DNA of 64,000 nt from Streptomyces globosus (GTDB lineage: Bacteria > Actinomycetota > Actinomycetes > Streptomycetales > Streptomycetaceae). Below the pieces are notes generated by a model. It did no database searches. It saw only the letters and a program-made list of their open reading frames with translations, and was not told the origin of the DNA. Both the position numbers and the translations under genes were made by a program. Within the stretch, counting starts at the first letter, position 1, and each line of letters opens with the position of its first letter. Below, piece by piece: positions 1-64,000 of the stretch. The DNA is taken from positions 5,709,501-5,773,500 of the forward strand of contig NZ_CP030862.1 of NCBI RefSeq assembly GCF_003325375.1, in the 5' to 3' direction.

Positions 1-844
1 AGCGCGGGGAGACCACCGCCGCCAGCAGCCCCGGCCCCGTGTGGGCGCCGATGACCGCGCCGACCTCACTGACGTGCAGTTCCACCAGCCCGGGGATGCG
101 TTCCCGCAGCCGCTGCGCCAGCTTCTCCGCCCGCTCGGGAGCAGCCAGGTGGTGCACGGCCACGTCGACGCTCGCCGCGCCCGCCTGCTCGACCGCCAAC
201 TCCTCCAGCCGCGCGATGGCCTTGGAGGCTGTGCGCACCTTCTCCAGCATCTGGATCCGGCCGCCGTCCAGGGTGAGCAGCGGCTTGACGGCCAGGGCCG
301 AGCCGAGGAGGGCCTGTGCGGCGCCGATGCGGCCGCCGCGGCGGAGGTAGTCGAGGGTGTCCACGTAGAAGTACGCGGCCATGTCCGCGGCCCGCTTCTC
401 CGCGGCGGCCACCGCCTCGTCGAGGGAGCCGCCCGCCTCGGCGGTCTCGGCCGCCGCCAGGGCGCAGAAGCCGAGGGCCATGGCGACCATGCCGGTGTCG
501 ACGACGCGCACCGGCACCGGAGCCGTCTTCGCAGCCAGCACGGCGGCGTCGTAGGTGCCGGAGAACTCCGCGGACAGGTGCAGGCTCACGATGGCCTCTG
601 CGCCGCTCTCCGCGACCGCCCGGTAGGCCCGGACGAACTCTTCGGGGCTCGGCCGGGACGTGGTGACGGACCGGCGCTTCTGCAGCGCGAGGGCCAGGCT
701 GCGCGCCGAGATCTCGGTCCCCTCTTCGAGGGCCTCGTCGCCGAGGACCACGGTCAGCGGGACGGAGGTGATTCCGTGCCGCGCCATTGCCGGTGGGGGC
801 AGGTAGGCCGTGGAATCGGTGACGATCGCGACATGGCGGGACAT
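1..844 (-). CDS. DegV family protein (3' end cut by window)
   Basis: Starts at ATG 844 with MSRHVAIVTDSTAYLPP; the TDS triad near residue 9 is the hallmark of the DegV fold, which binds a fatty acid between two lobes. In Gram-positives DegV/FakB proteins present exogenous fatty acids to the kinase FakA; whether this copy does so is inference. Later stretches (SLHLSAELSGTYDAA, VDTGMVAMALGF, YLRRGGRIGAA) also fit the family. About 281 codons are visible and the reading frame is still open at base 1, so only a few residues at most should be missing given the usual 280-residue length. Confidence 0.88.
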   Translation of the reverse strand, partial: MSRHVAIVTDSTAYLPPPAMARHGITSVPLTVVLGDEALEEGTEISARSLALALQKRRSVTTSRPSPEEFVRAYRAVAESGAEAIVSLHLSAEFSGTYDAAVLAAKTAPVPVRVVDTGMVAMALGFCALAAAETAEAGGSLDEAVAAAEKRAADMAAYFYVDTLDYLRRGGRIGAAQALLGSALAVKPLLTLDGGRIQMLEKVRTASKAIARLEELAVEQAGAASVDVAVHHLAAPERAEKLAQRLRERIPGLVELHVSEVGAVIGAHTGPGLLAAVVSPR

Positions 845-890
845 GAGGCGGAGGTTACCGCCAGAGCGGGCGGGTCGGCAGCCCGACCCC

Positions 891-906
891 TCCCCACGCG
901 TGGGGA
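891..906. other. Perfect 16-bp palindrome between two genes
   Basis: The sequence TCCCCACGCGTGGGGA reads the same on both strands. It lies in the 117-bp gap between the DegV start and the stop of the next minus-strand gene. It could be a short terminator for the upstream gene or a dimeric regulator site in front of the DegV gene; the sequence does not decide. Confidence 0.4.
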
Positions 907-961
907 GCGGACGCAACCGCCCGCGCCCGGGACCGTCCACCGGCCCGCGGCCGGGCTCGCC

Positions 962-1735
962 TCAGGTCGTCGTTTCGGGCCGGGTGCTCTTCTGCCACGG
1001 GTACTGCGGGGCCGGCGCGGCGGGATCGAGGGCGGGAGTCTGCGAAGCCCCCCGATGTCCGCGCGGGTCCTGCCGCTCCTCGCCCCGGCCGTTCCCCCGC
1101 CCGGCCGCCGACCCGGCTGCCGGGCCCGCCGCCGCGTCCCATGCCGCTGCGGCCTCCGCGAGGTCGTCCAGGGGGTCCCGGCGCGAGGCGTAGTCCCGCA
1201 GTGCGTCCGACTCGACCTCGATCTGCGCCGACAGGGTCGACAGCTCGTCCTCGGCGAACCGGCGGGCCCGGTCGCGCGCGGCCCACCTCAGGGCGTCCGC
1301 GGACTGCGTGATCTTCGCCACCCGCTCCCGCAGGTCGGGCAGGGCCGCGGCGACCCGGGCCCGGTCGGGCTCCTGCTCCAGCCGCTTCAGCTCGTCGTCC
1401 AGCTCGTGGCCGTGCGCGCTGAGCCGCTCGAACAGGACGAGCGACTCCTTCAGCGAGGCGTCGGCCCGGGAGCCCTCCCTGAGGGCCTCCTGCGTGGTGC
1501 GCATGGACGTCCGCAGGTCCAGCCGCAGCTGGGCGAGCGAGCCGGGCACCCCGACCTGGCCGATGCTCTTCGCCTTGAGCGCGGTGTCCTCCACGGTCCG
1601 CTTGGCCTGGGTGATCGTCCGGTCCACGCCGCGCTTCGCCGCGCCGACCGCCTTGACCGTGGCCCAGGCGCCGAGGCCCAGGAGGGCGAACAGCATCACC
1701 AAGGTGAACATGATGATCAACGCGCCTGCCTCCAC
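962..1735 (-). CDS. Hypothetical membrane-anchored coiled-coil protein
   Basis: GTG start at 1735 (VEAGALIIMFTL) is chosen because a GGGGAAGGGG ribosome site lies just upstream; 257 residues. One N-terminal transmembrane helix (about residues 6-28) is followed by a long charged, Ala/Leu/Arg/Glu-rich region (about 35-210) typical of a cytoplasmic coiled coil, and a Pro/Gly/Arg-rich tail. I do not recognise a named family. It sits downstream of leuS on the same strand, beyond a strong terminator hairpin, so it probably has its own promoter. Confidence 0.7.
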   Translation of the reverse strand: MEAGALIIMFTLVMLFALLGLGAWATVKAVGAAKRGVDRTITQAKRTVEDTALKAKSIGQVGVPGSLAQLRLDLRTSMRTTQEALREGSRADASLKESLVLFERLSAHGHELDDELKRLEQEPDRARVAAALPDLRERVAKITQSADALRWAARDRARRFAEDELSTLSAQIEVESDALRDYASRRDPLDDLAEAAAAWDAAAGPAAGSAAGRGNGRGEERQDPRGHRGASQTPALDPAAPAPQYPWQKSTRPETTT

Positions 1736-1784
1736 GAGGACCCCTTCCCCTGCCGTTTTCCGTCCCCTCCACCGTAAACGCCGC

Positions 1785-1823
1785 GGGCAGGTTGGGGGTT
1801 CCCATCGAACCCCCAACCTGCCC
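1785..1823 (-). terminator. Terminator of leuS
   Basis: A perfect 17-bp inverted repeat (1785-1801 pairs with 1807-1823, 5-nt loop) lies just past the leuS stop. A second, smaller hairpin, GCCGGCC/GGCCGGC, lies at about 1855-1876, closer to the stop. Confidence 0.75.
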
Positions 1824-1881
1824 GTACGGGAAGACCCCGAGCGGCGGCGGACAAGCCGGCCCCAGAGGCCGGCCCCCACCG

Positions 1882-4752
<2,871 letters not shown>

Positions 4753-4802
4753 GTCTTCGGAAGCTCCATCGATCGTCTCTGCCGTCTCTGCCTGCCCAAA
4801 CG

Positions 4803-4877
4803 AAAAAACCCCTCGCACAGGAGGGGGAGCCGCGCCGATGCCGACCATCGCGGGGTCGGCCCTGATCAGCGCGGCTC
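4803..4877 (-). promoter_or_regulatory. Transcription attenuator in the leuS leader
   Basis: On the minus strand a stem CCCCTC/GAGGGG (4821-4826 with 4809-4814) is followed by six T residues (4808-4803), a canonical intrinsic terminator 50 bp before the leuS start. Directly upstream is a larger structure: GAGCCGCGC (4877-4869) pairs with GCGCGGCTC (4835-4827), with GCCGACC/GGTCGGC nested inside. The 5' arm of this larger stem consists of the last three codons of the leader peptide, so a translating or stalled ribosome must interfere with it. The arrangement is that of ribosome-mediated attenuation; the exact antiterminator pairing is inferred. Confidence 0.8.
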
Positions 4878-4904
4878 GGTAAGCAGAAGGCGTACGGCAC
4901 GCAT
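4866..4904 (-). CDS. leuS leader peptide (12 aa, three consecutive Leu codons)
   Basis: ATG at 4904 encodes [12 protein letters not shown] and stops at TGA 4868-4866. The three leucine codons are CTT CTG CTT (4889-4881). CTT is rare in a genome this GC-rich, and such codons make good sensors of charged tRNA-Leu. No ribosome site precedes the ATG. A -10-like TACCCT ends 6 nt before it, so the message may be leaderless. The ORF ends inside the 5' arm of the regulatory hairpin. It is too short for routine ORF calling. Identification rests on position, codons and the adjoining terminator, not on a search. Confidence 0.8.
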
Positions 4905-4958
4905 GGCGCCAGGGTACCGCAGCGGTCCCGGCGGCCGCTCGGGCGTTCCGCACAACGA

Positions 4959-4991
4959 GAAGCGGGCCACCCGATCCGGGTGGCCCGCTTC
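4959..4991 (-). terminator. Terminator of the first tRNA-Ala
   Basis: A 15-bp inverted repeat (GAAGCGGGCCACCCG and its complement) begins about 8 bp beyond the 3' end of the tRNA at 4999. Confidence 0.8.
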
Positions 4992-4998
4992 CGTACTG

Positions 4999-5071
<73 letters not shown>

Positions 5072-5135
5072 TTGCTTCTCTGCCGCCGGGCCCCTTCTCG
5101 GTTTCCCTTGCCGGTTCCCCCTGGCGACACCCAGA

Positions 5136-5163
5136 ACATTACACGGTTCCGGGCCAGGTCCAA
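5136..5163 (-). promoter_or_regulatory. Promoter of tRNA-Ala copy 1
   Basis: A -35 TTGGAC and a -10 TAATGT separated by 16 bp on the minus strand fit the principal sigma factor consensus and lie about 65 bp before the tRNA. Confidence 0.6.
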
Positions 5164-5215
5164 AAACGAGATTCCGAGCCGGTCGACATGTCCATCTTTG
5201 CCCGTTTTGCGGCAT

Positions 5216-5449
5216 CTAGGCCCGGGCGAACTGGTAGAAGCGCTTGAGCGTGCAGTGCTCGTCGAGGAGCCGGCCGTAGATCGGCTCGCCCTCCAGCTCG
5301 CGGTACGTCTCGATGGGGTCGCCCTTGATGATCAGCGCCCGTGCGCATTCCTCGCACCAGTACTGGTAGTCGGGGTTGACCGGGTCCATGTCCCGCACGA
5401 TCGGCGTGCCGTTGTTGCACCAGTCGCACCGGCGCCGGTGTGCACCCAT
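5216..5449 (-). CDS. Small zinc-ribbon protein of unknown function
   Basis: 77 residues from ATG 5449, with a GGGAGGGAG ribosome site about 10 nt upstream. Two Cys pairs, CDWC near residue 8 and CEEC near residue 32, form a probable zinc ribbon. The rest is acidic/aromatic and ends FYQFARA. It lies between two identical tRNA-Ala genes on the same strand. The function is not known to me; the size and Cys4 arrangement suggest a small nucleic-acid- or protein-binding module. A longer frame at 5139-5429 in another phase is a shadow. Confidence 0.75.
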   Translation of the reverse strand: MGAHRRRCDWCNNGTPIVRDMDPVNPDYQYWCEECARALIIKGDPIETYRELEGEPIYGRLLDEHCTLKRFYQFARA

Positions 5450-5557
5450 CCGTCAGCGACTCCCTCCCGCGTCGGGCCGTCGACTCCCCCTCCGGCCGTC
5501 CGATTCTGCCACGCGGGCGCGCGGCAGGTCAGCAAGCGCAGGCAAGGGGCAAACGCA

Positions 5558-5589
5558 AGGATCCCGCCCCCTGTTGGGGACGGGATCCT
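5558..5589 (-). terminator. Terminator of the second tRNA-Ala
   Basis: Inverted repeat AGGATCCCG/CGGGATCCT with an inner CCCC/GGGG extension ends 6 bp from the tRNA 3' end. The following tract is T-poor. Confidence 0.65.
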
Positions 5590-5594
5590 GATTG

Positions 5595-5667
<73 letters not shown>

Positions 5668-5800
5668 GCTCTCCGCCTCGCTCCCCCGTTTCCGGTGTTC
5701 CGCGCTGCGAACAAGAAGAACTTTAGCCGCGACCAGCCGGAAAGTGAAATCCGGGCCGGGGGCGCCTCTGAGACGGGCTCAGACGGGCCCCCTGCGGAGC

Positions 5801-6520
5801 TCAGTCGTCGTCGCCGAGCACGGGTTCCGGCAGCGTGCCGGCGTTGTGCTCGAGCAGGCGCCAGCCGCGGGCGCCCTCCCCCAGGACGGACCAGCAGCAG
5901 TTGGAGAGCCCGCCGAGGCTCTCCCAGTCGTGCGGCTGCAGGCCGAGCAGCCGGCCGATCGTCGTGCGGATGGTGCCGCCGTGGCTGACCACCACCAGCG
6001 TGCCGCCCTCCGGCAGCCGCCCGGCGTGCTCCAGCACCACCGGGGCCGCCCGGTCGGCGACCTCGGTCTCCAGCTCGCCGCCGCCGCGGCGCACGGGCTC
6101 GCCGCGCTTCCACGCGGCGTACTGCTCGCCGTGCTTGGCGAGGATCTCGTCGTGGGTCAGGCCCTGCCACTCGCCGGCGTACGTCTCGCGCAGCGCGGCG
6201 GTGCGGGCGACGGGCAGTCCCGTGACGGCGGCCAGCTCCGCCGCCGTGCGGGAGGCCCGCTGGAGGTCCGAGGCCACGATGGCGTCCGGCCCCAGGGAGG
6301 CCAGCAGGCGGGCGGCGCGGCGGGCCTGCGCCATACCGGTCTCGGTCAGCGGGATGTCCGTGGAGCCCTGGAAGCGGCGCTCCAGGTTCCAGGCCGTCTG
6401 GCCGTGCCGCCACAGGACGATCTTCCGGCCGGTCCGGGCCGGCCGCCCGGGGGCCGTGCCGGCGGCGGCCGCCGGCTGCTGCTGGTCCGGGCCCTTGCCC
6501 GGCTGCGTGCTCGCGCTCAG
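5801..6520 (-). CDS. Histidine phosphatase family protein
   Basis: Phosphoglycerate-mutase-like phosphatase with the catalytic RHG box in VLWRHGQTAWN and the second catalytic His in VVSHGGTIRTT. The only in-frame ATG (6334) lies after the RHG box and cannot be the true start. Reading upstream, the frame opens at CTG 6520 (reading SASTQPGKGPDQQQ), which overlaps the rsfS stop as CTGA. No ATG, GTG or TTG precedes the RHG box, so a CTG start is inferred. This gives 239 residues with a Pro/Gln/Ala-rich N-terminus. It is translationally coupled to rsfS. Substrate unknown; some actinobacterial members remove phosphates from sugar phosphates. Confidence 0.85.
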   Translation of the reverse strand: MSASTQPGKGPDQQQPAAAAGTAPGRPARTGRKIVLWRHGQTAWNLERRFQGSTDIPLTETGMAQARRAARLLASLGPDAIVASDLQRASRTAAELAAVTGLPVARTAALRETYAGEWQGLTHDEILAKHGEQYAAWKRGEPVRRGGGELETEVADRAAPVVLEHAGRLPEGGTLVVVSHGGTIRTTIGRLLGLQPHDWESLGGLSNCCWSVLGEGARGWRLLEHNAGTLPEPVLGDDD

Positions 6521-6963
6521 AACAGATCACCGTCCAGGTCGTCGTCGCCCTGCGCCTCGCGCAGCTTGGCGTACTCCTCGGCCTTGCCCTTCGTCAGCTT
6601 GGCGTCCTCGGGGAGTTCGATCTCGGGGCAGTCCTTCCACAGGCGCTCCAGCGCGTAGAAGACCCGCTCCTCGCTGTGCTGCACGTGGACGACGATGTCG
6701 ACGTAGTCGAGCAGGATCCAGCGGGCGTCGCGGTCGCCCTCGCGGCGTACCGGCTTGGCGCCGAGCTCCTTGAGGAGGCGCTCCTCGATCTCGTCGACGA
6801 TGGACTTGACCTGGCGGTCGTTGGGCGCCGAGGCGAGCAGGAAGGCGTCGGTGATCGACAGCACGTCGCTGACGTCGTACGCGATGATGTCGTGCGCGAG
6901 CCGGTCGGCCGCCGCCTGGGCGGCGGTGGTGATGAGCTCGATGGAGCGGTCCGTGGCGGTCAC
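6517..6963 (-). CDS. rsfS: Ribosomal silencing factor RsfS
   Basis: 148 residues. RsfS binds ribosomal protein L14 and blocks joining of the subunits, lowering translation during starvation or stationary phase. Family features are the N-terminal helix (ELITTAAQAAADRLAHDI), the SDVLSITDAFLLASAPNDRQV core and the DYVDIVVHVQHSEERVFYALE segment. The acidic tail DDDLDGDLF is extra. The start is ATG 6963. The gene lies between the LCP gene and the phosphatase, with 4-nt coupling to the latter. Pairing of nadD and rsfS in one neighbourhood is common in bacteria. Confidence 0.95.
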   Translation of the reverse strand: MTATDRSIELITTAAQAAADRLAHDIIAYDVSDVLSITDAFLLASAPNDRQVKSIVDEIEERLLKELGAKPVRREGDRDARWILLDYVDIVVHVQHSEERVFYALERLWKDCPEIELPEDAKLTKGKAEEYAKLREAQGDDDLDGDLF

Positions 6964-7031
6964 TGGCCATGCTTTCGGGTCGGCGGGCAGATCCCTACAA
7001 GGGTCTCATGTGCCGCCGACGCCGCCCGCGC

Positions 7032-7060
7032 CGTGCTTCCGGCCGCCGGCCGGAAGCACG
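7032..7060 (-). terminator. Hairpin directly after the LCP gene
   Basis: CGTGCTTCCGGCC and its complement form a 13-bp stem with a 3-nt loop starting immediately beyond the LCP stop codon and before rsfS. It may terminate the LCP transcript or reduce read-through into rsfS. Confidence 0.6.
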
Positions 7061-8830
7061 TCAGGAGGGCTTCCAGTCCCTGCCCAGCGTCACGACGATG
7101 TCGGCGTTGACCGGGTTCTCGCCCTTCTTCACCGCCGTCTCCGGCAGCCCCAGCGTCTTGGCGACCTCGACGGCCCGGGGCCGCTGGGCGTCGTCCTGGT
7201 AGGTGACCTGGGTCGCGGACTGCTGCCGGTCCGCCTTGCCGCCGTCGACGAAGGTGTAGCCGCCGTTGAGGAGGGCGGCCCTGGCCGCGACCTGCGCCTT
7301 GGCGTCGCCGGTGGCGTCCCGCAGGCCCACGCGCGGCGCGGCGCCGGGCTGCGCGGCGGTGAAGCTGCCGCCGAGCACCTCCTTGACCACGGTCCGGTTG
7401 GCCTCGTCCGTGAGCGAGCCGTCGGGCTTCACGCCGAGTACGTCGGTGCGGTACGCGGACCGCCCCTCCTTGGCGTGCTCGCCCAGCCTGGCCAGCATCG
7501 CGCCGAGGGTCTCGGCGCTCAGGGACGGGTCGAGGATCTGTCCCATGCTCTCCACGGTCGTCGTGGCCGACTGCGCGTCGCCGGGGATCTTGCGCAGCAC
7601 CCCATACAGCACCTGCCCGAGGCGCTCCAGCTGCTCGGCCTCCGGCTCGCCGGGGGCGCGGTGGGTGGCGTACGCGACGGCCATGGCGCCGCTCAGGTGC
7701 TGCTTCGCGCCCTGCCCCACGGCGGGGATCTTGGCGGCGTCGTCGGCCGGGATCGCGGTGTCGGTGTCGGCCTCGATGCCGCCGACGAGCTCGACGAGGT
7801 TGTCCAGGAACGGCGTGTCCAGGCGCCAGGTGCCGCCGATGCCGGTGCCGAGCACCGAGTCGAGGGACTCGCGCACGCCGAGGCCGCCCTTCTCGACGGC
7901 CTTGCCCAGGGGGGTGGCGGTGCCGTCGTCCCCGGTGACGCCGAGGGTGTTGGGCAGCAGGACGGTGGCGCCCCGGCCCGTCGTGACGTTGTCCACGAGC
8001 AGGGCGGTGGAGGTGCCGCCCTTCTTCGTGTTGTGGACATGCACGACGATCATGTCGCGCTTCTGGGGCCCGGCGGCGGTGGCGGTGCCCTTGCCGTCGG
8101 CCCCGCCGAGGAAGGGCAGCATGCCCGCCCACCAGAGGTAGCCCGCGCCCGCGACCGCGAGGAGCGCGAGGACGGCGGTCAGGGCGACGACGCGGTTGCG
8201 GCCGCGGCGGCGGGCCTCCTCGCGGCGCTCGGTGCGGCTCTCGGTGAACTTGAGCCAGTCGATGACGTCGTCGGAGTCCTCGTCCGGCTGGTCGAGGAAC
8301 GCGAACTGCTCCGTCCGGTAGCCGGCGCCGCCGCCGTCCCCGGCACCGCCTGCGTCCGCGCCGTCTGCCGCCCGGCGCGGCTCCGGGACCTGGGCGGTGT
8401 GCGGCGCTGCGGCGGCGGAGGCGGCCGGGGGCTGGGGGGCGGCCGCGGGCTGGGGGGCGGGCTGCTGGTGCGGGATCCACTGCTCGCGCAGTTGCTGCTG
8501 GTGCGCGTCCTGGCCGTACGTACCGGCCGCGGGGTACTGCTGGGGGGCGTACTGCGGGGGCGCGTACTGCTGGGGCTGCGCCGGGTAGTGCTGCTGTCCG
8601 CCGTACGAGGGGGTGCCGCCGTAGGCCGGGTCCGCGCCGTGGACGGGGTCCGGTCCGTGGTGCGGGCCCGGTCCGTGGCCGGGGTCCGCGTACCCGGTGC
8701 CCGGGTCGTGGTGGTGTGCCTGCGGGGCGGCGGGCGCGGGGCCGTACACCGGGCGCCCGTACGCGTCGTAGCCGATGAGCTGCTGCTCCCGGGCTCCGTA
8801 CGGGTCGTACGGCTCCTGTCGGTCGTTCAC
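7061..8830 (-). CDS. LytR-CpsA-Psr (LCP) family cell-wall glycopolymer ligase
   Basis: 589 residues. The first 200 are Pro/Gln/Tyr/Gly-rich, low complexity and presumably cytoplasmic. One transmembrane helix follows at about 212-234 (RVVALTAVLALLAVAGAGYLWW), then an extracellular LCP-like domain (DMIVVHVHNTKKGG, TALLVDNVTTGRG, ATVLLPNTLGV) and a C-terminal LytR_C domain (ENPVNADIVVTLG). LCP proteins transfer undecaprenyl-linked glycopolymers to peptidoglycan. By synteny this corresponds to SCO2578, which I recall as PdtA, described as a polydiglycosylphosphate transferase needed for normal sporulation. The glycosyltransferase and TagF-like genes at 16-24.5 kb would supply its substrate. The gene name is not asserted without an alignment. 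Confidence 0.85.
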   Translation of the reverse strand: MNDRQEPYDPYGAREQQLIGYDAYGRPVYGPAPAAPQAHHHDPGTGYADPGHGPGPHHGPDPVHGADPAYGGTPSYGGQQHYPAQPQQYAPPQYAPQQYPAAGTYGQDAHQQQLREQWIPHQQPAPQPAAAPQPPAASAAAAPHTAQVPEPRRAADGADAGGAGDGGGAGYRTEQFAFLDQPDEDSDDVIDWLKFTESRTERREEARRRGRNRVVALTAVLALLAVAGAGYLWWAGMLPFLGGADGKGTATAAGPQKRDMIVVHVHNTKKGGTSTALLVDNVTTGRGATVLLPNTLGVTGDDGTATPLGKAVEKGGLGVRESLDSVLGTGIGGTWRLDTPFLDNLVELVGGIEADTDTAIPADDAAKIPAVGQGAKQHLSGAMAVAYATHRAPGEPEAEQLERLGQVLYGVLRKIPGDAQSATTTVESMGQILDPSLSAETLGAMLARLGEHAKEGRSAYRTDVLGVKPDGSLTDEANRTVVKEVLGGSFTAAQPGAAPRVGLRDATGDAKAQVAARAALLNGGYTFVDGGKADRQQSATQVTYQDDAQRPRAVEVAKTLGLPETAVKKGENPVNADIVVTLGRDWKPS

Positions 8831-8856
8831 CGCGGGCCCCTCTCGTCGCCGGGAGC

Positions 8857-9474
8857 TCAGGCTCCCCGGTACAGCTCACGCTTGTCGATGTAGCGCACCA
8901 CACCGTCCGGCACCAGATACCAGACCGGGTCGCCCTGGGCCACGCGCGTGCGGCAGTCGGTGGAGGAGATGGCCAGGGCGGGCACCTCGACGAGGGAGAC
9001 GCCGCCTTCGGGCAGGCCGTCGTCGGAGAGGGCGTGGCCGGGCCGGGTCACCCCGATGAAGTGGGCGAGGGAGAAGAGCTCGTCGGCGTTGCGCCAGGTG
9101 AGGATCTGCGCGAGGGCGTCGGCGCCGGTGATGAAGAAGAGGTCGGCGTCCTGGTTGAGCGCGCTGAGGTCGCGGAGGGTGTCGATCGTGTACGTCGGCC
9201 CGCCGCGGTCGATGTCGATGCGGCTCACCGAGAACTGCGGGTTGGACGCCGTCGCGATGACGGTCATGAGGTAGCGGTCCTCGGCGGGCGACACGGCCCG
9301 GTGAGACTTCTGCCAGGGCTCGCCCGTCGGTACGAAGACCACCTCGTCGAGGTGGAACAGGGCGGCCACTTCACTGGCGGCCACCAGGTGTCCGTGGTGG
9401 ATCGGGTCGAATGTCCCGCCCATCACGCCGAGCCGGCGCTTGACCGGGCCGGTAGGCGTCTCCTGCTCTCCCAT
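8857..9474 (-). CDS. nadD: Nicotinate-nucleotide adenylyltransferase
   Basis: 205 residues; adenylylates nicotinate mononucleotide in NAD synthesis. The nucleotidyltransferase motif [12 protein letters not shown] begins near residue 19, and the C-terminal signature [27 protein letters not shown] contains the ISST box. The ATG at 9474 gives a short hydrophilic N-terminal extension, common in actinobacteria. It lies 26 bp upstream of the LCP gene, and the order nadD, LCP, rsfS, phosphatase suggests one transcription unit. Confidence 0.96.
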
Positions 9475-9545
9475 GAGCGCAGAGCCTACTGGCCCGGCCG
9501 GCTGCCGCGGACCGGGGTCGGGCGCGTGCGCGCCCGCGGGGCGGT

Positions 9546-9713
9546 TCAGCGGTCGCGGTTCAGGCGCGTGGTGACCCAGAGCATCAGGAGCAGGATGACG
9601 AGCGCGGCGCCGCCGGTGAGGTACGGGTTGAGGCTGTCGTGGTTGCCGCCGTGCTGCTCGGCCCCCTCCGAGGCGAGGAGAACCAGGGAGTGGGCGGTTG
9701 AAGTGAGGCTCAT
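9546..9713 (-). CDS. Small single-span membrane protein (55 aa)
   Basis: ATG 9713 encodes [17 protein letters not shown], a hydrophilic patch rich in His/Asn/Gly, then one transmembrane segment ([16 protein letters not shown], about residues 34-49) and a basic end, TRLNRDR. It is too short for the usual ORF length cut-off but has clear codon bias. It lies upstream of nadD and divergent from the M48 protease. The function is unknown; a topology with the C-terminus inside is expected from the positive charges. Confidence 0.75.
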
Positions 9714-9853
9714 CAGGGGGTACCTATCGAGTCGGGGAGCGGGCGGAGATCTCGCTCACATCGTATGCGGGGGCCTGGGGCACGCTCACGCCGACTCAGG
9801 CGTTGGAGAGGATAGACGCACGTGCATCCAGGTCCGATCGAGGGGGAGGCGTC

Positions 9854-10957
9854 ATGAGCGGGACGGTTTTCGAGAAGGTGCCGGCGCGCGACCGCAAGAG
9901 GTTCGAAGGCATTTCGTCGCGGGCGTACGAGCACCCGGCGGACCGGTCCGCCCTGGTGGCGCTCCGCAAGCTGAGCGGGTTCGACACGGTGTTCAAGGCG
10001 CTGAGCGGGCTGCTGCCGGAGCGCAGCCTGCGGCTGCTGTTCCTGTCGGACTCGGTGCGGGTGGGCGAGACGCAGTTCCCGCACCTGCACGAGATGCTCC
10101 GGGACGCCTGCTACATCCTGGACCTGGAGAAGGTCCCGCAGATGTACGTCCAGCAGGACCCGAAGCCGAATGCCATGTGCATCGGGCTGGACGAGCCGAT
10201 CATCGTGGTGACCACGGCCCTGGTGGAGCTCCTGGACGAGGAGGAGATGCGGGCGGTCGTGGGCCACGAGGTGGGGCACGCGCTGTCGGGCCACTCGGTG
10301 TACCGCACGGTGCTGCTGTTCCTGACGAACCTCGCGCTGAAGGTGGCCTGGATCCCGCTGGGCACGGTGGCGATCTCCGCGATCGTGACGGCGCTGCGGG
10401 AGTGGTTCCGCAAGTCGGAGCTGTCGGCGGACCGGGCGGGCCTGCTGGTCGGGCAGGACGTGAACGCCTCGATGCGCGGCCTGATGAAGATCGCGGGCGG
10501 CAACCACCTGCACGAGATGAACGTGGACGCCTTCCTCGCCCAGGCCGAGGAGTACGAGTCGAGCGGCGACCTGCGGGACTCCGTCCTGAAGATCCTCAAC
10601 ATGCTGCCGCGGACGCACCCCTTCACCGCGGTGCGGGCGGCCGAGCTGAAGAAGTGGTCGCAGAGCCGGGACTACCAGCGGATCATGGACGGCCACTACC
10701 CGAAGCGCGACGAGGACAAGGACGCCTCGGTGGCGGACTCCTTCCGGCAGTCGGCCGCGCACTACGCGGACTCGGTGCGCACGAGCCGGGATCCGCTGAT
10801 GAAGCTGGTGGGCGGCATCGCGGGCGGGACGGCCGACCTGGGCGGCCGGCTGCGGGACAAGTTCACCGGCGCGGCCGGCTCCGGGGCGGCGTCCGCCTCC
10901 GGTCCGGCGGGCGCGGCCGGCGGCGAGGCCGGGGAGGGCGCTACGGGGCGGGGCTGA
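9854..10957 (+). CDS. M48 family metalloprotease (HtpX-like)
   Basis: 367 residues from ATG 9854, chosen for its GGGGGAGG ribosome site; an in-frame ATG at 9803 lacks one. The zinc site HEVGH is at about residues 138-142 and the third ligand Glu lies in the SELSADRAG segment near 190. Two hydrophobic stretches after HEVGH (VLLFLTNLALKVAWIPLG and the segment following it) make it a membrane protease. Family members degrade membrane or misfolded envelope proteins. The C-terminus is Gly/Ala-rich. The last 17 bp overlap the 3' end of the opposite-strand gene, so the two are convergent. Confidence 0.93.
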   Translation: MSGTVFEKVPARDRKRFEGISSRAYEHPADRSALVALRKLSGFDTVFKALSGLLPERSLRLLFLSDSVRVGETQFPHLHEMLRDACYILDLEKVPQMYVQQDPKPNAMCIGLDEPIIVVTTALVELLDEEEMRAVVGHEVGHALSGHSVYRTVLLFLTNLALKVAWIPLGTVAISAIVTALREWFRKSELSADRAGLLVGQDVNASMRGLMKIAGGNHLHEMNVDAFLAQAEEYESSGDLRDSVLKILNMLPRTHPFTAVRAAELKKWSQSRDYQRIMDGHYPKRDEDKDASVADSFRQSAAHYADSVRTSRDPLMKLVGGIAGGTADLGGRLRDKFTGAAGSGAASASGPAGAAGGEAGEGATGRG

Positions 10958-12083
10958 CGGGCGGCGCCGCCGAATCGGCCGGCGCCATCACGCCGCACAG
11001 GCCGCCGGTGCGCCGCGGTCGGCCCGCGGCGTACGGGTCACTCGCGGCCGGGCCCACGGTGGTGGGCCCGGTGCCGGCCGGGAGCGGGCGGAAGGCGCCG
11101 GCCGGGTCGGCGGAGCAGGCCTGGGGGCCGGCCAGCACATAGGCCGACACCAGTTCCGTCCGCCGGGCGGCGAGGTCCTCCAGGTCGAAACGGAAGCGCA
11201 GTTCGCGGCGGACCGTGAAGAGGGAGGCCTCGCCGGAGGCCGGCTGCGCCGCCGCGGCGGGCCGTACGGCGTACACGAAGGTGTGGTCGGCAGTGACCTC
11301 CAGGACCTCCGGGGAGGCCTCCTCGTAGGCGAGCGTGCCGTGGACGCGGACCCGCGGGTCGGCGACGGCGGTGCCCCGGTCGAAGCGGACCAGCCAGCCC
11401 GTGGCGGCGTGCCGCCCGTCGCCGGAGGGCGAGGCCATGCTGCGGTCGAACTGCTCCAGCTGGTCCGGGTCGAGCAGCGCCCGGACGGGCCGGGTGGCCG
11501 CGCCCGCGAGGACGTCCGGGTCGAGTGAGGACTGCACGAGGTAGTCCTTGGCGGTGGACAGGGCGGTGACGACCTGCCCGTCGGTGAAGTGTGCGGTGCG
11601 CCGGACGGCCGGCATGGTGATCCCGGCCGCCCCGGTGCGGAATGCGGCGGCCGGGCCCTGCCCGAACAGGTCGGCGGGCTGCCCGCCGGGCACCGCGACG
11701 GCCGGGGCCAGCGGGACGACGGTGCTGGTCAGCGGCTCGGTCCTGATCTGCGCCCGGGGCGCGGCGGGGTTGCTCAGCCCCATGTACACGGCCGCGGCGA
11801 AGGCCGCCGCGATGAGCAGGACGAGCAGCATGCCCTGGCGGGCGGCGCGGCCCGGGGTGCCGGTCCGGGGCTTGGCGGGGCCGCTGCCCGACCAGATGGA
11901 GCGGCTGCGGACGGCCCGTGCGTGCTCGCCCATTCGCTCCTGCGCGGAGAACTCCTGGAGGCGGGCAGCGCGGACGAAGTCCTCGTCGAACACGACCGAC
12001 CGGTACTCGTCCGGGCGGAGCTCGTCGTCACCCCCGCCGATGCCGTCGGGGGGTCCGTCGGGTGGATCTGCCGGCGCGGCCAT
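10941..12083 (-). CDS. SCO2583-type membrane protein with SCO2583/SCO2584 N-terminal motif
   Basis: 380 residues. The N-terminus carries VVFDEDFVRAARLQE, which recurs in the next gene upstream as VVLDEDFVRSAELHE, so the two share a cytoplasmic N-terminal module. A single transmembrane helix follows (GMLLVLLIAAAFAAAVYMG, about residues 84-103) and then a large extracytoplasmic domain of about 270 residues without a recognised fold. By synteny it corresponds to SCO2583. The context (LCP ligase, SCO2584-type protein, glycopolymer genes) points to cell envelope or spore wall. The 3' end overlaps the M48 gene tail by 17 bp. Confidence 0.75.
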   Translation of the reverse strand: MAAPADPPDGPPDGIGGGDDELRPDEYRSVVFDEDFVRAARLQEFSAQERMGEHARAVRSRSIWSGSGPAKPRTGTPGRAARQGMLLVLLIAAAFAAAVYMGLSNPAAPRAQIRTEPLTSTVVPLAPAVAVPGGQPADLFGQGPAAAFRTGAAGITMPAVRRTAHFTDGQVVTALSTAKDYLVQSSLDPDVLAGAATRPVRALLDPDQLEQFDRSMASPSGDGRHAATGWLVRFDRGTAVADPRVRVHGTLAYEEASPEVLEVTADHTFVYAVRPAAAAQPASGEASLFTVRRELRFRFDLEDLAARRTELVSAYVLAGPQACSADPAGAFRPLPAGTGPTTVGPAASDPYAAGRPRRTGGLCGVMAPADSAAPPVSPAP

Positions 12084-12149
12084 TGCTTCTCCCCGCTGTC
12101 ACCGGTCCAGAGAAGCCCCCTGCCCGCGTGGCGGAGCGGGGCCGTACCT

Positions 12150-12701
12150 TCAGGGTTGGCGGCCGGCGGGTTCCATAAACGCCCCGGCGCCGGTGACTTC
12201 CCTGAGCGGGGTGCTGGAGGGGGCCGGGGCGGGCTCGGAGCCGCCGGAGGCGCTGCGGTAGACGGCGCTGAAGGCGAGCGCGACCATGCCGAGGCCCATC
12301 ACGAAGGCGAGGACCCAGGCGACGGGGCGGAGCCACGGGGAGCGCCCGCGGTAGGGGCGCAGGCTGCCGCCGTAGGTGCCGTAGGGCCCTTCGGGGTAGC
12401 CGTGGGCGTAGTGGTGCTCCCAGCCGGGCTCGTCGATGCCGTAGCCGCCGGGGCGGCCGTAGCCGTACCCGTCGTGGTCGTCGTCGGAGGTCCAGCCGCC
12501 CGCGACGGCCCGCGCGGCCTCCGCCTCGGCGCGGGCGCGGTCGGCGGCCCGCTGCCGCTCGGCGGCGCTGGGTTCATGGAGCTCCGCGCTCCGGACGAAG
12601 TCCTCGTCGAGCACCACGGCGGCGAAGTCGAACTCAACGCCTCCGCGGTCGTCGTCGGGCTCCCCGTCGTCCGGGTACCTGCCCCCCACGTCGTCCGGCA
12701 C
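12150..12701 (-). CDS. SCO2584-type spore-wall membrane protein
   Basis: 183 residues. The N-terminal motif VVLDEDFVRSAELHE is followed by a charged helix (AAERQRAADRARAEAEAARA), a Tyr/Gly/His-rich low-complexity linker (about 70-120) and one transmembrane helix (WVLAFVMGLGMVALAFSAVY, about 128-147), with a short outside tail. I recall that SCO2584 of S. coelicolor was found among partners of the Streptomyces spore-wall synthesising complex (with MreB and PBP2, also in this window). Assignment by synteny and the shared motif is inference. It lies 66 bp upstream of its paralogue and is probably co-transcribed with it. Confidence 0.78.
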   Translation of the reverse strand: MPDDVGGRYPDDGEPDDDRGGVEFDFAAVVLDEDFVRSAELHEPSAAERQRAADRARAEAEAARAVAGGWTSDDDHDGYGYGRPGGYGIDEPGWEHHYAHGYPEGPYGTYGGSLRPYRGRSPWLRPVAWVLAFVMGLGMVALAFSAVYRSASGGSEPAPAPSSTPLREVTGAGAFMEPAGRQP

Positions 12702-12778
12702 GGGACCAGCGTAGACCTGGGGGGCCGCTTTGGGCAGGGTGTCCGCCGAAATCCGGCCACTCCGTGTTGGGCGAGCGG

Positions 12779-14056
12779 TTACCGTACGTGGCCGTCACCG
12801 GTGACGATGTACTTGGTGGAGGTCAGTTCGGGCAGGCCCATCGGGCCCCTGGCGTGCAGCTTCTGGGTGGAGATGCCGATCTCGGCACCGAAGCCGAACT
12901 GGCCACCGTCCGTGAACCGGGTGGAGGCGTTCACGGCGACGGTGGTGGAGTCGACCAGCTGGGTGAAGCGGCGGGCGGCGGCCTGCGAGGTGGTGACGAT
13001 CGCCTCCGTGTGGCCGGAGGTCCAGCGGCGGATGTGGTCGACGGCGTCGTCGAGGGAGTCGACGACGCCGGCGGCGATGTCGTAGGAGAGGTACTCGGCG
13101 GCCCAGTCCTCGTCGGTGGCGGGCACGGCGGTGGCCTTCGAGCCCTCGGCGGCGGCGAGGACGCGCGCGTCGCCGTGGACGGTGACGCCGGCGTCGGCGA
13201 GGGCGTCGAGGGCGCGCGGCAGGAAGGCGTCGGCGATGTCGCGGTGGACGAGGAGCGTCTCGGCGGCGTTGCAGACGGAGGGGCGCTGCGCCTTGGAGTT
13301 GACGAGGATCTCCACGGCCATGTCGAGGTCGGCCTGCGCGTCCACGTAGACGTGGCAGTTGCCGGTACCGGTCTCGATGACCGGGACGGTGGACTCCTCC
13401 ACGACGGTCTTGATGAGGGAGGCCCCGCCGCGCGGGATGAGGACGTCGACGAGGCCGCGGGCGCGCATCAGCTCGCGGACGGAGTCGCGGGACTCGCCGG
13501 GGACGAGCTGGACCGCGTCGGCGGGCAGGCCGGCGGACTCGACGGCGTCGCGGAGGATGGCGACGAGCGCGGTGTTGGAGGCGTAGGCGGAGGAGCTGCC
13601 GCGCAGCAGGACGGCGTTGCCTGACTTGAGGCAGAGCGCGGCGGCGTCGACGGTGACGTTGGGCCGGGCCTCGTAGATGATGCCGACCACGCCGAGCGGG
13701 ACGCGGATCTGCCGCAGGTCGATGCCGTTGGGGAGGGTGGAGCCGCGGACGACCTCGCCGACGGGGTCGGGGAGGGCGGCGACGTCGCGGACGTCGGAGG
13801 CGATGGCGCGGATCCGCTCCGGGGTGAGGGTGAGGCGGTCGATGACGGTCTCGCTGGTGCCGGCGGCGCGCGCCTTGTCGGTGTCGACGGCGTTCGCGGC
13901 GGTGATCTCGGCGGTACGGGCCTCCAGGGCGTCCGCAATGGCCAGGAGCGCGGTGTCCTTGGCGGACCGCGGGAGCGGGGCGACGGCCGCGGCGGCGGTG
14001 CGGGCGCGGCGGGCGGCGGCGAGGACGGGCGAGGCCGTGGCATCGAGCGAGGTCAT
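12779..14056 (-). CDS. proA: Glutamate-5-semialdehyde dehydrogenase (gamma-glutamyl phosphate reductase)
   Basis: 425 residues from ATG 14056 ([18 protein letters not shown]). It reduces gamma-glutamyl phosphate to glutamate semialdehyde with NADPH, the second step of proline synthesis. Family landmarks: [35 protein letters not shown], and the catalytic Cys in [13 protein letters not shown]. An upstream in-frame extension to 14398 is GC-rich noise. proB lies nearby on the same strand, separated by one small gene. Confidence 0.97.
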
Positions 14057-14228
14057 GCCGCCCAGGGTAGTCCCCGGCGCGGCCCGCCCGGCCGGCCCTC
14101 CCACCCCGCGAGACGCGGGGCGGACCGGGCCCTCCCGGCCGCGTCCCCAGCCGTGCGTACCGCCGCCCGCACCGGGCGGGTGCGGTGCGGCGGGACGCTC
14201 GGCGGGACGGCGGGCGGCGGTCGCCCGC

Positions 14229-14621
14229 TCAGTACGGGTGGACGCCCACCGGGTGCGCGGGCGGCGGTCCGTAGCCTTCCGCCACGCGGAGGTGGTAGGT
14301 CGCCCGGTCGATGACCTCCAGGCCGACGATCTCCCAGGCGGGGAGCCGGGCGGTGGAGCGGTGCTCGCCCCACAGCCGCAGCGCCACGGCGGCCGCATCG
14401 TGGAGGTCGCGGGCCTCCTCCCAGTACCGGATCTCGGCGTGGTCGTCGGCGTATCTGCTGGTCAGCAGGAAGGGGTGGTCGTGGGCCAGCTGCTCCAGGC
14501 CGCGCCGCACCTCGGACAGCGGCGCCGGCTTGCCGGAGACGCTCAGGGTGACGTGCCAGAGGCGGGAGGCCTCGGCCGGCTCGTCCCCGCCGCCGTTGAT
14601 GCTGGTCAGCGCTCGTCTCAC
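14229..14621 (-). CDS. Hypothetical protein between proA and proB
   Basis: 130 residues from GTG 14621 ([18 protein letters not shown]), preferred over ATG 14663 because AGGAGG (14633-14628) lies 6 nt before it. The core [50 protein letters not shown], seen here in pieces, looks like a small alpha/beta domain. No signal peptide or membrane segment is visible. I know it only as a conserved Streptomyces protein accompanying pro genes; a role in proline synthesis is not shown. Confidence 0.72.
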
Positions 14622-14707
14622 CAGCCGCCTCCTGTCTGCACCACGCGTTGTCGGGCCTTTCACAGTTGACCAGCCCGCGGGCCGCCGCGCGGCTGTTTTG
14701 CCGAACC

Positions 14708-15835
14708 TCAGCCCTGCAGCAGGACCAGATCGTCCCTGTGGATGACCTCGCGCTCGTACTCGGGACCGAGTTCCCGGGCAAGTTCGCGGGTCGAGCGGCC
14801 GAGAAGCCGCGGCAGCTCCTTCGCGTCGAAGTTGACGAGGCCGCGCGCGACGGCCCGTCCGTCGGGGCCCCGCAGCTCGACCGGGTCGCCGGCGGTGAAG
14901 TCGCCCTCGACGGCCGCGATGCCGGCGGGCAGCAGGGAGCTGCCGCGCTCGGTGACGGCGCGGACGGCGCCCTCGTCGAGGACGAGGTGCCCCTGGGGCG
15001 TCGAGGCGTGCTGGAGCCAGAGCAGCCGGTTGGCGGAGCGGCGGCCGGTGGCGTGGAAGTGGGTGCCGGTCTCGCGGCCGGCGAGCGCGTCGGCGGCGTG
15101 GCTGGCGGAGGTGAGGACGACGGGGATCCCCGCGGCGGCGGCGATGCGCGCGGCCTCGACCTTGGTGACCATGCCGCCGGTGCCCACGCCGGCCTTGCCG
15201 GCGCTGCCGATGGAGACGTGCGCGATGTCCTGCGGGCCGCGGACCTGGTCGATGCGGCTGGTGCCGGGCAGCGAGGGGTCGCCGTCGTAGAGGCCGTCGA
15301 CGTCGGAGAGCAGGACGAGGAGGTCGGCGCGGACGAGGTGGGCGACGAGCGCGGCGAGGCGGTCGTTGTCGCCGAAGCGGATCTCGTCCGTGGCGACGGT
15401 GTCGTTCTCGTTGACGACCGGCAGGGCGCCCATGGCGAGCAGCTGGTCGAGTGTGCGGTAGGCGTTGCGGTAGTGCGCGCGCCGGCTGGTGTCGTCGGTG
15501 GTGAGCAGGACCTGGCCGACGCGGACGCCGTAGCGGGCGAAGGAGGCGGTGTAGCGGGCGACGAGGAGGCCCTGGCCGACGCTGGCGGCGGCCTGCTGCC
15601 GGGCGAGGTCGGTGGGGCGGCGGCGCAGGCCGAGCGGGGCGAGGCCGGCGGCGATGGCGCCGCTGGAGACGAGGACGATCTCCTTCTCGCCGCCGCTGCG
15701 GGCCTTGGCCAGTACGTCGACCAGTGCGTCCACCCGGTCGGCGTCCAGTCCGCCGGCCGCGGTGGTCAGGGAGGAGGAGCCGACCTTGACCACGATCCTG
15801 CGGGCGTCGACGACGCCCTGCCTAGCCGCTGACAC
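14708..15835 (-). CDS. proB: Glutamate 5-kinase
   Basis: 375 residues. It phosphorylates glutamate in the first committed step of proline synthesis and is normally feedback-inhibited by proline. An N-terminal amino-acid kinase domain (RIVVKVGSSSLTT, VSSGAIAAGL, VNENDTVATDEIRFGDND, GVGTGGMVTKVEAA) is followed by a C-terminal PUA domain (GRAVARGLVNFDAKELPRLLG). It starts at 15835. In many actinobacteria obg-proB-proA are contiguous; here an 8-kb glycosyltransferase block lies between proB and obg. Confidence 0.97.
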   Translation of the reverse strand: MSAARQGVVDARRIVVKVGSSSLTTAAGGLDADRVDALVDVLAKARSGGEKEIVLVSSGAIAAGLAPLGLRRRPTDLARQQAAASVGQGLLVARYTASFARYGVRVGQVLLTTDDTSRRAHYRNAYRTLDQLLAMGALPVVNENDTVATDEIRFGDNDRLAALVAHLVRADLLVLLSDVDGLYDGDPSLPGTSRIDQVRGPQDIAHVSIGSAGKAGVGTGGMVTKVEAARIAAAAGIPVVLTSASHAADALAGRETGTHFHATGRRSANRLLWLQHASTPQGHLVLDEGAVRAVTERGSSLLPAGIAAVEGDFTAGDPVELRGPDGRAVARGLVNFDAKELPRLLGRSTRELARELGPEYEREVIHRDDLVLLQG

Positions 15836-15977
15836 GTGTGTCCCCTTGCCCCTCGCCTTGCCGGTACGTCTGTCATCTCAATCTACGGGGTGCGCGGAGG
15901 CCGCCGCTCCGGGGTTTCGGAGGGTGGACGGCGGCCTCCGGCCGCGCCGCGGTCTGCGGGGTCGGCGGGGTTCGGGG

Positions 15978-16403
15978 TCAGCGGGGTTCGGGGCAGCTGC
16001 CGGCCGGCTCCGGCTGCCCGGCGGCTGCGCGGCCGCCGGGGACGAGGATCTTCCGGGAGAGCAGGAACGTGAAGGGGATGGCGGCGACGGCCGCGACGAG
16101 CGGGGCGATCCGGGTGTCCATGCCGGCCCAGGCCACGAGGGCGTAGAGGCCCGCCGACTGGATCACGTAGTTGGTGACGTTCGTCAGCGGGAAGAGGAGG
16201 AACTTCCTCCAGCTCGGCCGGGTCCGGTAGGTGAAGTAGGTGTTCATGAAGAACGAGCCGACCATCGCCAGCAGGAAGGCCAGGGTGTAGGCGAGGAAGT
16301 ACGGCATCCACGGGTGCAGGAGCAGGTAGATCCCGAAGAAGGTGCCGGTGTTGACGGCGCCGACGAGCGCGAAGCGGAAGATCTGGCCGAGGTGGTCTCT
16401 CAC
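15978..16403 (-). CDS. GtrA family membrane protein
   Basis: 141 residues from GTG 16403, overlapping the stop of the preceding glycosyltransferase gene as GTGA. Four hydrophobic segments (FALVGAVNTGTFFGIYLLL, FLAYTLAFLLAMVGSFFM, LFPLTNVTNYVIQSAGLYAL, IAPLVAAVAAIPFTFLLS) and the NTYFTYR motif define GtrA. These proteins work with polyprenyl-phosphate glycosyltransferases, probably helping flip the lipid-linked sugar. The tight coupling to the GT2 gene strongly suggests a two-gene module. Confidence 0.9.
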   Translation of the reverse strand: MRDHLGQIFRFALVGAVNTGTFFGIYLLLHPWMPYFLAYTLAFLLAMVGSFFMNTYFTYRTRPSWRKFLLFPLTNVTNYVIQSAGLYALVAWAGMDTRIAPLVAAVAAIPFTFLLSRKILVPGGRAAAGQPEPAGSCPEPR

Positions 16404-17452
16404 GTGCGGGGCACCTCCCCGTCCGCGGTGAGGGGCGCCGGTCCGGCCGCCGCGGGTCCGCCGCGCTCGCGCTCGGCGCGCAGCACCGCGGCGGCAGCGG
16501 CGGCAGCGGCCGGGCGCGGCCGGACGTCGGCGCCGTGGGACTCCTTCACGAGGAAGTGGGGGCGGCGCTTGGTCTCGTAGTAGATGCGCCCGATGTACTC
16601 GCCGATCAGCCCCAGCATGACCATCTGTACGCCGCCGATGCCCACGATGATCGCGACGAGGGTGACGTAGCCCGGCGCGTCCACGCCGCGCGTCATGGCC
16701 GCGACCGCCACCCACAGGGCGTACACGGCGGTCAGCGCCACCAGCGACGCGCCCGCCCAGATGCCGATGCGCAGCGGCCGGCTGTTGAAGGAGATCAGCC
16801 CGTCCATGGCGTAGTTCAGCAGGGAGCCGAACCTCCACTTGGTCTCCCCCGCCTCCCGCCGGGCGTTGCGGTAGTCGAAGTGGACGGTGTCGAAGCCGAT
16901 CCAGGAGAAGAGGCCCTTGGAGAAGCGGTTGTACTCCGGCAGCGACAGCAGCGCGTCCACGGCGGACCGCGACAGCATCCGGAAGTCGCCCACGCCGTCG
17001 GTGAGTTCGACGTCGACCCAGCGGTTGACGCCGCGGTAGTAGAGGCGGCTGAGGGCGGAGCGGAGCCGCTTGTCGCCCTCGCGGTTGCGGCGGGCGATGA
17101 TCTGGTCGTGGCCCTGCCGGTGGTAGTCGAGCATGGTGGCGATGAGCTCCGGCGGGTGCTGGAGGTCCGCGTCCATGATCACGACGGCGTCGCCGGAGGC
17201 CTCGCGCAGGCCGGCGAGCATGCCGGCCTCCTTGCCGAAGTTCCGGCTGAAGGAGACGTAGCGGGTGGAGTCCGCGTACTCGGCCGCGATCTTGCGGAGT
17301 TTGCCGAGGGTTCCGTCGCGGCTGCCGTCGTCCACATAGCAGACCTCGTACTCGACCGGCAGGGAGTCCAGCACTCTGCGGATCTCCCGGTCGAAGCTGT
17401 CGATCACGGCTTCTTCGTTGTAGCAGGGAACCACTACGGACAGCTTCGTCAT
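16400..17452 (-). CDS. Polyprenyl-phosphate glycosyltransferase, GT2 (DPM1/GtrB-like)
   Basis: 350 residues from ATG 17452 (MTKLSVVVPCYNEE), preceded by AGGAAG; in-frame sequence to 17530 is not needed. The catalytic GT2 fold is clear: VVVPCYNEE, YVDDGSRDGT, MDADLQHPPE, FRMLSR. It is followed by two C-terminal transmembrane helices (GASLVALTAVYALWVAVA and LVAIIVGIGGVQMVMLGLIGEY). Such enzymes move a sugar from a nucleotide sugar onto undecaprenyl phosphate, for export with GtrA encoded 4 nt downstream. The Ala-rich tail is poorly conserved. It is divergent from the TagF-like gene, so the 158-bp gap probably holds both promoters. Confidence 0.92.
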   Translation of the reverse strand: MTKLSVVVPCYNEEAVIDSFDREIRRVLDSLPVEYEVCYVDDGSRDGTLGKLRKIAAEYADSTRYVSFSRNFGKEAGMLAGLREASGDAVVIMDADLQHPPELIATMLDYHRQGHDQIIARRNREGDKRLRSALSRLYYRGVNRWVDVELTDGVGDFRMLSRSAVDALLSLPEYNRFSKGLFSWIGFDTVHFDYRNARREAGETKWRFGSLLNYAMDGLISFNSRPLRIGIWAGASLVALTAVYALWVAVAAMTRGVDAPGYVTLVAIIVGIGGVQMVMLGLIGEYIGRIYYETKRRPHFLVKESHGADVRPRPAAAAAAAAVLRAERERGGPAAAGPAPLTADGEVPRT

Positions 17453-17610
17453 GAACACTTCCTGCGGGGGTCCGAACGGGTGAGGGACGACCACCGGACC
17501 AGCCACGCGCCTTTCCTCAAAAGTATGCACGCCGAGGGTCGGCCTGCCTGAGATCCCTGCGGCACACGGTAGCTTTGACGGGTTAAGCGGAATGGAACGA
17601 AGGGATCGAG

Positions 17611-20490
17611 GTGCACGTGCCTGACGTCTCCGTGGTCGTCATCGTCTACAACGACGAAGAGCGTCTGCCGACAGCCGTCCGGTCGGTTTTGGACCAGACG
17701 CTGCACGGGGTCGAAGTCGTGATCGTCGACGACTGCAGCAAGGACCGGTCGTACGCGGTCGCACAGGAGCTCGAAGCCGCCCACCCCGGCCGGGTCCGCG
17801 CCTTCCGGCTGCCCGAGAACAGCGGCGGCTGCGGAGCCCCCCGCAACCACGGCATCCGGCAGGCCGCCGGCACCTACGTGATGTTCCTCGACAGCGACGA
17901 CGTCCTGGAGCGGAACGCCTGCCGCAACATGCTGGAAGCGGCCGAGCGGACCGGCTCCGACCTGGTCTCCGGCATGTGCGTGCGGGTGCACCTCGACAAC
18001 CGCTGGGGCAAGACCACCGAGTGGTACCCGTGGATCTACTCCCGCACCCGCACCCTGGAGTCGATCACCGAGTTCCCCGACCTGCTGGTCTACGACACGC
18101 TGTCGACGAACAAGTGCTACCGGCGCTCCTTCCTGCTGGAGCAGGGCCTGGAGTTCCCCGTCGGCATCCACTACGAGGACCTGCTGTTCTCCGCCCAGGC
18201 GTACGTCGCCGCCCGCCGCATCACGCTGATCCCGAACCAGGTCTACCGCTGGAACGTCGTCGAGAAGGCCGCCTCGAAGTCGATCAGCAACCGGCGCCAC
18301 GAGATCGCCAACTTCGTGCACCGCATGGAGATCCACCGCCGGGTCGACGAGCTGCTGGCCTCCAAGGGCTACACCGACATCAAGACCGCGAAGGACGCCA
18401 AGTTCCTCAAGCACGACCTCGTGCTGCACCTGCGCGACCTGCCGCTGCTCGGCGACGCCTACCGCCAGGAGTTCGCCCGCCTGGCCAACGGCTACCTGGC
18501 CACCATCGACCCCGCCGCCTACGAGCACGTCACCCACCTCCAGGCGATCTGCGCCTACCTGCTCGGCAAGGAGGACTGGGACAACCTCCTCCCGGCCGCC
18601 GACGCCATGGTCAACAAGGGCCGGCTGACCTCCCCGCTCGCCGAGCGCGACGGCCGCGTCTACTGGTGCGCGAACCACATCGACGACCCGGCCGACACCG
18701 AGGCCCGCCGGATACTGGACGTCACCGCGCAGGGCTTCCACACCACCCCGCTCACGGGCCTCACCCTCGGCAACCGCCTCACCTCCTACGAGGACGACGG
18801 CCGCGGCACCGTCACCCTGTCCGGATCGATCGTGAACCCGCTGCGCCGCATCGGCCCCGACGCGGAGCTCTCCGCGGTGCTGGAGCTGCGCGCCCGCCGG
18901 CAGATCGGCGTCCGCTCCTTCAGCTTCCCTGCGGCAACCGTCCGACACGCGGGTGACACGATCGAGTGGACCGCCACCGCCGACATCGCCGGCACCGTGC
19001 GCCCCCTCGGCATCGTCGACGCCGTCTGGGACGTCCGCCTGCGCCTCGACGCCGGCGGCGAGCGCATCGTCACCCGCGTCTCCACCGCCGGCCTCGACCT
19101 CGATGCGGCGGCCCGCCTGCGGGTCCGCCCCCGCCTCACCCGGCTGGTCTCCGACCGCTTCGAGCCCGAGGTCACCAAGAAGGGCAACCTCTCCTACGTC
19201 CTGACCGCCGAGGGGCCCGCCGCCGTCCGCACCCAGGCCCTCATCACCGGCGCCATGCACGGCAAGGCCGCCGGCGTCGTCAAGCGCGGGCTGCGCAAGG
19301 CCCTGCGCGCCCGCCGGAACCTCGGCTCGGGCGAGCAGAAGGTCCGCGTGTACCACGAGGTCTTCTCGAAGCTGCCGGTCAGGAAGGGCCTGGTCGTCTT
19401 CGAGAGCCACATGGGCAAGCAGTACAGCGACAGCCCGAAGGCGATCTACGAGGAGATGGTCCGCCAGGGCGTCCCCTTCGAGGCGGTCTGGTCCTACGCG
19501 GGCGCCAAGCCGACCGGCTTCCCGAAGGAGGCCACCCTGGTCAAGCGCTGGAGCTGGCAGTACCTGCGCGCCCTTGCCCAGGCCGAGTTCTGGATCGACA
19601 ACCAGGGCTTCCCCCTCGCCCTGACCAAGCGCGAGGGCACCACGTACATCCAGACCTGGCACGGCTCGGCCCTCAAGCGGATGGGCTTCCACGAGCCGCG
19701 CACCAAGGCGCAGGGCCGCGCCGCCCAGGACCGGTTCCAGGCGGCCGTGGACCGCTTCGACCACTTCCTCGTCCGCTCCGAGCACGACGTCCGCACCCTC
19801 GCCAAGGGCTTCCGCCTGCGCGACGAGGTCCTGCTGCGCGCCGGCTACCCCCGCAACGACGCCCTCGTGGAGGCGCACCGCGCCGAGGCGCAGAGCGGGG
19901 AGCGGGTCCGCGGCCCGCTCGCCGCCGAGCTGGGCATCGACCCGGACAAGCGGGTGCTGCTGTACGCGCCCACCTTCCGGGCCAACGCGGAGGGCGCCGT
20001 CGAGGGGTTCGAGTTCCCCTTCGACGTGGAGGAGTTCGCGGACCGCCTCGGCGACCGCTTCACCCTGCTGGTGCGCACGCACTACCTCAACAGCGTCTCC
20101 CTGCCGCCGTCGGTCGCGGGCCGCGTCGTCGACGTCTCCCGGCACCACGACGTCACCCCGCTGCTGGCCCTCGCCGACGGGCTGATCACCGACTACTCGT
20201 CCGTGATGTTCGACTACGCGGTCCTGGACCGGCCGATGCTGTTCTTCGCGTACGACTACGACAGCTACGCGGGCGACATCCGCGGCACGTACTTCGACCT
20301 GAAGGAGAAGGCCCCCGGGCCGGTCGTGGCCACCGCCGAGGAGCTCTTCCAGGCCGTCGCCGCCTTCGACGAGGCGGACGCCAAGTACGCGGAGGCGCGC
20401 CAGCGCTTCCTCACCGAGTTCGGCGAGTACGACCGCGGCGACGCAGCCCGCCGGATCGTCGAGAAGTTCTTCACCAGGAGCGGAAAGTGA
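17611..20490 (+). CDS. GT2 - CDP-glycerol glycerophosphotransferase (TagF/TagB-like) fusion
   Basis: 959 residues. The N-terminal GT2 domain (about 1-240) carries VVVIVYNDEERL, VDDCSKD and FLDSDDVLE. The middle (about 400-560) is beta-rich and unassigned. The C-terminal domain (about 590-955) matches teichoic-acid glycerophosphotransferases: TYIQTWHGSALKRMG, YAPTFR, DGLITDYSSVMFDYAV and FDYAVLDRPMLFF. It therefore should polymerise a sugar- or polyol-phosphate wall polymer on the inner membrane face. The start is GTG 17611; GTG 17617 is an alternative. The stop overlaps the GTG of the next gene by 4 nt. It is a likely source of the polymer that the LCP protein at 7-8.8 kb attaches to the wall. 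Confidence 0.92.
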   Translation: MHVPDVSVVVIVYNDEERLPTAVRSVLDQTLHGVEVVIVDDCSKDRSYAVAQELEAAHPGRVRAFRLPENSGGCGAPRNHGIRQAAGTYVMFLDSDDVLERNACRNMLEAAERTGSDLVSGMCVRVHLDNRWGKTTEWYPWIYSRTRTLESITEFPDLLVYDTLSTNKCYRRSFLLEQGLEFPVGIHYEDLLFSAQAYVAARRITLIPNQVYRWNVVEKAASKSISNRRHEIANFVHRMEIHRRVDELLASKGYTDIKTAKDAKFLKHDLVLHLRDLPLLGDAYRQEFARLANGYLATIDPAAYEHVTHLQAICAYLLGKEDWDNLLPAADAMVNKGRLTSPLAERDGRVYWCANHIDDPADTEARRILDVTAQGFHTTPLTGLTLGNRLTSYEDDGRGTVTLSGSIVNPLRRIGPDAELSAVLELRARRQIGVRSFSFPAATVRHAGDTIEWTATADIAGTVRPLGIVDAVWDVRLRLDAGGERIVTRVSTAGLDLDAAARLRVRPRLTRLVSDRFEPEVTKKGNLSYVLTAEGPAAVRTQALITGAMHGKAAGVVKRGLRKALRARRNLGSGEQKVRVYHEVFSKLPVRKGLVVFESHMGKQYSDSPKAIYEEMVRQGVPFEAVWSYAGAKPTGFPKEATLVKRWSWQYLRALAQAEFWIDNQGFPLALTKREGTTYIQTWHGSALKRMGFHEPRTKAQGRAAQDRFQAAVDRFDHFLVRSEHDVRTLAKGFRLRDEVLLRAGYPRNDALVEAHRAEAQSGERVRGPLAAELGIDPDKRVLLYAPTFRANAEGAVEGFEFPFDVEEFADRLGDRFTLLVRTHYLNSVSLPPSVAGRVVDVSRHHDVTPLLALADGLITDYSSVMFDYAVLDRPMLFFAYDYDSYAGDIRGTYFDLKEKAPGPVVATAEELFQAVAAFDEADAKYAEARQRFLTEFGEYDRGDAARRIVEKFFTRSGK

Positions 20491-21680
20491 GCCAGCAGAC
20501 CGCCGGGACCGCAGCGGACCTCGAACAGCGCGGCGGCCGCGACGTCTTCATCGTCTCCAACAGCGTCGACGAGATCGGCGGGGTGACGACCTGGTCGCAC
20601 CAGATGGCCCGGCTCTTCACCGACCGCGGCCACCGCGTGCACCTCGTCGGCATCGCGCCCGTCGCCGAGGAGCTCCGGCAGAGGCTGCCGCAGGACCTGC
20701 CGTACGCGGTGACCACCCTGTACGACGCCCACCCGCCGCAGGCCCGCCGCCTGCGCGGCATCAAGGGCCGGCTCAACGCGCCCGAGCGGCGCCGCCAGGC
20801 CGCCCGGCGGACCCTGATGCAGCAGAAGGCGGAGCAGCTGAGCACCCTGCTGCGGGCGGCCCGGCCCGGCGGCGTCGTGATCGTCACGCAGGTGTGGGCG
20901 ATGGAGTGGGTGGCGCTCGCCGACACCAAGGGGCTGTCCGTCATCGGCATGAGCCACGAGTCGTTCGAGGCCAGCCAGAAGTCGACCCGCGGCGAGCGGG
21001 TCCGCCGCCACTACCGCGACGTCGACCGGCTGCTCGTGCTCACCCCGGAGGACGCGGACCTGTGGATCCGGGCCGGCATGGAGAACGTCTCCAGCATGCC
21101 GAACCCGCTGCCGTTCATGCCGGACTCACCCGCGCCGCGCACGGAGAAGGTCGTCGTGAGCGTGGGCCGCCTCGCCTTCGAGAAGGGCGTGGACCTGCTG
21201 CTCGACGCCTGGGCGGAGGCGGCCCCGCTGCACCCGGACTGGATCCTGCGGATCCACGGCGCGGGCGTCGAGGAGGCGCGGCTGCGGGAGCACGCCGCCT
21301 CCCTCGGGGTGTCCGGCTCCGTGGAGTGGGCCGGCAGCACCGACGACGTGCTGGGCGCGCTGCGCGGGGCGTCGGTGTTCGCGCAGGCGTCGCGCGCCGA
21401 GGGCTTCCCGATCACCCTGCTGGAGGCGATGGCCGCGGGGCTGCCGGTCGTCGCGTTCGACTGTGCGCCCGGCGTGCGCGAGATCGTCGGGCACGGTGAG
21501 GACGGGCTGCTGGCCCGGCTGGGCAACACGATGGAGCTGGCCGGGCACCTGGACGCGCTGATGGCGGACCGGGAGCTGCGGGACCGGCTCGGCGACCGGG
21601 CCTTCCGGGCGGTGCGCCGCTACTCCGCGGCCGAGATCACCGACCGGTGGGAGCGGCTGTTCGCCTTCCTGGAGCGCTGA
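20487..21680 (+). CDS. Glycosyltransferase family 4
   Basis: 397 residues from GTG 20487 within GTGA overlap of the preceding stop, with an AGGAG ribosome site. GT-B fold: N-terminal IVSNSVDEIGGVTTWSHQMARL; C-terminal VSVGRLAFEKGVDLLLDAW, WAGSTDDV, and the donor-binding EGFPITLLEAMAAGLPVV. No membrane segment. Being translationally coupled to the TagF-like fusion, it probably adds a sugar to the same wall polymer. Confidence 0.92.
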   Translation: MSQQTAGTAADLEQRGGRDVFIVSNSVDEIGGVTTWSHQMARLFTDRGHRVHLVGIAPVAEELRQRLPQDLPYAVTTLYDAHPPQARRLRGIKGRLNAPERRRQAARRTLMQQKAEQLSTLLRAARPGGVVIVTQVWAMEWVALADTKGLSVIGMSHESFEASQKSTRGERVRRHYRDVDRLLVLTPEDADLWIRAGMENVSSMPNPLPFMPDSPAPRTEKVVVSVGRLAFEKGVDLLLDAWAEAAPLHPDWILRIHGAGVEEARLREHAASLGVSGSVEWAGSTDDVLGALRGASVFAQASRAEGFPITLLEAMAAGLPVVAFDCAPGVREIVGHGEDGLLARLGNTMELAGHLDALMADRELRDRLGDRAFRAVRRYSAAEITDRWERLFAFLER

Positions 21681-21698
21681 GCGCGGGGCGCTCACCGT

Positions 21699-21746
21699 AC
21701 GGCGGAGCCGCCCGACCCGGAGGACCGGGGCGGGCGGCTCCGCCGT
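21699..21746. terminator. Bidirectional terminator between GT4 and galE
   Basis: A 16-bp perfect stem, ACGGCGGAGCCGCCCG with its complement at 21731-21746, sits in the 107-bp gap between two convergent genes. Confidence 0.75.
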
Positions 21747-21787
21747 GTCACGGCCGGGACAGGCGGTCCTCCGGGACGGGCGGGTCC

Positions 21788-22789
21788 TCAGCGCTCCGAC
21801 GTGTGCCCGGCCTTGCCGCGGTTGGCCTCCCAGCCCGCCCACGCCGAGGTGATCATGTCGCGGACGTCGTGCTTCGCCTTCCAGCCCAGCTCGGCGTGGA
21901 TGCGGTCGGCGGAGGCGACGACCTTGGCCGGGTCGCCGGGGCGGCGCGGCACGACGACCGGCTCGTACGCGTGGCCGGTGCCCTCGTTGAGGAGGGTGGC
22001 CATCTCGCGCACGGACACGCCCTCGCCGCGGCCGATGTTGACCGTCAGGTCGCGGTACTCGCCCGCGTCCGCCCACTCGCGCAGCTTCCGGGCCGCCGCG
22101 ACGTGCGCCTCGGCCAGGTCCTCGACGTGGATGTAGTCGCGGATGCAGGTGCCGTCCGGGGTGGGGTAGTCGTCGCCGAAGATGCGGGCGCCCTCGCCCT
22201 TGTCGAAGCGCTCGAAGACCATCGGGACCAGGTTGAACACACCGGTGTCGGCGAGCTCCGGGGTGGCCGCGCCGGCCACGTTGAAGTAGCGCAGGCAGGC
22301 CGTCGCGATGCCGTGCGCCCGGCCGGCCGCGCGGATCAGCCACTCGCCGGCCAGCTTGGTCTCGCCGTACGGGCTCAGCGGCGCGCACGGGGTCTCCTCG
22401 GTGACGAGGTCCACGTCCGGCATGCCGTACACGGAGGCGGAGGAGGAGAAGAGGACGTTCCGGACGCCGGCCGCGGCGACCGCCCCGAGCAGGACCTGCA
22501 GGCCCTCCACGTTCTCGTGGTAGTAGAACAGCGGCTTCTCGACGGACTCGCCGACCTGCTTCTTGCCGGCCAGGTGCACCACGCCGGTGACCTTGTGCTT
22601 GCGGATCACCTCGTCGAGGACGAGGCGGTCCAGGACCGAGCCGATCACCAGCGGGACGCCCTCCGGGACGCGGTCCTCGTTGCCGGTGGACAGGTCGTCC
22701 AGAACGACGACCTGCTCACCCGCGAGCAGCATCGCGCGGACGACGTGCGAGCCGATGTAGCCGGCGCCGCCGGTGATCAGAAAAGTCAT
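21788..22789 (-). CDS. galE: UDP-glucose 4-epimerase
   Basis: 333 residues from ATG 22789 (MTFLITGGAGYIGSHVV) with GGGAG upstream; ATG 22813 is an unlikely alternative. Short-chain dehydrogenase fold with the NAD-binding GGAGYIGSH near residue 7 and catalytic YGETK. It interconverts UDP-glucose and UDP-galactose. Because of its position between glycosyltransferase genes, it probably supplies UDP-galactose (or the N-acetyl forms) for the wall polymer rather than serving galactose catabolism; that is inference. Confidence 0.95.
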   Translation of the reverse strand: MTFLITGGAGYIGSHVVRAMLLAGEQVVVLDDLSTGNEDRVPEGVPLVIGSVLDRLVLDEVIRKHKVTGVVHLAGKKQVGESVEKPLFYYHENVEGLQVLLGAVAAAGVRNVLFSSSASVYGMPDVDLVTEETPCAPLSPYGETKLAGEWLIRAAGRAHGIATACLRYFNVAGAATPELADTGVFNLVPMVFERFDKGEGARIFGDDYPTPDGTCIRDYIHVEDLAEAHVAAARKLREWADAGEYRDLTVNIGRGEGVSVREMATLLNEGTGHAYEPVVVPRRPGDPAKVVASADRIHAELGWKAKHDVRDMITSAWAGWEANRGKAGHTSER

Positions 22790-22818
22790 GCGTTTCTCCC
22801 GAGTGCATTCCATGGGTC

Positions 22819-22847
22819 CGGGCGGCGGCCTTCGGGGCCGCCGCCCG
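22819..22847 (-). terminator. Hairpin between the GT2 gene and galE
   Basis: CGGGCGGCGGCC and its complement form a 12-bp stem with a 5-nt loop in the 60-bp gap, 3 bp beyond the stop of the upstream GT2 gene. It may weaken rather than abolish read-through into galE. Confidence 0.6.
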
Positions 22848-22849
22848 CG

Positions 22850-24472
22850 TCATCCCGCCGCGCGGCCCGCGCGGGCCCGGTGGAGGCGGTTGCGTACGAA
22901 GCTCAGCGCGCCCGCGGCTCCCGGCGCGAGCCGCAGGGCCAGGGAACCCCCGGCGGTGCGGTACGGCTGCGCCAGCAGCACACCGTACCTGCTGCTCAGC
23001 AGCGCCCTGCGGCGCAGCAGCGCGTCGAGGGGGCGGGGCGCGGTCGCCAGGACGGTGCCGTCGGCGAAGGCGACGTCGATCTCGACGCCCCAGGCCTGCA
23101 TGCCCCGGCGGCCCTGCCGGCGCCCGGCGGCGGCGACCGCGGTCAGCGGGAAGGGGACGTCACAGGTCCAGCCGCTGCCGTCGGCGGCGGGGCGCAGGTC
23201 GACGGGCCGGTCGAGGAGGGGCTCGCCGCCGGAGCGCGGCACGAACCGCAGCCGGACGGTGCGCGGCCCGGCCTCGGCGAGCCGCCCGTACAGGTCGTGC
23301 ACCCGGATCCGCAGGCCGGCGGCGCCGGCTCCGGCGCCTGCCTCGACGGTGGCGGGCAGGGCGGCGGCGGGCAGTTCCTCCAGCCCGTCCAGCTCGACGG
23401 GAAGGGCGTCGCTCCACACGGGCCGGCCGCCGGGGCCGGTCGCGTACGGGGGCAGCAGCCGCGGCGGTTCGGCGGCGAACCGGGTCAGCCGCTCCAGGTC
23501 GGCGGGCGGGGCGTCGGCGGCGCGCAGCACGCGGACGATCCACCGGGCGTGCGCACCGGCAGCCTCGACGGCGGCCTCGTCGAACCCGGCCAGGTAGTCG
23601 CGGGTCAGGGCCCACCAGTCGGCCCGGTAGCCGGGGTCGCTGCCGAGTTCGCGCAGGTACATGCGCAGGTCGTACTCCAGGAACTTCACCCGGCAGGCGA
23701 GGCCGAGCTCCGGGGATGCCTCGGCGAGGATCCGGGCGGCGGTGCGGTGGGCCTCGATGCGGGAGCGCCAGTTGGAGACGTCCTTGCGGTCCAGGGAGAT
23801 CGACACCTGGGCGGCGCTGCGCCGGACGTGCCAGACGTAGACGAGGTCCTCGACGACGGCGATGCGCGGCGCGGCGGCGAGGACGCGGGCGGTGAAGACG
23901 AAGTCCTCGTAGGTGAACCGGCCGTCGGGGAAGCGGATGCCGTGCTTGTCCAGGAAGGCCCGCTCGTACAGCTTGTTGACGCAGAGGGTGTCGCGGACCA
24001 GCTCGGGCCGGTCGGCCGGCCGGTCGACGACCTCGCCGTGCCGGTACAGGCCGGGCACCCAGGGGGTGTCGTGGTGCTGGGGCAGCTCCCGGCGCACGCA
24101 CGCACCGACGGCCACCGGGGCGCGGTGCTCCTCGGCGGCGCGGAGGAGCGCCTCGGCGGCCCCGGGCGGCAGGACGTCGTCGCTGTCGAGGAACAGCACG
24201 TACGGGGAGGTGGCGGCGGCGATCCCGTCGTTGCGGGGGGTACCGCAGCCGCCGCTGTTCTCCGTACGGTGGACGACCTTCAGGCGCGGGTGGACGGCGG
24301 CCAGCCCGTCCAGCACCTCCGCGGTGCCGTCGGCCGAGGCGTCGTTGACGGCGATGACCTCGGCCACGACCGGGCCCTGGGCGAGAGCCGAGGTGACGGC
24401 TTCGCCCACGAGCCCGGCGTCGTTGTAGGCGATCACGACGACGGAGACACTGGGGGGCTGCGTGCTGCTCAC
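22850..24472 (-). CDS. Glycosyltransferase family 2
   Basis: 540 residues from GTG 24472 (VSSTQPPSVSVVVIAYND), preferred over the upstream TTG at 24511. GT2 signatures: VVVIAYNDAG, VNDASADGT, NSGGCGTPRNDGI and FLDSDDVLP. The first 240 residues closely resemble the N-terminal GT2 half of the TagF-like fusion at 17611 (same NSGGCG-PRN-GI and FLDSDDVL strings), so the two are paralogues. The C-terminal 250 residues are beta-rich like the fusion's central part but lack the glycerophosphotransferase domain. It acts presumably on the same glycopolymer. Confidence 0.9.
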   Translation of the reverse strand: MSSTQPPSVSVVVIAYNDAGLVGEAVTSALAQGPVVAEVIAVNDASADGTAEVLDGLAAVHPRLKVVHRTENSGGCGTPRNDGIAAATSPYVLFLDSDDVLPPGAAEALLRAAEEHRAPVAVGACVRRELPQHHDTPWVPGLYRHGEVVDRPADRPELVRDTLCVNKLYERAFLDKHGIRFPDGRFTYEDFVFTARVLAAAPRIAVVEDLVYVWHVRRSAAQVSISLDRKDVSNWRSRIEAHRTAARILAEASPELGLACRVKFLEYDLRMYLRELGSDPGYRADWWALTRDYLAGFDEAAVEAAGAHARWIVRVLRAADAPPADLERLTRFAAEPPRLLPPYATGPGGRPVWSDALPVELDGLEELPAAALPATVEAGAGAGAAGLRIRVHDLYGRLAEAGPRTVRLRFVPRSGGEPLLDRPVDLRPAADGSGWTCDVPFPLTAVAAAGRRQGRRGMQAWGVEIDVAFADGTVLATAPRPLDALLRRRALLSSRYGVLLAQPYRTAGGSLALRLAPGAAGALSFVRNRLHRARAGRAAG

Positions 24473-24550
24473 CCCGTGGATCCTAGGCGACCCGGGTAAA
24501 CATCCCTTCAACTCCGCCGCCCGATGCGCCCGCGGACCGCATGATTCAGG

Positions 24551-25996
24551 TCAGAAAGGACGGAATTCGTCGTATTCGTCCTGTGCGGAGTCGCTGCGGC
24601 GGGCGTCGCGCTCCTTGCGGCGCTGGGCGGCCGGACGCGGCGCTTCCATGCGGTGGTCCTCGCCGCGGCGGCCCAGCATCTCCGCGCCGGCCATCATGGA
24701 CGGCTCCCAGTCGAAGACGACCGCGTTCTCGTCGGAGCCGATGGCGACGCCGTCGCCGGCGCGGGCGCCGACCTTCAGCAGCTCGTCCTCGACACCGAGG
24801 CGGTTCAGGCGGTCGGCGAGGTAGCCGACGGCCTCGTCGTTGTTGAAGTCGGTCTGGCGGACCCAGCGCTCCGGCTTCTCGCCGCGCACCCGGTAGACGC
24901 CCTCCGCCTCGTCGAAGGTGACGGTGAAGCCGGTCTCGTCGACGGCCTTCGGGCGGATGACGATGCGGGTCGCCTCCTGCTTCGGCTTGCGGGCGCGCGC
25001 CTTGGCGACGACCTCCGCGAGGAAGTAGGACAGCTCCTTCAGGCCGGTGCGGGCGACCGCGGAGACCTCGAAGACCTTGTAGCCGCGGGCCTCCAGGTCG
25101 GGCCGGATCATGTCGGCGAGGTCCTTGCCGTCCGGGATGTCGACCTTGTTGAGGACCACGAGGCGCGGCCGGTTCTCCAGGCCGCCGCCGTACTGCTTGA
25201 GCTCCTCCTCGATGACGTCGAGGTCGGAGACGGGGTCGCGGTCGGACTCCAGGGTGGCCGTGTCCAGGACGTGCACCAGGACGGAGCAGCGCTCCACGTG
25301 CCGCAGGAACTCCAGGCCCAGGCCCTTGCCCTGGCTGGCGCCCGGGATGAGGCCGGGGACGTCGGCGATCGTGTAGACGGTCGAGCCGGCGGTGACGACG
25401 CCCAGGTTCGGGACGAGCGTGGTGAACGGGTAGTCCGCGATCTTCGGCTTGGCGGCGGAGAGCACCGAGATCAGCGAGGACTTGCCGGCGCTCGGGAAGC
25501 CGACGAGCGCCACGTCCGCGACGGTCTTCAGCTCCAGGACGATGTCGCCGGTCGCGCCGGGCACGCCGAGGAGCGCGAAGCCGGGGGCCTTGCGGCGGGC
25601 GGAGGACAGCGCCGCGTTGCCGAGGCCGCCGCGGCCGCCCTCGGCGGCGACGTACGTGGTGCCCTGGCCGACCAGGTCGGCGAGGACGTTGCCCTCCTTG
25701 TCGAGGACGACGGTGCCGTCCGGCACGGGCAGGACGAGGTCCTGGCCGTCCTTGCCGGAGCGGTTGCCGCCCTCGCCGGGCTTGCCGTTGGTGGCCTTGC
25801 GGTGCGGGCTGTGGTGGTAGTCCAGAAGGGTCGTCACGGACTGGTCCACGACGAGGACGACGTCGCCGCCGCGGCCGCCGTTGCCGCCGTCGGGGCCGCC
25901 GAGCGGCTTGAACTTCTCCCGGTGCACGGAGGCGCAGCCGTGGCCCCCGTTACCCGCGGCGACATGCAGCTCGACGCGGTCCACGAAGGTGGTCAT
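24551..25996 (-). CDS. obg: GTPase Obg (CgtA)
   Basis: 481 residues from ATG 25996 with GGAGGAACACC upstream. The glycine-rich Obg domain ([33 protein letters not shown]) occupies about 1-158. The G domain follows: G1 [10 protein letters not shown], switch/G3 [11 protein letters not shown]4 NKVD. A C-terminal OCT domain is present ([17 protein letters not shown]). Obg couples GTP levels to ribosome assembly. In Streptomyces it is linked to the onset of aerial mycelium formation. It lies downstream of rpmA, separated by a large hairpin. Confidence 0.97.
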
Positions 25997-26072
25997 GGTG
26001 TTCCTCCAGATACAGACGGGATGTCCCGGACAGGCCTTGCTGTCCCATTAAACGTGTGTACGTGCAAACGCG

Positions 26073-26129
26073 CCGAGGGCGGACCTCTCTTCCCGGCACC
26101 TGCCGGGAAGAGCTGGGATCCGCCCTCGG
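26073..26129 (-). terminator. Long nested hairpin between rpmA and obg
   Basis: Outer stem CCGAGGGCGGA/TCCGCCCTCGG (11 bp) encloses an inner stem CTCTTCCCGGCA/TGCCGGGAAGAG (12 bp). It lies 33 bp past the rpmA stop and 76 bp before obg, so it can separate ribosomal-protein expression from obg. Confidence 0.75.
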
Positions 26130-26162
26130 TAAGTTACGAACGCTTGATCAGCAGGAGCTGGA

Positions 26163-26417
26163 TCAGGCGGCCGGAACGATGTTCACGACCTTGCGGCCAC
26201 GGTGGGTGCCGAACTGCACCGCGCCGGCCTGCAGGGCGAACAGCGTGTCGTCGCCACCACGGCCGACACCGGCGCCCGGGTGGAAGTGGGTGCCGCGCTG
26301 GCGGACGAGGATCTCACCAGCGGAAACGACCTGACCGCCGAAGCGCTTCACGCCGAGCCGCTGGGCATTGGAGTCGCGACCGTTCCGGGTGGACGATGCG
26401 CCCTTCTTGTGTGCCAT
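26163..26417 (-). CDS. rpmA: 50S ribosomal protein L27
   Basis: 84 residues beginning [20 protein letters not shown], the canonical L27 start whose N-terminus reaches toward the peptidyl-transferase centre. No N-terminal extension needing cleavage (as in Firmicutes) is present. It lies 14 bp downstream of rplU in the usual rplU-rpmA operon. Confidence 0.99.
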
Positions 26418-26431
26418 TGCTCAGTCCCTCT

Positions 26432-26752
26432 TTACTTCGCGGCCGACGGGATGGACGTGACCTTGATCGCCGTGTACTGCTGACGGTGACCCTGGCGACG
26501 GCGGTAGCCGGTCTTGTTCTTGTAGCGCAGGATGTCGATCTTGGCGCCCTTGGTGTGGTCCACGACCTCGGCCTGGACCTTGATGCCCGCCAGGACCCAC
26601 GGGTCGCTGGTCACGGCGTCGCCGTCGACAACGAGCAGGGTCGAGAGCTCGACCGTGTCGCCAGCCTTGGCAGTGGAAATCTTGTCAACCTCAACGATGT
26701 CGCCGACAGCAACCTTGTGCTGGCGACCACCGCTGCGCACGATGGCGTACAC
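26432..26752 (-). CDS. rplU: 50S ribosomal protein L21
   Basis: 106 residues from GTG 26752 ([18 protein letters not shown]). The conserved L21 C-terminal segment [17 protein letters not shown] is present. It is the first gene of the rplU-rpmA operon, driven by the strong promoter at 26894-26922 through a leader of about 135 nt. Confidence 0.99.
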
Positions 26753-26886
26753 GCGGATCTCTCTCTCGCTCGATGGGAACCCCTGAAGCCAGCCGTCTCC
26801 CGCAGAACGCGGGTCGGCCTCCCCCGGACCGCGCAGCGGCCCGGGAGGTGAGGTGCTCAGTGGCTGGCGCGCACGTAGACACGCCG
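26753..26886 (-). other. 5' leader of the rplU-rpmA operon
   Basis: About 135 nt lie between the predicted transcription start and the rplU GTG. Two hairpin-capable segments are seen: CCCGGGCCGC/GCGGTCCGGG at about 26825-26850, and CCCGC/GCGGG inside GCCG/CGGC at about 26790-26820. This could be a translational feedback site for L21 but no known leader motif was recognised. The 307-bp gap between rne and rplU otherwise contains only the rne terminator and the rplU promoter. Confidence 0.35.
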
Positions 26887-26893
26887 ACGGTCA

Positions 26894-26922
26894 AGATTAC
26901 GGTCCCGGGTTTAAGAGGTCAA
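26894..26922 (-). promoter_or_regulatory. Promoter of rplU-rpmA
   Basis: TTGACC (26922-26917), a 17-bp spacer and TAATCT (26899-26894) match the principal sigma factor (HrdB) consensus at 9 of 12 positions, the best promoter seen by eye in the window. A second TTGACC lies just downstream of the -10. Confidence 0.8.
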
Positions 26923-26997
26923 ACCGGGACGGCCGCCACGACGCGGCCCCGGACCGGCGACGCGTCGAGGAACGCATCGTCTTTCCGCGGGGTACGG

Positions 26998-27036
26998 GAC
27001 CGCCCCGGCCCCGCGGGGTGCGGGGCCGGGGCGGTC
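26998..27036 (-). terminator. Terminator of rne
   Basis: A perfect 17-bp stem (26998-27014 with 27020-27036, loop GGGGT) lies 23 bp beyond the rne stop. Confidence 0.85.
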
Positions 27037-27059
27037 CGTTGACATGCGACCCGGGCGGG

Positions 27060-30000
27060 TCAGGCGTCCGAGTCGGTGGAGGCCGCGGCGGAGGGAGCGC
27101 TCTGCTCCGCCGCCGCGGTCTTCTTCGTCGCCTTCTTCGCCGTCGTCTTCTTCGCCGTCGTCGTCTTCTTGGCCGCGGTCTTCTTGGCCGTCGTCGTCTT
27201 CTTGGCGGCGGCCTTCTTTGCCGGGGCCTTCTTGGCGGCCGTCTTGCGGGCCGTCTTCTTGGCCGGGGCCGGCTCCTCGGCCGGGGCCTCGGGCTCGGCG
27301 GCGGCTGCCGGGGCCTGCTCCGACGGGGCCGTCTCGACGACGACCACCGCCGCCTCCGCGCCGGCCGGCGAGCCGGCGGGCGAGGTGGCCTTGCGGACGG
27401 CACGGCGCCGCGGACGGGCCGGTGCGGCCGCGGGGGCCTCGGCCTCGACCGGAGCGGGCTCCGGCTGCGGTTCGGCGGCCGGCTCGGGCTCGACGGCCGG
27501 CTCCGGCTCGGCCGCGGCGGCCGGCTGGGGCTGCGGCTCGGGCTCGGCCGCGGCGGCCGGCTCGGGCTGCGGCTCGGCGGCCGGCTGGGGGGCCGCAGTC
27601 GCCGGCGCGGTCGCCTTGCGGGTGGCGCGGCGGCGCGTCCGGCCCTTCGGCTCGGCCTCGACCGTCTCCGACGCGGCCACGGCCTCGGCGACGGCCTCCG
27701 CGGCCGGCTCCAGCACCGTGTCGGCAGGCGCGGTGACCGGCTCGGCCTCCACCTCGACGACCGGCGCCGGCGCGGCCTCGACCGCAGCCGCGGCAGCCGG
27801 AGCAGCAGCTGCGCGCGGGGCGCCCGCGGCGGCGGTCGCCTTGCGCGTGGCGCGGCGCCGGTTGCGGCGGCTGCTGACGCCGGCCGCGGCCTCCGCCTCC
27901 GCGACGCTGCTGTACAGCTCCTCGTCCGGGGCGAACGCCGGCTCGGGCAGCGCGACCGGCGCGGCCACCTCGGCGGCCACCTCGGCCTCGCTCTCCGCCT
28001 CCGGCTCGGCCACGGCGACCGTCCCGGCGGTCTCCACGGCCTCGACCTCGTGTTCGTGGCCCCGGCCGCCGCGCCGCTTGGCGCGCTTGCCGCCGTTGCC
28101 GCCGGCCGCGGACGCCGTGTCCATGTGGACGATCACGCCGCGCCCGTTGCAGTGGACGCAGGTCTCGGAGAAGGACTCCAGCAGGCCCTGGCCGACCCGC
28201 TTGCGGGTCATCTGGACCAGGCCGAGCGAGGTCACCTCGGCGACCTGGTGCTTCGTACGGTCGCGGCCCAGGCACTCCAGCATGCGCCGCAGGACCAGGT
28301 CGCGGTTCGACTCCAGCACCATGTCGATGAAGTCGATGACGACGATGCCGCCCAGGTCGCGCAGCCGCAGCTGGCGCACGATCTCCTCGGCAGCCTCCAG
28401 GTTGTTCCGGGTGACGGTCTCCTCGAGGTTGCCGCCCTGACCGGTGAACTTGCCGGTGTTGACGTCGATGACGACCATCGCCTCGGTCTTGTCGATCACG
28501 AGGGAGCCGCCGGAGGGCAGCCACACCTTGCGGTCGAGCGCCTTGGCGAGCTGCTCGTCGATCCGGTACGTGGCGAAGACGTCGACCTCGGACGTCCAGC
28601 GCTGCAGGCGGCCGGCCAGGTCGGGGGCGACGTGCGAGACGTAGCCGTGGATGGTCTCCCAGGCGCTGTCGCCGCTGACGATGACCTTCGAGAAGTCCTC
28701 GTTGAAGATGTCGCGCACGACGCGGACGGTCATGTCCGGCTCGCCGTACAGCAGGCTCGGCGACGACGTCGTGATCTGCTTCGACTTCTTCTGGATCTCC
28801 TCCCACTGCGCCTGGAGGCGCTCGACGTCGCGGCGCAGCTCGTCCTCGCTCGCGCCCTCGGCGGCCGTGCGCACGATGACGCCGGCGTCCTCGGGGACGA
28901 TCTTCTTGAGGATGGTCTTCAGGCGGGCGCGCTCGGTGTCGGGCAGCTTGCGGCTGATGCCGGTCATCGAGCCCTCGGGCACGTAGACCAGGTAGCGGCC
29001 GGGCAGCGAGACCTGGCTGGTCAGGCGGGCGCCCTTGTGGCCGATCGGGTCCTTGGTGACCTGGACCAGCACGGACTGGCCGGACTTCAGGGCGGTCTCG
29101 ATGCGGCGCGGCCCGTTGGCCATGCCGAGCGCCTCGAAGTTGACCTCGCCGGCGTACAGGACGGCGTTGCGGCCCTTGCCGATGTCGATGAAGGCGGCCT
29201 CCATGGACGGCAGCACGTTCTGGACCTTGCCCAGGTAGACGTTGCCGACGTACGAGGTGGCCTCTTCCTTGTTGACGTAGTGCTCGACGAGCACGTTGTC
29301 CTCGAGGACGCCGATCTGCGTGCGGTCTCCGTTCTGGCGGACGACCATGACGCGCTCGACGGCCTCGCGGCGCGCGAGGAACTCGGCCTCGGTGATGATC
29401 GGCACGCGGCGGCGGCCCTGCTCGCGGCCCTCGCGGCGGCGCTGCTTCTTGGCCTCCAGCCGGGTCGAGCCCTTGATGGACTGGACCTCGTCGGACTCGG
29501 GCTTCTCGCGTGCGGGGCGCGGCTCGCGGACCTTGACGACGGTGCGTACGCCGTCCTCGTCGGCGGCGTCGGCGTCCGCGGCGGTGTCACCGCTGCGGCG
29601 GCGACGGCGGCGGCGACGGCGGCTGGAGGTGCTGCCGAGGGCGTCGGCCTCCTCGGCCTCCTCCTCGTCCTCCTCGGCCTCGGCGGCCTCCTGGTCGGCG
29701 GCCTCGGCCTCGTCCTCGGCGGCTTCGTCGAGCTCGGAGGCCTCGCCGCGGCGGCGACGGCGGCCACCGCGGCGGCGGCGGCGGGACGGGCGCTCGTCGG
29801 AGTCGTCGGCCTCGTCCTCGTCGAGGTCGGCGGCCTCGGCCTCCGGCTCCTCGTCGGCGGGCTCGGGTGCGGCCGGGGCCTCGGCCGCGGGGGCCTCGAC
29901 GGCGCCGCGGCTGCGCCGGCGGCGGCGGCCGGACGGCTGCGCGGCGGGGGCCTGGACGGCCTCGACCTCGGCCTCGGCCTCCTCCTCGTCCTCGTCGGCT

Positions 30001-31112
30001 TCCTCGGCCTGGGCCTCGGCGGCAGCGGCGGCGGCCGCGAGGGCGGCGGTCTCCGGGGTCTGGAACATCGGCTCGGTGAAGACCGGCGCCTGGAACACGG
30101 GGACGGCGGGGCGCACGGCGCGGCGGGAGCGCGCCGGGGCGGCGGGCTCCTCGGACGCGGGCTGTGCGGCGGGGGCGGCCGGCGCCTCGGCGGCGGGGGT
30201 GGGGGCGGCCGGGGCGGCGGCGCGGGTGGCACGGCGGCGGCCGCGCTTGGGCGCGTCGACGGCGTCGGCCACGGTGACGGTGGCCTTGGGAGCCTCCTGC
30301 TTGACGGGCTCGGTGGCGGGCGCCTCGACGGCGGCGGCAGCGGCCTCGGCGGCGGGGGCGGAGGTGGCGCGGGTGGCACGGCGGCGGGTCCGCGGAGCGG
30401 GCGCAGCAGCCTCCTCGACGGCGGCCGGAGCCTCGACGGCGGCGGGCGCCTCTGCGGCAGGAGCCTCGACGGAGGCGGCCTCGGCGACAGGAGCGGAGGT
30501 GGCGCGGGTGGCACGGCGGCGCGTCCGCGGAGCCGGAGCAGCAGCCTCCTCAACCGCGGCCGAAGCCTCCACGGCAGCAGCGGGAGCCTCCACCACGGCA
30601 GCAGGCTCGGCAGCCGGAGCGGACGTCCCACGGGTGGCCCGGCGGCGGGTCCGCGGAGCCGGAGCAGCAGCCTCCTCGACGGCTGCAGGCGCCTCGACGG
30701 CGGCGGCCTCGGCGGCCGGGGCGGAGGTGGCGCGGGTGGCACGGCGGCGCGTGCGCGGAGCCGGAGCAGCAGCCTCCTCAACAGCGGCAGGCGCCTCAAC
30801 AGCGGCGGGCGCCTCGACGGCGGCGGCCTCGGCGACCGGGGCGGAGGCGGCCTCGGCGACAGGGGCGGATACAGCGCGGGTGGCACGGCGGCGGGCCCGC
30901 GGCGGGGCGGCGGCAGGCGCGGCCTCGGCCTCGGGGGCGGCGGCAGGGGCGGCCTCGACCGCCTCGGCGGCGGGCGCGGACGCGGCGGCGGTCGCACCGG
31001 GCGGGCCGGCGGGACGCGACGCGGCACGGCGGCGCCTGCGCGGCGGCAGGTTGTCGCTCGGGCTGCCGTTGTCGATGCCGGCGGGGGTGTTGTTGTTCTC
31101 GTTGTCGAGCAT
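27060..31112 (-). CDS. rne: Ribonuclease E/G family endoribonuclease
   Basis: 1,350 residues from ATG 31112 (MLDNENNNTPAGIDNG). The catalytic core is central, as in RNase ES of S. coelicolor. It starts near residue 575 (ITEAEFLARREAVERVMVVR), continues with the S1 domain (YLGKVQNVLPSMEAAFIDIG) and the catalytic DNase-I-like part (GGIVVIDFIDMV), and ends at the zinc link CVHC near 984. Both arms are disordered. The N-terminal arm repeats RTRRRATRATSAP blocks joined by Ala/Glu/Pro linkers, then acidic and Arg-rich tracts. The C-terminal arm has further RRRATRKAT blocks and ends in a Lys/Ala/Thr histone-H1-like tail. The enzyme starts mRNA decay and processes rRNA and tRNA; the arms normally hold partners and RNA. 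Confidence 0.96.
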   Translation of the reverse strand: MLDNENNNTPAGIDNGSPSDNLPPRRRRRAASRPAGPPGATAAASAPAAEAVEAAPAAAPEAEAAPAAAPPRARRRATRAVSAPVAEAASAPVAEAAAVEAPAAVEAPAAVEEAAAPAPRTRRRATRATSAPAAEAAAVEAPAAVEEAAAPAPRTRRRATRGTSAPAAEPAAVVEAPAAAVEASAAVEEAAAPAPRTRRRATRATSAPVAEAASVEAPAAEAPAAVEAPAAVEEAAAPAPRTRRRATRATSAPAAEAAAAAVEAPATEPVKQEAPKATVTVADAVDAPKRGRRRATRAAAPAAPTPAAEAPAAPAAQPASEEPAAPARSRRAVRPAVPVFQAPVFTEPMFQTPETAALAAAAAAAEAQAEEADEDEEEAEAEVEAVQAPAAQPSGRRRRRSRGAVEAPAAEAPAAPEPADEEPEAEAADLDEDEADDSDERPSRRRRRGGRRRRRGEASELDEAAEDEAEAADQEAAEAEEDEEEAEEADALGSTSSRRRRRRRRRSGDTAADADAADEDGVRTVVKVREPRPAREKPESDEVQSIKGSTRLEAKKQRRREGREQGRRRVPIITEAEFLARREAVERVMVVRQNGDRTQIGVLEDNVLVEHYVNKEEATSYVGNVYLGKVQNVLPSMEAAFIDIGKGRNAVLYAGEVNFEALGMANGPRRIETALKSGQSVLVQVTKDPIGHKGARLTSQVSLPGRYLVYVPEGSMTGISRKLPDTERARLKTILKKIVPEDAGVIVRTAAEGASEDELRRDVERLQAQWEEIQKKSKQITTSSPSLLYGEPDMTVRVVRDIFNEDFSKVIVSGDSAWETIHGYVSHVAPDLAGRLQRWTSEVDVFATYRIDEQLAKALDRKVWLPSGGSLVIDKTEAMVVIDVNTGKFTGQGGNLEETVTRNNLEAAEEIVRQLRLRDLGGIVVIDFIDMVLESNRDLVLRRMLECLGRDRTKHQVAEVTSLGLVQMTRKRVGQGLLESFSETCVHCNGRGVIVHMDTASAAGGNGGKRAKRRGGRGHEHEVEAVETAGTVAVAEPEAESEAEVAAEVAAPVALPEPAFAPDEELYSSVAEAEAAAGVSSRRNRRRATRKATAAAGAPRAAAAPAAAAAVEAAPAPVVEVEAEPVTAPADTVLEPAAEAVAEAVAASETVEAEPKGRTRRRATRKATAPATAAPQPAAEPQPEPAAAAEPEPQPQPAAAAEPEPAVEPEPAAEPQPEPAPVEAEAPAAAPARPRRRAVRKATSPAGSPAGAEAAVVVVETAPSEQAPAAAAEPEAPAEEPAPAKKTARKTAAKKAPAKKAAAKKTTTAKKTAAKKTTTAKKTTAKKATKKTAAAEQSAPSAAASTDSDA
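30355..30910 (-). repeat. Degenerate tandem repeats in the N-terminal arm of rne
   Basis: A segment encoding APRTRRRATRATSAP followed by AEAA-VEAPAA-VEEAAAP recurs about five times. Copies of the Arg-rich part lie near 30361, 30499, 30622, 30723 and 30861. Spacings (about 138, 123, 101, 138 bp as read by eye) vary through the linker. DNA identity between neighbouring copies is high, for example the run GGAGCCGGAGCAGCAGCC is shared by three of them, so slippage or unequal recombination could change copy number. Confidence 0.75.
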
Positions 31113-31349
31113 GCGGGCGGTTCTCCCGTCACGCTCCCGGGCTCCGCGGCTGACATCCGGTCCGGCTCGGCTCCGCGCGTGTCGGCGCGGAGCCGGCCTC
31201 CGGGGCGCGTTCGCCTCACGGGAGCTGTAGTCCATGGCCGCCGGTTCCGTACGCTTTGTCCGTACGGCCTGGCGGAAGTCTTCAGGTCGATGCGCGGCCC
31301 GACCCAGGTGGCTCCCGAGTGCCAGGGCTGCGCGGCGGCGGCGACGCCC

Positions 31350-32171
31350 TTACGCGGCGGGACCTTCCGGCGCCTTCGCGTCGGCAGCCACGGCGGCCGT
31401 GGGTGGAGCGGCCGTGTCGGCCTCGCGGTCGGGCGCGAGCGGGTCGGTCACCGTGCCGGACTCCTCGTCGAAGAGCCCCTGCGCCAGCCTGGTCACCGCT
31501 GCGGGGACCGGCGGCGCCAGGTCGGCCACAGCTCGGAGACCGGACAGGACGTCGTCGGGTCGAACGGCAGGTGTCAGATGCCGAACAACCAGCCGCAGTA
31601 TCGCACAGGCACTGTCCGGCGTCCTATCAGCCGGCGAAGGAAGGACCTCCAGTGCCGCGACGGCGCCGCGGGTGTCGAAGGTGCGGATGCCGTTCTTGGT
31701 GCGGCGCTGCACCTCCACCTGCTCGGCGGCGAGGAAGGCCTCGGCCGCGCGCGCCGCGTCGCCGGAGTCGACCCCGTCGAGCCGCAGCTCCCACACGGAG
31801 GCGGTCAGGCGGTCCGCGAGGCCGGAGGTGCGGGCCTCGACGGCGTCGGTGATGTCGAGGCCGACCGGCATCGACTCGTCGAGCAGTTCGCGGAGCTTCT
31901 CCGGGTCGCGGGGCTCCGTGAGCGCGATCTCCAGGTACTCGGCCTCGCTGCCGGTGCCGGTCGGCGCGGCGTTCGCGTAGGAGACGCGGGGGTGGGGGGT
32001 GAAACCGGCCGAGTACGCCATCGGCACCTCGGCGCGGCGCAGGGCGCGTTCGAACGCGCGCTGGAAGTCGCGGTGGCTGGTGAACCGGAGGCGGCCGCGC
32101 TTGGTGTAGCGCAGTCGGATGCGCTGCACCACCGGTGCGGGGGGCGGGCCTTCGGGCTGTCGCTTGCCCAG
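31350..32171 (-). CDS. TIGR03936-type radical-SAM-associated protein (DUF2344)
   Basis: The conserved part starts VQRIRLRYTKRGRLRFTSHRD and continues with RAEVPMAYSAGFTPHPRVSYANAAPTGTG, seen in pieces, the DUF2344 signature. This domain usually follows, or is fused to, the TIGR03960 radical-SAM protein encoded here at 34860-36785, and the two probably act together; the reaction is unknown to me. The start is inferred to be CTG 32171 (reading GKRQPEGPPPAPV), because AAGGAG lies 8 nt upstream and no ATG or TTG is in a comparable position. ATG 32297 and GTG GTG before QRIRL are alternatives lacking a ribosome site. 273 residues; Ala-rich acidic C-terminus. Confidence 0.85.
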   Translation of the reverse strand: MGKRQPEGPPPAPVVQRIRLRYTKRGRLRFTSHRDFQRAFERALRRAEVPMAYSAGFTPHPRVSYANAAPTGTGSEAEYLEIALTEPRDPEKLRELLDESMPVGLDITDAVEARTSGLADRLTASVWELRLDGVDSGDAARAAEAFLAAEQVEVQRRTKNGIRTFDTRGAVAALEVLPSPADRTPDSACAILRLVVRHLTPAVRPDDVLSGLRAVADLAPPVPAAVTRLAQGLFDEESGTVTDPLAPDREADTAAPPTAAVAADAKAPEGPAA

Positions 32172-32360
32172 GGGTTCTTCTCCTTGTGCGGGGCTCCGCG
32201 GCTCGCGCGTCGCCCTGAGGTCCGGGGGACTGCCGGCCGTGCCCCGCTCCCCGGCTCGCCCCCGCCTCGGGGGGCGGGGGGTGCTCGGGGCGGGCATGCG
32301 GCCTGTGGCTGTCGTACTACCCAGATTACGCGCCCCTGACCTCGCCGGTTCCCGGGGCGG

Positions 32361-33248
32361 TCAGCCGAGGAGGACGCGGCGCACTTCTGCCCGCACCTGC
32401 CGGGCGGTGGTGCGCAGGGTGCGCCACGCGTCGCGCAGCACGTGCCCGACCGGGGTGAGGACGTACCGGTAGAGCTGCCGGCAGGGCCAGCCCGCCAGCA
32501 CCCATGCGGCCAGGGAGAGCCCCCGCCACAGGGCCCGGGCGATCCGGCCGGCCACGTGCCAGGCCCAGACGAGGACCTGCCACAGCGGCAGGAGGAGCAG
32601 CCGGTGGACGCCGCGGGCGACCCAGGCGACGGCCGTGCCGACGGGGACGAGGACCCACCGCCACACCGCCGCGGCGGTCCAGGCGGCCGCCCGCCCCACC
32701 GGAACGACGAGGTGGTCCCAGGCGGCGCGGAGCAGCCACAGCACCCCGCGGCCGGCCGGCGCGAGCGCGTACCGGTACACGGCCGAGGCCAGCCACAGCA
32801 CGCCCCGCCCGAGGGGGGCGAGCAGGTACCCGTACACGGCCCGGCCCAGCCATACGAGGCCTTGCCCGGTCGGGGCGATCAGCCAGCGGTGGCCGGTGGA
32901 GCCCAGCCACCGCAGGCCCCGCCCGAGGGGGGCGAGCAGGTACGCGTACAGGGCGCGGCCCGCGGGCGCGAGCAGGTACCGCCACAGCCCGACCCACGGC
33001 CAGACGAAGACCAGCTTGAGCAGGACGCCCAGCACCCACCCGGTGCCGCGGAGGACGGGCCCGAGGACGTGGGTCCACAGCGGCCCGAGCAGGTGCCGGT
33101 GCAGGGCCCGCGCCCCGGCGGCGAGCAGCTCCCACACCACCCGCACGGGCAGCACGACGAGCACGGCGACGATCTTGACGGGCACCCGGAGGACCCCGGT
33201 GAGGCAGCCTTCGCCCTGGCCGGCGGAGGGGCGTGTGACGCGTTCCAT
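32361..33248 (-). CDS. Membrane-associated protein of 19-residue tandem repeats
   Basis: 295 residues from ATG 33248 (MERVTRPSAGQGEGCL). After a hydrophobic N-terminal part (about 20-90), residues 103-235 are seven consecutive 19-residue units. Position 5 is always Pro, position 7 usually Gly, position 12 always Trp and position 19 usually Arg, as in YLLAPLGRGVLWLASAVYR. A truncated unit precedes (91-102) and another, YVLTPVGHVLRDAWRTLRT, follows. Each unit reads as a Trp/Leu-rich amphipathic helix with one Arg, suggesting a membrane-surface solenoid. I do not recognise the family. It lies between two halves of a radical-SAM pair on the same strand. Confidence 0.75.
   Translation of the reverse strand: MERVTRPSAGQGEGCLTGVLRVPVKIVAVLVVLPVRVVWELLAAGARALHRHLLGPLWTHVLGPVLRGTGWVLGVLLKLVFVWPWVGLWRYLLAPAGRALYAYLLAPLGRGLRWLGSTGHRWLIAPTGQGLVWLGRAVYGYLLAPLGRGVLWLASAVYRYALAPAGRGVLWLLRAAWDHLVVPVGRAAAWTAAAVWRWVLVPVGTAVAWVARGVHRLLLLPLWQVLVWAWHVAGRIARALWRGLSLAAWVLAGWPCRQLYRYVLTPVGHVLRDAWRTLRTTARQVRAEVRRVLLG
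32601..32942 (-). repeat. 57-bp coding tandem repeats
   Basis: Six in-register 57-bp units (19 codons each) encode residues 103-216 of the protein at 32361-33248. A seventh degenerate unit follows at 32544-32600. Some copies keep near-identical DNA, such as GGGGCGAGCAGGTAC at about 32816 and 32930, while others conserve only the protein pattern, so the array is old but still partly homogenised. Confidence 0.8.
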
Positions 33249-33267
33249 GCCCCCATGGACACAAGAA

Positions 33268-33294
33268 CGCCCCCGTGCCGTTGCAGCGGGGGCG
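33268..33294 (-). terminator. Terminator probably belonging to the radical-SAM gene, now displaced
   Basis: CGCCCCCG/CGGGGGCG forms an 8-bp stem followed on the minus strand by TTCTTGTG. If the recombinase insertion is removed, it lies about 90 bp beyond the stop of the radical-SAM gene, where its terminator would be expected. Confidence 0.5.
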
Positions 33295-33381
33295 CGGATC
33301 TTCACCGGGATCCCGTCGGCAGCCGGAGCACCTGCGGACGAGGCAGGCGCTCCGGGCTGATTCCGGGCGGGGCGGGAGGTC

Positions 33382-33396
33382 CTACTTGTTGACGAC
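33382..33396 (+). repeat. Left attachment-like repeat (attL)
   Basis: CTACTTGTTGACGAC, 14 of 15 bases identical to 34860-34874. It ends 6 bp before the GTG of the recombinase, the usual integrase-attP closeness. Confidence 0.65.
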
Positions 33397-33402
33397 GCTG
33401 GC

Positions 33403-34812
33403 GTGCACTGGAGAGAGCCGGACCTGGCGATGCTCGATGAGCTCCGGGGGGCCGAGAGCGCGCTTCCTGCGGATGCCCCGCGCGCCCTGATATCGGTGCG
33501 GCTGTCGGCGCTCACCGCGGACACCACGTCGCCTGTGCGCCAGGAGCTCGAACTGCGGCGCCTCGCCGGGGAACGAGGATTGCGCGTCGTGGGTGTGGCC
33601 AGGGACCTCAACGTCTCGGCCACCCGGGTCCCGCCTTGGCGGCGCAAGGAACTCGGGCGCTGGCTGAACGACCGCGTGCCGGAATTCGACGTGATCCTCT
33701 TCTGGACGATGGATCGGTTCGTCAGACGGGTGACCGACCTCAGCACCATGATCGATTGGTGCTCGGTCCATGGAAAGAACCTCGTCTCGAAGCACGACGC
33801 CATCGACCTCTCCACCTCGCTCGGCAAGGCCACGGCAGAACTCGTCAGCGCCCTGGCGGAGATCGAGACGGGTGGAACAAGGACCAGGGTGGCGAGCCTG
33901 TGGGACTACGCCAGGACGCAGTCGGACTGGCTCGTGGGGAAGCCGCCCTACGGGTACGCGACCGATGGCAGTGGGAAGCTGGTCATCGAGCCGCGAGCGC
34001 AGCGCGTGCTCCGGTGGTGCCACGGCGCAGCAGTGCGAGGAGTCTCGGCACGTCGCATGACCACCGTACTCAGCCGCGCCGGGGTCCCGACCGGCGGAGG
34101 CGGACAGTGGACGGCCAGCACGCTTCTGAGAAGGCTGCGGAACCCGGCACTGATGGGGCTCCGGGTCGCGGAGGACAAGGATGGCGGTACGCGCCGGTCC
34201 AGGATCGTCCGCGACAAGGCCGGCCTCCCTGTCCGCGTGGCGGACCCGATCTTCACGGAAGCCGAGTGGCGCACCCTCCAGACCGCCCTCGACCGGCGGA
34301 GCAAGTCGCAGCCCCATCGCCGCCCTCGCGGCGCGACCGCGTTCCTCGGGGTTCTGGTCTGCACGGACTGCGGCACGAACATGACCGTCCAACGGACTTC
34401 GGTGCAGGGCCGGACCTATGCCTACCTGCGCTGCCGGAGTTGTCCGGGCGGAGGTTTGGGCGCCCCCGATCCAGAGGCCGTGTACAGGGAGCTCCGAGGG
34501 CAGGCCGTAGCCGCGCTGGGTGCGCAGCCGGTACGCGTACGGGAGTACGTGCGCGGTAGCGCTGGCCCGCGACGGACCGAGCCGCATTGGGTCATCGCAG
34601 CGAACGGCGAGACCTTCGGACACCGCTGGGAACGCGAGGGCCAGGTCGTCATGGCCGAAGACCTGCGACGGGCTGGAGTCACCTGCCGGGTCCGTCGCAC
34701 GAAGGTCTCCCGGACCAGAGCACCCGAGGTCCGGGTCGAGCTCGCCATCCCGGCCGACGCCGAGGAACGCCTGATCATCAGGCAGGACGTCTTCTCGGAC
34801 CTGGTCCGTTGA
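33403..34812 (+). CDS. Large serine recombinase (phage-type integrase)
   Basis: 469 residues from GTG 33403; ATG 33430 is an equally possible start and neither has a clear ribosome site. The N-terminal resolvase domain has the nucleophile in VRLSALTADTTSPVRQ (Ser35), with the family context LFWTMDRFVRR and SALAEIE. It is followed by a Recombinase domain (VGKPPYGYATD, GGGQWTASTLLRRLRNPALMG) and a zinc ribbon (CTDCGTNM near 320, CRSC near 345) with a helical C-terminal tail. The type is that of TG1/phiBT1-like integrases. All expected domains are present and the frame is intact, so it could still be active. Codon use is a little less GC-biased than in the flanking genes. Confidence 0.93.
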   Translation: MHWREPDLAMLDELRGAESALPADAPRALISVRLSALTADTTSPVRQELELRRLAGERGLRVVGVARDLNVSATRVPPWRRKELGRWLNDRVPEFDVILFWTMDRFVRRVTDLSTMIDWCSVHGKNLVSKHDAIDLSTSLGKATAELVSALAEIETGGTRTRVASLWDYARTQSDWLVGKPPYGYATDGSGKLVIEPRAQRVLRWCHGAAVRGVSARRMTTVLSRAGVPTGGGGQWTASTLLRRLRNPALMGLRVAEDKDGGTRRSRIVRDKAGLPVRVADPIFTEAEWRTLQTALDRRSKSQPHRRPRGATAFLGVLVCTDCGTNMTVQRTSVQGRTYAYLRCRSCPGGGLGAPDPEAVYRELRGQAVAALGAQPVRVREYVRGSAGPRRTEPHWVIAANGETFGHRWEREGQVVMAEDLRRAGVTCRVRRTKVSRTRAPEVRVELAIPADAEERLIIRQDVFSDLVR

Positions 34813-34815
34813 CAC

Positions 34816-34846
34816 GTCGGCCCCGTCCTCGGTGGACGGGGCCGAC
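34816..34846 (+). terminator. Terminator of the serine recombinase gene
   Basis: GTCGGCCCCGTCC with its complement (13-bp stem, 5-nt loop) starts 4 bp after the recombinase stop and lies inside the element. Confidence 0.75.
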
Positions 34847-34859
34847 GGAGCGGGCACTG

Positions 34860-36785
<1,926 letters not shown>

Positions 36786-36868
36786 CACGCGACTTTCGTG
36801 AAGCGGGCAGGGGGCGACTCTCTAGCGTAACCCGAGGGGCCGGGCCCGCCGGACGGTGTGATCACCAC

Positions 36869-38410
36869 CTACGGGCGGAGGCCCTTCCCGGGTGCCCGGC
36901 GCGAGACCTTGTCCCAAAGGTGCGGAAGGTCGCGTTCGCTCTGGGCGGCCAGGGCGTCCTCGCGGGCGTAGAGGACGCCCCAGGTGAAGGCGTTCTCGCA
37001 GGCCGCGGCAGCCTGGATGGAGAGGTCGCGCAGGGCTTCGCGGGCGACGACGCCGTCCTGGTGGTCGCCGAGGAGGGTCTGGACGGCCTTGAGGTCCTTG
37101 CGCAGGCGCTTGGCCGGCTTGCCGAGCACCGGTACGGCCGCCTCGGCGGCGTAGCGGGCCCGTTTGGCCGCCTTGCGGGCGGAGTGCAGGGCGAGGTCGC
37201 GGTCGGGGCCGGGGTCGAGGGCGAGGGCGTCGGCGATGCGGCCGGCGAGGCGGTCGTACTCGCGGCGGACGGCCTTGGCGAGGACGGGCCCGGCGGGCTT
37301 GCCGGCGGCGTGGAGCAGCGGCGGGTCGGCGAGCAGGGCGTCGAGGGAGTCGAGGAGGGCGAGCTGGCGGGGGTCGTCGAGGGCGGAGAGGGCGCGGCGG
37401 CGGGATTCGGCGCGGCGGCCGTTGTTCCAGGTGCGCAGGCGGCCGCGGACGGGTCCGAGGAGGAGCGGGTGCGGGAGTTCGCCGATGCGGGTGCGGAAGC
37501 GTTCGTGGAGGACTTCCTGGTCGCGGTCGACGCCGAGTTCGCGGGCGAGCCGGCGGAGCTCGTCGCCGAGGGGGTCGGTGGCCGTGGGGTCGAGGACCTT
37601 GCGGTGGGTCTTGAGGGCGCTGCGCAGGCGCCGGCTGGCGACGCGCATCTGGTGGACGGCGTCGGGGAGGTCGCGGCGGACGGCGGGGTCGAGGGCGACG
37701 AGGGCGTCGCGCTGTTCCCGGAGGAAGGCGAGGACGTAGGCGCCCGCGGTGCCGTCGCCCCAGTCGGGGCGGGGTGGTGGGGTGGCGGCGGCGCCGGTCT
37801 CGGCGAGGGCGCGGGCGAGTTTGGAGGGGCTGTCGGAGGCCCGGATGCCGGCTTTGCGGAACTTCTTCTGGACGGCGTCGAGGAGGGAGGGGTCGGTGCC
37901 GTCGGCGAGTTCGACTTCGATCTCGGTCCAGTCGGCGGTGGCGGCGGCGGGGTCTTCGGCCTGCCGGGATTCGGCGTGGACGGTGTCGGTGGAGAGCTCG
38001 GCGAGGAGGGCGCCGTCGGCGTCGAGGAGGTGGCGGATCCGGCGGGTGGAGCGGAGCCGGACCAGCGGGACGAGGTCGGCGTCGCGGGCGCGGGAGCGGA
38101 CGAGGGCGGCGAGGTGGCGGGGGACGGTGTCGGAGAGGGGGGCGCCGATCTCGTCGCGGACGCCCGGGGAGACGGGCAGTTTGAGGTGCCAGCCGGCGTC
38201 GGGGCCGCCGGTGCGGCGGCGCAGGGTGACGCCGTCCGCGGCGAGCCGCTGGTCGGGGGTGTCGTAGTAGACGGCGTCGAGGTCGGCGGTGCCGCGGTCG
38301 GCGACGGCGGCGATTCCCGCGGTGCCGGTCAGGTCGGGAACGCCGCGCTGTTCGGCCTCGTCCGTCGTGAACTCGAATTTGCGTTCGATTTCGCGTTTCG
38401 TGTCCGCCAT
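36869..38410 (-). CDS. CYTH and CHAD domain protein
   Basis: 513 residues. The N-terminal CYTH domain begins with EIERKF (about 7-12) and has alternating charged beta strands (VYYDTPDQRLAADGVTLRRR, TEIEVELADG). The C-terminal CHAD domain (about 215-500) is helical and His/Arg-rich (HQMRVASRRLRSALKTHR, ALHSARKAAKRARYAAE). CYTH domains hydrolyse tri- or polyphosphate with divalent metals and CHAD domains bind polyphosphate, so a polyphosphate-related role is likely. It stands alone on the minus strand between the radical-SAM gene and rodA. Confidence 0.92.
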   Translation of the reverse strand: MADTKREIERKFEFTTDEAEQRGVPDLTGTAGIAAVADRGTADLDAVYYDTPDQRLAADGVTLRRRTGGPDAGWHLKLPVSPGVRDEIGAPLSDTVPRHLAALVRSRARDADLVPLVRLRSTRRIRHLLDADGALLAELSTDTVHAESRQAEDPAAATADWTEIEVELADGTDPSLLDAVQKKFRKAGIRASDSPSKLARALAETGAAATPPPRPDWGDGTAGAYVLAFLREQRDALVALDPAVRRDLPDAVHQMRVASRRLRSALKTHRKVLDPTATDPLGDELRRLARELGVDRDQEVLHERFRTRIGELPHPLLLGPVRGRLRTWNNGRRAESRRRALSALDDPRQLALLDSLDALLADPPLLHAAGKPAGPVLAKAVRREYDRLAGRIADALALDPGPDRDLALHSARKAAKRARYAAEAAVPVLGKPAKRLRKDLKAVQTLLGDHQDGVVAREALRDLSIQAAAACENAFTWGVLYAREDALAAQSERDLPHLWDKVSRRAPGKGLRP

Positions 38411-38570
38411 GCACCGAACTTAGACCGGGTCGGCGGGTCGCCGCAGGGCGAACGGGCGCTCGACGGGTGAAACGGAGGAGATCCGGCCGCATGGCGCTGC
38501 CCTGCCGCCCGCCCGCCCGCCCCGGCAGGCCGCCCCCGCCGCCGGAGACCCGCCTCCGGCGACTCGCCGC

Positions 38571-39770
38571 CTACGCCGACATCGGCCGCTGCACCTTGAT
38601 CGACTGGAGCAGTCCGATGGCCACCCACACGGCGAACATGGACGACCCTCCGTACGAGACGAACGGCAGCGGCAGGCCGGCGACGGGCATGATCCCGAGC
38701 GTCATGCCGATGTTCTCGAAGGACTGGAAGGCGAACCAGGCGATGATGCCGGCGCAGACGATGGTCCCGTACAGCTCGGTGGTCTCCCGGGCGATCACGC
38801 AGGCGCGCCAGAGGATGACGCCGAGCAGGACGAGGATGAGGCCGGCGCCGACGAAGCCGAGCTCCTCCCCCGCCACGGTGAAGACGAAGTCGGTCTGCTG
38901 CTCGGGGACGAACTGGCCGGTGGTCTGCGAACCCTTGAACAGCCCGGATCCGGTGAGCCCGCCGGAGCCGATGGCGATGCGCGCCTGGTTGGTGTTGTAG
39001 CCGACGCCGGCGGGGTCGAGCTCGGGGTTGGCGAACGCCGCGAAGCGGTTGATCTGGTACTCGTCGAGGATGCCGAGCTGCCAGACGAGGACGGCGCCGG
39101 CGACGCCGGAGCCGAGGAGGCCGAAGACCCAGCGGTTGGAGGCACCGGAGGCGAGCAGGACGCCGAGCACGATGACGACCATGACCATGACCGACCCGAG
39201 GTCGGGCATGAGCATGATGATGCCCATGGGGGCGGCCGCGAGGAGCAGGGCCTTGACGACCGTCCGGTGGTCGGGATGGGCGATGTCGCCCGCGTCGACT
39301 CTCGCGGCCAGCAGCATTGCCATGACCAGGATGATCGTGATCTTGACGAACTCGGAGGGCTGGAGCGAGAAGCCGCCGCCGAGGACGATCCACGCGTGGG
39401 CGCCGTTGATGGTGGCGCCCAGCGGGGTGAGCACGGCGATGATCAGCACGAGGGAGATGCCGTAGAGGACCGGCACGGCGCCCCGCAGCGTGCGGTGGCC
39501 GAGCCAGATCGTGCCGATCATCAGGACGAGCCCGATGCCGGTGTTCATGGCGTGGCGGACGAGGAAGTAGTACGGGTCGCCCTGGTTGAGCTGGGTCCGG
39601 TTCCTCGTCGCCGACCACACCAGCAGGGTGCCGAGGAGGGACAGGGCGAGCGCCGAGAGGAGTATCGGCCAGTCGAGCCGGCGCAGCACCGAGTCGCGCG
39701 AGGTCAGCTTGGCCATCGCGCCGCGCTCGGGCGCGTACCGGGAGACGGAGAACTTGTTGGCGGTCTGCAT
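38571..39770 (-). CDS. rodA: Rod-shape/SEDS peptidoglycan glycosyltransferase RodA
   Basis: 399 residues, about ten membrane helices. SEDS family marks: LNQGDPYYFLVRHAM, GAHAWIVLGGGFSLQPSEFVKI, PDLGSVMVMV, EQQTDFVFTVAGEELGF and PLPFVSYGGSS. RodA polymerises lipid II and works with its cognate PBP2, encoded 10 bp upstream. In S. coelicolor the orthologue (sfr) takes part in spore-wall synthesis. The start at ATG 39770 adds 18 residues before MAKLTSRD. Confidence 0.96.
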   Translation of the reverse strand: MQTANKFSVSRYAPERGAMAKLTSRDSVLRRLDWPILLSALALSLLGTLLVWSATRNRTQLNQGDPYYFLVRHAMNTGIGLVLMIGTIWLGHRTLRGAVPVLYGISLVLIIAVLTPLGATINGAHAWIVLGGGFSLQPSEFVKITIILVMAMLLAARVDAGDIAHPDHRTVVKALLLAAAPMGIIMLMPDLGSVMVMVVIVLGVLLASGASNRWVFGLLGSGVAGAVLVWQLGILDEYQINRFAAFANPELDPAGVGYNTNQARIAIGSGGLTGSGLFKGSQTTGQFVPEQQTDFVFTVAGEELGFVGAGLILVLLGVILWRACVIARETTELYGTIVCAGIIAWFAFQSFENIGMTLGIMPVAGLPLPFVSYGGSSMFAVWVAIGLLQSIKVQRPMSA

Positions 39771-39780
39771 GGTGGTGGGC

Positions 39781-41961
39781 TCAGTCCTGCCACGAGGGGG
39801 GCGGTGCGGGGGGTCCGGCGAGCGCGGGCGGCGCCAGGTCTTCGGGGGACGGGGGCACGTACGGCTTCACCTCGGGCGCCTCGATCGTGCCGTCGGGGCG
39901 GACGGCCGGCAGCTTGGTCTGCGGCTTGGGCAGCAGGGCCCGGGCCGGGTCGAAGCCGCCCTCCATGTCGAGGCCGTACATGGCGTTGTAGATGTTGCGG
40001 ACGGCGGGGCCGGAGGCGCCGGAGCCGGTGCCGCCCTGGGAGATCGTCATGACGATGGTGAAGTCGTCGGTGTAGGTGGCCAGCCAGGAGGTCGTCTGCT
40101 TGCCGTAGACCTGGGCGGTGCCGGTCTTGGCGCGCATCGGGATCTTGTCCTGGGGCCAGCCGCCGAAGCGCCAGGCGGCGGTGCCGCCGGGTTCGACGAC
40201 CATCCGCAGGCCCTTGTCGAGGTCCTTCAGCGTCTCGGCGTCGACGGGCAGCCGGCCGTGCGGCGTGGGCTGGATGACGTCGGTCCGCTTGCCGTCGGGG
40301 CTGATGACGGCCTTGCCGACGGTGGGGTTGTAGAGGGTGCCGCCGTTGCTGATGGCGGCGTAGGCGGTCGCCATCTGGATCGGGGTGACGAGGACGTCGC
40401 CCTGGCCGATGGCGAAGTTGATGCTGTCGAACGCCTTGAGCTGGTTGCCTTCGAGGCAGCTCTCGTAGGCGATCTGCTCGACGTAGGTGCCGCCCTTCTT
40501 GCCCTGCTTGCACCAGGCGTCCTTGTTGGCCTTCCAGAAGCTCTTCTTCCACTGCCGGTCGGGGATGCGGCCGGTGACCTCGTTCGGCAGGTCGACGCCG
40601 GTCTCGGAGCCGAGGCCGAACTCGCGGGCGGTCCGGTAGAACCAGTCGTGGGCGTCCTTCTTCGGGGTCAGGCCGCCGTCGCGCTGCCATTCCTTGTGCC
40701 CGAGGGCGTAGAAGACGGTGTTGCAGGAGAACTTCAGCGCCTCGCCGAGGGTGATGGGGCCGTGCCCCTTGGACTCGAAGTTGGCGAAGCTGCGGCCGCC
40801 GAGGCTGTAGGAGCTGCTGCAGTTGTAGCGGCTGTCGAAGGGGTAGCCGGCGCGCACGGCGGCGCTGGCGGAGACCACCTTGAAGATGGAGCCGGCGGGT
40901 GCCTGGCCCTGGATGGCCCGGTTGAGGAGCGGGTAGTTGGATCCCTTGCTGGTGAGCCGGGCGTAGTCCTTGGCGGAGATGCCGCCGACCCAGGCGTTGG
41001 GGTCGTAGTCGGGCTGGGAGGCCATGGCGACGATGCGGCCGGTCTTGGACTCCATGACGACGACGGCGCCGGCGTCGGCCTCGTACTTCCGGCCGGTGAT
41101 CTTGTCGGTCTCCTGGCGGACGGTCTTCATCGCCTGCTGGAGCTCGAACTCCGCGACGGCCTGGACGCGGGCGTCGATGCTGGTGACGAGGGTGGAGCCG
41201 GGGATGCCCGGGTCGGACCTGGTCTGGCCCATGACCCGGCCGAGGTTGTCGACCTCGTAGGAGGTGACGGCCGCCTTGCCGCGCAGCTCCTTGTCGTACG
41301 TCCGCTCGATCCCGGAGCGGCCGACCTGGTCGGAGCGCAGGTGCGGGGAGTCGGTGTTCTTGGCCTTCTGGATCTCGTCGTCGGTGACCGGGGAGAGGTA
41401 GCCGAGCACCTGCGCGGTGCGGGCGCCGCCGGGCGCGGGGTAGCGGCGTACGGCGGTGGGCTCGGCGCTGATGCCGGGGAACTCCTCGGGGCGCTCGCGG
41501 ATCTGGAGGGCCTGCTGGGTGGTGGCCTCGGAGGTGACCGGGATCGGCTGGTAGGGGGAGCCGTTCCAGCAGGGGCGGGGGGTCTCGGAGTCGCAGATGC
41601 GGACCTTCTCCATGACCTCCTTCGGCGTCATGTCGAGCACGCCGGCGAGCCGGGTCAGGACGCCCCTGCCCTTGTCCTTCATCTTCATCAGGGCGGTGCG
41701 GCTGGCGGAGACCACGAGCCGGGTCTCGTTGTCGGCGAGGGCCACGCCGCGGGCGTCGAGGATGGGGCCGCGCACGGCGGGCTGGACGACCCGCTGGACG
41801 TGGTTGTGCCGGGCCTCGTAGGAGTACTCGTCGCCGTTGCGGATCTGGATGTACCACAGGCGCCCGCCGAGGGTGGCCAGCATGGAGCAGATGAGCACCT
41901 GGACGATGACGAGCCGGATCTGCACGCGGGAGGTGCGGCCGGTCTCGGGGGTGTTGGTCAC
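39781..41961 (-). CDS. mrdA: Penicillin-binding protein 2 (transpeptidase)
   Basis: 726 residues. One N-terminal transmembrane helix (VIVQVLICSMLATLGGRL), a PBP dimerisation domain (RGPILDARGVALADNETR) and the transpeptidase domain with active-site SIFK near 359, SCN near 410 and KTGT near 613. It cross-links peptidoglycan made by RodA. In Streptomyces the mre-cluster PBP2 serves spore-wall synthesis. The extracytoplasmic Pro-rich tail (PPSPEDLAPPALAGPPAPPP) is variable. The short gap to mreD and to rodA indicates an operon. Confidence 0.96.
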   Translation of the reverse strand: MTNTPETGRTSRVQIRLVIVQVLICSMLATLGGRLWYIQIRNGDEYSYEARHNHVQRVVQPAVRGPILDARGVALADNETRLVVSASRTALMKMKDKGRGVLTRLAGVLDMTPKEVMEKVRICDSETPRPCWNGSPYQPIPVTSEATTQQALQIRERPEEFPGISAEPTAVRRYPAPGGARTAQVLGYLSPVTDDEIQKAKNTDSPHLRSDQVGRSGIERTYDKELRGKAAVTSYEVDNLGRVMGQTRSDPGIPGSTLVTSIDARVQAVAEFELQQAMKTVRQETDKITGRKYEADAGAVVVMESKTGRIVAMASQPDYDPNAWVGGISAKDYARLTSKGSNYPLLNRAIQGQAPAGSIFKVVSASAAVRAGYPFDSRYNCSSSYSLGGRSFANFESKGHGPITLGEALKFSCNTVFYALGHKEWQRDGGLTPKKDAHDWFYRTAREFGLGSETGVDLPNEVTGRIPDRQWKKSFWKANKDAWCKQGKKGGTYVEQIAYESCLEGNQLKAFDSINFAIGQGDVLVTPIQMATAYAAISNGGTLYNPTVGKAVISPDGKRTDVIQPTPHGRLPVDAETLKDLDKGLRMVVEPGGTAAWRFGGWPQDKIPMRAKTGTAQVYGKQTTSWLATYTDDFTIVMTISQGGTGSGASGPAVRNIYNAMYGLDMEGGFDPARALLPKPQTKLPAVRPDGTIEAPEVKPYVPPSPEDLAPPALAGPPAPPPSWQD

Positions 41962-41974
41962 GGGCCCTGCCCCC

Positions 41975-42679
41975 TCACAGCTTCTTGACGCTCTTCACGC
42001 TCTTGACGCCCTTGACCCCCCTTATCCGGCCGGCCCGGTTGGCCCGGTTGCGCGCGGTGATCAGCCGGAGGCCGCCGCGCTGGCTGCCGATGCGCAGGCC
42101 GGTGCCGCCGGCGACCCAGCCGGAGGAGACGTCGGCCGCCTTGGCCTGGCCGGTGTTGGCCTCGACGGCCAGCGGGTCGTTCTCGGCGCGCCGGGCGAGG
42201 GCCATGATGAACGGCACGGTGAACGGCGCGAGGAGCAGGTCGTAGACGGTCGCGGTGAGCAGCAGCCCCGTCAGGCCGACGTGGCGGGCGGCGGTGTCGC
42301 CGACGAGGGCGCCGACGCCCGCGTACATCAGGGTGGAGGTGATGGCCGCGGCGACGACGGTGAGCAGGGGGCCCCAGGCGGAGCGGAACCGTCCGGAGTC
42401 GGGCCGGACGAGGCCGGCGGCGTAGCCGATGACGCACAGGACGAGGGCGTAGCGCCCGGCGGCGTGGTCGGCGGGCGGGGCGAGGTCGGCGACGAGTCCG
42501 GCGGCGAAGCCGATGAGGGCGCCGCTGGTGTGCCCGTAGACGAGGGCGAGGGCGACGACGGTCAGCAGGACGAGGTCGGGCACGGCCCCGGGCAGCTGCA
42601 GCCGACCGAGGACGCTGACCTGGATGACGAGGGCGACCACGACGAGCGTGGCGGAGAGCAGGATCCGGTTGAAGCGCAT
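41975..42679 (-). CDS. mreD: Rod shape-determining protein MreD
   Basis: 234 residues; five or six membrane helices (NRILLSATLVVVALVIQVSV, DLVLLTVVALALVYGH, LIGFAAGLVADLAPP, LVLCVIGYAAGLV, PLLTVVAAAITSTLMYAG). It is longer than typical MreD (about 165): after the last helix is a cytoplasmic tail ending GVKGVKSVKSVKKL, a small basic repeat encoded by near-repeats of 9 bp. It links MreB/MreC to the wall-synthesis enzymes. It lies between mreC and PBP2. Confidence 0.93.
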   Translation of the reverse strand: MRFNRILLSATLVVVALVIQVSVLGRLQLPGAVPDLVLLTVVALALVYGHTSGALIGFAAGLVADLAPPADHAAGRYALVLCVIGYAAGLVRPDSGRFRSAWGPLLTVVAAAITSTLMYAGVGALVGDTAARHVGLTGLLLTATVYDLLLAPFTVPFIMALARRAENDPLAVEANTGQAKAADVSSGWVAGGTGLRIGSQRGGLRLITARNRANRAGRIRGVKGVKSVKSVKKL

Positions 42680-42691
42680 GGGGGGCAGCTC

Positions 42692-43642
42692 CTACTCGTC
42701 GGCCGGCTTGGCGGGGGCACCGGCGGACGCGGCGGGGGACGGGGTGACCGTGACCGTGACCGTCGGGGTGGGCTGGACCGCGGGCTTGGGGGGCAGGACG
42801 GTGTCGCGCGGGTCCTCGCGCGGCGGTACGACGACGACGCCGACGATGTCGAGGCGGGAGAAGCCGACGAAGGGGCGGACCCAGACGGTGCGGGTGAGGT
42901 CGCCGCGGGCGGGGTCGACCTTGACGACCTCGCCGATCGGGACGCCGGGGACGAAGGGCTTGTTGCCGCGGGACCCGAAGGTGACGAGGCGGTCTCCGGG
43001 GGCGACCTTGGCCTTGCCGTTGAGCATCTGGACGGACAGGGCGCGGTCGCCCTGGCCGGTGGCGAAGCCGAGTTCGCCGGTCTTCTCCAGGCGGGTGCCG
43101 ACGGTGAAGTCGGGGTCGTTGGCGAGGACGACGGTGGCGGTGTCGGGGCCGACCGTGGCGACGCGGCCGACGAGGCCGTCGCCGTTGAGGACGGTCATGT
43201 CGCGTTCGATGCCGTCCTTGCTGCCGGCGTCGATGGTGACAGTCCAGGAGAATCCCTGGGCCGCTCCTATGGCGATGACCTCGGCGCCCTTGATGCCGTA
43301 CTGGCCGGAGCCGGCCCGCTTGAGCATCTCGTCGAGTTCCCGGATGCGGCTGCGGGTGAGGTCCTCGCTGCCCAGCTTGGCCTTCAGGGCGGCGTTCTCG
43401 CGTTCGAGGACGGCGATGCGGCTGTGCCGTTCGCCGGAGTCCCGTACGGCGCCTATGGCGTTGGCGACGGGGTCGACCGCCGAGGCGACGCCTTCCTCGA
43501 CCGGTCCGAAGACCGCCGCGGCGGCCTGCCGGGCGCCGTCGACCGGAGATTCCTCGCCTGCCCTGATGTCCACCGTGATCAATGCGAACGCGATGGCGAT
43601 CAGGAGCACCAGGAGCAGCCGGCTTTCTCGTGTGTCCCTCAC
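42692..43642 (-). CDS. mreC: Rod shape-determining protein MreC
   Basis: 316 residues from GTG 43642 (VRDTRESRLLLVLL), with AGGAAGG about 14 nt upstream; the in-frame extension to 43768 covers a hairpin. One transmembrane helix (RLLLVLLIAIAFALITVDI), a coiled coil (AVLERENAALKAKLGSE), the beta-barrel MreC core (AEVIAIGAAQGFSWTVTIDAGSKDG, GLVGRVATVG) and a Pro/Thr/Val-rich C-terminus. It organises PBPs outside the membrane along the MreB system. Confidence 0.95.
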   Translation of the reverse strand: MRDTRESRLLLVLLIAIAFALITVDIRAGEESPVDGARQAAAAVFGPVEEGVASAVDPVANAIGAVRDSGERHSRIAVLERENAALKAKLGSEDLTRSRIRELDEMLKRAGSGQYGIKGAEVIAIGAAQGFSWTVTIDAGSKDGIERDMTVLNGDGLVGRVATVGPDTATVVLANDPDFTVGTRLEKTGELGFATGQGDRALSVQMLNGKAKVAPGDRLVTFGSRGNKPFVPGVPIGEVVKVDPARGDLTRTVWVRPFVGFSRLDIVGVVVVPPREDPRDTVLPPKPAVQPTPTVTVTVTPSPAASAGAPAKPADE

Positions 43643-43742
43643 GTGCGGCGGCCGTGCCTTCCTCGTAGTTGCCCGTGCGGCTGAGCCGCTCCGGTCGCGC
43701 CCGGCGCTCGGGGGCGCACCGGGCTGCTGCCTGTATATCAAC

Positions 43743-43782
43743 GATCCGCCGCACGGGCGCGGCAGCACCCGTACGGCGGATC
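43743..43782 (-). terminator. Hairpin between mreB and mreC
   Basis: GATCCGCCG pairs with CGGCGGATC, with an inner ACGGG/CCCGT. It lies 36 bp beyond the mreB stop and about 100 bp before mreC, and is followed on the minus strand by an AT-rich stretch. It could end most mreB transcripts, leaving mreC to partial read-through or its own promoter. Confidence 0.6.
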
Positions 43783-43817
43783 CTTGTGTTCCGTGCCGCC
43801 CCGCAAGGGGGTTGGCG

Positions 43818-44837
43818 TCACCGTCGGGGCTGGGCGTCCAGGACCTGCTGGAGCGCCTCGAACTCCTCCACGCACTTGCCGGAGCCGAGCGCGACGGAGT
43901 CCAGGGGGTCCTCGGCGATGTGGATCGGCATGCCCGTCTCGCGGCGCAGCCGCTCGTCGAGGCCGCGCAGCAGGGCGCCGCCGCCGGTGAGGACGATGCC
44001 GCGGTCCATGATGTCGCCGGAGAGCTCCGGCGGGCACTTGTCGAGGGTCGTCTTGACCGCGTCCACGATCGCGTTCACCGGCTCCTCGATGGCCTTGCGG
44101 ACCTCGGCGGCCGAGATGACGACCGTCTTGGGCAGGCCCGAGACGAGGTCGCGGCCGCGGATCTCGGTGTGCTCGTCCTTGTCGAGGTCGTACGCCGACC
44201 CGATCGTGATCTTGATCTGTTCGGCGGTCCGCTCACCGAGGAGGAGGCTGTACTCCTTCTTGATGTGCTGGATGATCGCGTTGTCCAGCTCGTCGCCGGC
44301 GACCCGGATGGACTGGGCCGTGACGATTCCGCCGAGGGAGATGACGGCGACCTCCGTGGTGCCGCCGCCGATGTCCACGACCATGTTGCCGGTGGCCTCG
44401 TGGACCGGGAGGCCCGAGCCGATGGCGGCGGCCATGGGCTCCTCGATGATGTGGACCTGACGGGCGCCCGCCTGGGTGGACGCCTCGATGACGGCGCGGC
44501 GCTCCACCCCGGTGATGCCGGAGGGGACGCAGACCACGACGCGCGGGCGGGCCAGGTAGCGGCGCTTGTGGATCTTGAGGATGAAGTACCGGAGCATCCG
44601 CTCGGTGATCTCGAAGTCGGCGATGACGCCGTCCTTGAGGGGCCTGACGGCGACGATGTTCCCGGGCGTGCGCCCGATCATCTTCTTCGCCTCGGAGCCG
44701 ACCGCCAGAATGCCACCGGTGTTCGTGTTGATGGCGACCACGGACGGCTCGTTCAGGACGATCCCCCGGCCCCTCACGTACACCAGCGTGTTGGCGGTCC
44801 CGAGGTCGATCGCCATGTCACGGCCGATGAACGACAT
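43818..44837 (-). CDS. mreB: Rod shape-determining actin homologue MreB
   Basis: 339 residues from ATG 44837 ([20 protein letters not shown]), chosen because AAGGGG lies 6 nt upstream; ATG 44858 seven codons earlier has none. Actin-fold nucleotide motifs: [41 protein letters not shown] and [10 protein letters not shown]. MreB assembles membrane-bound filaments. In Streptomyces it is not required for vegetative growth but localises to sporulation septa and maturing spores to thicken the wall. It is the first gene of the mreBCD-PBP2-rodA series. Confidence 0.98.
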
Positions 44838-45060
44838 GTTGTTCCCCTTGTTCCCCATGAGGAGCGTCTGGCCTTCCAGTTGATAGCGGCTGCTGTCAGG
44901 TCGGCGAGGTGGGTGTGTGGGTGGAGGCCCCATCGTAGTGCCGCGGGTGCGCACATCGCGCGACGGGACTCCGGCAATCCCGCCGGAACGGATACCCGCC
45001 CCCTTACTGGTGACGTCGTGTCCTGCCCATGCGTTCCCGCAGGTGCCCCCGTATACCGAA

Positions 45061-45087
45061 GGGCGACCGAAATTACTTCGGTCGCCC
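45061..45087 (-). terminator. Terminator of ndk
   Basis: GGGCGACCGAA/TTCGGTCGCCC, an 11-bp stem with a 5-nt loop, lies 47 bp after the ndk stop. The rest of the 296-bp gap before mreB must hold the mreB promoter; no clear boxes were seen. Confidence 0.8.
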
Positions 45088-45133
45088 CAGGTGGAGAGCG
45101 CTATTCGGCTGATGTCACGTCAGGAGCGACGGG

Positions 45134-45544
45134 TCACAGCGCGGGGAAGAACAGCTTCAGCTCGCGCTCCGCGGACTCCTCCGAGTCCGACGCGTGGATC
45201 AGGTTCTCGCGGACGATGGTCCCGAAGTCCCCCCGGATGGAGCCGGGCGCCGCGGCGATCGGGTCGGTCGGGCCGGCCAGCTGCCGGACGCCCTCGATGG
45301 CCCGCTCGCCCTCGACCACGAGGACGACGGCCGGGCCGCTCGCCATGAAGCCCATGAGCGGCTCGTAGAAGACCTTGCCCTTGTGCTCGCCGTAGTGGGC
45401 CTCCAGGGTCTCCTGGTCCAGCGTGCGCAGCTCCATGGCGGGAATCGTCCAGCCGGCCTTCCGCTCGATGCGGCCGATGATCTCGCCGACCAGTCCCCTC
45501 TTCACCGCGTCGGGCTTGAGGATGACGAGCGTGCGCTGGGACAT
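45134..45544 (-). CDS. ndk: Nucleoside diphosphate kinase
   Basis: 136 residues from ATG 45544 (MSQRTLVILKPDAVKRGLVG) with AAGGAG upstream. It balances NTP pools by a ping-pong phosphohistidine mechanism. The active-site His lies in NLIHASDSEESAERE, and substrate-binding LKPDAV and GSIRGDFG are present. Length is exactly that of the family. Confidence 0.98.
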   Translation of the reverse strand: MSQRTLVILKPDAVKRGLVGEIIGRIERKAGWTIPAMELRTLDQETLEAHYGEHKGKVFYEPLMGFMASGPAVVLVVEGERAIEGVRQLAGPTDPIAAAPGSIRGDFGTIVRENLIHASDSEESAERELKLFFPAL

Positions 45545-45667
45545 GTTGCGGCTCCTTGCGGCAAACGGGTGCGGTGGTACGAGGCTACAGGGAGCGCCGG
45601 GGGCCGCCGGCACCCGGACCGGGTACCGCCTCCGCCTGCCGCGCGGCCCCGCCCGGCCCCGCCGGGC

Positions 45668-46009
45668 TCAGGCCTGGGCTTCGCCCTGCGCGGCCCAGCG
45701 GGCCTTGGCCTCGTCGATCTTGCGGCCGTAGTGGACCGAGCACCACCACAGGCCGGCGAAGACCGCCCCGAGGAAGAACATCGTCGGCACGACGAAGCCG
45801 CTCGCGATCAGCCCGATCTGCAGCGCCCAGCCGATCTGCACCGCGCCGGGGCGCGACAGCATCCCGCACAGCAGCACCGACAGCAGCATGGCGATCCCGC
45901 AGACCGTCCAGACCGTGGCCTGCGACAGGTCGCCCTTCATGGCGACCAGCCCGGCGAAACCGATCACGAAGAACTCCGCGATCAGGGTGCTCGCACACAG
46001 CGTGCGCAT
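45668..46009 (-). CDS. DUF4233 membrane protein
   Basis: 113 residues with four hydrophobic helices (TLIAEFFVIGFAGLVAM, WTVCGIAMLLSVLLCG, GWALQIGLIASGFVVP, MFFLGAVFAGLWWCSV) and a basic cytoplasmic end. The family nearly always follows folC in actinobacteria. Its function is unknown. It begins 3 bp after folC, so the two are co-transcribed. Confidence 0.88.
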   Translation of the reverse strand: MRTLCASTLIAEFFVIGFAGLVAMKGDLSQATVWTVCGIAMLLSVLLCGMLSRPGAVQIGWALQIGLIASGFVVPTMFFLGAVFAGLWWCSVHYGRKIDEAKARWAAQGEAQA

Positions 46010-46012
46010 CCG

Positions 46013-47542
46013 TCAGCCCCTCTTCAGCAGCAGGCGGGCCTCGCCCACCGTGATCACGGAGCCGGTGACCAGGACGCCGGCCCCTCCGTACTCGCCCTCT
46101 TCCTCCGCCAGGGTGATGGCGGCCTCCAGGGCGTCGTCCAGCCGCGGCTCCACCTGCACCCGGTCGGGGCCGAACACCTCGACCGCGACGGCCGCCAGCT
46201 CGTCCGCCGACATCGACCGGTGACTGGTGTTCGCGGTGACGACGACCTCCGCGAAGATCGGCTCGAAGGCCTCGAACACCCCGCGGACGTCCTTGCCCTC
46301 GCTGGCAGCGACGACGCCGATCAGCCGGCTGAAGCCGAAGGCCTCGGTGACCGCCTCCGCCGTCACCTGCGCGCCCGCCGGGTTGTGCGCCGCGTCCAGG
46401 ATGACCGTGGGGCTGCGGCGGACGACCTCCATCCGGCCCGGCGAGGCAACCGACGCGAACGCCCGGCGCACCGTGTCGGCGTCCAGCTCCCGCGCGGCCT
46501 CCCGGCCGACACCGAAGAAGGCCTCGACCGCGGCCAGCGCCACCGCCGCGTTGTGCGCCATGTGCGCGCCGTGCAGCGGCAGGAAGATCCCGTCGTACTC
46601 GCCGCCCATGCCGCGCAGCGTCAGCATCTGCCCGCCGACCGCCACCTCGCGGGAGACGACGCCGAACTCCATGCCCTCCCGGGCGACCGTCGCGTCGACC
46701 TCGACGGCCCTCTTCAGCAGCACCTGCGCGGCGTCCACCGGCTGCTGTGCCAGGATCACGGTGGCGTCCTGCTTGACGACACCGCCCTTCTCGCCCGCGA
46801 TCTCGCCCGGGGTCGAGCCGAGCCGGTCGGTGTGGTCCAGGCTGATCGGGGTGATGACCGCGACCGCGGCGTCGATGACGTTCGTCGCGTCCCAGGTGCC
46901 GCCCATCCCGACCTCGATGACGGCGACGTCGACCGGGGCGTCCGCGAACGCCGCGTACGCCATGCCGGTGAGCACCTCGAAGAAGGACAGCCGGTACTCC
47001 TGAGCGGCGTCGACCATCTCCACGTACGGCTTGATGTCGCGGTAGGTCTCCACGAACCGCTCGGCCGCGATCGGCGCCCCGTCCAGGCTGATCCGCTCGG
47101 TGACCGACTGCACGTGCGGGCTGGTGTACCGGCCGGTGCGCAGGTCGAAGGCGTTCAGCAGGGCCTCGATCATGCGGGCCGTGCTGGTCTTGCCGTTGGT
47201 GCCGGTCACGTGGATCGTCGGGTACGCGCGCTGCGGCTCGCCGAGGACGTCCATCAGCGCGGCGATCCGCGACACGGACGGCTCCAGCTTCGTCTCGCCC
47301 CAGCGGGTGGAGAGCTCCTGCTCGACCTCCCGCAGCGCCGCGGCCACCTCCGGGTCGAGGGGCTCGGCGGGCACCGCGTCGCCCTGCGGCGGTCCGGCCT
47401 GGGCGCGCAGGGTGCGGCTGCCGGCCTCGATCACCGCCAGGTCGGGGTCGCGCTCGGACTCTTCGGCCACGATCCGGTCGAACATGTCGAGGGTGTCGTC
47501 GCGGTCGTCGGGGCCGTGGCCCTCGGGCTGCTGCTCACTCAC
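46013..47542 (-). CDS. folC: Bifunctional folylpolyglutamate/dihydrofolate synthase
   Basis: 509 residues from GTG 47542. The Mur-ligase-like ATP site is IHVTGTNGKTSTARM, followed by YTSPHVQSVTERI, EVGMGGTWDATNV and ITPISLDHTDRLG. The C-terminal domain has ILDAAHNPAGA. It adds glutamates to folates and in many bacteria makes dihydrofolate. The first 70 residues form a charged extension absent from E. coli FolC but usual in Streptomyces. Confidence 0.96.
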   Translation of the reverse strand: MSEQQPEGHGPDDRDDTLDMFDRIVAEESERDPDLAVIEAGSRTLRAQAGPPQGDAVPAEPLDPEVAAALREVEQELSTRWGETKLEPSVSRIAALMDVLGEPQRAYPTIHVTGTNGKTSTARMIEALLNAFDLRTGRYTSPHVQSVTERISLDGAPIAAERFVETYRDIKPYVEMVDAAQEYRLSFFEVLTGMAYAAFADAPVDVAVIEVGMGGTWDATNVIDAAVAVITPISLDHTDRLGSTPGEIAGEKGGVVKQDATVILAQQPVDAAQVLLKRAVEVDATVAREGMEFGVVSREVAVGGQMLTLRGMGGEYDGIFLPLHGAHMAHNAAVALAAVEAFFGVGREAARELDADTVRRAFASVASPGRMEVVRRSPTVILDAAHNPAGAQVTAEAVTEAFGFSRLIGVVAASEGKDVRGVFEAFEPIFAEVVVTANTSHRSMSADELAAVAVEVFGPDRVQVEPRLDDALEAAITLAEEEGEYGGAGVLVTGSVITVGEARLLLKRG

Positions 47543-47640
47543 AGGGCCAGTTTACGGACGCGGACCGGCGCGGCTTCCGACCCGGGCCCTTCGGCACCTC
47601 CTGCGGGGGCTGCGGCCGTGCTGCGCCGGCGGCTGCAGGC

Positions 47641-48804
47641 CTATCCGCGGGGGAAGACGGCGACGACCACGTACCTGTCGTCCGTCCGGGTGGCCTCCAG
47701 GGTTCCGCCCAGGCTGCCGACGCGTTCCGCCATGCTCGCCGTGCCCGAGCCCGCCGAGACCGGCGCGCGGGCCGGGAGCCCGGCAGGCAGCGGGTTGCCC
47801 ACCGAGATCCGCAGCTGCCCGCCGTCCGCCGTGATCCGGACGTCGACGGTCTCGCCGCAGGCGTGCTTGGCCGCGTTGGTGAGGCACTCCTGCACCACCC
47901 GGTAGACGGCGGCCTGCCGCAGCGGCGACAGCCCGTGCACCTGCGGGTCCAGCTCCATGCGCACCGGCGAGCCGGCCCGGGCGCTCTCCTCGGCGAGCGC
48001 GGCAAGCCCCTCCACGCCGGGAGTGGCGGCGGGGCCGCCGCGCTGCACGACGATCTCGTTGAGGGCGAGGTGGGCCCGGCGCGCGGTGTCCGCCAGCTCC
48101 GCGAAGTCCTTCCCGTACGCCGTCCCGCGGGCCCGCACCGACAGCACCTCGGAGCGGACCGTCAGCAGGGTCAGCTCGCGGCCGACGAAGTCGTGGACGT
48201 CCCGGCCGACCGAGGTGCGCTCCTCCTGCACCGCCTGGAGCACGGCCGCCTCGGCCCGCCGGGCCTCCAGCTCGCGCACCAGGTCGTGGCGGGAGGCGGC
48301 GACCCCGACGACCGAGGCGAGCACCCCGATGGGCACGACGAGGCTCACGTACGCGCTGAGGGTCTGGGCCCGCGGCTCGGGCCAGCCGGGGATGCCGAAC
48401 ACGCCGAGGGCGTACGCCACGTACCCGGCGGTGGCGAGCACGGCGGCCCGGCGCCCGCGGAAGCGGCCCACCGAGTACAGGGCGAACTGGACCAGCGTCA
48501 GCTCGTGCAGCCAGCCGAGGAACAGCAGCGCGGTGGCGTACGCGATCCACGGCGCGCGCCGCCGCACCAGCAGCGTCGCCGCCCCGGCGGCCAGCGCTGC
48601 GGCGGCCAGCAGCCCGTTCAGCGAGTTGTCGGCGGCGGCGAGGCCCGGCAGGTCGAGGGCCATCAGCGCCAGGCAGCCCAGGGCGGCGAGCACGTCCTGC
48701 GCCCGCTGCGGCCCGGCGTACCGGGCGCCGGCGGTACGGCGGCCCGCGGCCGCGGCGGCCGCCGCGGCCCGGTGGAGCGCCGGGACGACGGACTGGACGG
48801 GCAT
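47641..48804 (-). CDS. Orphan NarL-type sensor histidine kinase
   Basis: 387 residues from ATG 48804 (MPVQSVVPALHRAAA), whose GGAAG ribosome site is well placed; ATG 48813 is too close to it. Four or five N-terminal membrane helices (about 45-190), then a HisKA_3 dimerisation domain with the phospho-acceptor His in GRDVHDFVGRELTLL and a HATPase domain (VVQECLTNAAKHA, GSGTASMAERVGSLGG). It lacks a neighbouring response regulator, since the adjacent genes are folC and valS, so its partner is encoded elsewhere. The signal is unknown. Confidence 0.9.
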   Translation of the reverse strand: MPVQSVVPALHRAAAAAAAAGRRTAGARYAGPQRAQDVLAALGCLALMALDLPGLAAADNSLNGLLAAAALAAGAATLLVRRRAPWIAYATALLFLGWLHELTLVQFALYSVGRFRGRRAAVLATAGYVAYALGVFGIPGWPEPRAQTLSAYVSLVVPIGVLASVVGVAASRHDLVRELEARRAEAAVLQAVQEERTSVGRDVHDFVGRELTLLTVRSEVLSVRARGTAYGKDFAELADTARRAHLALNEIVVQRGGPAATPGVEGLAALAEESARAGSPVRMELDPQVHGLSPLRQAAVYRVVQECLTNAAKHACGETVDVRITADGGQLRISVGNPLPAGLPARAPVSAGSGTASMAERVGSLGGTLEATRTDDRYVVVAVFPRG

Positions 48805-48961
48805 GCTGTCCATCTTCCGCGGTCGGCGGCGGGGAGGAGGCGGACTGCGGGCGGCGGCGGGCGTGAGAATCGGCACGCCGCCTGCCGGGAACTCCCCGGT
48901 ACGGCGCAGGCCCCCGCGCCGCGGGTGCGGTGCGGGGGCCTGCGGGCGGCCGTACGGTCCG

Positions 48962-51610
48962 TCAGGCGGCGGGCAGCGCGGCCAGCTGGGCCTGGATGCG
49001 GGCGATGTCCGCCTCGGCCTTGGCCAGACGGCCCTTGATCTTGTCCACGACGTTGTCGGGGGCCTTCGCCAGGAAGGCCTCGTTCCCGAGCTTCGCCTCG
49101 GCCTGGGCCTTCTCCTTCTCCGCGGCCGCGAGGTCCTTGGAGAGGCGCTTGCGCTCGGCCGCCACGTCGATGGTGCCCGACAGGTCGAGCGCGACGGTCG
49201 CGCCGCCGACCGGCAGGGTCGCGGTGGCGCTGAAGCCCTCGCCCTCCGGCTGGAGGCGCAGCAGCTGGCGGATGGCCGCCTCGTGCGCGGCGAGCGGGGT
49301 GCCGGCCAGGTCGAGGCGGGCCGGGACCTTCTGGCCCGGCTGCAGGCCCTGGTCGGCGCGGAACCGGCGGACCTCGGTGACGACCTGCTGGAGGTTCTCG
49401 ATCTCGGCCTCGGCGGCCTCGTCGCGGAAGCCGCCCGGTGCGTCAGCGCCGGGAACGGACACGGTGGTCGGCCACTCGGCGACCACGATGGACTCGCGGC
49501 CGGTCAGCGTGGTCCACAGCGTCTCGGTGACGAACGGGACGACCGGGTGCAGCAGCCGCATCAGGACGTCCAGGACCTCGCCGAGGACCCGGCCCGAGGC
49601 CTTGGCGCCCTCGCCGCCCGCGAAGAACGTCGTCTTCGACAGCTCGACGTACCAGTCGAAGACCTCGTCCCACGCGAAGTGGTACAGCGCCTCGCTGAGC
49701 TTGGCGAACTGGAAGTCCTCGTAGTACGCGTCGACCTGCGCGACCGTCTTGTTCAGACGGGAGAGGATCCAGCGGTCGGTGGCGGACAGCTGCTCCGCCG
49801 GCGGCAGCTCGCCCTCGACGGTGGCGCCGTTCATCAGCGCGAAGCGGGTCGCGTTCCAGATCTTGTTGGCGAAGTTCCGGGACGCCTGGACCCAGTCCTC
49901 GCCGATCGGGACGTCGGTGCCGGGGTTGGCGCCCTTGGCCAGGGTGAAGCGGACGGCGTCGGAGCCGTACTTGTCCATCCAGTCCAGCGGGTCGACGACG
50001 TTGCCGAAGGACTTCGACATCTTCTTGCCGCGCTCGTCGCGGACCAGGCCGGTCAGGGCGATGGTCTTGAACGGGACCTCGCCGTCCATCGCGTACAGGC
50101 CGAACATCATCATCCGGGCGACCCAGAAGAAGATGATGTCGTGGCCGGTGAGCAGGACGTCGGTGGAGTAGAACTTCGCCAGGTCCGGGGTCTTCTCCGG
50201 CCAGCCGAGCGTGGAGAACGGCCACAGGCCGGAGGAGAACCACGTGTCGAGGACGTCGGTGTCCTGGGTCCAGCCCTCGCCGGTCGGCGGCTGCTCGTCG
50301 GGGCCGACGCAGACGATCTCGCCGTCCGGGCCGTACCAGATCGGGATCCGGTGGCCCCACCACAGCTGGCGCGAGATGCACCAGTCGTTCATGTTGTCGA
50401 CCCAGTCGAAGTAGCGCTTCGACATGTCCTCGGGGTGGATCTTGACGCGGCCGTCGCGGACGGCGTCGCCGGCGGCCTTGGCCAGCGGCTTGACGTTGAC
50501 CCACCACTGCATCGACAGGCGCGGCTCGACGGTCGTCTTGCAGCGCGAGCAGTGGCCGACGGAGTGCATGTACGGGCGCTTCTCGGCGACGATCCGGCCC
50601 TGCTCGCGCAGGGCGCCGACGACGGCGGAGCGGGCCTCGTAGCGGTCCAGGCCGAGGAAGGGGCCGTGGACGGTGATGACGCCGTGCTCGTCCATGATCG
50701 TCATGGCGGGCAGGTCGTGGCGCTGGCCGATCGCGAAGTCGTTCGGGTCGTGCGCCGGGGTCACCTTGACAGCGCCGGTGCCGAACTCCGGGTCGACGTG
50801 CGTGTCGGCGACGACCGGGATGCTGCGGTCGGTCAGCGGCAGCTTGATCCGCTTGCCGACGAGGTGCCGGTAGCGCTCGTCGTCCGGGTGGACGGCGACG
50901 GCGGTGTCGCCGAGCATCGTCTCGGCGCGGGTCGTCGCGACGACCAGGGAGTCCTCGCCCTCGCCGTACCGGATGGAGACGAGCTCGCCGGCGTCCTCCT
51001 GGTACTCCACCTCGATGTCCGAGATGGCGGTCAGGCAGCGCGGGCACCAGTTGATGATGCGCTCGGCGCGGTAGATCAGCTCGTCGTCGTAGAGCTTCTT
51101 GAAGATCGTCTGGACGGCCTTGGACAGGCCCTCGTCCATGGTGAACCGCTCACGCGACCAGTCGACGCCGTCGCCGAGGCGGCGCATCTGGCCGAGGATC
51201 TTGCCGCCGTACTCCTCCTTCCACTGCCAGACGCGCTCGACGAACTCCTCGCGGCCCAGGTCGTGGCGGGACTTGCCCTCCTCGGCGAGCTGCTGCTCGA
51301 CCTTGTTCTGGGTGGCGATGCCGGCGTGGTCCATGCCGGGCAGCCACAGGGCCTCGTGGCCCTGCATTCGCTTGCGGCGGGTCAGGGCGTCCATCAGCGT
51401 GTGCTGGAAGGCGTGGCCCAGGTGGAGCGAGCCGGTGACGTTCGGCGGCGGGATGACGATGGTGTACGCGGGCTTCCCGCTCGCCGCGTCGGCGGTGAAG
51501 TAGCCACGCTCTACCCAGCGCTCGTAGAGCTTCCCCTCTACCTCGGCCGGCGCGTACTGGGTCGGCAGTTCGGAGTTGGGGCTGCTGGGTGTCTGCGTGT
51601 TCTCGGTCAC
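48962..51610 (-). CDS. valS: Valyl-tRNA synthetase
   Basis: 882 residues from GTG 51610 ([15 protein letters not shown]); GTG 51616 two codons upstream is an alternative. The HIGH motif is GSLHLGHAF and KMSKS is KKMSKSFGN near residue 530. The editing domain has [21 protein letters not shown]-terminal coiled coil ([19 protein letters not shown]), typical of ValRS, ends the protein. No ribosome site precedes either GTG. A -10-like TAAACT lies 6 nt before GTG 51616 and 12 nt before GTG 51610, so translation may be leaderless. Confidence 0.97.
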
Positions 51611-51736
51611 GGGCACAGTTTAGAGGCGTAACGGTCCGGTACTGAAACCGGTAATCAGGGGGCCCGGCGGCCTGCGCCCGGCCCGCGTGGGCCAGGATGT
51701 GTGGAGCGCATAAACATCCTGAAGGGGGACGAGGGC

Positions 51737-52696
51737 ATGAGCTACAACCAGCCGGGGCCGTACGGAGGCCCGCCGCAGCAGCAGCCGGGACCGTACGGGG
51801 CACCGCCCCCGCCCCCGCCGGGGCAGCCCGGCCCGTACGGCCAGCCGCCGGCCGCGCAGCCGGGCTACGGCTACCCGCAGCAGCCCCCGCAGCCCGCCCC
51901 GGGCTACCCCCCGCAGCCGCCGACGGCGCCGATGGGCTTCCCCCAGCAGCAGCCCCCGCCGTACGGCTACCAGCAGCCGGGCATGCCCCCGCAGCCCCCG
52001 TACGGCGCCCAGCCCCCGAAGAAGTCGAAGGCCGGCGTGGTCATCGCGGTGGTCGTGGCGGTGGCGGTCGTCGCGGCCGGCGGCTGGTACCTCGTCGGCG
52101 GCGGCTCGGGCGGCACGATCGACGAGGCGACGAAGGGCTACAAGCTGGTCGCGCCGGAGACGGTCGGCGAGTTCAAGAAGAACCCGAAGTCCGCACCGAA
52201 GTCCTTCAGCGACAAGGACCGCCGCGAGGCCGAGGCCGTCGGCGTGAAGAACCCCCAGCAGGTGGCGCAGAAGTACCAGGCGGGCGACCCGGGCAACCCG
52301 CTGGCGGCCAAGGGCCTCAACTTCGAGGGCGTCTACGGCGACATCGCCGAGCCCGAGAAGGCCGTCGACGCCTACTTCGCCCTGGCCAAGGCCAGCACCA
52401 GCGAGGGCTCCAAGACGAATGTCGAGCTCATCGACACCCCGAAGGCGATGACTCCGAAGGGCTTCAAGGGCGCGGTGATGAAGTGCCAGGAAGCCAAGTA
52501 CACCGTGAACGACCCGTCGTTCAAGGGCCCCAAGGAGTTCACACTCCCCATCTGCATCTGGGGTGACCACAGCACCCTGACCATGGTCGGCGCGAGCGAC
52601 GCAGGCGCCCTCCTGACGGGCAAGAAGGGCTACACCCTGGAACAGGTCGCGGACTTCGCGGCCCAGCTCTACAACACGGCCCGCGTGAAGATCTGA
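51737..52696 (+). CDS. Pro/Gln-rich single-pass membrane protein of unknown function
   Basis: 319 residues from ATG 51737 (MSYNQPGPYGGPPQQ). The cytoplasmic N-terminus (about 1-95) is low-complexity Pro/Gln/Gly/Tyr. One transmembrane helix follows (AGVVIAVVVAVAVVAAGGWYL, about 101-121), then an external domain of about 200 residues with two Cys residues (AVMKCQEAKYT and LPICIWG) that may form a disulphide. This architecture is common among Streptomyces exported proteins; I recognise no specific function. It is divergent from valS and convergent with clpX. Confidence 0.8.
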   Translation: MSYNQPGPYGGPPQQQPGPYGAPPPPPPGQPGPYGQPPAAQPGYGYPQQPPQPAPGYPPQPPTAPMGFPQQQPPPYGYQQPGMPPQPPYGAQPPKKSKAGVVIAVVVAVAVVAAGGWYLVGGGSGGTIDEATKGYKLVAPETVGEFKKNPKSAPKSFSDKDRREAEAVGVKNPQQVAQKYQAGDPGNPLAAKGLNFEGVYGDIAEPEKAVDAYFALAKASTSEGSKTNVELIDTPKAMTPKGFKGAVMKCQEAKYTVNDPSFKGPKEFTLPICIWGDHSTLTMVGASDAGALLTGKKGYTLEQVADFAAQLYNTARVKI

Positions 52697-52714
52697 TCCG
52701 CCGGCCGGCAGACA

Positions 52715-52754
52715 CGAGGAGGGGCGCCCCGGATGTCCGGGGCGCCCCTCCTCG
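52715..52754. terminator. Bidirectional terminator between convergent genes
   Basis: CGAGGAGGGGCGCCCCGG with its complement (18-bp stem, 4-nt loop) serves both the Pro/Gln-rich protein gene and clpX. Confidence 0.85.
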
Positions 52755-52773
52755 TTCGTCAGGGTGGCGGCGG

Positions 52774-54060
52774 TTAGGCCGACTTCTCCTGCGGGCCCTG
52801 GTCCTTCGGGACGATCCGCGGGACCAGCGTCGGGTTGACGTTGGAGCGGACGACGTCCGCGGTGATGACCACGCGGGCCACGTCCTTGCGGGACGGCACC
52901 TCGTACATCACCGACATCAGCACCTCCTCCATGATGGCGCGGAGCCCGCGCGCACCGGTCTGGCGGAGGATCGCCTGGTCCGCGATGGCCTCCAGGGCCT
53001 CGCGCTCGAAGTCCAGCTCGACACCGTCGAGTTCGAACAGCCGCTGGTACTGCTTCACCAGCGCGTTCCGCGGCTCGACGAGGATCTGAAGCAGCGCCTC
53101 GCGGTCCAGGTTGTGGACCGAGGTGATGACCGGCAGACGGCCGATGAACTCGGGGATCATCCCGAACTTCACCAGGTCCTCCGGCATGACCTCCTGGAAC
53201 TGGTCGCTCGCCTCGATCTCCCGCTTCGAGCGGATCGTCGCGCCGAAGCCGATGCCCTTGGCGCCCGCCCGGGACTCGATGATCTTCTCCAGGCCGGCGA
53301 AGGCGCCGCCCACGATGAACAGCACGTTCGTCGTGTCGATCTGGATGAACTCCTGGTGCGGGTGCTTGCGCCCGCCCTGCGGCGGCACCGAGGCGGTGGT
53401 GCCCTCCAGGATCTTCAGCAGGGCCTGCTGCACGCCCTCGCCGCTGACGTCGCGCGTGATCGAAGGGTTCTCGCTCTTGCGGGCGACCTTGTCGATCTCG
53501 TCGATGTAGATGATGCCGGTCTCGGCCTTCTTGACGTCGTAGTCGGCGGCCTGGATCAGCTTCAGCAGGATGTTCTCGACGTCCTCGCCGACGTAGCCCG
53601 CCTCGGTCAGCGCGGTGGCGTCCGCGATGGCGAACGGCACGTTCAGCATCCGGGCGAGGGTCTGCGCCAGCAGCGTCTTGCCCGAGCCGGTGGGGCCCAG
53701 CAGCAGGATGTTGGACTTGGCCAGCTCGATGGCGTCGTCACGGCCCTGCGCGCCGCCGTTCTCGCCGGCCTGGACGCGCTTGTAGTGGTTGTAGACCGCC
53801 ACGGAGAGCGCCTTCTTCGCCGGCTCCTGGCCGACGACGTAGCTCTCCAGGAACTCGTAGATCTCGCGCGGCTTGGGGAGTTCCTCCCACCGCACCTCGG
53901 AGGTCTCGGCGAGCTCCTCCTCGATGATCTCGTTGCAGAGGTCGATGCACTCGTCGCAGATGTAGACACCGGGTCCTGCGATGAGCTTCTTCACCTGCTT
54001 CTGGCTCTTTCCGCAGAACGAGCACTTGAGCAGGTCGCCGCCGTCACCGATGCGTGCCAC
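52774..54060 (-). CDS. clpX: ATP-dependent Clp protease ATP-binding subunit ClpX
   Basis: 428 residues from GTG 54060 ([17 protein letters not shown]), matching the usual actinobacterial length; in-frame sequence to 54201 is excluded. The N-terminal Cys4 zinc domain (CSFC and CDEC) recruits substrates and adaptors. AAA+ module: Walker A GPTGSGKT, Walker [10 protein letters not shown], pore loop GYVGEDV. The ClpP-docking IGF loop reads IGFGATIRS. It unfolds proteins for ClpP1P2, encoded just upstream. Confidence 0.98.
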
Positions 54061-54214
54061 GAGGTGCTTCCCCTTCGCCTGGGAGACGCCTGGTTCAGCG
54101 GCTCCTGGTGCCTCATATCCGACGGTACCCTGCCGGGGGCCCCATTCGGGGCCCCCTTGGCGCGGTTCACATCGCCCAATCGTGCGACGTGTCCGCGCCA
54201 AGCGGCGGCAGGGG

Positions 54215-54874
54215 TCAGACCGAGTTCATCTTCCGGGTGGAGATGATCTGGTCGATCAGGCCGTACGCCAGCGCGTCCTCGGCCGTGAGGATCTTGTCGC
54301 GCTCGATGTCCTCGCGGATCTTCTCGATCGGCGTGCTCGAGTGCTTGGCCAGCATGGTCTCCAGCTGGTCGCGCATGCGCAGGATCTCGTTGGCCGCGAT
54401 CTCCAGGTCGGAGAGCTGCTCGCGGCCGGTGCCGCCGGACGGCTGGTGGATCAGCACGCGGGCGTTGGGCAGGGCCATGCGCTTGCCGGGGGTGCCCGCG
54501 GCGAGCAGGACCGCGGCGGCGGACGCCGCCTGGCCCATGCAGACCGTCTGGATGTCCGGCTTCACGAACTGCATCGTGTCGTAAATCGCCGTCAGCGCCG
54601 TGAAGGAGCCGCCGGGGCTGTTGATGTAGATCGAGATGTCGCGGTCCGGGTCCATCGACTCCAGGCACAGCAGCTGCGCCATGACGTCGTTGGCCGAGGC
54701 GTCGTCGATCTGGACGCCGAGGAAGATCACGCGCTCCTCGAAGAGCTTCGCGTACGGGTCGTACTCGCGCACGCCCTGCGAGGTGCGCTCGACGAAGCGC
54801 GGGACGACGTAGCGGTTGTCCACCTGCGGGCCGGTGTAGAGGCCGCCGGCGGGAGAGAGGTTGTTCATGTGCAT
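54215..54874 (-). CDS. clpP2: ATP-dependent Clp protease proteolytic subunit ClpP2
   Basis: 219 residues from ATG 54874 (ATG 54868 also possible). Serine-protease triad: Ser in [12 protein letters not shown], His in LIHQPSGG, Asp in [12 protein letters not shown]. Substrate-binding [13 protein letters not shown]. Actinobacterial ClpP works as a mixed ClpP1-ClpP2 tetradecamer. It lies 102 bp downstream of clpP1 in the same operon. Confidence 0.97.
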
Positions 54875-54976
54875 CGGGTGTTCACCATCCTGGTGGCGTT
54901 CTGCGGGCTGGGGCTTGCCTGGTGCGGGGCGGGCGCGCGGCCCGGCGGGGGCCGCTCGCGCGCCGCGGGGCCGGGA

Positions 54977-55594
54977 TCAGGCCCCGGTGCCGCCGCCGCC
55001 CGGGACCAGCGACGCTGCGGAGATGATCTCGTCGATGAGGCCGTACTGCTTGGCCTCCTCCGCCGTGAACCAGCGGTCGCGGTCGCCGTCGCGGATGATG
55101 GTCTCCACGGTCTGCCCGGAGTGGTGCGCGGTGATCTCCGCCATGCGCTGCTTGGTGCGCAGCAGGTACTGGGCCTGGATCTTGATGTCCGAGGCGGTGC
55201 CGCCGATGCCGGCGGAGCCCTGGTGCATCAGGATGTCGGTGTTCGGGAGCGCGAAGCGCTTGCCCGGGGCGCCGCCGGTGAGCAGGAACTGGCCCATGGA
55301 GGCCGCCATGCCCATGCCGATGGTGACGACGTCGTTCGGGATGTACTGCATGGTGTCGTAGACCGCCATGCCGGCCGTCACCGAGCCGCCGGGGCTGTTG
55401 ATGTAGAGGTAGATGTCCTTCTCCGGCTCGGCGGCCAGGAGCAGGAGCTGCGCCGTGATCTTGTTCGCGATGTCGTCGTCGACCTGCTGGCCGAGGAAGA
55501 TGATGCGCTCGCCGAGCAGCCGGTTGTAGACATGGTCGCCGAGGCCGCCACCGATGGACGGCTCACCCGCGGCGTAAGGCTTCAGATTCGTCAC
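54977..55594 (-). CDS. clpP1: ATP-dependent Clp protease proteolytic subunit ClpP1
   Basis: 205 residues from GTG 55594 ([17 protein letters not shown]) with AGGTGGA upstream. Triad: Ser in [11 protein letters not shown], His in LMHQGSAG, Asp in [30 protein letters not shown] is the oxyanion/peptide-binding segment. In Streptomyces the clpP1P2 operon is activated by ClgR, and a matching operator lies upstream at 55761-55778. Loss of clpP1 blocks differentiation in S. lividans, as I recall. Confidence 0.97.
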
Positions 55595-55760
55595 GTATCC
55601 ACCTGCTCGTCTCCGACGGCCGCTTGCCGTCTCAGCGTCTTGTTCTGGGGGCGCGGGCCCGCCTGCGCGGCGCGGTCCGCCGTCGTCCGGGTACTCCCGT
55701 GCCCTCGTATTCATGGACCCTAACGCGCAGGTCGGACAACGCCATCCCGCTTCCCGAACT

Positions 55761-55778
55761 GTTCGCTCGGAGCGCAAG
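55761..55778 (-). promoter_or_regulatory. Candidate ClgR operator upstream of clpP1P2
   Basis: GTTCGCTCGGAGCGCAAG contains the 11-bp perfect palindrome CGCTCGGAGCG (55764-55774) and resembles the ClgR consensus CGC(T/C)NNNNGCG. It lies about 170 bp before the clpP1 start, in the 295-bp clpP1-tig gap. ClgR is the known activator of clpP1P2 in Streptomyces; assignment here is by motif and position. Confidence 0.7.
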
Positions 55779-55804
55779 GTTCCCCAGGGCCGGGGCCGGT
55801 GTGC

Positions 55805-55840
55805 GGAAGGGCCCGCACGCGGCTGCGTGCGGGCCCTTCC
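55805..55840 (-). terminator. Terminator of tig
   Basis: GGAAGGGCCCGCACGC and its complement (16-bp stem, loop GGCT) lie 50 bp after the tig stop and 30 bp upstream of the ClgR-like operator. Confidence 0.85.
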
Positions 55841-55889
55841 CCGGCTGCTGCTGCCCTGCCGGCAACCCCTGCGGGCCGCCGGCGCGGGG

Positions 55890-57269
55890 TCACTTGGCCT
55901 CGTCGCCCTCGACGGCCGCCTCGACGGTCTCGGCGGCGGCCTCGGCCGCCTCCTCGTCCTCGTCGGACAGGTCGATGACCTCGCCGTTGGTGTCGACGAC
56001 CTTGGCGGCCTCGACGACGACCGCGAGGGCCTTGCCGCGGGCGACCTCGCCGACGAGCATCGGGACCTGGCCGCCCTCGACGACCGCCTGGGCGAACTGG
56101 TCGGGGGACATGCCGGAGGAGGCGGCGCGGCGCATGAGGTGCTCGGTGAGCTCCTCCTGGTTGACGCCCAGCTTCTCCTTGTTGACCAGGGCGTCCAGGA
56201 CGAACTGGGTCTTGATGCCCTTGACCGCCTGCTCCTTGGTCTCGGCGTCGAACTCCTCGACCGTCTTGCCCTGGAACTCCAGGTACTTCTCGAGGGTCAG
56301 GCCCATCTGGCCGAGCTGGTGGTGCTCCAGGTTGTGCTTGCGGGTGTTGATCTCGTCCTCGAGCAGCTTCTCGGGGATCGGCACCTCGACGAGCTCCAGC
56401 AGCTTCTCCAGGACGCGCTCCTGGGCCTGCGTGGCCTGGTCGTACTGCTTCATGTTCTCGAGGCGCTTGCGGCTGTCGGCCTTCAGCTCCTCCAGGGTGT
56501 CGAACTCGCTCGCCATCTGCGCGAACTCGTCGTCCAGCTCCGGCAGCTCGCGGGCGGAGACCTTGGACACCTTGACGGTGACCTCGGCGTCCTTGCCCTC
56601 GGCGGAGCCGCCCTTCAGCTGCGAGGTGAAGGTGGCCTCGCCGCCGGCCTCCAGGCCCTTGACGGCCTCGTCGATGCCGTCGAGGAGCTCGCCCGAGCCG
56701 ATGGTGTAGGAGACGTCCTTGGCGACGCCGTCGGGCAGCACCTCGCCCTCGACCTTGGCCTCCAGGTCGATGGTGACGACGTCGCCCTCGGCGGCGGCGC
56801 GCTCGACGTCCTTGGTGGACGCGAAGCGGCCGCGCAGCTGCTCGACGGACTTCTCGATGTCCTCGTCGGTGACCTCGACGGCGTCGACCTCGACCTCGAT
56901 GCCGGAGAAGTCCGGGATCTCGATCTCGGGGCGCACGTCCACCTCGGCGGTGAAGGCCAGCAGCTCGCCGTCCTTCAGCTCGGTGATGTCGACCTCGGGC
57001 TGGCCCAGCGGGTTCAGCTCGGCCTCGTTGACGGCCTCGGTGTAGAACTTCGGCAGCGCGTCGTTGACGGCCTCCTCCAGCACCGCGCCGCGACCGAAGC
57101 GCTGGTCGATCACGCGGGCGGGGATCTTGCCCTTGCGGAAGCCCTTCACCGTGACCTGCTGGTTGATCTTCTTGTACGCCGCGTCGAGGCTGGCCTTGAG
57201 CTCCTCGAAGGGCACCTCGACAGTGAGCCGAACCCGAGTCGGGTTCAGGGTCTCCACGGCGCTCTTCAC
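55890..57269 (-). CDS. tig: Trigger factor (ribosome-associated chaperone)
   Basis: 459 residues from GTG 57269 ([19 protein letters not shown]) with AAGGAG upstream. The ribosome-docking loop GFRKGKIP lies near residue 45, followed by a PPIase domain ([19 protein letters not shown]) and the helical C-terminal arms. The C-terminus is strongly acidic ([19 protein letters not shown]). It shields nascent chains at the tunnel exit. It lies next to clpP1P2-clpX, as in most bacteria. Confidence 0.98.
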
Positions 57270-57441
57270 GGTTCGGTCTCCTTGTGGCTGACTGCTGGGG
57301 TCTCTGCTGTCGCTGCGAATCAGCGTTCCAGCGGATCGGGCCCGGTACATCAGACACACGGGCACGCAGCTTGCATAGTAACCGCAAGCGGCAATCAGCC
57401 CACAACGCGATCACTGCGAGGACGGTGCCGGATGGTGGTGC

Positions 57442-57518
57442 TGGTCGGGGTGGCCGGATTCGAACCGACGACCTTCCGCTCCCAAAGCGGACGCGCTACC
57501 AAGCTGCGCCACACCCCG
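57442..57518 (-). tRNA. tRNA-Pro (anticodon TGG)
   Basis: 77 nt with the 3' CCA encoded. Acceptor CGGGGTG/CACCCCG, anticodon stem TCCGC/GCGGA with loop TTTGGGA giving anticodon TGG, and T loop TTCGAAT. Minus strand, divergent from tRNA-Gly. tRNA-Pro genes are frequent AICE targets (pSAM2), but here the element abuts tRNA-Gly instead. Confidence 0.96.
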
Positions 57519-57649
57519 TCGGTGCGACACGTAGGGTACATGGCCGGAGACCCTCCGACACGCCGCGTTTCACGGAAGATTCCGGCCACGCCGCCCCGGC
57601 CCGTGCGCGGGCACGCGAATGCGGTGTGCACTTGCCCGGCCCGACCCGC

Positions 57650-57655
57650 TAGGAT
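57650..57655 (+). promoter_or_regulatory. Possible -10 box of tRNA-Gly
   Basis: TAGGAT lies 41 bp before the mature tRNA-Gly 5' end, a usual leader length for Streptomyces tRNA genes. No convincing -35 was found at 17-18 bp. Confidence 0.4.
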
Positions 57656-57696
57656 GCTGTCCGTGCCGCGGTCCCCGGACCTGCGGCGATCGTGTT

Positions 57697-57770
57697 GCGG
57701 GTGTAGCTCAATGGTAGAGCACTAGTCTTCCAAACTAGCTACGCGGGTTCGATTCCCGTCACCCGCTCCA
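57697..57770 (+). tRNA. tRNA-Gly (anticodon TCC), integration site of an AICE
   Basis: 74 nt with encoded CCA. Acceptor GCGGGTG/CACCCGC, anticodon stem CTAGT/ACTAG, loop CTTCCAA giving anticodon TCC, and T loop TTCGATT. The 3' half abuts the integrase end of the mobile element, so this half is the likely att core and the tRNA stays functional after integration. Confidence 0.95.
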
Positions 57771-57776
57771 GACGAC

Positions 57777-57817
57777 TCAGGGCCAGGTCAGAGGACATCT
57801 CCTCCGCCTGGCCCTGA
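57777..57817. terminator. Hairpin between tRNA-Gly and the integrase gene
   Basis: TCAGGGCCAGG pairs with CCTGGCCCTGA (11-bp stem, 19-nt loop). It lies between the convergent tRNA-Gly and int, so it can end both transcripts; it could also be part of the att region. Confidence 0.6.
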
Positions 57818-57837
57818 CTCGTTCTCAGGGTGTGCGT

Positions 57838-58992
57838 TCAACCCGCCGTGTCCCCCGCGTGCCTCTCGGGCTCCTGATCTTGATCCGTGCCCTTGCGGCT
57901 CTTCTCCACGAGTCCGCTCAGCGCGTCGGCAATCAGCCGGTCCCGGTCGGCACTCGCGTGCTGGTAGATCAGCGCAGCGCGGGCGGTGCTGTGGCCCATG
58001 CGCGCCATCAGCTCTCGCGTGCTCGCCCCGGTGGATGCGGCGAGGGTGTTCCCCGTGTGCCGAAGATCATGGAAGTGCAGCCCGCTGACCCCTGCCTCGC
58101 TACAGGCCTTGTGCCACAGCCGGTTGAAGTGGTTCCGGCGGGGCGTGGCCCCCTTGGCTCCGACGAAGACCCGCCCGTCGGCCCCGGGCTCGGCGTACCG
58201 CTTCAAGTGATCCCGGACGTCCGGAACGATCACGCTGGGGATGGAGACCGTCCGCTTACCCGCGGCACTCTTGGGCGCCTTGATCTCCCGCTGCCCGTTG
58301 CCCAGCTCGGCGACGGACCGCCGGACGCGCACCGTCCCGTGGTCCAGGTCGACATCCCGACGGTGCAGTCCGATCAGCTCACCCCACCTCAGGCCGAGGA
58401 ACCCGGCCAGGAGCACCAGGGCCCGGAAGCGGGGGTCAACCGCATCGGCCAGGGCGTAGACCTCCTTCACGGTGGCCGTCGGCCGCTCGGGCGTGTGCAC
58501 GACGCTCGCACCCTTGATCTGGCAGGGATTGCGCCTGATCAGCTGGTCTGACAGTGCCGTGCCCAGGATTGCGCGAAGGAGGGCATAGGCCTTGGCCACG
58601 GTCGTCGGGCCGGTGCCGGCGGCGAGCTTGTCGGCACGCCAGCGCCGTACGAGGGGCGCCGAGATGTCCGCGACGTTGACGGCGCCGAACGTCGGCTCCA
58701 GGTGGTGCTTGAGCAACGAGCCGTACAACTGGCGGGTTGTGCTGGTCAGCTCACGTTCCTTGACCCAGGCGACGGCATACGGCCCGAAGGGGACCTTCCC
58801 GGCGTCCGGGTCCAGCCAGTCCCCCTGCCGCATCTCCGTCTGCTTCACGGCCAGCCAGTCGTCAGCCTCACGTTTGGTCCGAAACGTCTCCGGCGCAGGC
58901 CGGAGCTGACCGTCAGGCCCGACGTAGCGCGCCTGGTAGCGACCGGAGGGCAGCTTCCGTACCCGTCCGAACTGGCGACGCTTGCCGGCCAT
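57838..58992 (-). CDS. int: Tyrosine recombinase integrase of the AICE
   Basis: 384 residues. The N-terminal arm- and core-binding domains (about 10-165) precede the catalytic domain. The catalytic residues are all present: Arg202 in LRWGEL, His308 and Arg311 in HDLRHTGNT, His334 in MGHST and the nucleophile Tyr343 in IYQHA. It integrates the circular element into the tRNA-Gly 3' end. The ATG at 58992 overlaps the excisionase stop (TGATG), so int and xis are translationally coupled, as in pSAM2. Confidence 0.95.
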   Translation of the reverse strand: MAGKRRQFGRVRKLPSGRYQARYVGPDGQLRPAPETFRTKREADDWLAVKQTEMRQGDWLDPDAGKVPFGPYAVAWVKERELTSTTRQLYGSLLKHHLEPTFGAVNVADISAPLVRRWRADKLAAGTGPTTVAKAYALLRAILGTALSDQLIRRNPCQIKGASVVHTPERPTATVKEVYALADAVDPRFRALVLLAGFLGLRWGELIGLHRRDVDLDHGTVRVRRSVAELGNGQREIKAPKSAAGKRTVSIPSVIVPDVRDHLKRYAEPGADGRVFVGAKGATPRRNHFNRLWHKACSEAGVSGLHFHDLRHTGNTLAASTGASTRELMARMGHSTARAALIYQHASADRDRLIADALSGLVEKSRKGTDQDQEPERHAGDTAG

Positions 58993-59198
58993 CAGGCGGC
59001 CACCGCCATACGGCCGCGCCGACGCGGTGCCACGGTGTTGGCGGCGATGTACTCCCGGACGGCACTCTCAGGGATCCGTACGTGACGGCCGACCTTCACG
59101 TAGGTGATGCGCCGCTCCTCGATGAGGCGCCGGGGAAACCGCACGGTGGTGCCGAGGATCTCGGCGACCTGGACGACGGACAAGTAGCGCTCACTCAT
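58992..59198 (-). CDS. xis: Excisionase / MerR-type helix-turn-helix protein
   Basis: 68 residues (MSERYLSVVQVAEILGTTVR). Winged-helix HTH_17 motif with VQVAEILGTT and ITYVKVGRHVRIPESAVREYI, typical of plasmid and phage excisionases that bend att DNA and bias the integrase toward excision. It overlaps repSA upstream by 8 bp and int downstream. Confidence 0.9.
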   Translation of the reverse strand: MSERYLSVVQVAEILGTTVRFPRRLIEERRITYVKVGRHVRIPESAVREYIAANTVAPRRRGRMAVAA

Positions 59199-60561
59199 AC
59201 TGCTCCCCCCTCAGGGCTTCGCCGGCGGTTACGCGGTTGAGCTGGATGTCTCGGGCGATGGACGCCGCCAGGACGGCTTCGCCGGGGCTGTGGCCGTGGC
59301 CGGCGTACTGCCAGGACGCGAGGACGAGGACGGTGTCCGGCTCCAGGTCGTCCAGGCCGCGGGCTGCGGCTTCCTGGGCGGCGCGGTAGTCGGCGCGGGT
59401 CTGGCGGAGGGCGCCGAGGGTGGTGGAGTAGTGGCGGGACTTGGTGGAGAAGTGGCCGCGGAAGCCGAGCATGTGGGCCCAGGCGGCGAGGCGGCGGTCC
59501 GGGTAGAGCGGGTCGAGGTCGAGGCAGGCCCCGATCAGGCGGGCGGTGTGGTCGGGGACGTCGAGGAGGACCAGGGCCTCGCGGTTGCCGATGCGGCGGT
59601 CGAGGGTGCCGGTGTCCTCGGTGGCCTTGGTGGCGTACTTGGCGACGTACGAGGCCACGGCCTGTTCGGTGATGTCGGAGCCGTCCCCGAAGGCCTTGAT
59701 CGGGCGGATGTCGAGTTGGGTGCCCCAGCGGAGGGTGCGCGCCGGCTGGTCGTCGGCGGCCTGGACGGTGATGGACGTGTACGTGTGCGCGACGGCGGCC
59801 CGGATGGCTTCGGTGAGGAGCCGGGTGGTGGCCCAGTGCGGGGGCGGGGTGAGCGGCCCGGTGGGTCCGTCGAGTCGGATCACGGCGTGGAAGTGGATGG
59901 CGCCGCGCTTCTGGAACTCGGCGACCTTGCCGAAGGAGACGCGGCACGACTCCTTCAGCTCGCGTTGGGTGAGGCCGGCGCGGGCGGCGATCTCGCGGCG
60001 GAGGCGGGTGGTGAAGCGGGACCAGAGCTGTCCGGCGTGGTTGTTGAAGAGGACGGCGCCCGCGTAGTCGTACGTGGCCGGGTCGAGGGCGGTGCCGAGG
60101 AGCGGGTCGTCGGCGGGGTGGGGGGTGCCGCAGCGGCAGCGGCCGGAGTCGGGCCGGTTGTGAACCGGGCCGAAGGACGGGGCGGTGAGGGTGGCGAAGA
60201 CGCGGGGGTGTTCGCGGACGGTGGCGGGGACGTCTCGGCGGTCGTCTCCGGCGAGCCCGGCCCGGATCAGGTGGTAGGTGTCACCGGCGTACGTCCAGGC
60301 GCAGGACGGGCAGCGGGAGGCGCGGCGGTTGCCGCAGGCGATCCGGAGGCGGGCACCGGGCTCGTTCTCGGTCGAGTAGCGGTGGTACGTCTCCCCGCTG
60401 GTCTTGTCCTTGGTGAGCGTCCAGCCGGTGATGTGTATGGGGTCGGCGCACCCGCCGGTGCGGTGGACCTGCTCCTCCCAGCGACGGAAACCGGGAGCCC
60501 CGGCGACCCTCAGCAGATCACCGAGGAGGCCAGGATCCAGATCCGCGAGGTTCGCGGTCAT
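59191..60561 (-). CDS. repSA: RepSA-like rolling-circle replication initiator
   Basis: 456 residues. Cys-rich N-terminal segment (CGNRRASRCPSCAWTYAGDTYH), a second Cys/His patch (GRCRCGTPHP), a HUH-like motif GAIHFHAVIRLDG near residue 218, and a Tyr-containing VASYVAKYATK near 302, as in RepSA of pSAM2. It nicks one strand at the element origin to replicate the excised circle. It starts with ATG 60561 in a 4-nt ATGA overlap with the preceding gene. The double-strand origin was not identified. Confidence 0.93.
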   Translation of the reverse strand: MTANLADLDPGLLGDLLRVAGAPGFRRWEEQVHRTGGCADPIHITGWTLTKDKTSGETYHRYSTENEPGARLRIACGNRRASRCPSCAWTYAGDTYHLIRAGLAGDDRRDVPATVREHPRVFATLTAPSFGPVHNRPDSGRCRCGTPHPADDPLLGTALDPATYDYAGAVLFNNHAGQLWSRFTTRLRREIAARAGLTQRELKESCRVSFGKVAEFQKRGAIHFHAVIRLDGPTGPLTPPPHWATTRLLTEAIRAAVAHTYTSITVQAADDQPARTLRWGTQLDIRPIKAFGDGSDITEQAVASYVAKYATKATEDTGTLDRRIGNREALVLLDVPDHTARLIGACLDLDPLYPDRRLAAWAHMLGFRGHFSTKSRHYSTTLGALRQTRADYRAAQEAAARGLDDLEPDTVLVLASWQYAGHGHSPGEAVLAASIARDIQLNRVTAGEALRGEQYE

Positions 60562-60935
60562 GCACCCACCGCCGCAGGAGCGGGCGCGAAGAGCGTGTAG
60601 ACCTTCAGCGTGATCCGACCCACGGGTGCCGTGAAGAGGAGCTGGTTCTCGCCCCTCAGGTCCTTGAGCTGCACGTCCAGGGCGTCGGTGTGGGTGGCCT
60701 GCCGCCAGGCCTCCAGGTCGGCCGGGCTGTCGAGGAGGACGTGTGCCTCGCTCGGCGTGATCTGGCTGGTGGTGATGTACGCGCCGGGCAGCTCCGGGTG
60801 CGACTGGGCCAACTGGACGAGGGCCGCGAACACGGCGGTCTGCGCGGTCAGCGGGTTGTTCATGTCGGCGTCGATCAGCATGGCGCTCACCGTCCGGCCG
60901 GGTGACGGAGCCGAGGTGTCGCTGTGCCGGGCCAT
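60558..60935 (-). CDS. Hypothetical AICE protein upstream of repSA
   Basis: 125 residues from ATG 60935 with AAAGGA 8 nt before it. The sequence (MNNPLTAQTAVFAALVQLAQ, PGAYITTSQITPSEAHVLLD, QLLFTAPVGRITLKVYTLF) suggests a small alpha/beta protein without membrane segments. It is coupled to repSA by a 4-nt overlap, so it may take part in replication control. I do not recognise a named family. Confidence 0.75.
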   Translation of the reverse strand: MARHSDTSAPSPGRTVSAMLIDADMNNPLTAQTAVFAALVQLAQSHPELPGAYITTSQITPSEAHVLLDSPADLEAWRQATHTDALDVQLKDLRGENQLLFTAPVGRITLKVYTLFAPAPAAVGA

Positions 60936-60976
60936 GATGGTGGTCCTTTCGGTTTCGGTCGGGAGGGGCCGTTCCG

Positions 60977-61017
60977 TCCGGGGGCGGCGATGCTTGGTGG
61001 CTTGTGACGCCCCCGGA
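60977..61017 (-). terminator. Hairpin separating the Spd and Rep transcription blocks
   Basis: TCCGGGGGCG pairs with CGCCCCCGGA (10-bp stem, 21-nt loop) in the 90-bp gap. It probably ends the upstream transfer-gene transcript. Confidence 0.55.
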
Positions 61018-61025
61018 GGGTCCGG

Positions 61026-61343
61026 TCAGTGGTTCGTGAACTCCTGGCGCAGTGCGCGGATGAGGAACAGGACCACGACAGCGCTGATGGACAGGGCGAC
61101 GGCCGTGACGGCGACGGCCAGGAGCAGCGAGACGGCGACGGAGGCCAGGGCCAGGACCCCGGCGACACCGCCGGCGGCGAGGGCGACCGCGGCGCCGGGG
61201 GTCTTGGGGGCCAGGGCCGCGAGGCCGGCCGGAGCCGCCACCGGAACGGGGGCGTTCTCCTGCTGGCCGGTCGCGGGCACCGGGGCCGGGTGGACGGTCA
61301 CGGGGGCGTAGGTGTCGGGTGCGGGGTACTTGGGCTTGAGCAT
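61026..61343 (-). CDS. Spd-type small membrane protein
   Basis: 105 residues from ATG 61343 (MLKPKYPAPDTYAPVTV). The Pro-rich N-terminal third is followed by two long hydrophobic helices (AVALAAGGVAGVLALASVAV and LAVAVTAVALSISAVVVLFLI) and a basic end. It matches the mobile-element spread (Spd) proteins that help plasmid DNA move between hyphal compartments after TraB transfer. The exact Spd class is uncertain. Confidence 0.75.
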   Translation of the reverse strand: MLKPKYPAPDTYAPVTVHPAPVPATGQQENAPVPVAAPAGLAALAPKTPGAAVALAAGGVAGVLALASVAVSLLLAVAVTAVALSISAVVVLFLIRALRQEFTNH

Positions 61344-61360
61344 TGGTTCTCCTTCCGGGG

Positions 61361-61519
61361 TTACTTGTCGATCACGGTGTTGAGGGCGGGGGCGAGGAAG
61401 CTGTTCGCGAGGAGGAAGCCGCCGAGGAGGATCACGGCGACCAGCCACCAGGGCGGACGGACGAGCTTCACGCCCAGGGCGCCGATGACGATGAGGGCGA
61501 GCCAGAGCGGAACGTCCAC
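61361..61519 (-). CDS. Tiny membrane protein of the Spd cluster (52 aa)
   Basis: GTG 61519 (AAGGAG 7 nt upstream) encodes MDVPLWLALIVIGALGVKLV, then RPPWWLVAVILLGGFLLANS and a short polar end ending VIDK; two membrane helices. Too short for routine ORF calling but has a strong ribosome site and the same strand and spacing as its neighbours. Presumably a transfer/spread accessory. Confidence 0.78.
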   Translation of the reverse strand: MDVPLWLALIVIGALGVKLVRPPWWLVAVILLGGFLLANSFLAPALNTVIDK

Positions 61520-61537
61520 GACGGGTCTCCTTCGAGG

Positions 61538-61726
61538 TCAGCGCGGGGCGCAGCGGTGGGACTGGGCGGCGAGTTCGGCGGCGGCCCGGCTGGTGTAGTC
61601 GGCCGACCAGCCGCAGTGGGGGGCGGTGCAGGCGGCGGAGTGCATCTCGCGCCCGTGGCGGTCGGTGTAGGTGCCGACCTCCACCGGGCCGATCCGGCGG
61701 GTGTCGCGGAAGCGGTAGCGGGGCAT
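61538..61726 (-). CDS. Mobile element transfer protein, small zinc-finger-like
   Basis: 62 residues from ATG 61726 (MPRYRFRDTRRIGPVEVGTY). The C-terminal half has CTAPHCGWSADYTSRAAAEL and a final HRCAPR, a Cys2-His-Cys arrangement able to bind zinc. Sequences of this type recur in Streptomyces AICEs beside spd genes. The role is unknown. Confidence 0.78.
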   Translation of the reverse strand: MPRYRFRDTRRIGPVEVGTYTDRHGREMHSAACTAPHCGWSADYTSRAAAELAAQSHRCAPR

Positions 61727-61739
61727 GGCGGGGCTCCTC

Positions 61740-62429
61740 TCAGACGAGTTGTGCGGCAATGGCGTGGGCCATGGGAGCCGGGACTCCGAGGCGGGCGCGC
61801 AAGGTGTCGGCGTCGATCGGGTGGCCGGTGCGGGCGCGGTGTTCGTCGGCGACCTTGCGGCCGTAGGCGAGGAGCGCGTCCGGTACGGCGACGGCCGGGG
61901 TCGGTGGCGGGGGCGGAGGCAGGGCCGGAGCGGGCTCGGGCGCGGGGATCCCGGTGACGGCGGGCTCAGGGTCGGGTTCCTGGACCGGTTCGGCATCGGT
62001 GTCCGCGTCGGCCTGGTCGTGATCGTGCTCGGCGGACGGGACAACTGCGGTCTCGTCCGCGGGACTGTGGACGAGGAGGGTGCCGCCGAGGAAGGCCAGT
62101 GCGGGCCACCCGGCGACGAGGATCCGCAGCCAGGCAGGGACGGCGTTCAGGTCGAGAAGGCCGGCGGTGGCGACGTTCGCGCCGAGCGAGGCGGCGAGGG
62201 CGACGGCGAACCAGGTCCAGGCGGACCGGGTCGGCTCCCCGGCGTCGCGCAGGAGCCGCAGGCGGCGCCAGGCGGCGACGAGGAGCAGGTCCACGCTGAT
62301 GGGGTAGGCCCACGCCTTCCAGCCGTCCTGCCCCGCGGCTTCGGCCAGGTCGTGCAGGTGGGCGAAGGACAGGGCCCCGGCGATGACGGCCTGGACGAGG
62401 ACGGCGTCCGGTCGGACCTTGAGGTGCAT
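61740..62429 (-). CDS. DUF2637 / SpdB-like membrane protein
   Basis: 229 residues from ATG 62429, preceded by a near-perfect AAGGAGGTGA. Four N-terminal hydrophobic segments (VLVQAVIAGALSFAHLHDLA, YPISVDLLLVAAW, WFAVALAASLGANVATAG, ILVAGWPALAFLGGTLLV), then an Asp/Glu/Pro-rich linker and a C-terminal helix-turn-helix-like part (DADTLRARLGVPAPMAHAI). DUF2637 proteins are found in conjugative plasmids; they are thought to assist intramycelial spread. Confidence 0.85.
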   Translation of the reverse strand: MHLKVRPDAVLVQAVIAGALSFAHLHDLAEAAGQDGWKAWAYPISVDLLLVAAWRRLRLLRDAGEPTRSAWTWFAVALAASLGANVATAGLLDLNAVPAWLRILVAGWPALAFLGGTLLVHSPADETAVVPSAEHDHDQADADTDAEPVQEPDPEPAVTGIPAPEPAPALPPPPPPTPAVAVPDALLAYGRKVADEHRARTGHPIDADTLRARLGVPAPMAHAIAAQLV

Positions 62430-62505
62430 GGTGTGTCACCTCCTTCAGGCATGGGAGGGGTAAGGACTTGGCGCTTGACGGTCGCGCCGACCGACTACGG
62501 GGAGG

Positions 62506-63852
62506 TCAGGCGGGCTGTTTGCCCTGCGAGGGCAGGGCGGTCCGCCGCGGGCGGAAGGGCGCCAGAGCCGGGATGTCCGGGGCGAGGTGCTCGAACTGGG
62601 CACAGACGGCGGCGGTCTCGTCGAGGGAGACGAACGCGGACCGGATGCGCGCCCACCCGCCGGAGAGGAGGCCGACGACGGCGGTGCCGGGGCGGTCGAT
62701 GGCGATGTTGGTGGCCGCGCTCACGGCACGGAGGCTGATGTCGCCGAGTGCCATCTTCGCGGAGGCTTCGTCGTTGACGCGGTGTGCCACACGGCCCGTG
62801 AGTTGGGCGCGGAGGGCGGTGGCGCCGGCGCCGAGGTCGGAGCCGAAGCGCTGCCCGCAGATCTCCAGGTAGATGGCGGCGGCCCGGCCGAGCTGTCCGA
62901 GGCGGATCAGTTGAGTGACCATGTGGTCCCGGCGCTTCTCGTCGGACTTGTTGGCGATCAGGAACAGCTCGGCCACTTCGTCCACGATCAGCACGATGGG
63001 TGCGGGTCGGAGGTCGTCGGGCAGGCCCCAGACGTCGGATGTGATCTCGTCCACCGCGACGCCCGTTCCGAGGCCCTGTGAGGCCCGGATCAGCTCGTAG
63101 CGCTGGATCATCTCCTCGACGAGCACATCCAGGAGGTCAGAGGCTTCGTCGGGTGTATAGGCGAGTCCGGACAGCCGGCGGGCGAACGGAGCGAGCTCCA
63201 CACCCCACTTGCAGTCGATGCCGACGAGCGCAACGGGCTGCTTGGCCAACTCCTTGACGAGGGCTCTGAGGTAGACCGACTTCCCTGACTCGGTGGCCCC
63301 CACCACCAGCTCGTGAGGGCTGGCCCGGAAGTTCCGCATGTGCGCGGTGCCGTCGGCCCGCAGCGCAACCGGCACCTTCAGCAGCCCGGCCGCCGGAACG
63401 TCGCGTGGCATGACGACATTCCGCAGGACGTCGTAGCCGATGAGCCGGATCTCCAGGAACCCGGGCTTCAGCGACCTGACGTGGACTCCCTGCATGCGCC
63501 AGGAGTGCCGCAGCCGCTCGGTCGCCGCGTCGAAGTCCTGCACGTCCTGACCCGGCAGCATCTTGATCCGCAGGACCAGTCCGAATCGGGTGATCCTGAT
63601 CCGGCGCGGCTTCGGGAGTGCCCGGTCGGGCATGCGGTGCAGGGCCGCCGCGAGGATCACCCGGGACCGTGACGGCTGCTCGGTCAGCCCGCAGGCCTCC
63701 ATGACCGAGCGGTACGTCCACAGCAGCCGCATGACGGTGGCCAGCCAGCCGAATCCGACCCAGTACCAGCCGGGTCGCTTCCACTTCAGCCAGCCGAGTG
63801 CGGCTGCGACCAGCGATAAGCCGACCAGCGCGGCAGTCTGTCCGCCGGTCAT
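62506..63852 (-). CDS. FtsK/SpoIIIE-type conjugative DNA translocase (TraSA/TraB-like)
   Basis: 448 residues. An N-terminal membrane region (LVGLSLVAAALGWL and WYWVGFGWLATVMRLLWTY, about 8-50) precedes a RecA-like motor with Walker A GATESGKS (185-192) and Walker B VLIVDEVAEL (Asp291, Glu292), and QLIRLGQLGRAAAIYLEICGQ-type motifs, here in pieces. A single protein of this kind is enough to move double-stranded plasmid DNA between Streptomyces hyphae. The recognised clt repeats were not found in the visible part of the element. Confidence 0.93.
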   Translation of the reverse strand: MTGGQTAALVGLSLVAAALGWLKWKRPGWYWVGFGWLATVMRLLWTYRSVMEACGLTEQPSRSRVILAAALHRMPDRALPKPRRIRITRFGLVLRIKMLPGQDVQDFDAATERLRHSWRMQGVHVRSLKPGFLEIRLIGYDVLRNVVMPRDVPAAGLLKVPVALRADGTAHMRNFRASPHELVVGATESGKSVYLRALVKELAKQPVALVGIDCKWGVELAPFARRLSGLAYTPDEASDLLDVLVEEMIQRYELIRASQGLGTGVAVDEITSDVWGLPDDLRPAPIVLIVDEVAELFLIANKSDEKRRDHMVTQLIRLGQLGRAAAIYLEICGQRFGSDLGAGATALRAQLTGRVAHRVNDEASAKMALGDISLRAVSAATNIAIDRPGTAVVGLLSGGWARIRSAFVSLDETAAVCAQFEHLAPDIPALAPFRPRRTALPSQGKQPA

Positions 63853-63856
63853 CGCG

Positions 63857-64000
63857 TCAGGCCTGGGCCGGGGCCGACGCGGGAACCAGGGAGGTGATGG
63901 CCGCGGCGCGGAAGCTGATCCCGTGCCGCTTCTGGCCGTTGAACTCGTTCTCCCACGGCCGGGCGATGAGGCCCGTGATCGCGACCGGCGTACCCATCAC
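63857..64000 (-). CDS. AICE protein, N-terminus beyond the window
   Basis: Only the last 47 codons are visible (MGTPVAITGLIARPWENEFN, then GQKRHGISFRAAAITSLV and an Ala/Pro end), stop at 63859-63857, 4 bp before the transfer ATPase. The ITGLIARPWE and GISFRAAAI strings suggest a beta-barrel (OB-fold-like) protein of AICE transfer regions, but the fragment is too short for an assignment. The frame is open at the window edge; a GTG-ATG there need not be the start. Confidence 0.6.
   Translation of the reverse strand: MMGTPVAITGLIARPWENEFNGQKRHGISFRAAAITSLVPASAPAQA

Follow-up and report, generated by a model that had tools for sequence, protein, structure and literature searches.

The 64-kb stretch of Streptomyces globosus DNA analysed here (hereafter the window) carries what is very probably an inactivated copy of an element made up of an integrase gene and nothing else, belonging to the phiJoe/SCO2603 family of large serine recombinases. 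From comparison with related genomes, a probability of about 0.88 is given to a history in which the element integrated, displaced the end of its target gene and later lost some 140 bp. phiJoe and the SCO2603-type elements insert 74 bp before the end of a SCO2606-like radical-SAM gene, with the crossover predicted at GG (Fogg et al. 2017, PMC5311408). A sequence-only reading of the locus had placed the phiJoe attB at SCO2603, and whilst it was right that the site is a hotspot, that name belongs to the integrase of the S. coelicolor element; the gene targeted is SCO2606 (Fogg et al. 2017, PMC5311408).

The locus and its target gene

Two copies of a 15-bp repeat, CTACTTGTT[G/C]ACGAC, which differ at one base (33382-33396 and 34860-34874), bracket a single plausible gene, which lies on the forward strand at 33403-34812 and encodes a serine recombinase of 469 aa. 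The repeat occurs only at these two places in the 64 kb, against 0.12 occurrences expected from shuffles, thus it is not a product of chance. The integrase is followed by a strong hairpin and then by a convergent radical-SAM gene on the reverse strand (34860-36788), the integration target, which is SCO2606-like and B12-binding, has Pfam matches to Radical_SAM_N2 and Radical_SAM and is still an open reading frame. Both copies of the repeat read VVNK-stop, the right one being the 3' end of the radical-SAM gene. To this extent the sequence-only reading holds, as it does in taking the element for a serine integrase and no more: the test for a prophage found no structural, replication or lysis genes, with only the integrase between the att sites, and an empty counterpart exists in a related genome, G267.

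The hairpin (34815-34847), described before as the integrase's own terminator, has perfect arms of 14 bp, z of -4.8 and -4.7 on the two strands and a position between convergent genes, is conserved in genomes G057 and G215, and is likely a two-way terminator. Paired base changes are seen in it between window and G057 on one side and G215 on the other (window 34815-34847; L031 2912-2947; L032 3055-3092). The left neighbour of the element, at 32361-33249 on the reverse strand, codes for a protein that appears membrane-associated and is built of repeats, with YLLAPLGRGLxWL-like units recurring in it, and here the flanks of relatives align in shifted registers.

Among 393 genomes of the genus the closest relative is G267 (98% in the radical-SAM region), which is a sister species and not the same strain, its empty site serving as a close proxy. 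In G267 the window positions 31886-33396 and 34857-38328 adjoin, collinear on both flanks, and the 15-mer is present once, where they meet. The left copy in the window is identical to the native gene end of G267 and has the same place beside the left flank. Along the radical-SAM gene the window and G267 differ at 15 of 73 bases from the stop to the core, against 30 of 1827 beyond the core (Fisher p=1.9e-11), which argues that the gene end now in the window arrived with the element. As the divergence is confined to this 73-bp tail and ends at the phiJoe core, the comparison places the integration crossover at CTGAGG (34929-34934), 73 bp inside the radical-SAM gene. The crossover block, CTGAGGACAG at 34929-34938, is the attR core, with a phiJoe-type GG at 34933-34934, and so the element sits about 74 bp before the end of a SCO2606-like gene as the phiJoe and SCO2603 elements do.

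The replacement gene end (QLGLDIQIGPTGKKLLPLTVVNK*, reverse strand, 34860-34932) carries a GLDIQ/DLDIQ signature common to the elements of G057, G130 and G436; the native gene ends of empty relatives read xxTxIQ and are without it. With the left copy equal to the native end of G267 and the right end of the element's type, the two copies of the repeat are the pieces nearest the stop in two homologous gene ends, of which the element supplied one and displaced the other. The right copy is thus part of the element-borne end rather than an att core, and the left copy consists of the final 15 bp (VVNK*) of the native end that was displaced.

The attL cores of G057 (L031 1408-1420) and G436 (L110, reverse strand, near 1408-1420) read CTGCGA and not CTGNGG. 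With GA where phiJoe has GG, either these sites are decayed or the true crossover is offset by 1-3 bp; put otherwise, the GG crossover predicted for phiJoe may have no match in the integrase-only elements, or both sites may have decayed. The discrepancy leaves intact the placement of the crossover some 70 bp from the 15-bp repeat.

The integrase and what it has lost

The phiJoe integrase is the first phage match of the window protein by tblastn (50% identity over 99% of the length), and tblastn together with the tree places it in the phiJoe/SCO2603 family, as do Pfam and PHROG matches, alignment and structure models. No relative above 60% identity was found among phages, plasmids and viral contigs. 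The protein had been said to have all the expected domains, and those of the Resolvase (PF00239), Recombinase (PF07508) and Zn-ribbon (PF13408) are indeed present, with the catalytic serine (the family-invariant S35 in RLS) and the zinc cysteines C320, C323, C344 and C347 kept, but the coiled coil expected in the zinc domain is absent. Compared with relatives of 514-519 aa the window integrase lacks 49 aa, a coiled-coil hairpin, after about residue 388 (34564-34578, forward strand). When the phiJoe coiled coil (A395-T453) is mapped onto it only 10 of 59 columns are left, and where the model of the G215 integrase has helices at 386-405 and 416-435, that of the window has a loop with pLDDT <50, both models being of moderate quality (mean pLDDT about 73). 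Elsewhere in the same genome (C1:1080807-1081742, reverse strand) there is a distant serine integrase pseudogene of 28% identity with one TAG.

Nor is the integrase intact at its other end, as had been supposed, for it has also lost its native start codon together with some 14 codons of the N terminus, leaving 469 aa from a secondary GTG. On the left side G057 and G215 retain the displaced gene end with the core and the attP arm, and their integrase begins at ATGAAGAA, some 14 codons before the window GTG, whilst in the window the 15-bp stub joins the integrase directly. The scar at 33396-33403 marks the loss of about 140 bp, which comprised the remainder of the displaced gene end together with the attL core and attP arm, and the start codon and ribosome-binding site of the integrase; the region is present in G057 and G215, its core-side part in G436 and the attP arm in phiJoe. 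There is no in-frame start before the GTG at 33403, and the nearest GGAGG is about 23 nt away. Of the two att ends thought to have been kept only attR is found, the attL core and attP arm having gone with the deleted region, while the G215 element has both attL and attR.

A further part is missing from the locus. A profile of the gp52-like recombination directionality factor (RDF) finds the gene beside attR in 8 of the 9 other phiJoe-family element genomes tested, and at the same sensitivity it finds nothing in the genomes of the window, G057, G130, G215 and G436. An RDF encoded elsewhere in the window genome was considered and rejected: searches with single sequences gave only weak matches (best E 0.07) and the profile gave none. 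Another very small element of the phiJoe family is seen in G385 (L044) and in S. albus NRRL B-1811 (L069), with 265 bp from integrase to gene end and a displaced end that lies roughly 750 bp upstream of its integrase; the RDF search of the G385 genome gave no match, and this may be a second line without RDF.

The window shares with phiJoe int-attP (KX815338; PMC5311408) its integrase family (50%), its target gene, a crossover some 74 bp short of the gene end and an integrase beside attP, but it is without phage genes, gp52-like RDF, coiled coil (phiJoe A395-T453) and attL. With attL, coiled coil and RDF all missing, the excision of a 1.48-kb circle that had been thought possible appears unlikely by any normal route, and the window copy, which has since lost its attL, is most likely inert. 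What stands against this is a reading frame that is open and has been under purifying selection, so that a protein could still be made from the GTG at 33403 and have some role.

A clade of integrase-only elements

The window is not the only place where this compact layout is found. The distance from the integrase stop to the gene end is 48 bp in the window, 49 bp in G057, 53 bp in G215 and 45 bp in G436, the last being from a different genus, and in a tree of 59 integrases these four group together as a single clade (100/100). The layout recurs in G130, where the integrase is broken and the coiled-coil loss differs in length; G130 is placed in the clade by its architecture, having been left out of the integrase tree. 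Its relic (L061, 750-1693) has an internal deletion of the integrase besides the differing coiled-coil loss, which suggests the coiled coil was lost repeatedly among the integrase-only elements. From layout and tree, the integrase-only state is a heritable form of the element, carried by a monophyletic clade without RDF (window, G057, G215 and G436, with G130 as a relic by architecture), and its spread appears to have been horizontal.

The G215 element (L032/L143) is a full-length counterpart, from the same clade and with the same order of displaced gene end, core, attP arm, integrase, hairpin and new gene end; it differs from the window in its full-length integrase of 515 aa with a coiled coil, in its start codon and in its two att sites. 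The SCO2603 element of S. coelicolor and the elements described as having recombination genes only (for example in NRRL F-5123; Fogg 2017) have the same attB and integrase family and are likewise very small. The SCO2603-type small elements are described with an RDF gene next to attR, whereas the window clade has none and, with 45-53 bp, no room for one. A literature search found nothing on solo integrases among serine recombinases.

It could be argued that the insertion is old, having passed vertically from an ancestor that window and G057 share and having since been precisely excised from every empty species between them. The integrase dS of 0.53 between these two, larger than the 0.33-0.36 of the radical-SAM gene, gives no sign of a very recent exchange and so fits such a history. 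However, the species between the window and G057 lack the element at this site, and their precise loss of it would need an RDF, which is absent. In the flank tree, made with FastTree, the window groups with G267, G348 and G215 and G057 falls elsewhere, yet in the integrase tree window and G057 group together, a pairing of window with G215 being rejected (p-AU 0.0001); an ancestral insertion is for these reasons considered improbable. The displaced ends match the relatives of each host, that of G215 reading MQTEIQ like G055 and G243 and that of G057 MDTQIQ like G392, therefore these are separate insertions.

Decay of a prophage or larger element, with its cargo lost independently in the window genome, is a quite improbable origin. 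Other phiJoe-family elements at the site do carry 0.3-20 kb beyond the integrase, most of them with an RDF, but the layout shared by window, G057, G215 and G436 (integrase stop, then a hairpin, with the gene end following at 45-53 bp) and their single clade mean that any loss of cargo preceded the window insertion.

The idea that the 15-bp repeat is the att core, flanking a complete integrase able to leave as a 1.48-kb circle, draws on the non-chance nature of the repeat and on its single copy at the flank join of G267. It is highly unlikely, since the differences from the empty site cover the 73 bp on the right-hand side of the repeat and end at the phiJoe core, the stretch of displaced gene end, core and attP arm seen in G057 and G215 is missing from the window, and coiled coil and RDF are missing too. 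The uninterrupted site of G267 differs from the join that the sequence-only reading had predicted, and in G057 the recombinase occurs with no left 15-bp repeat beside it, which are the two observations that this reading had itself named as refuting; excision at the repeat was ruled out by the comparison with G267. Equally hard to credit is a coiled-coil-less protein kept for a host function, for whilst the frame is open with an overall dN/dS of 0.24 that falls to 0.11 in the catalytic domain, the gene is rare and patchy, stems from separate insertions in unrelated hosts, has lost its native start in the window, and would show such a dN/dS from selection whilst mobile.

Proposed arrival, decay and loss of direction control

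In the favoured reading, that of an inactivated integrase-only element, recombination between attP and attB would have brought the element in at the CTGAGG core, 73 bp from the 3' end of the SCO2606-like gene. The native 73-bp end would thereby have been moved to the other side of the element, and the target reading frame would have stayed open because attP carried a substitute 3' end. A later loss of about 140 bp at the integrase-proximal end would then have removed the native start along with attL and the attP arm, leaving the VVNK* stub. In an element lineage without RDF, the coiled coil would have been lost before the insertion in the window, because G057 has the same deletion. Family, site, crossover position, displaced end and deletions can be read directly from the sequence, as can the lack of an RDF at the sensitivity used; we infer both the order of events and that the window copy is no longer able to excise.

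The window and G057 share exactly the same coiled-coil deletion, yet they are separate insertions in unrelated hosts, and between them the integrase has a dN/dS of 0.24, with 0.69 in the C-terminal part. For these reasons the simplest reading is probably that the coiled-coil-less form was mobile and under selection, whilst the pattern may instead stem from deletions that arose in parallel, or from a full-length relative that acted in trans to integrate the element. Sampling covered 393 Streptomyces genomes and part of the family. A second search of 393 genomes of the genus, apparently the same sample, gave no coiled-coil-less copy beyond G057, and a scan of GTDB contigs for this form gave only Streptomyces sp. 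ms191, which is possibly G057 itself.

Published large serine integrases without a coiled coil include engineered mutants of LI and phiC31, whereas that of the window is a natural protein. The LI integrase so deleted recombines without RDF at 1.6% for attBxattP and 2.2% for attLxattR, and phiC31 integrase is inactive once its coiled coil is deleted (PMC10754689). The phiJoe integrase shows unusual basal excision without RDF. The large resolvases TnpX and TndX (Fogg 2017) also mobilise without a separate RDF, though they are carried by larger integrative elements and are likened to the window by description. Given the RDF-free activity of LI and the basal excision of phiJoe, loss of the RDF followed by loss of the coiled coil in the window/G057 branch could have yielded low-rate excision and integration with no partner, a minimal bidirectional unit some 1.6 kb long, and the window copy would be a recently killed example; this is a tentative suggestion, and on balance a doubtful one.

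Such a unit is now testable from the published LI precedent and the set of window, G057 and G215. Window and G057 provide natural integrases without coiled coil or RDF that have been kept under purifying selection, and G215 a full-length counterpart with both att sites. The window copy itself is of lesser weight, being probably inert, but it shows how these elements die and leave the target gene with a new 3' end. Its relatives suggest that the enzyme still moved after losing two parts that normally control direction, which bears on how the directionality of serine integrases evolves, on their natural function without coiled coil or RDF, and through this on their use as tools for genome engineering.
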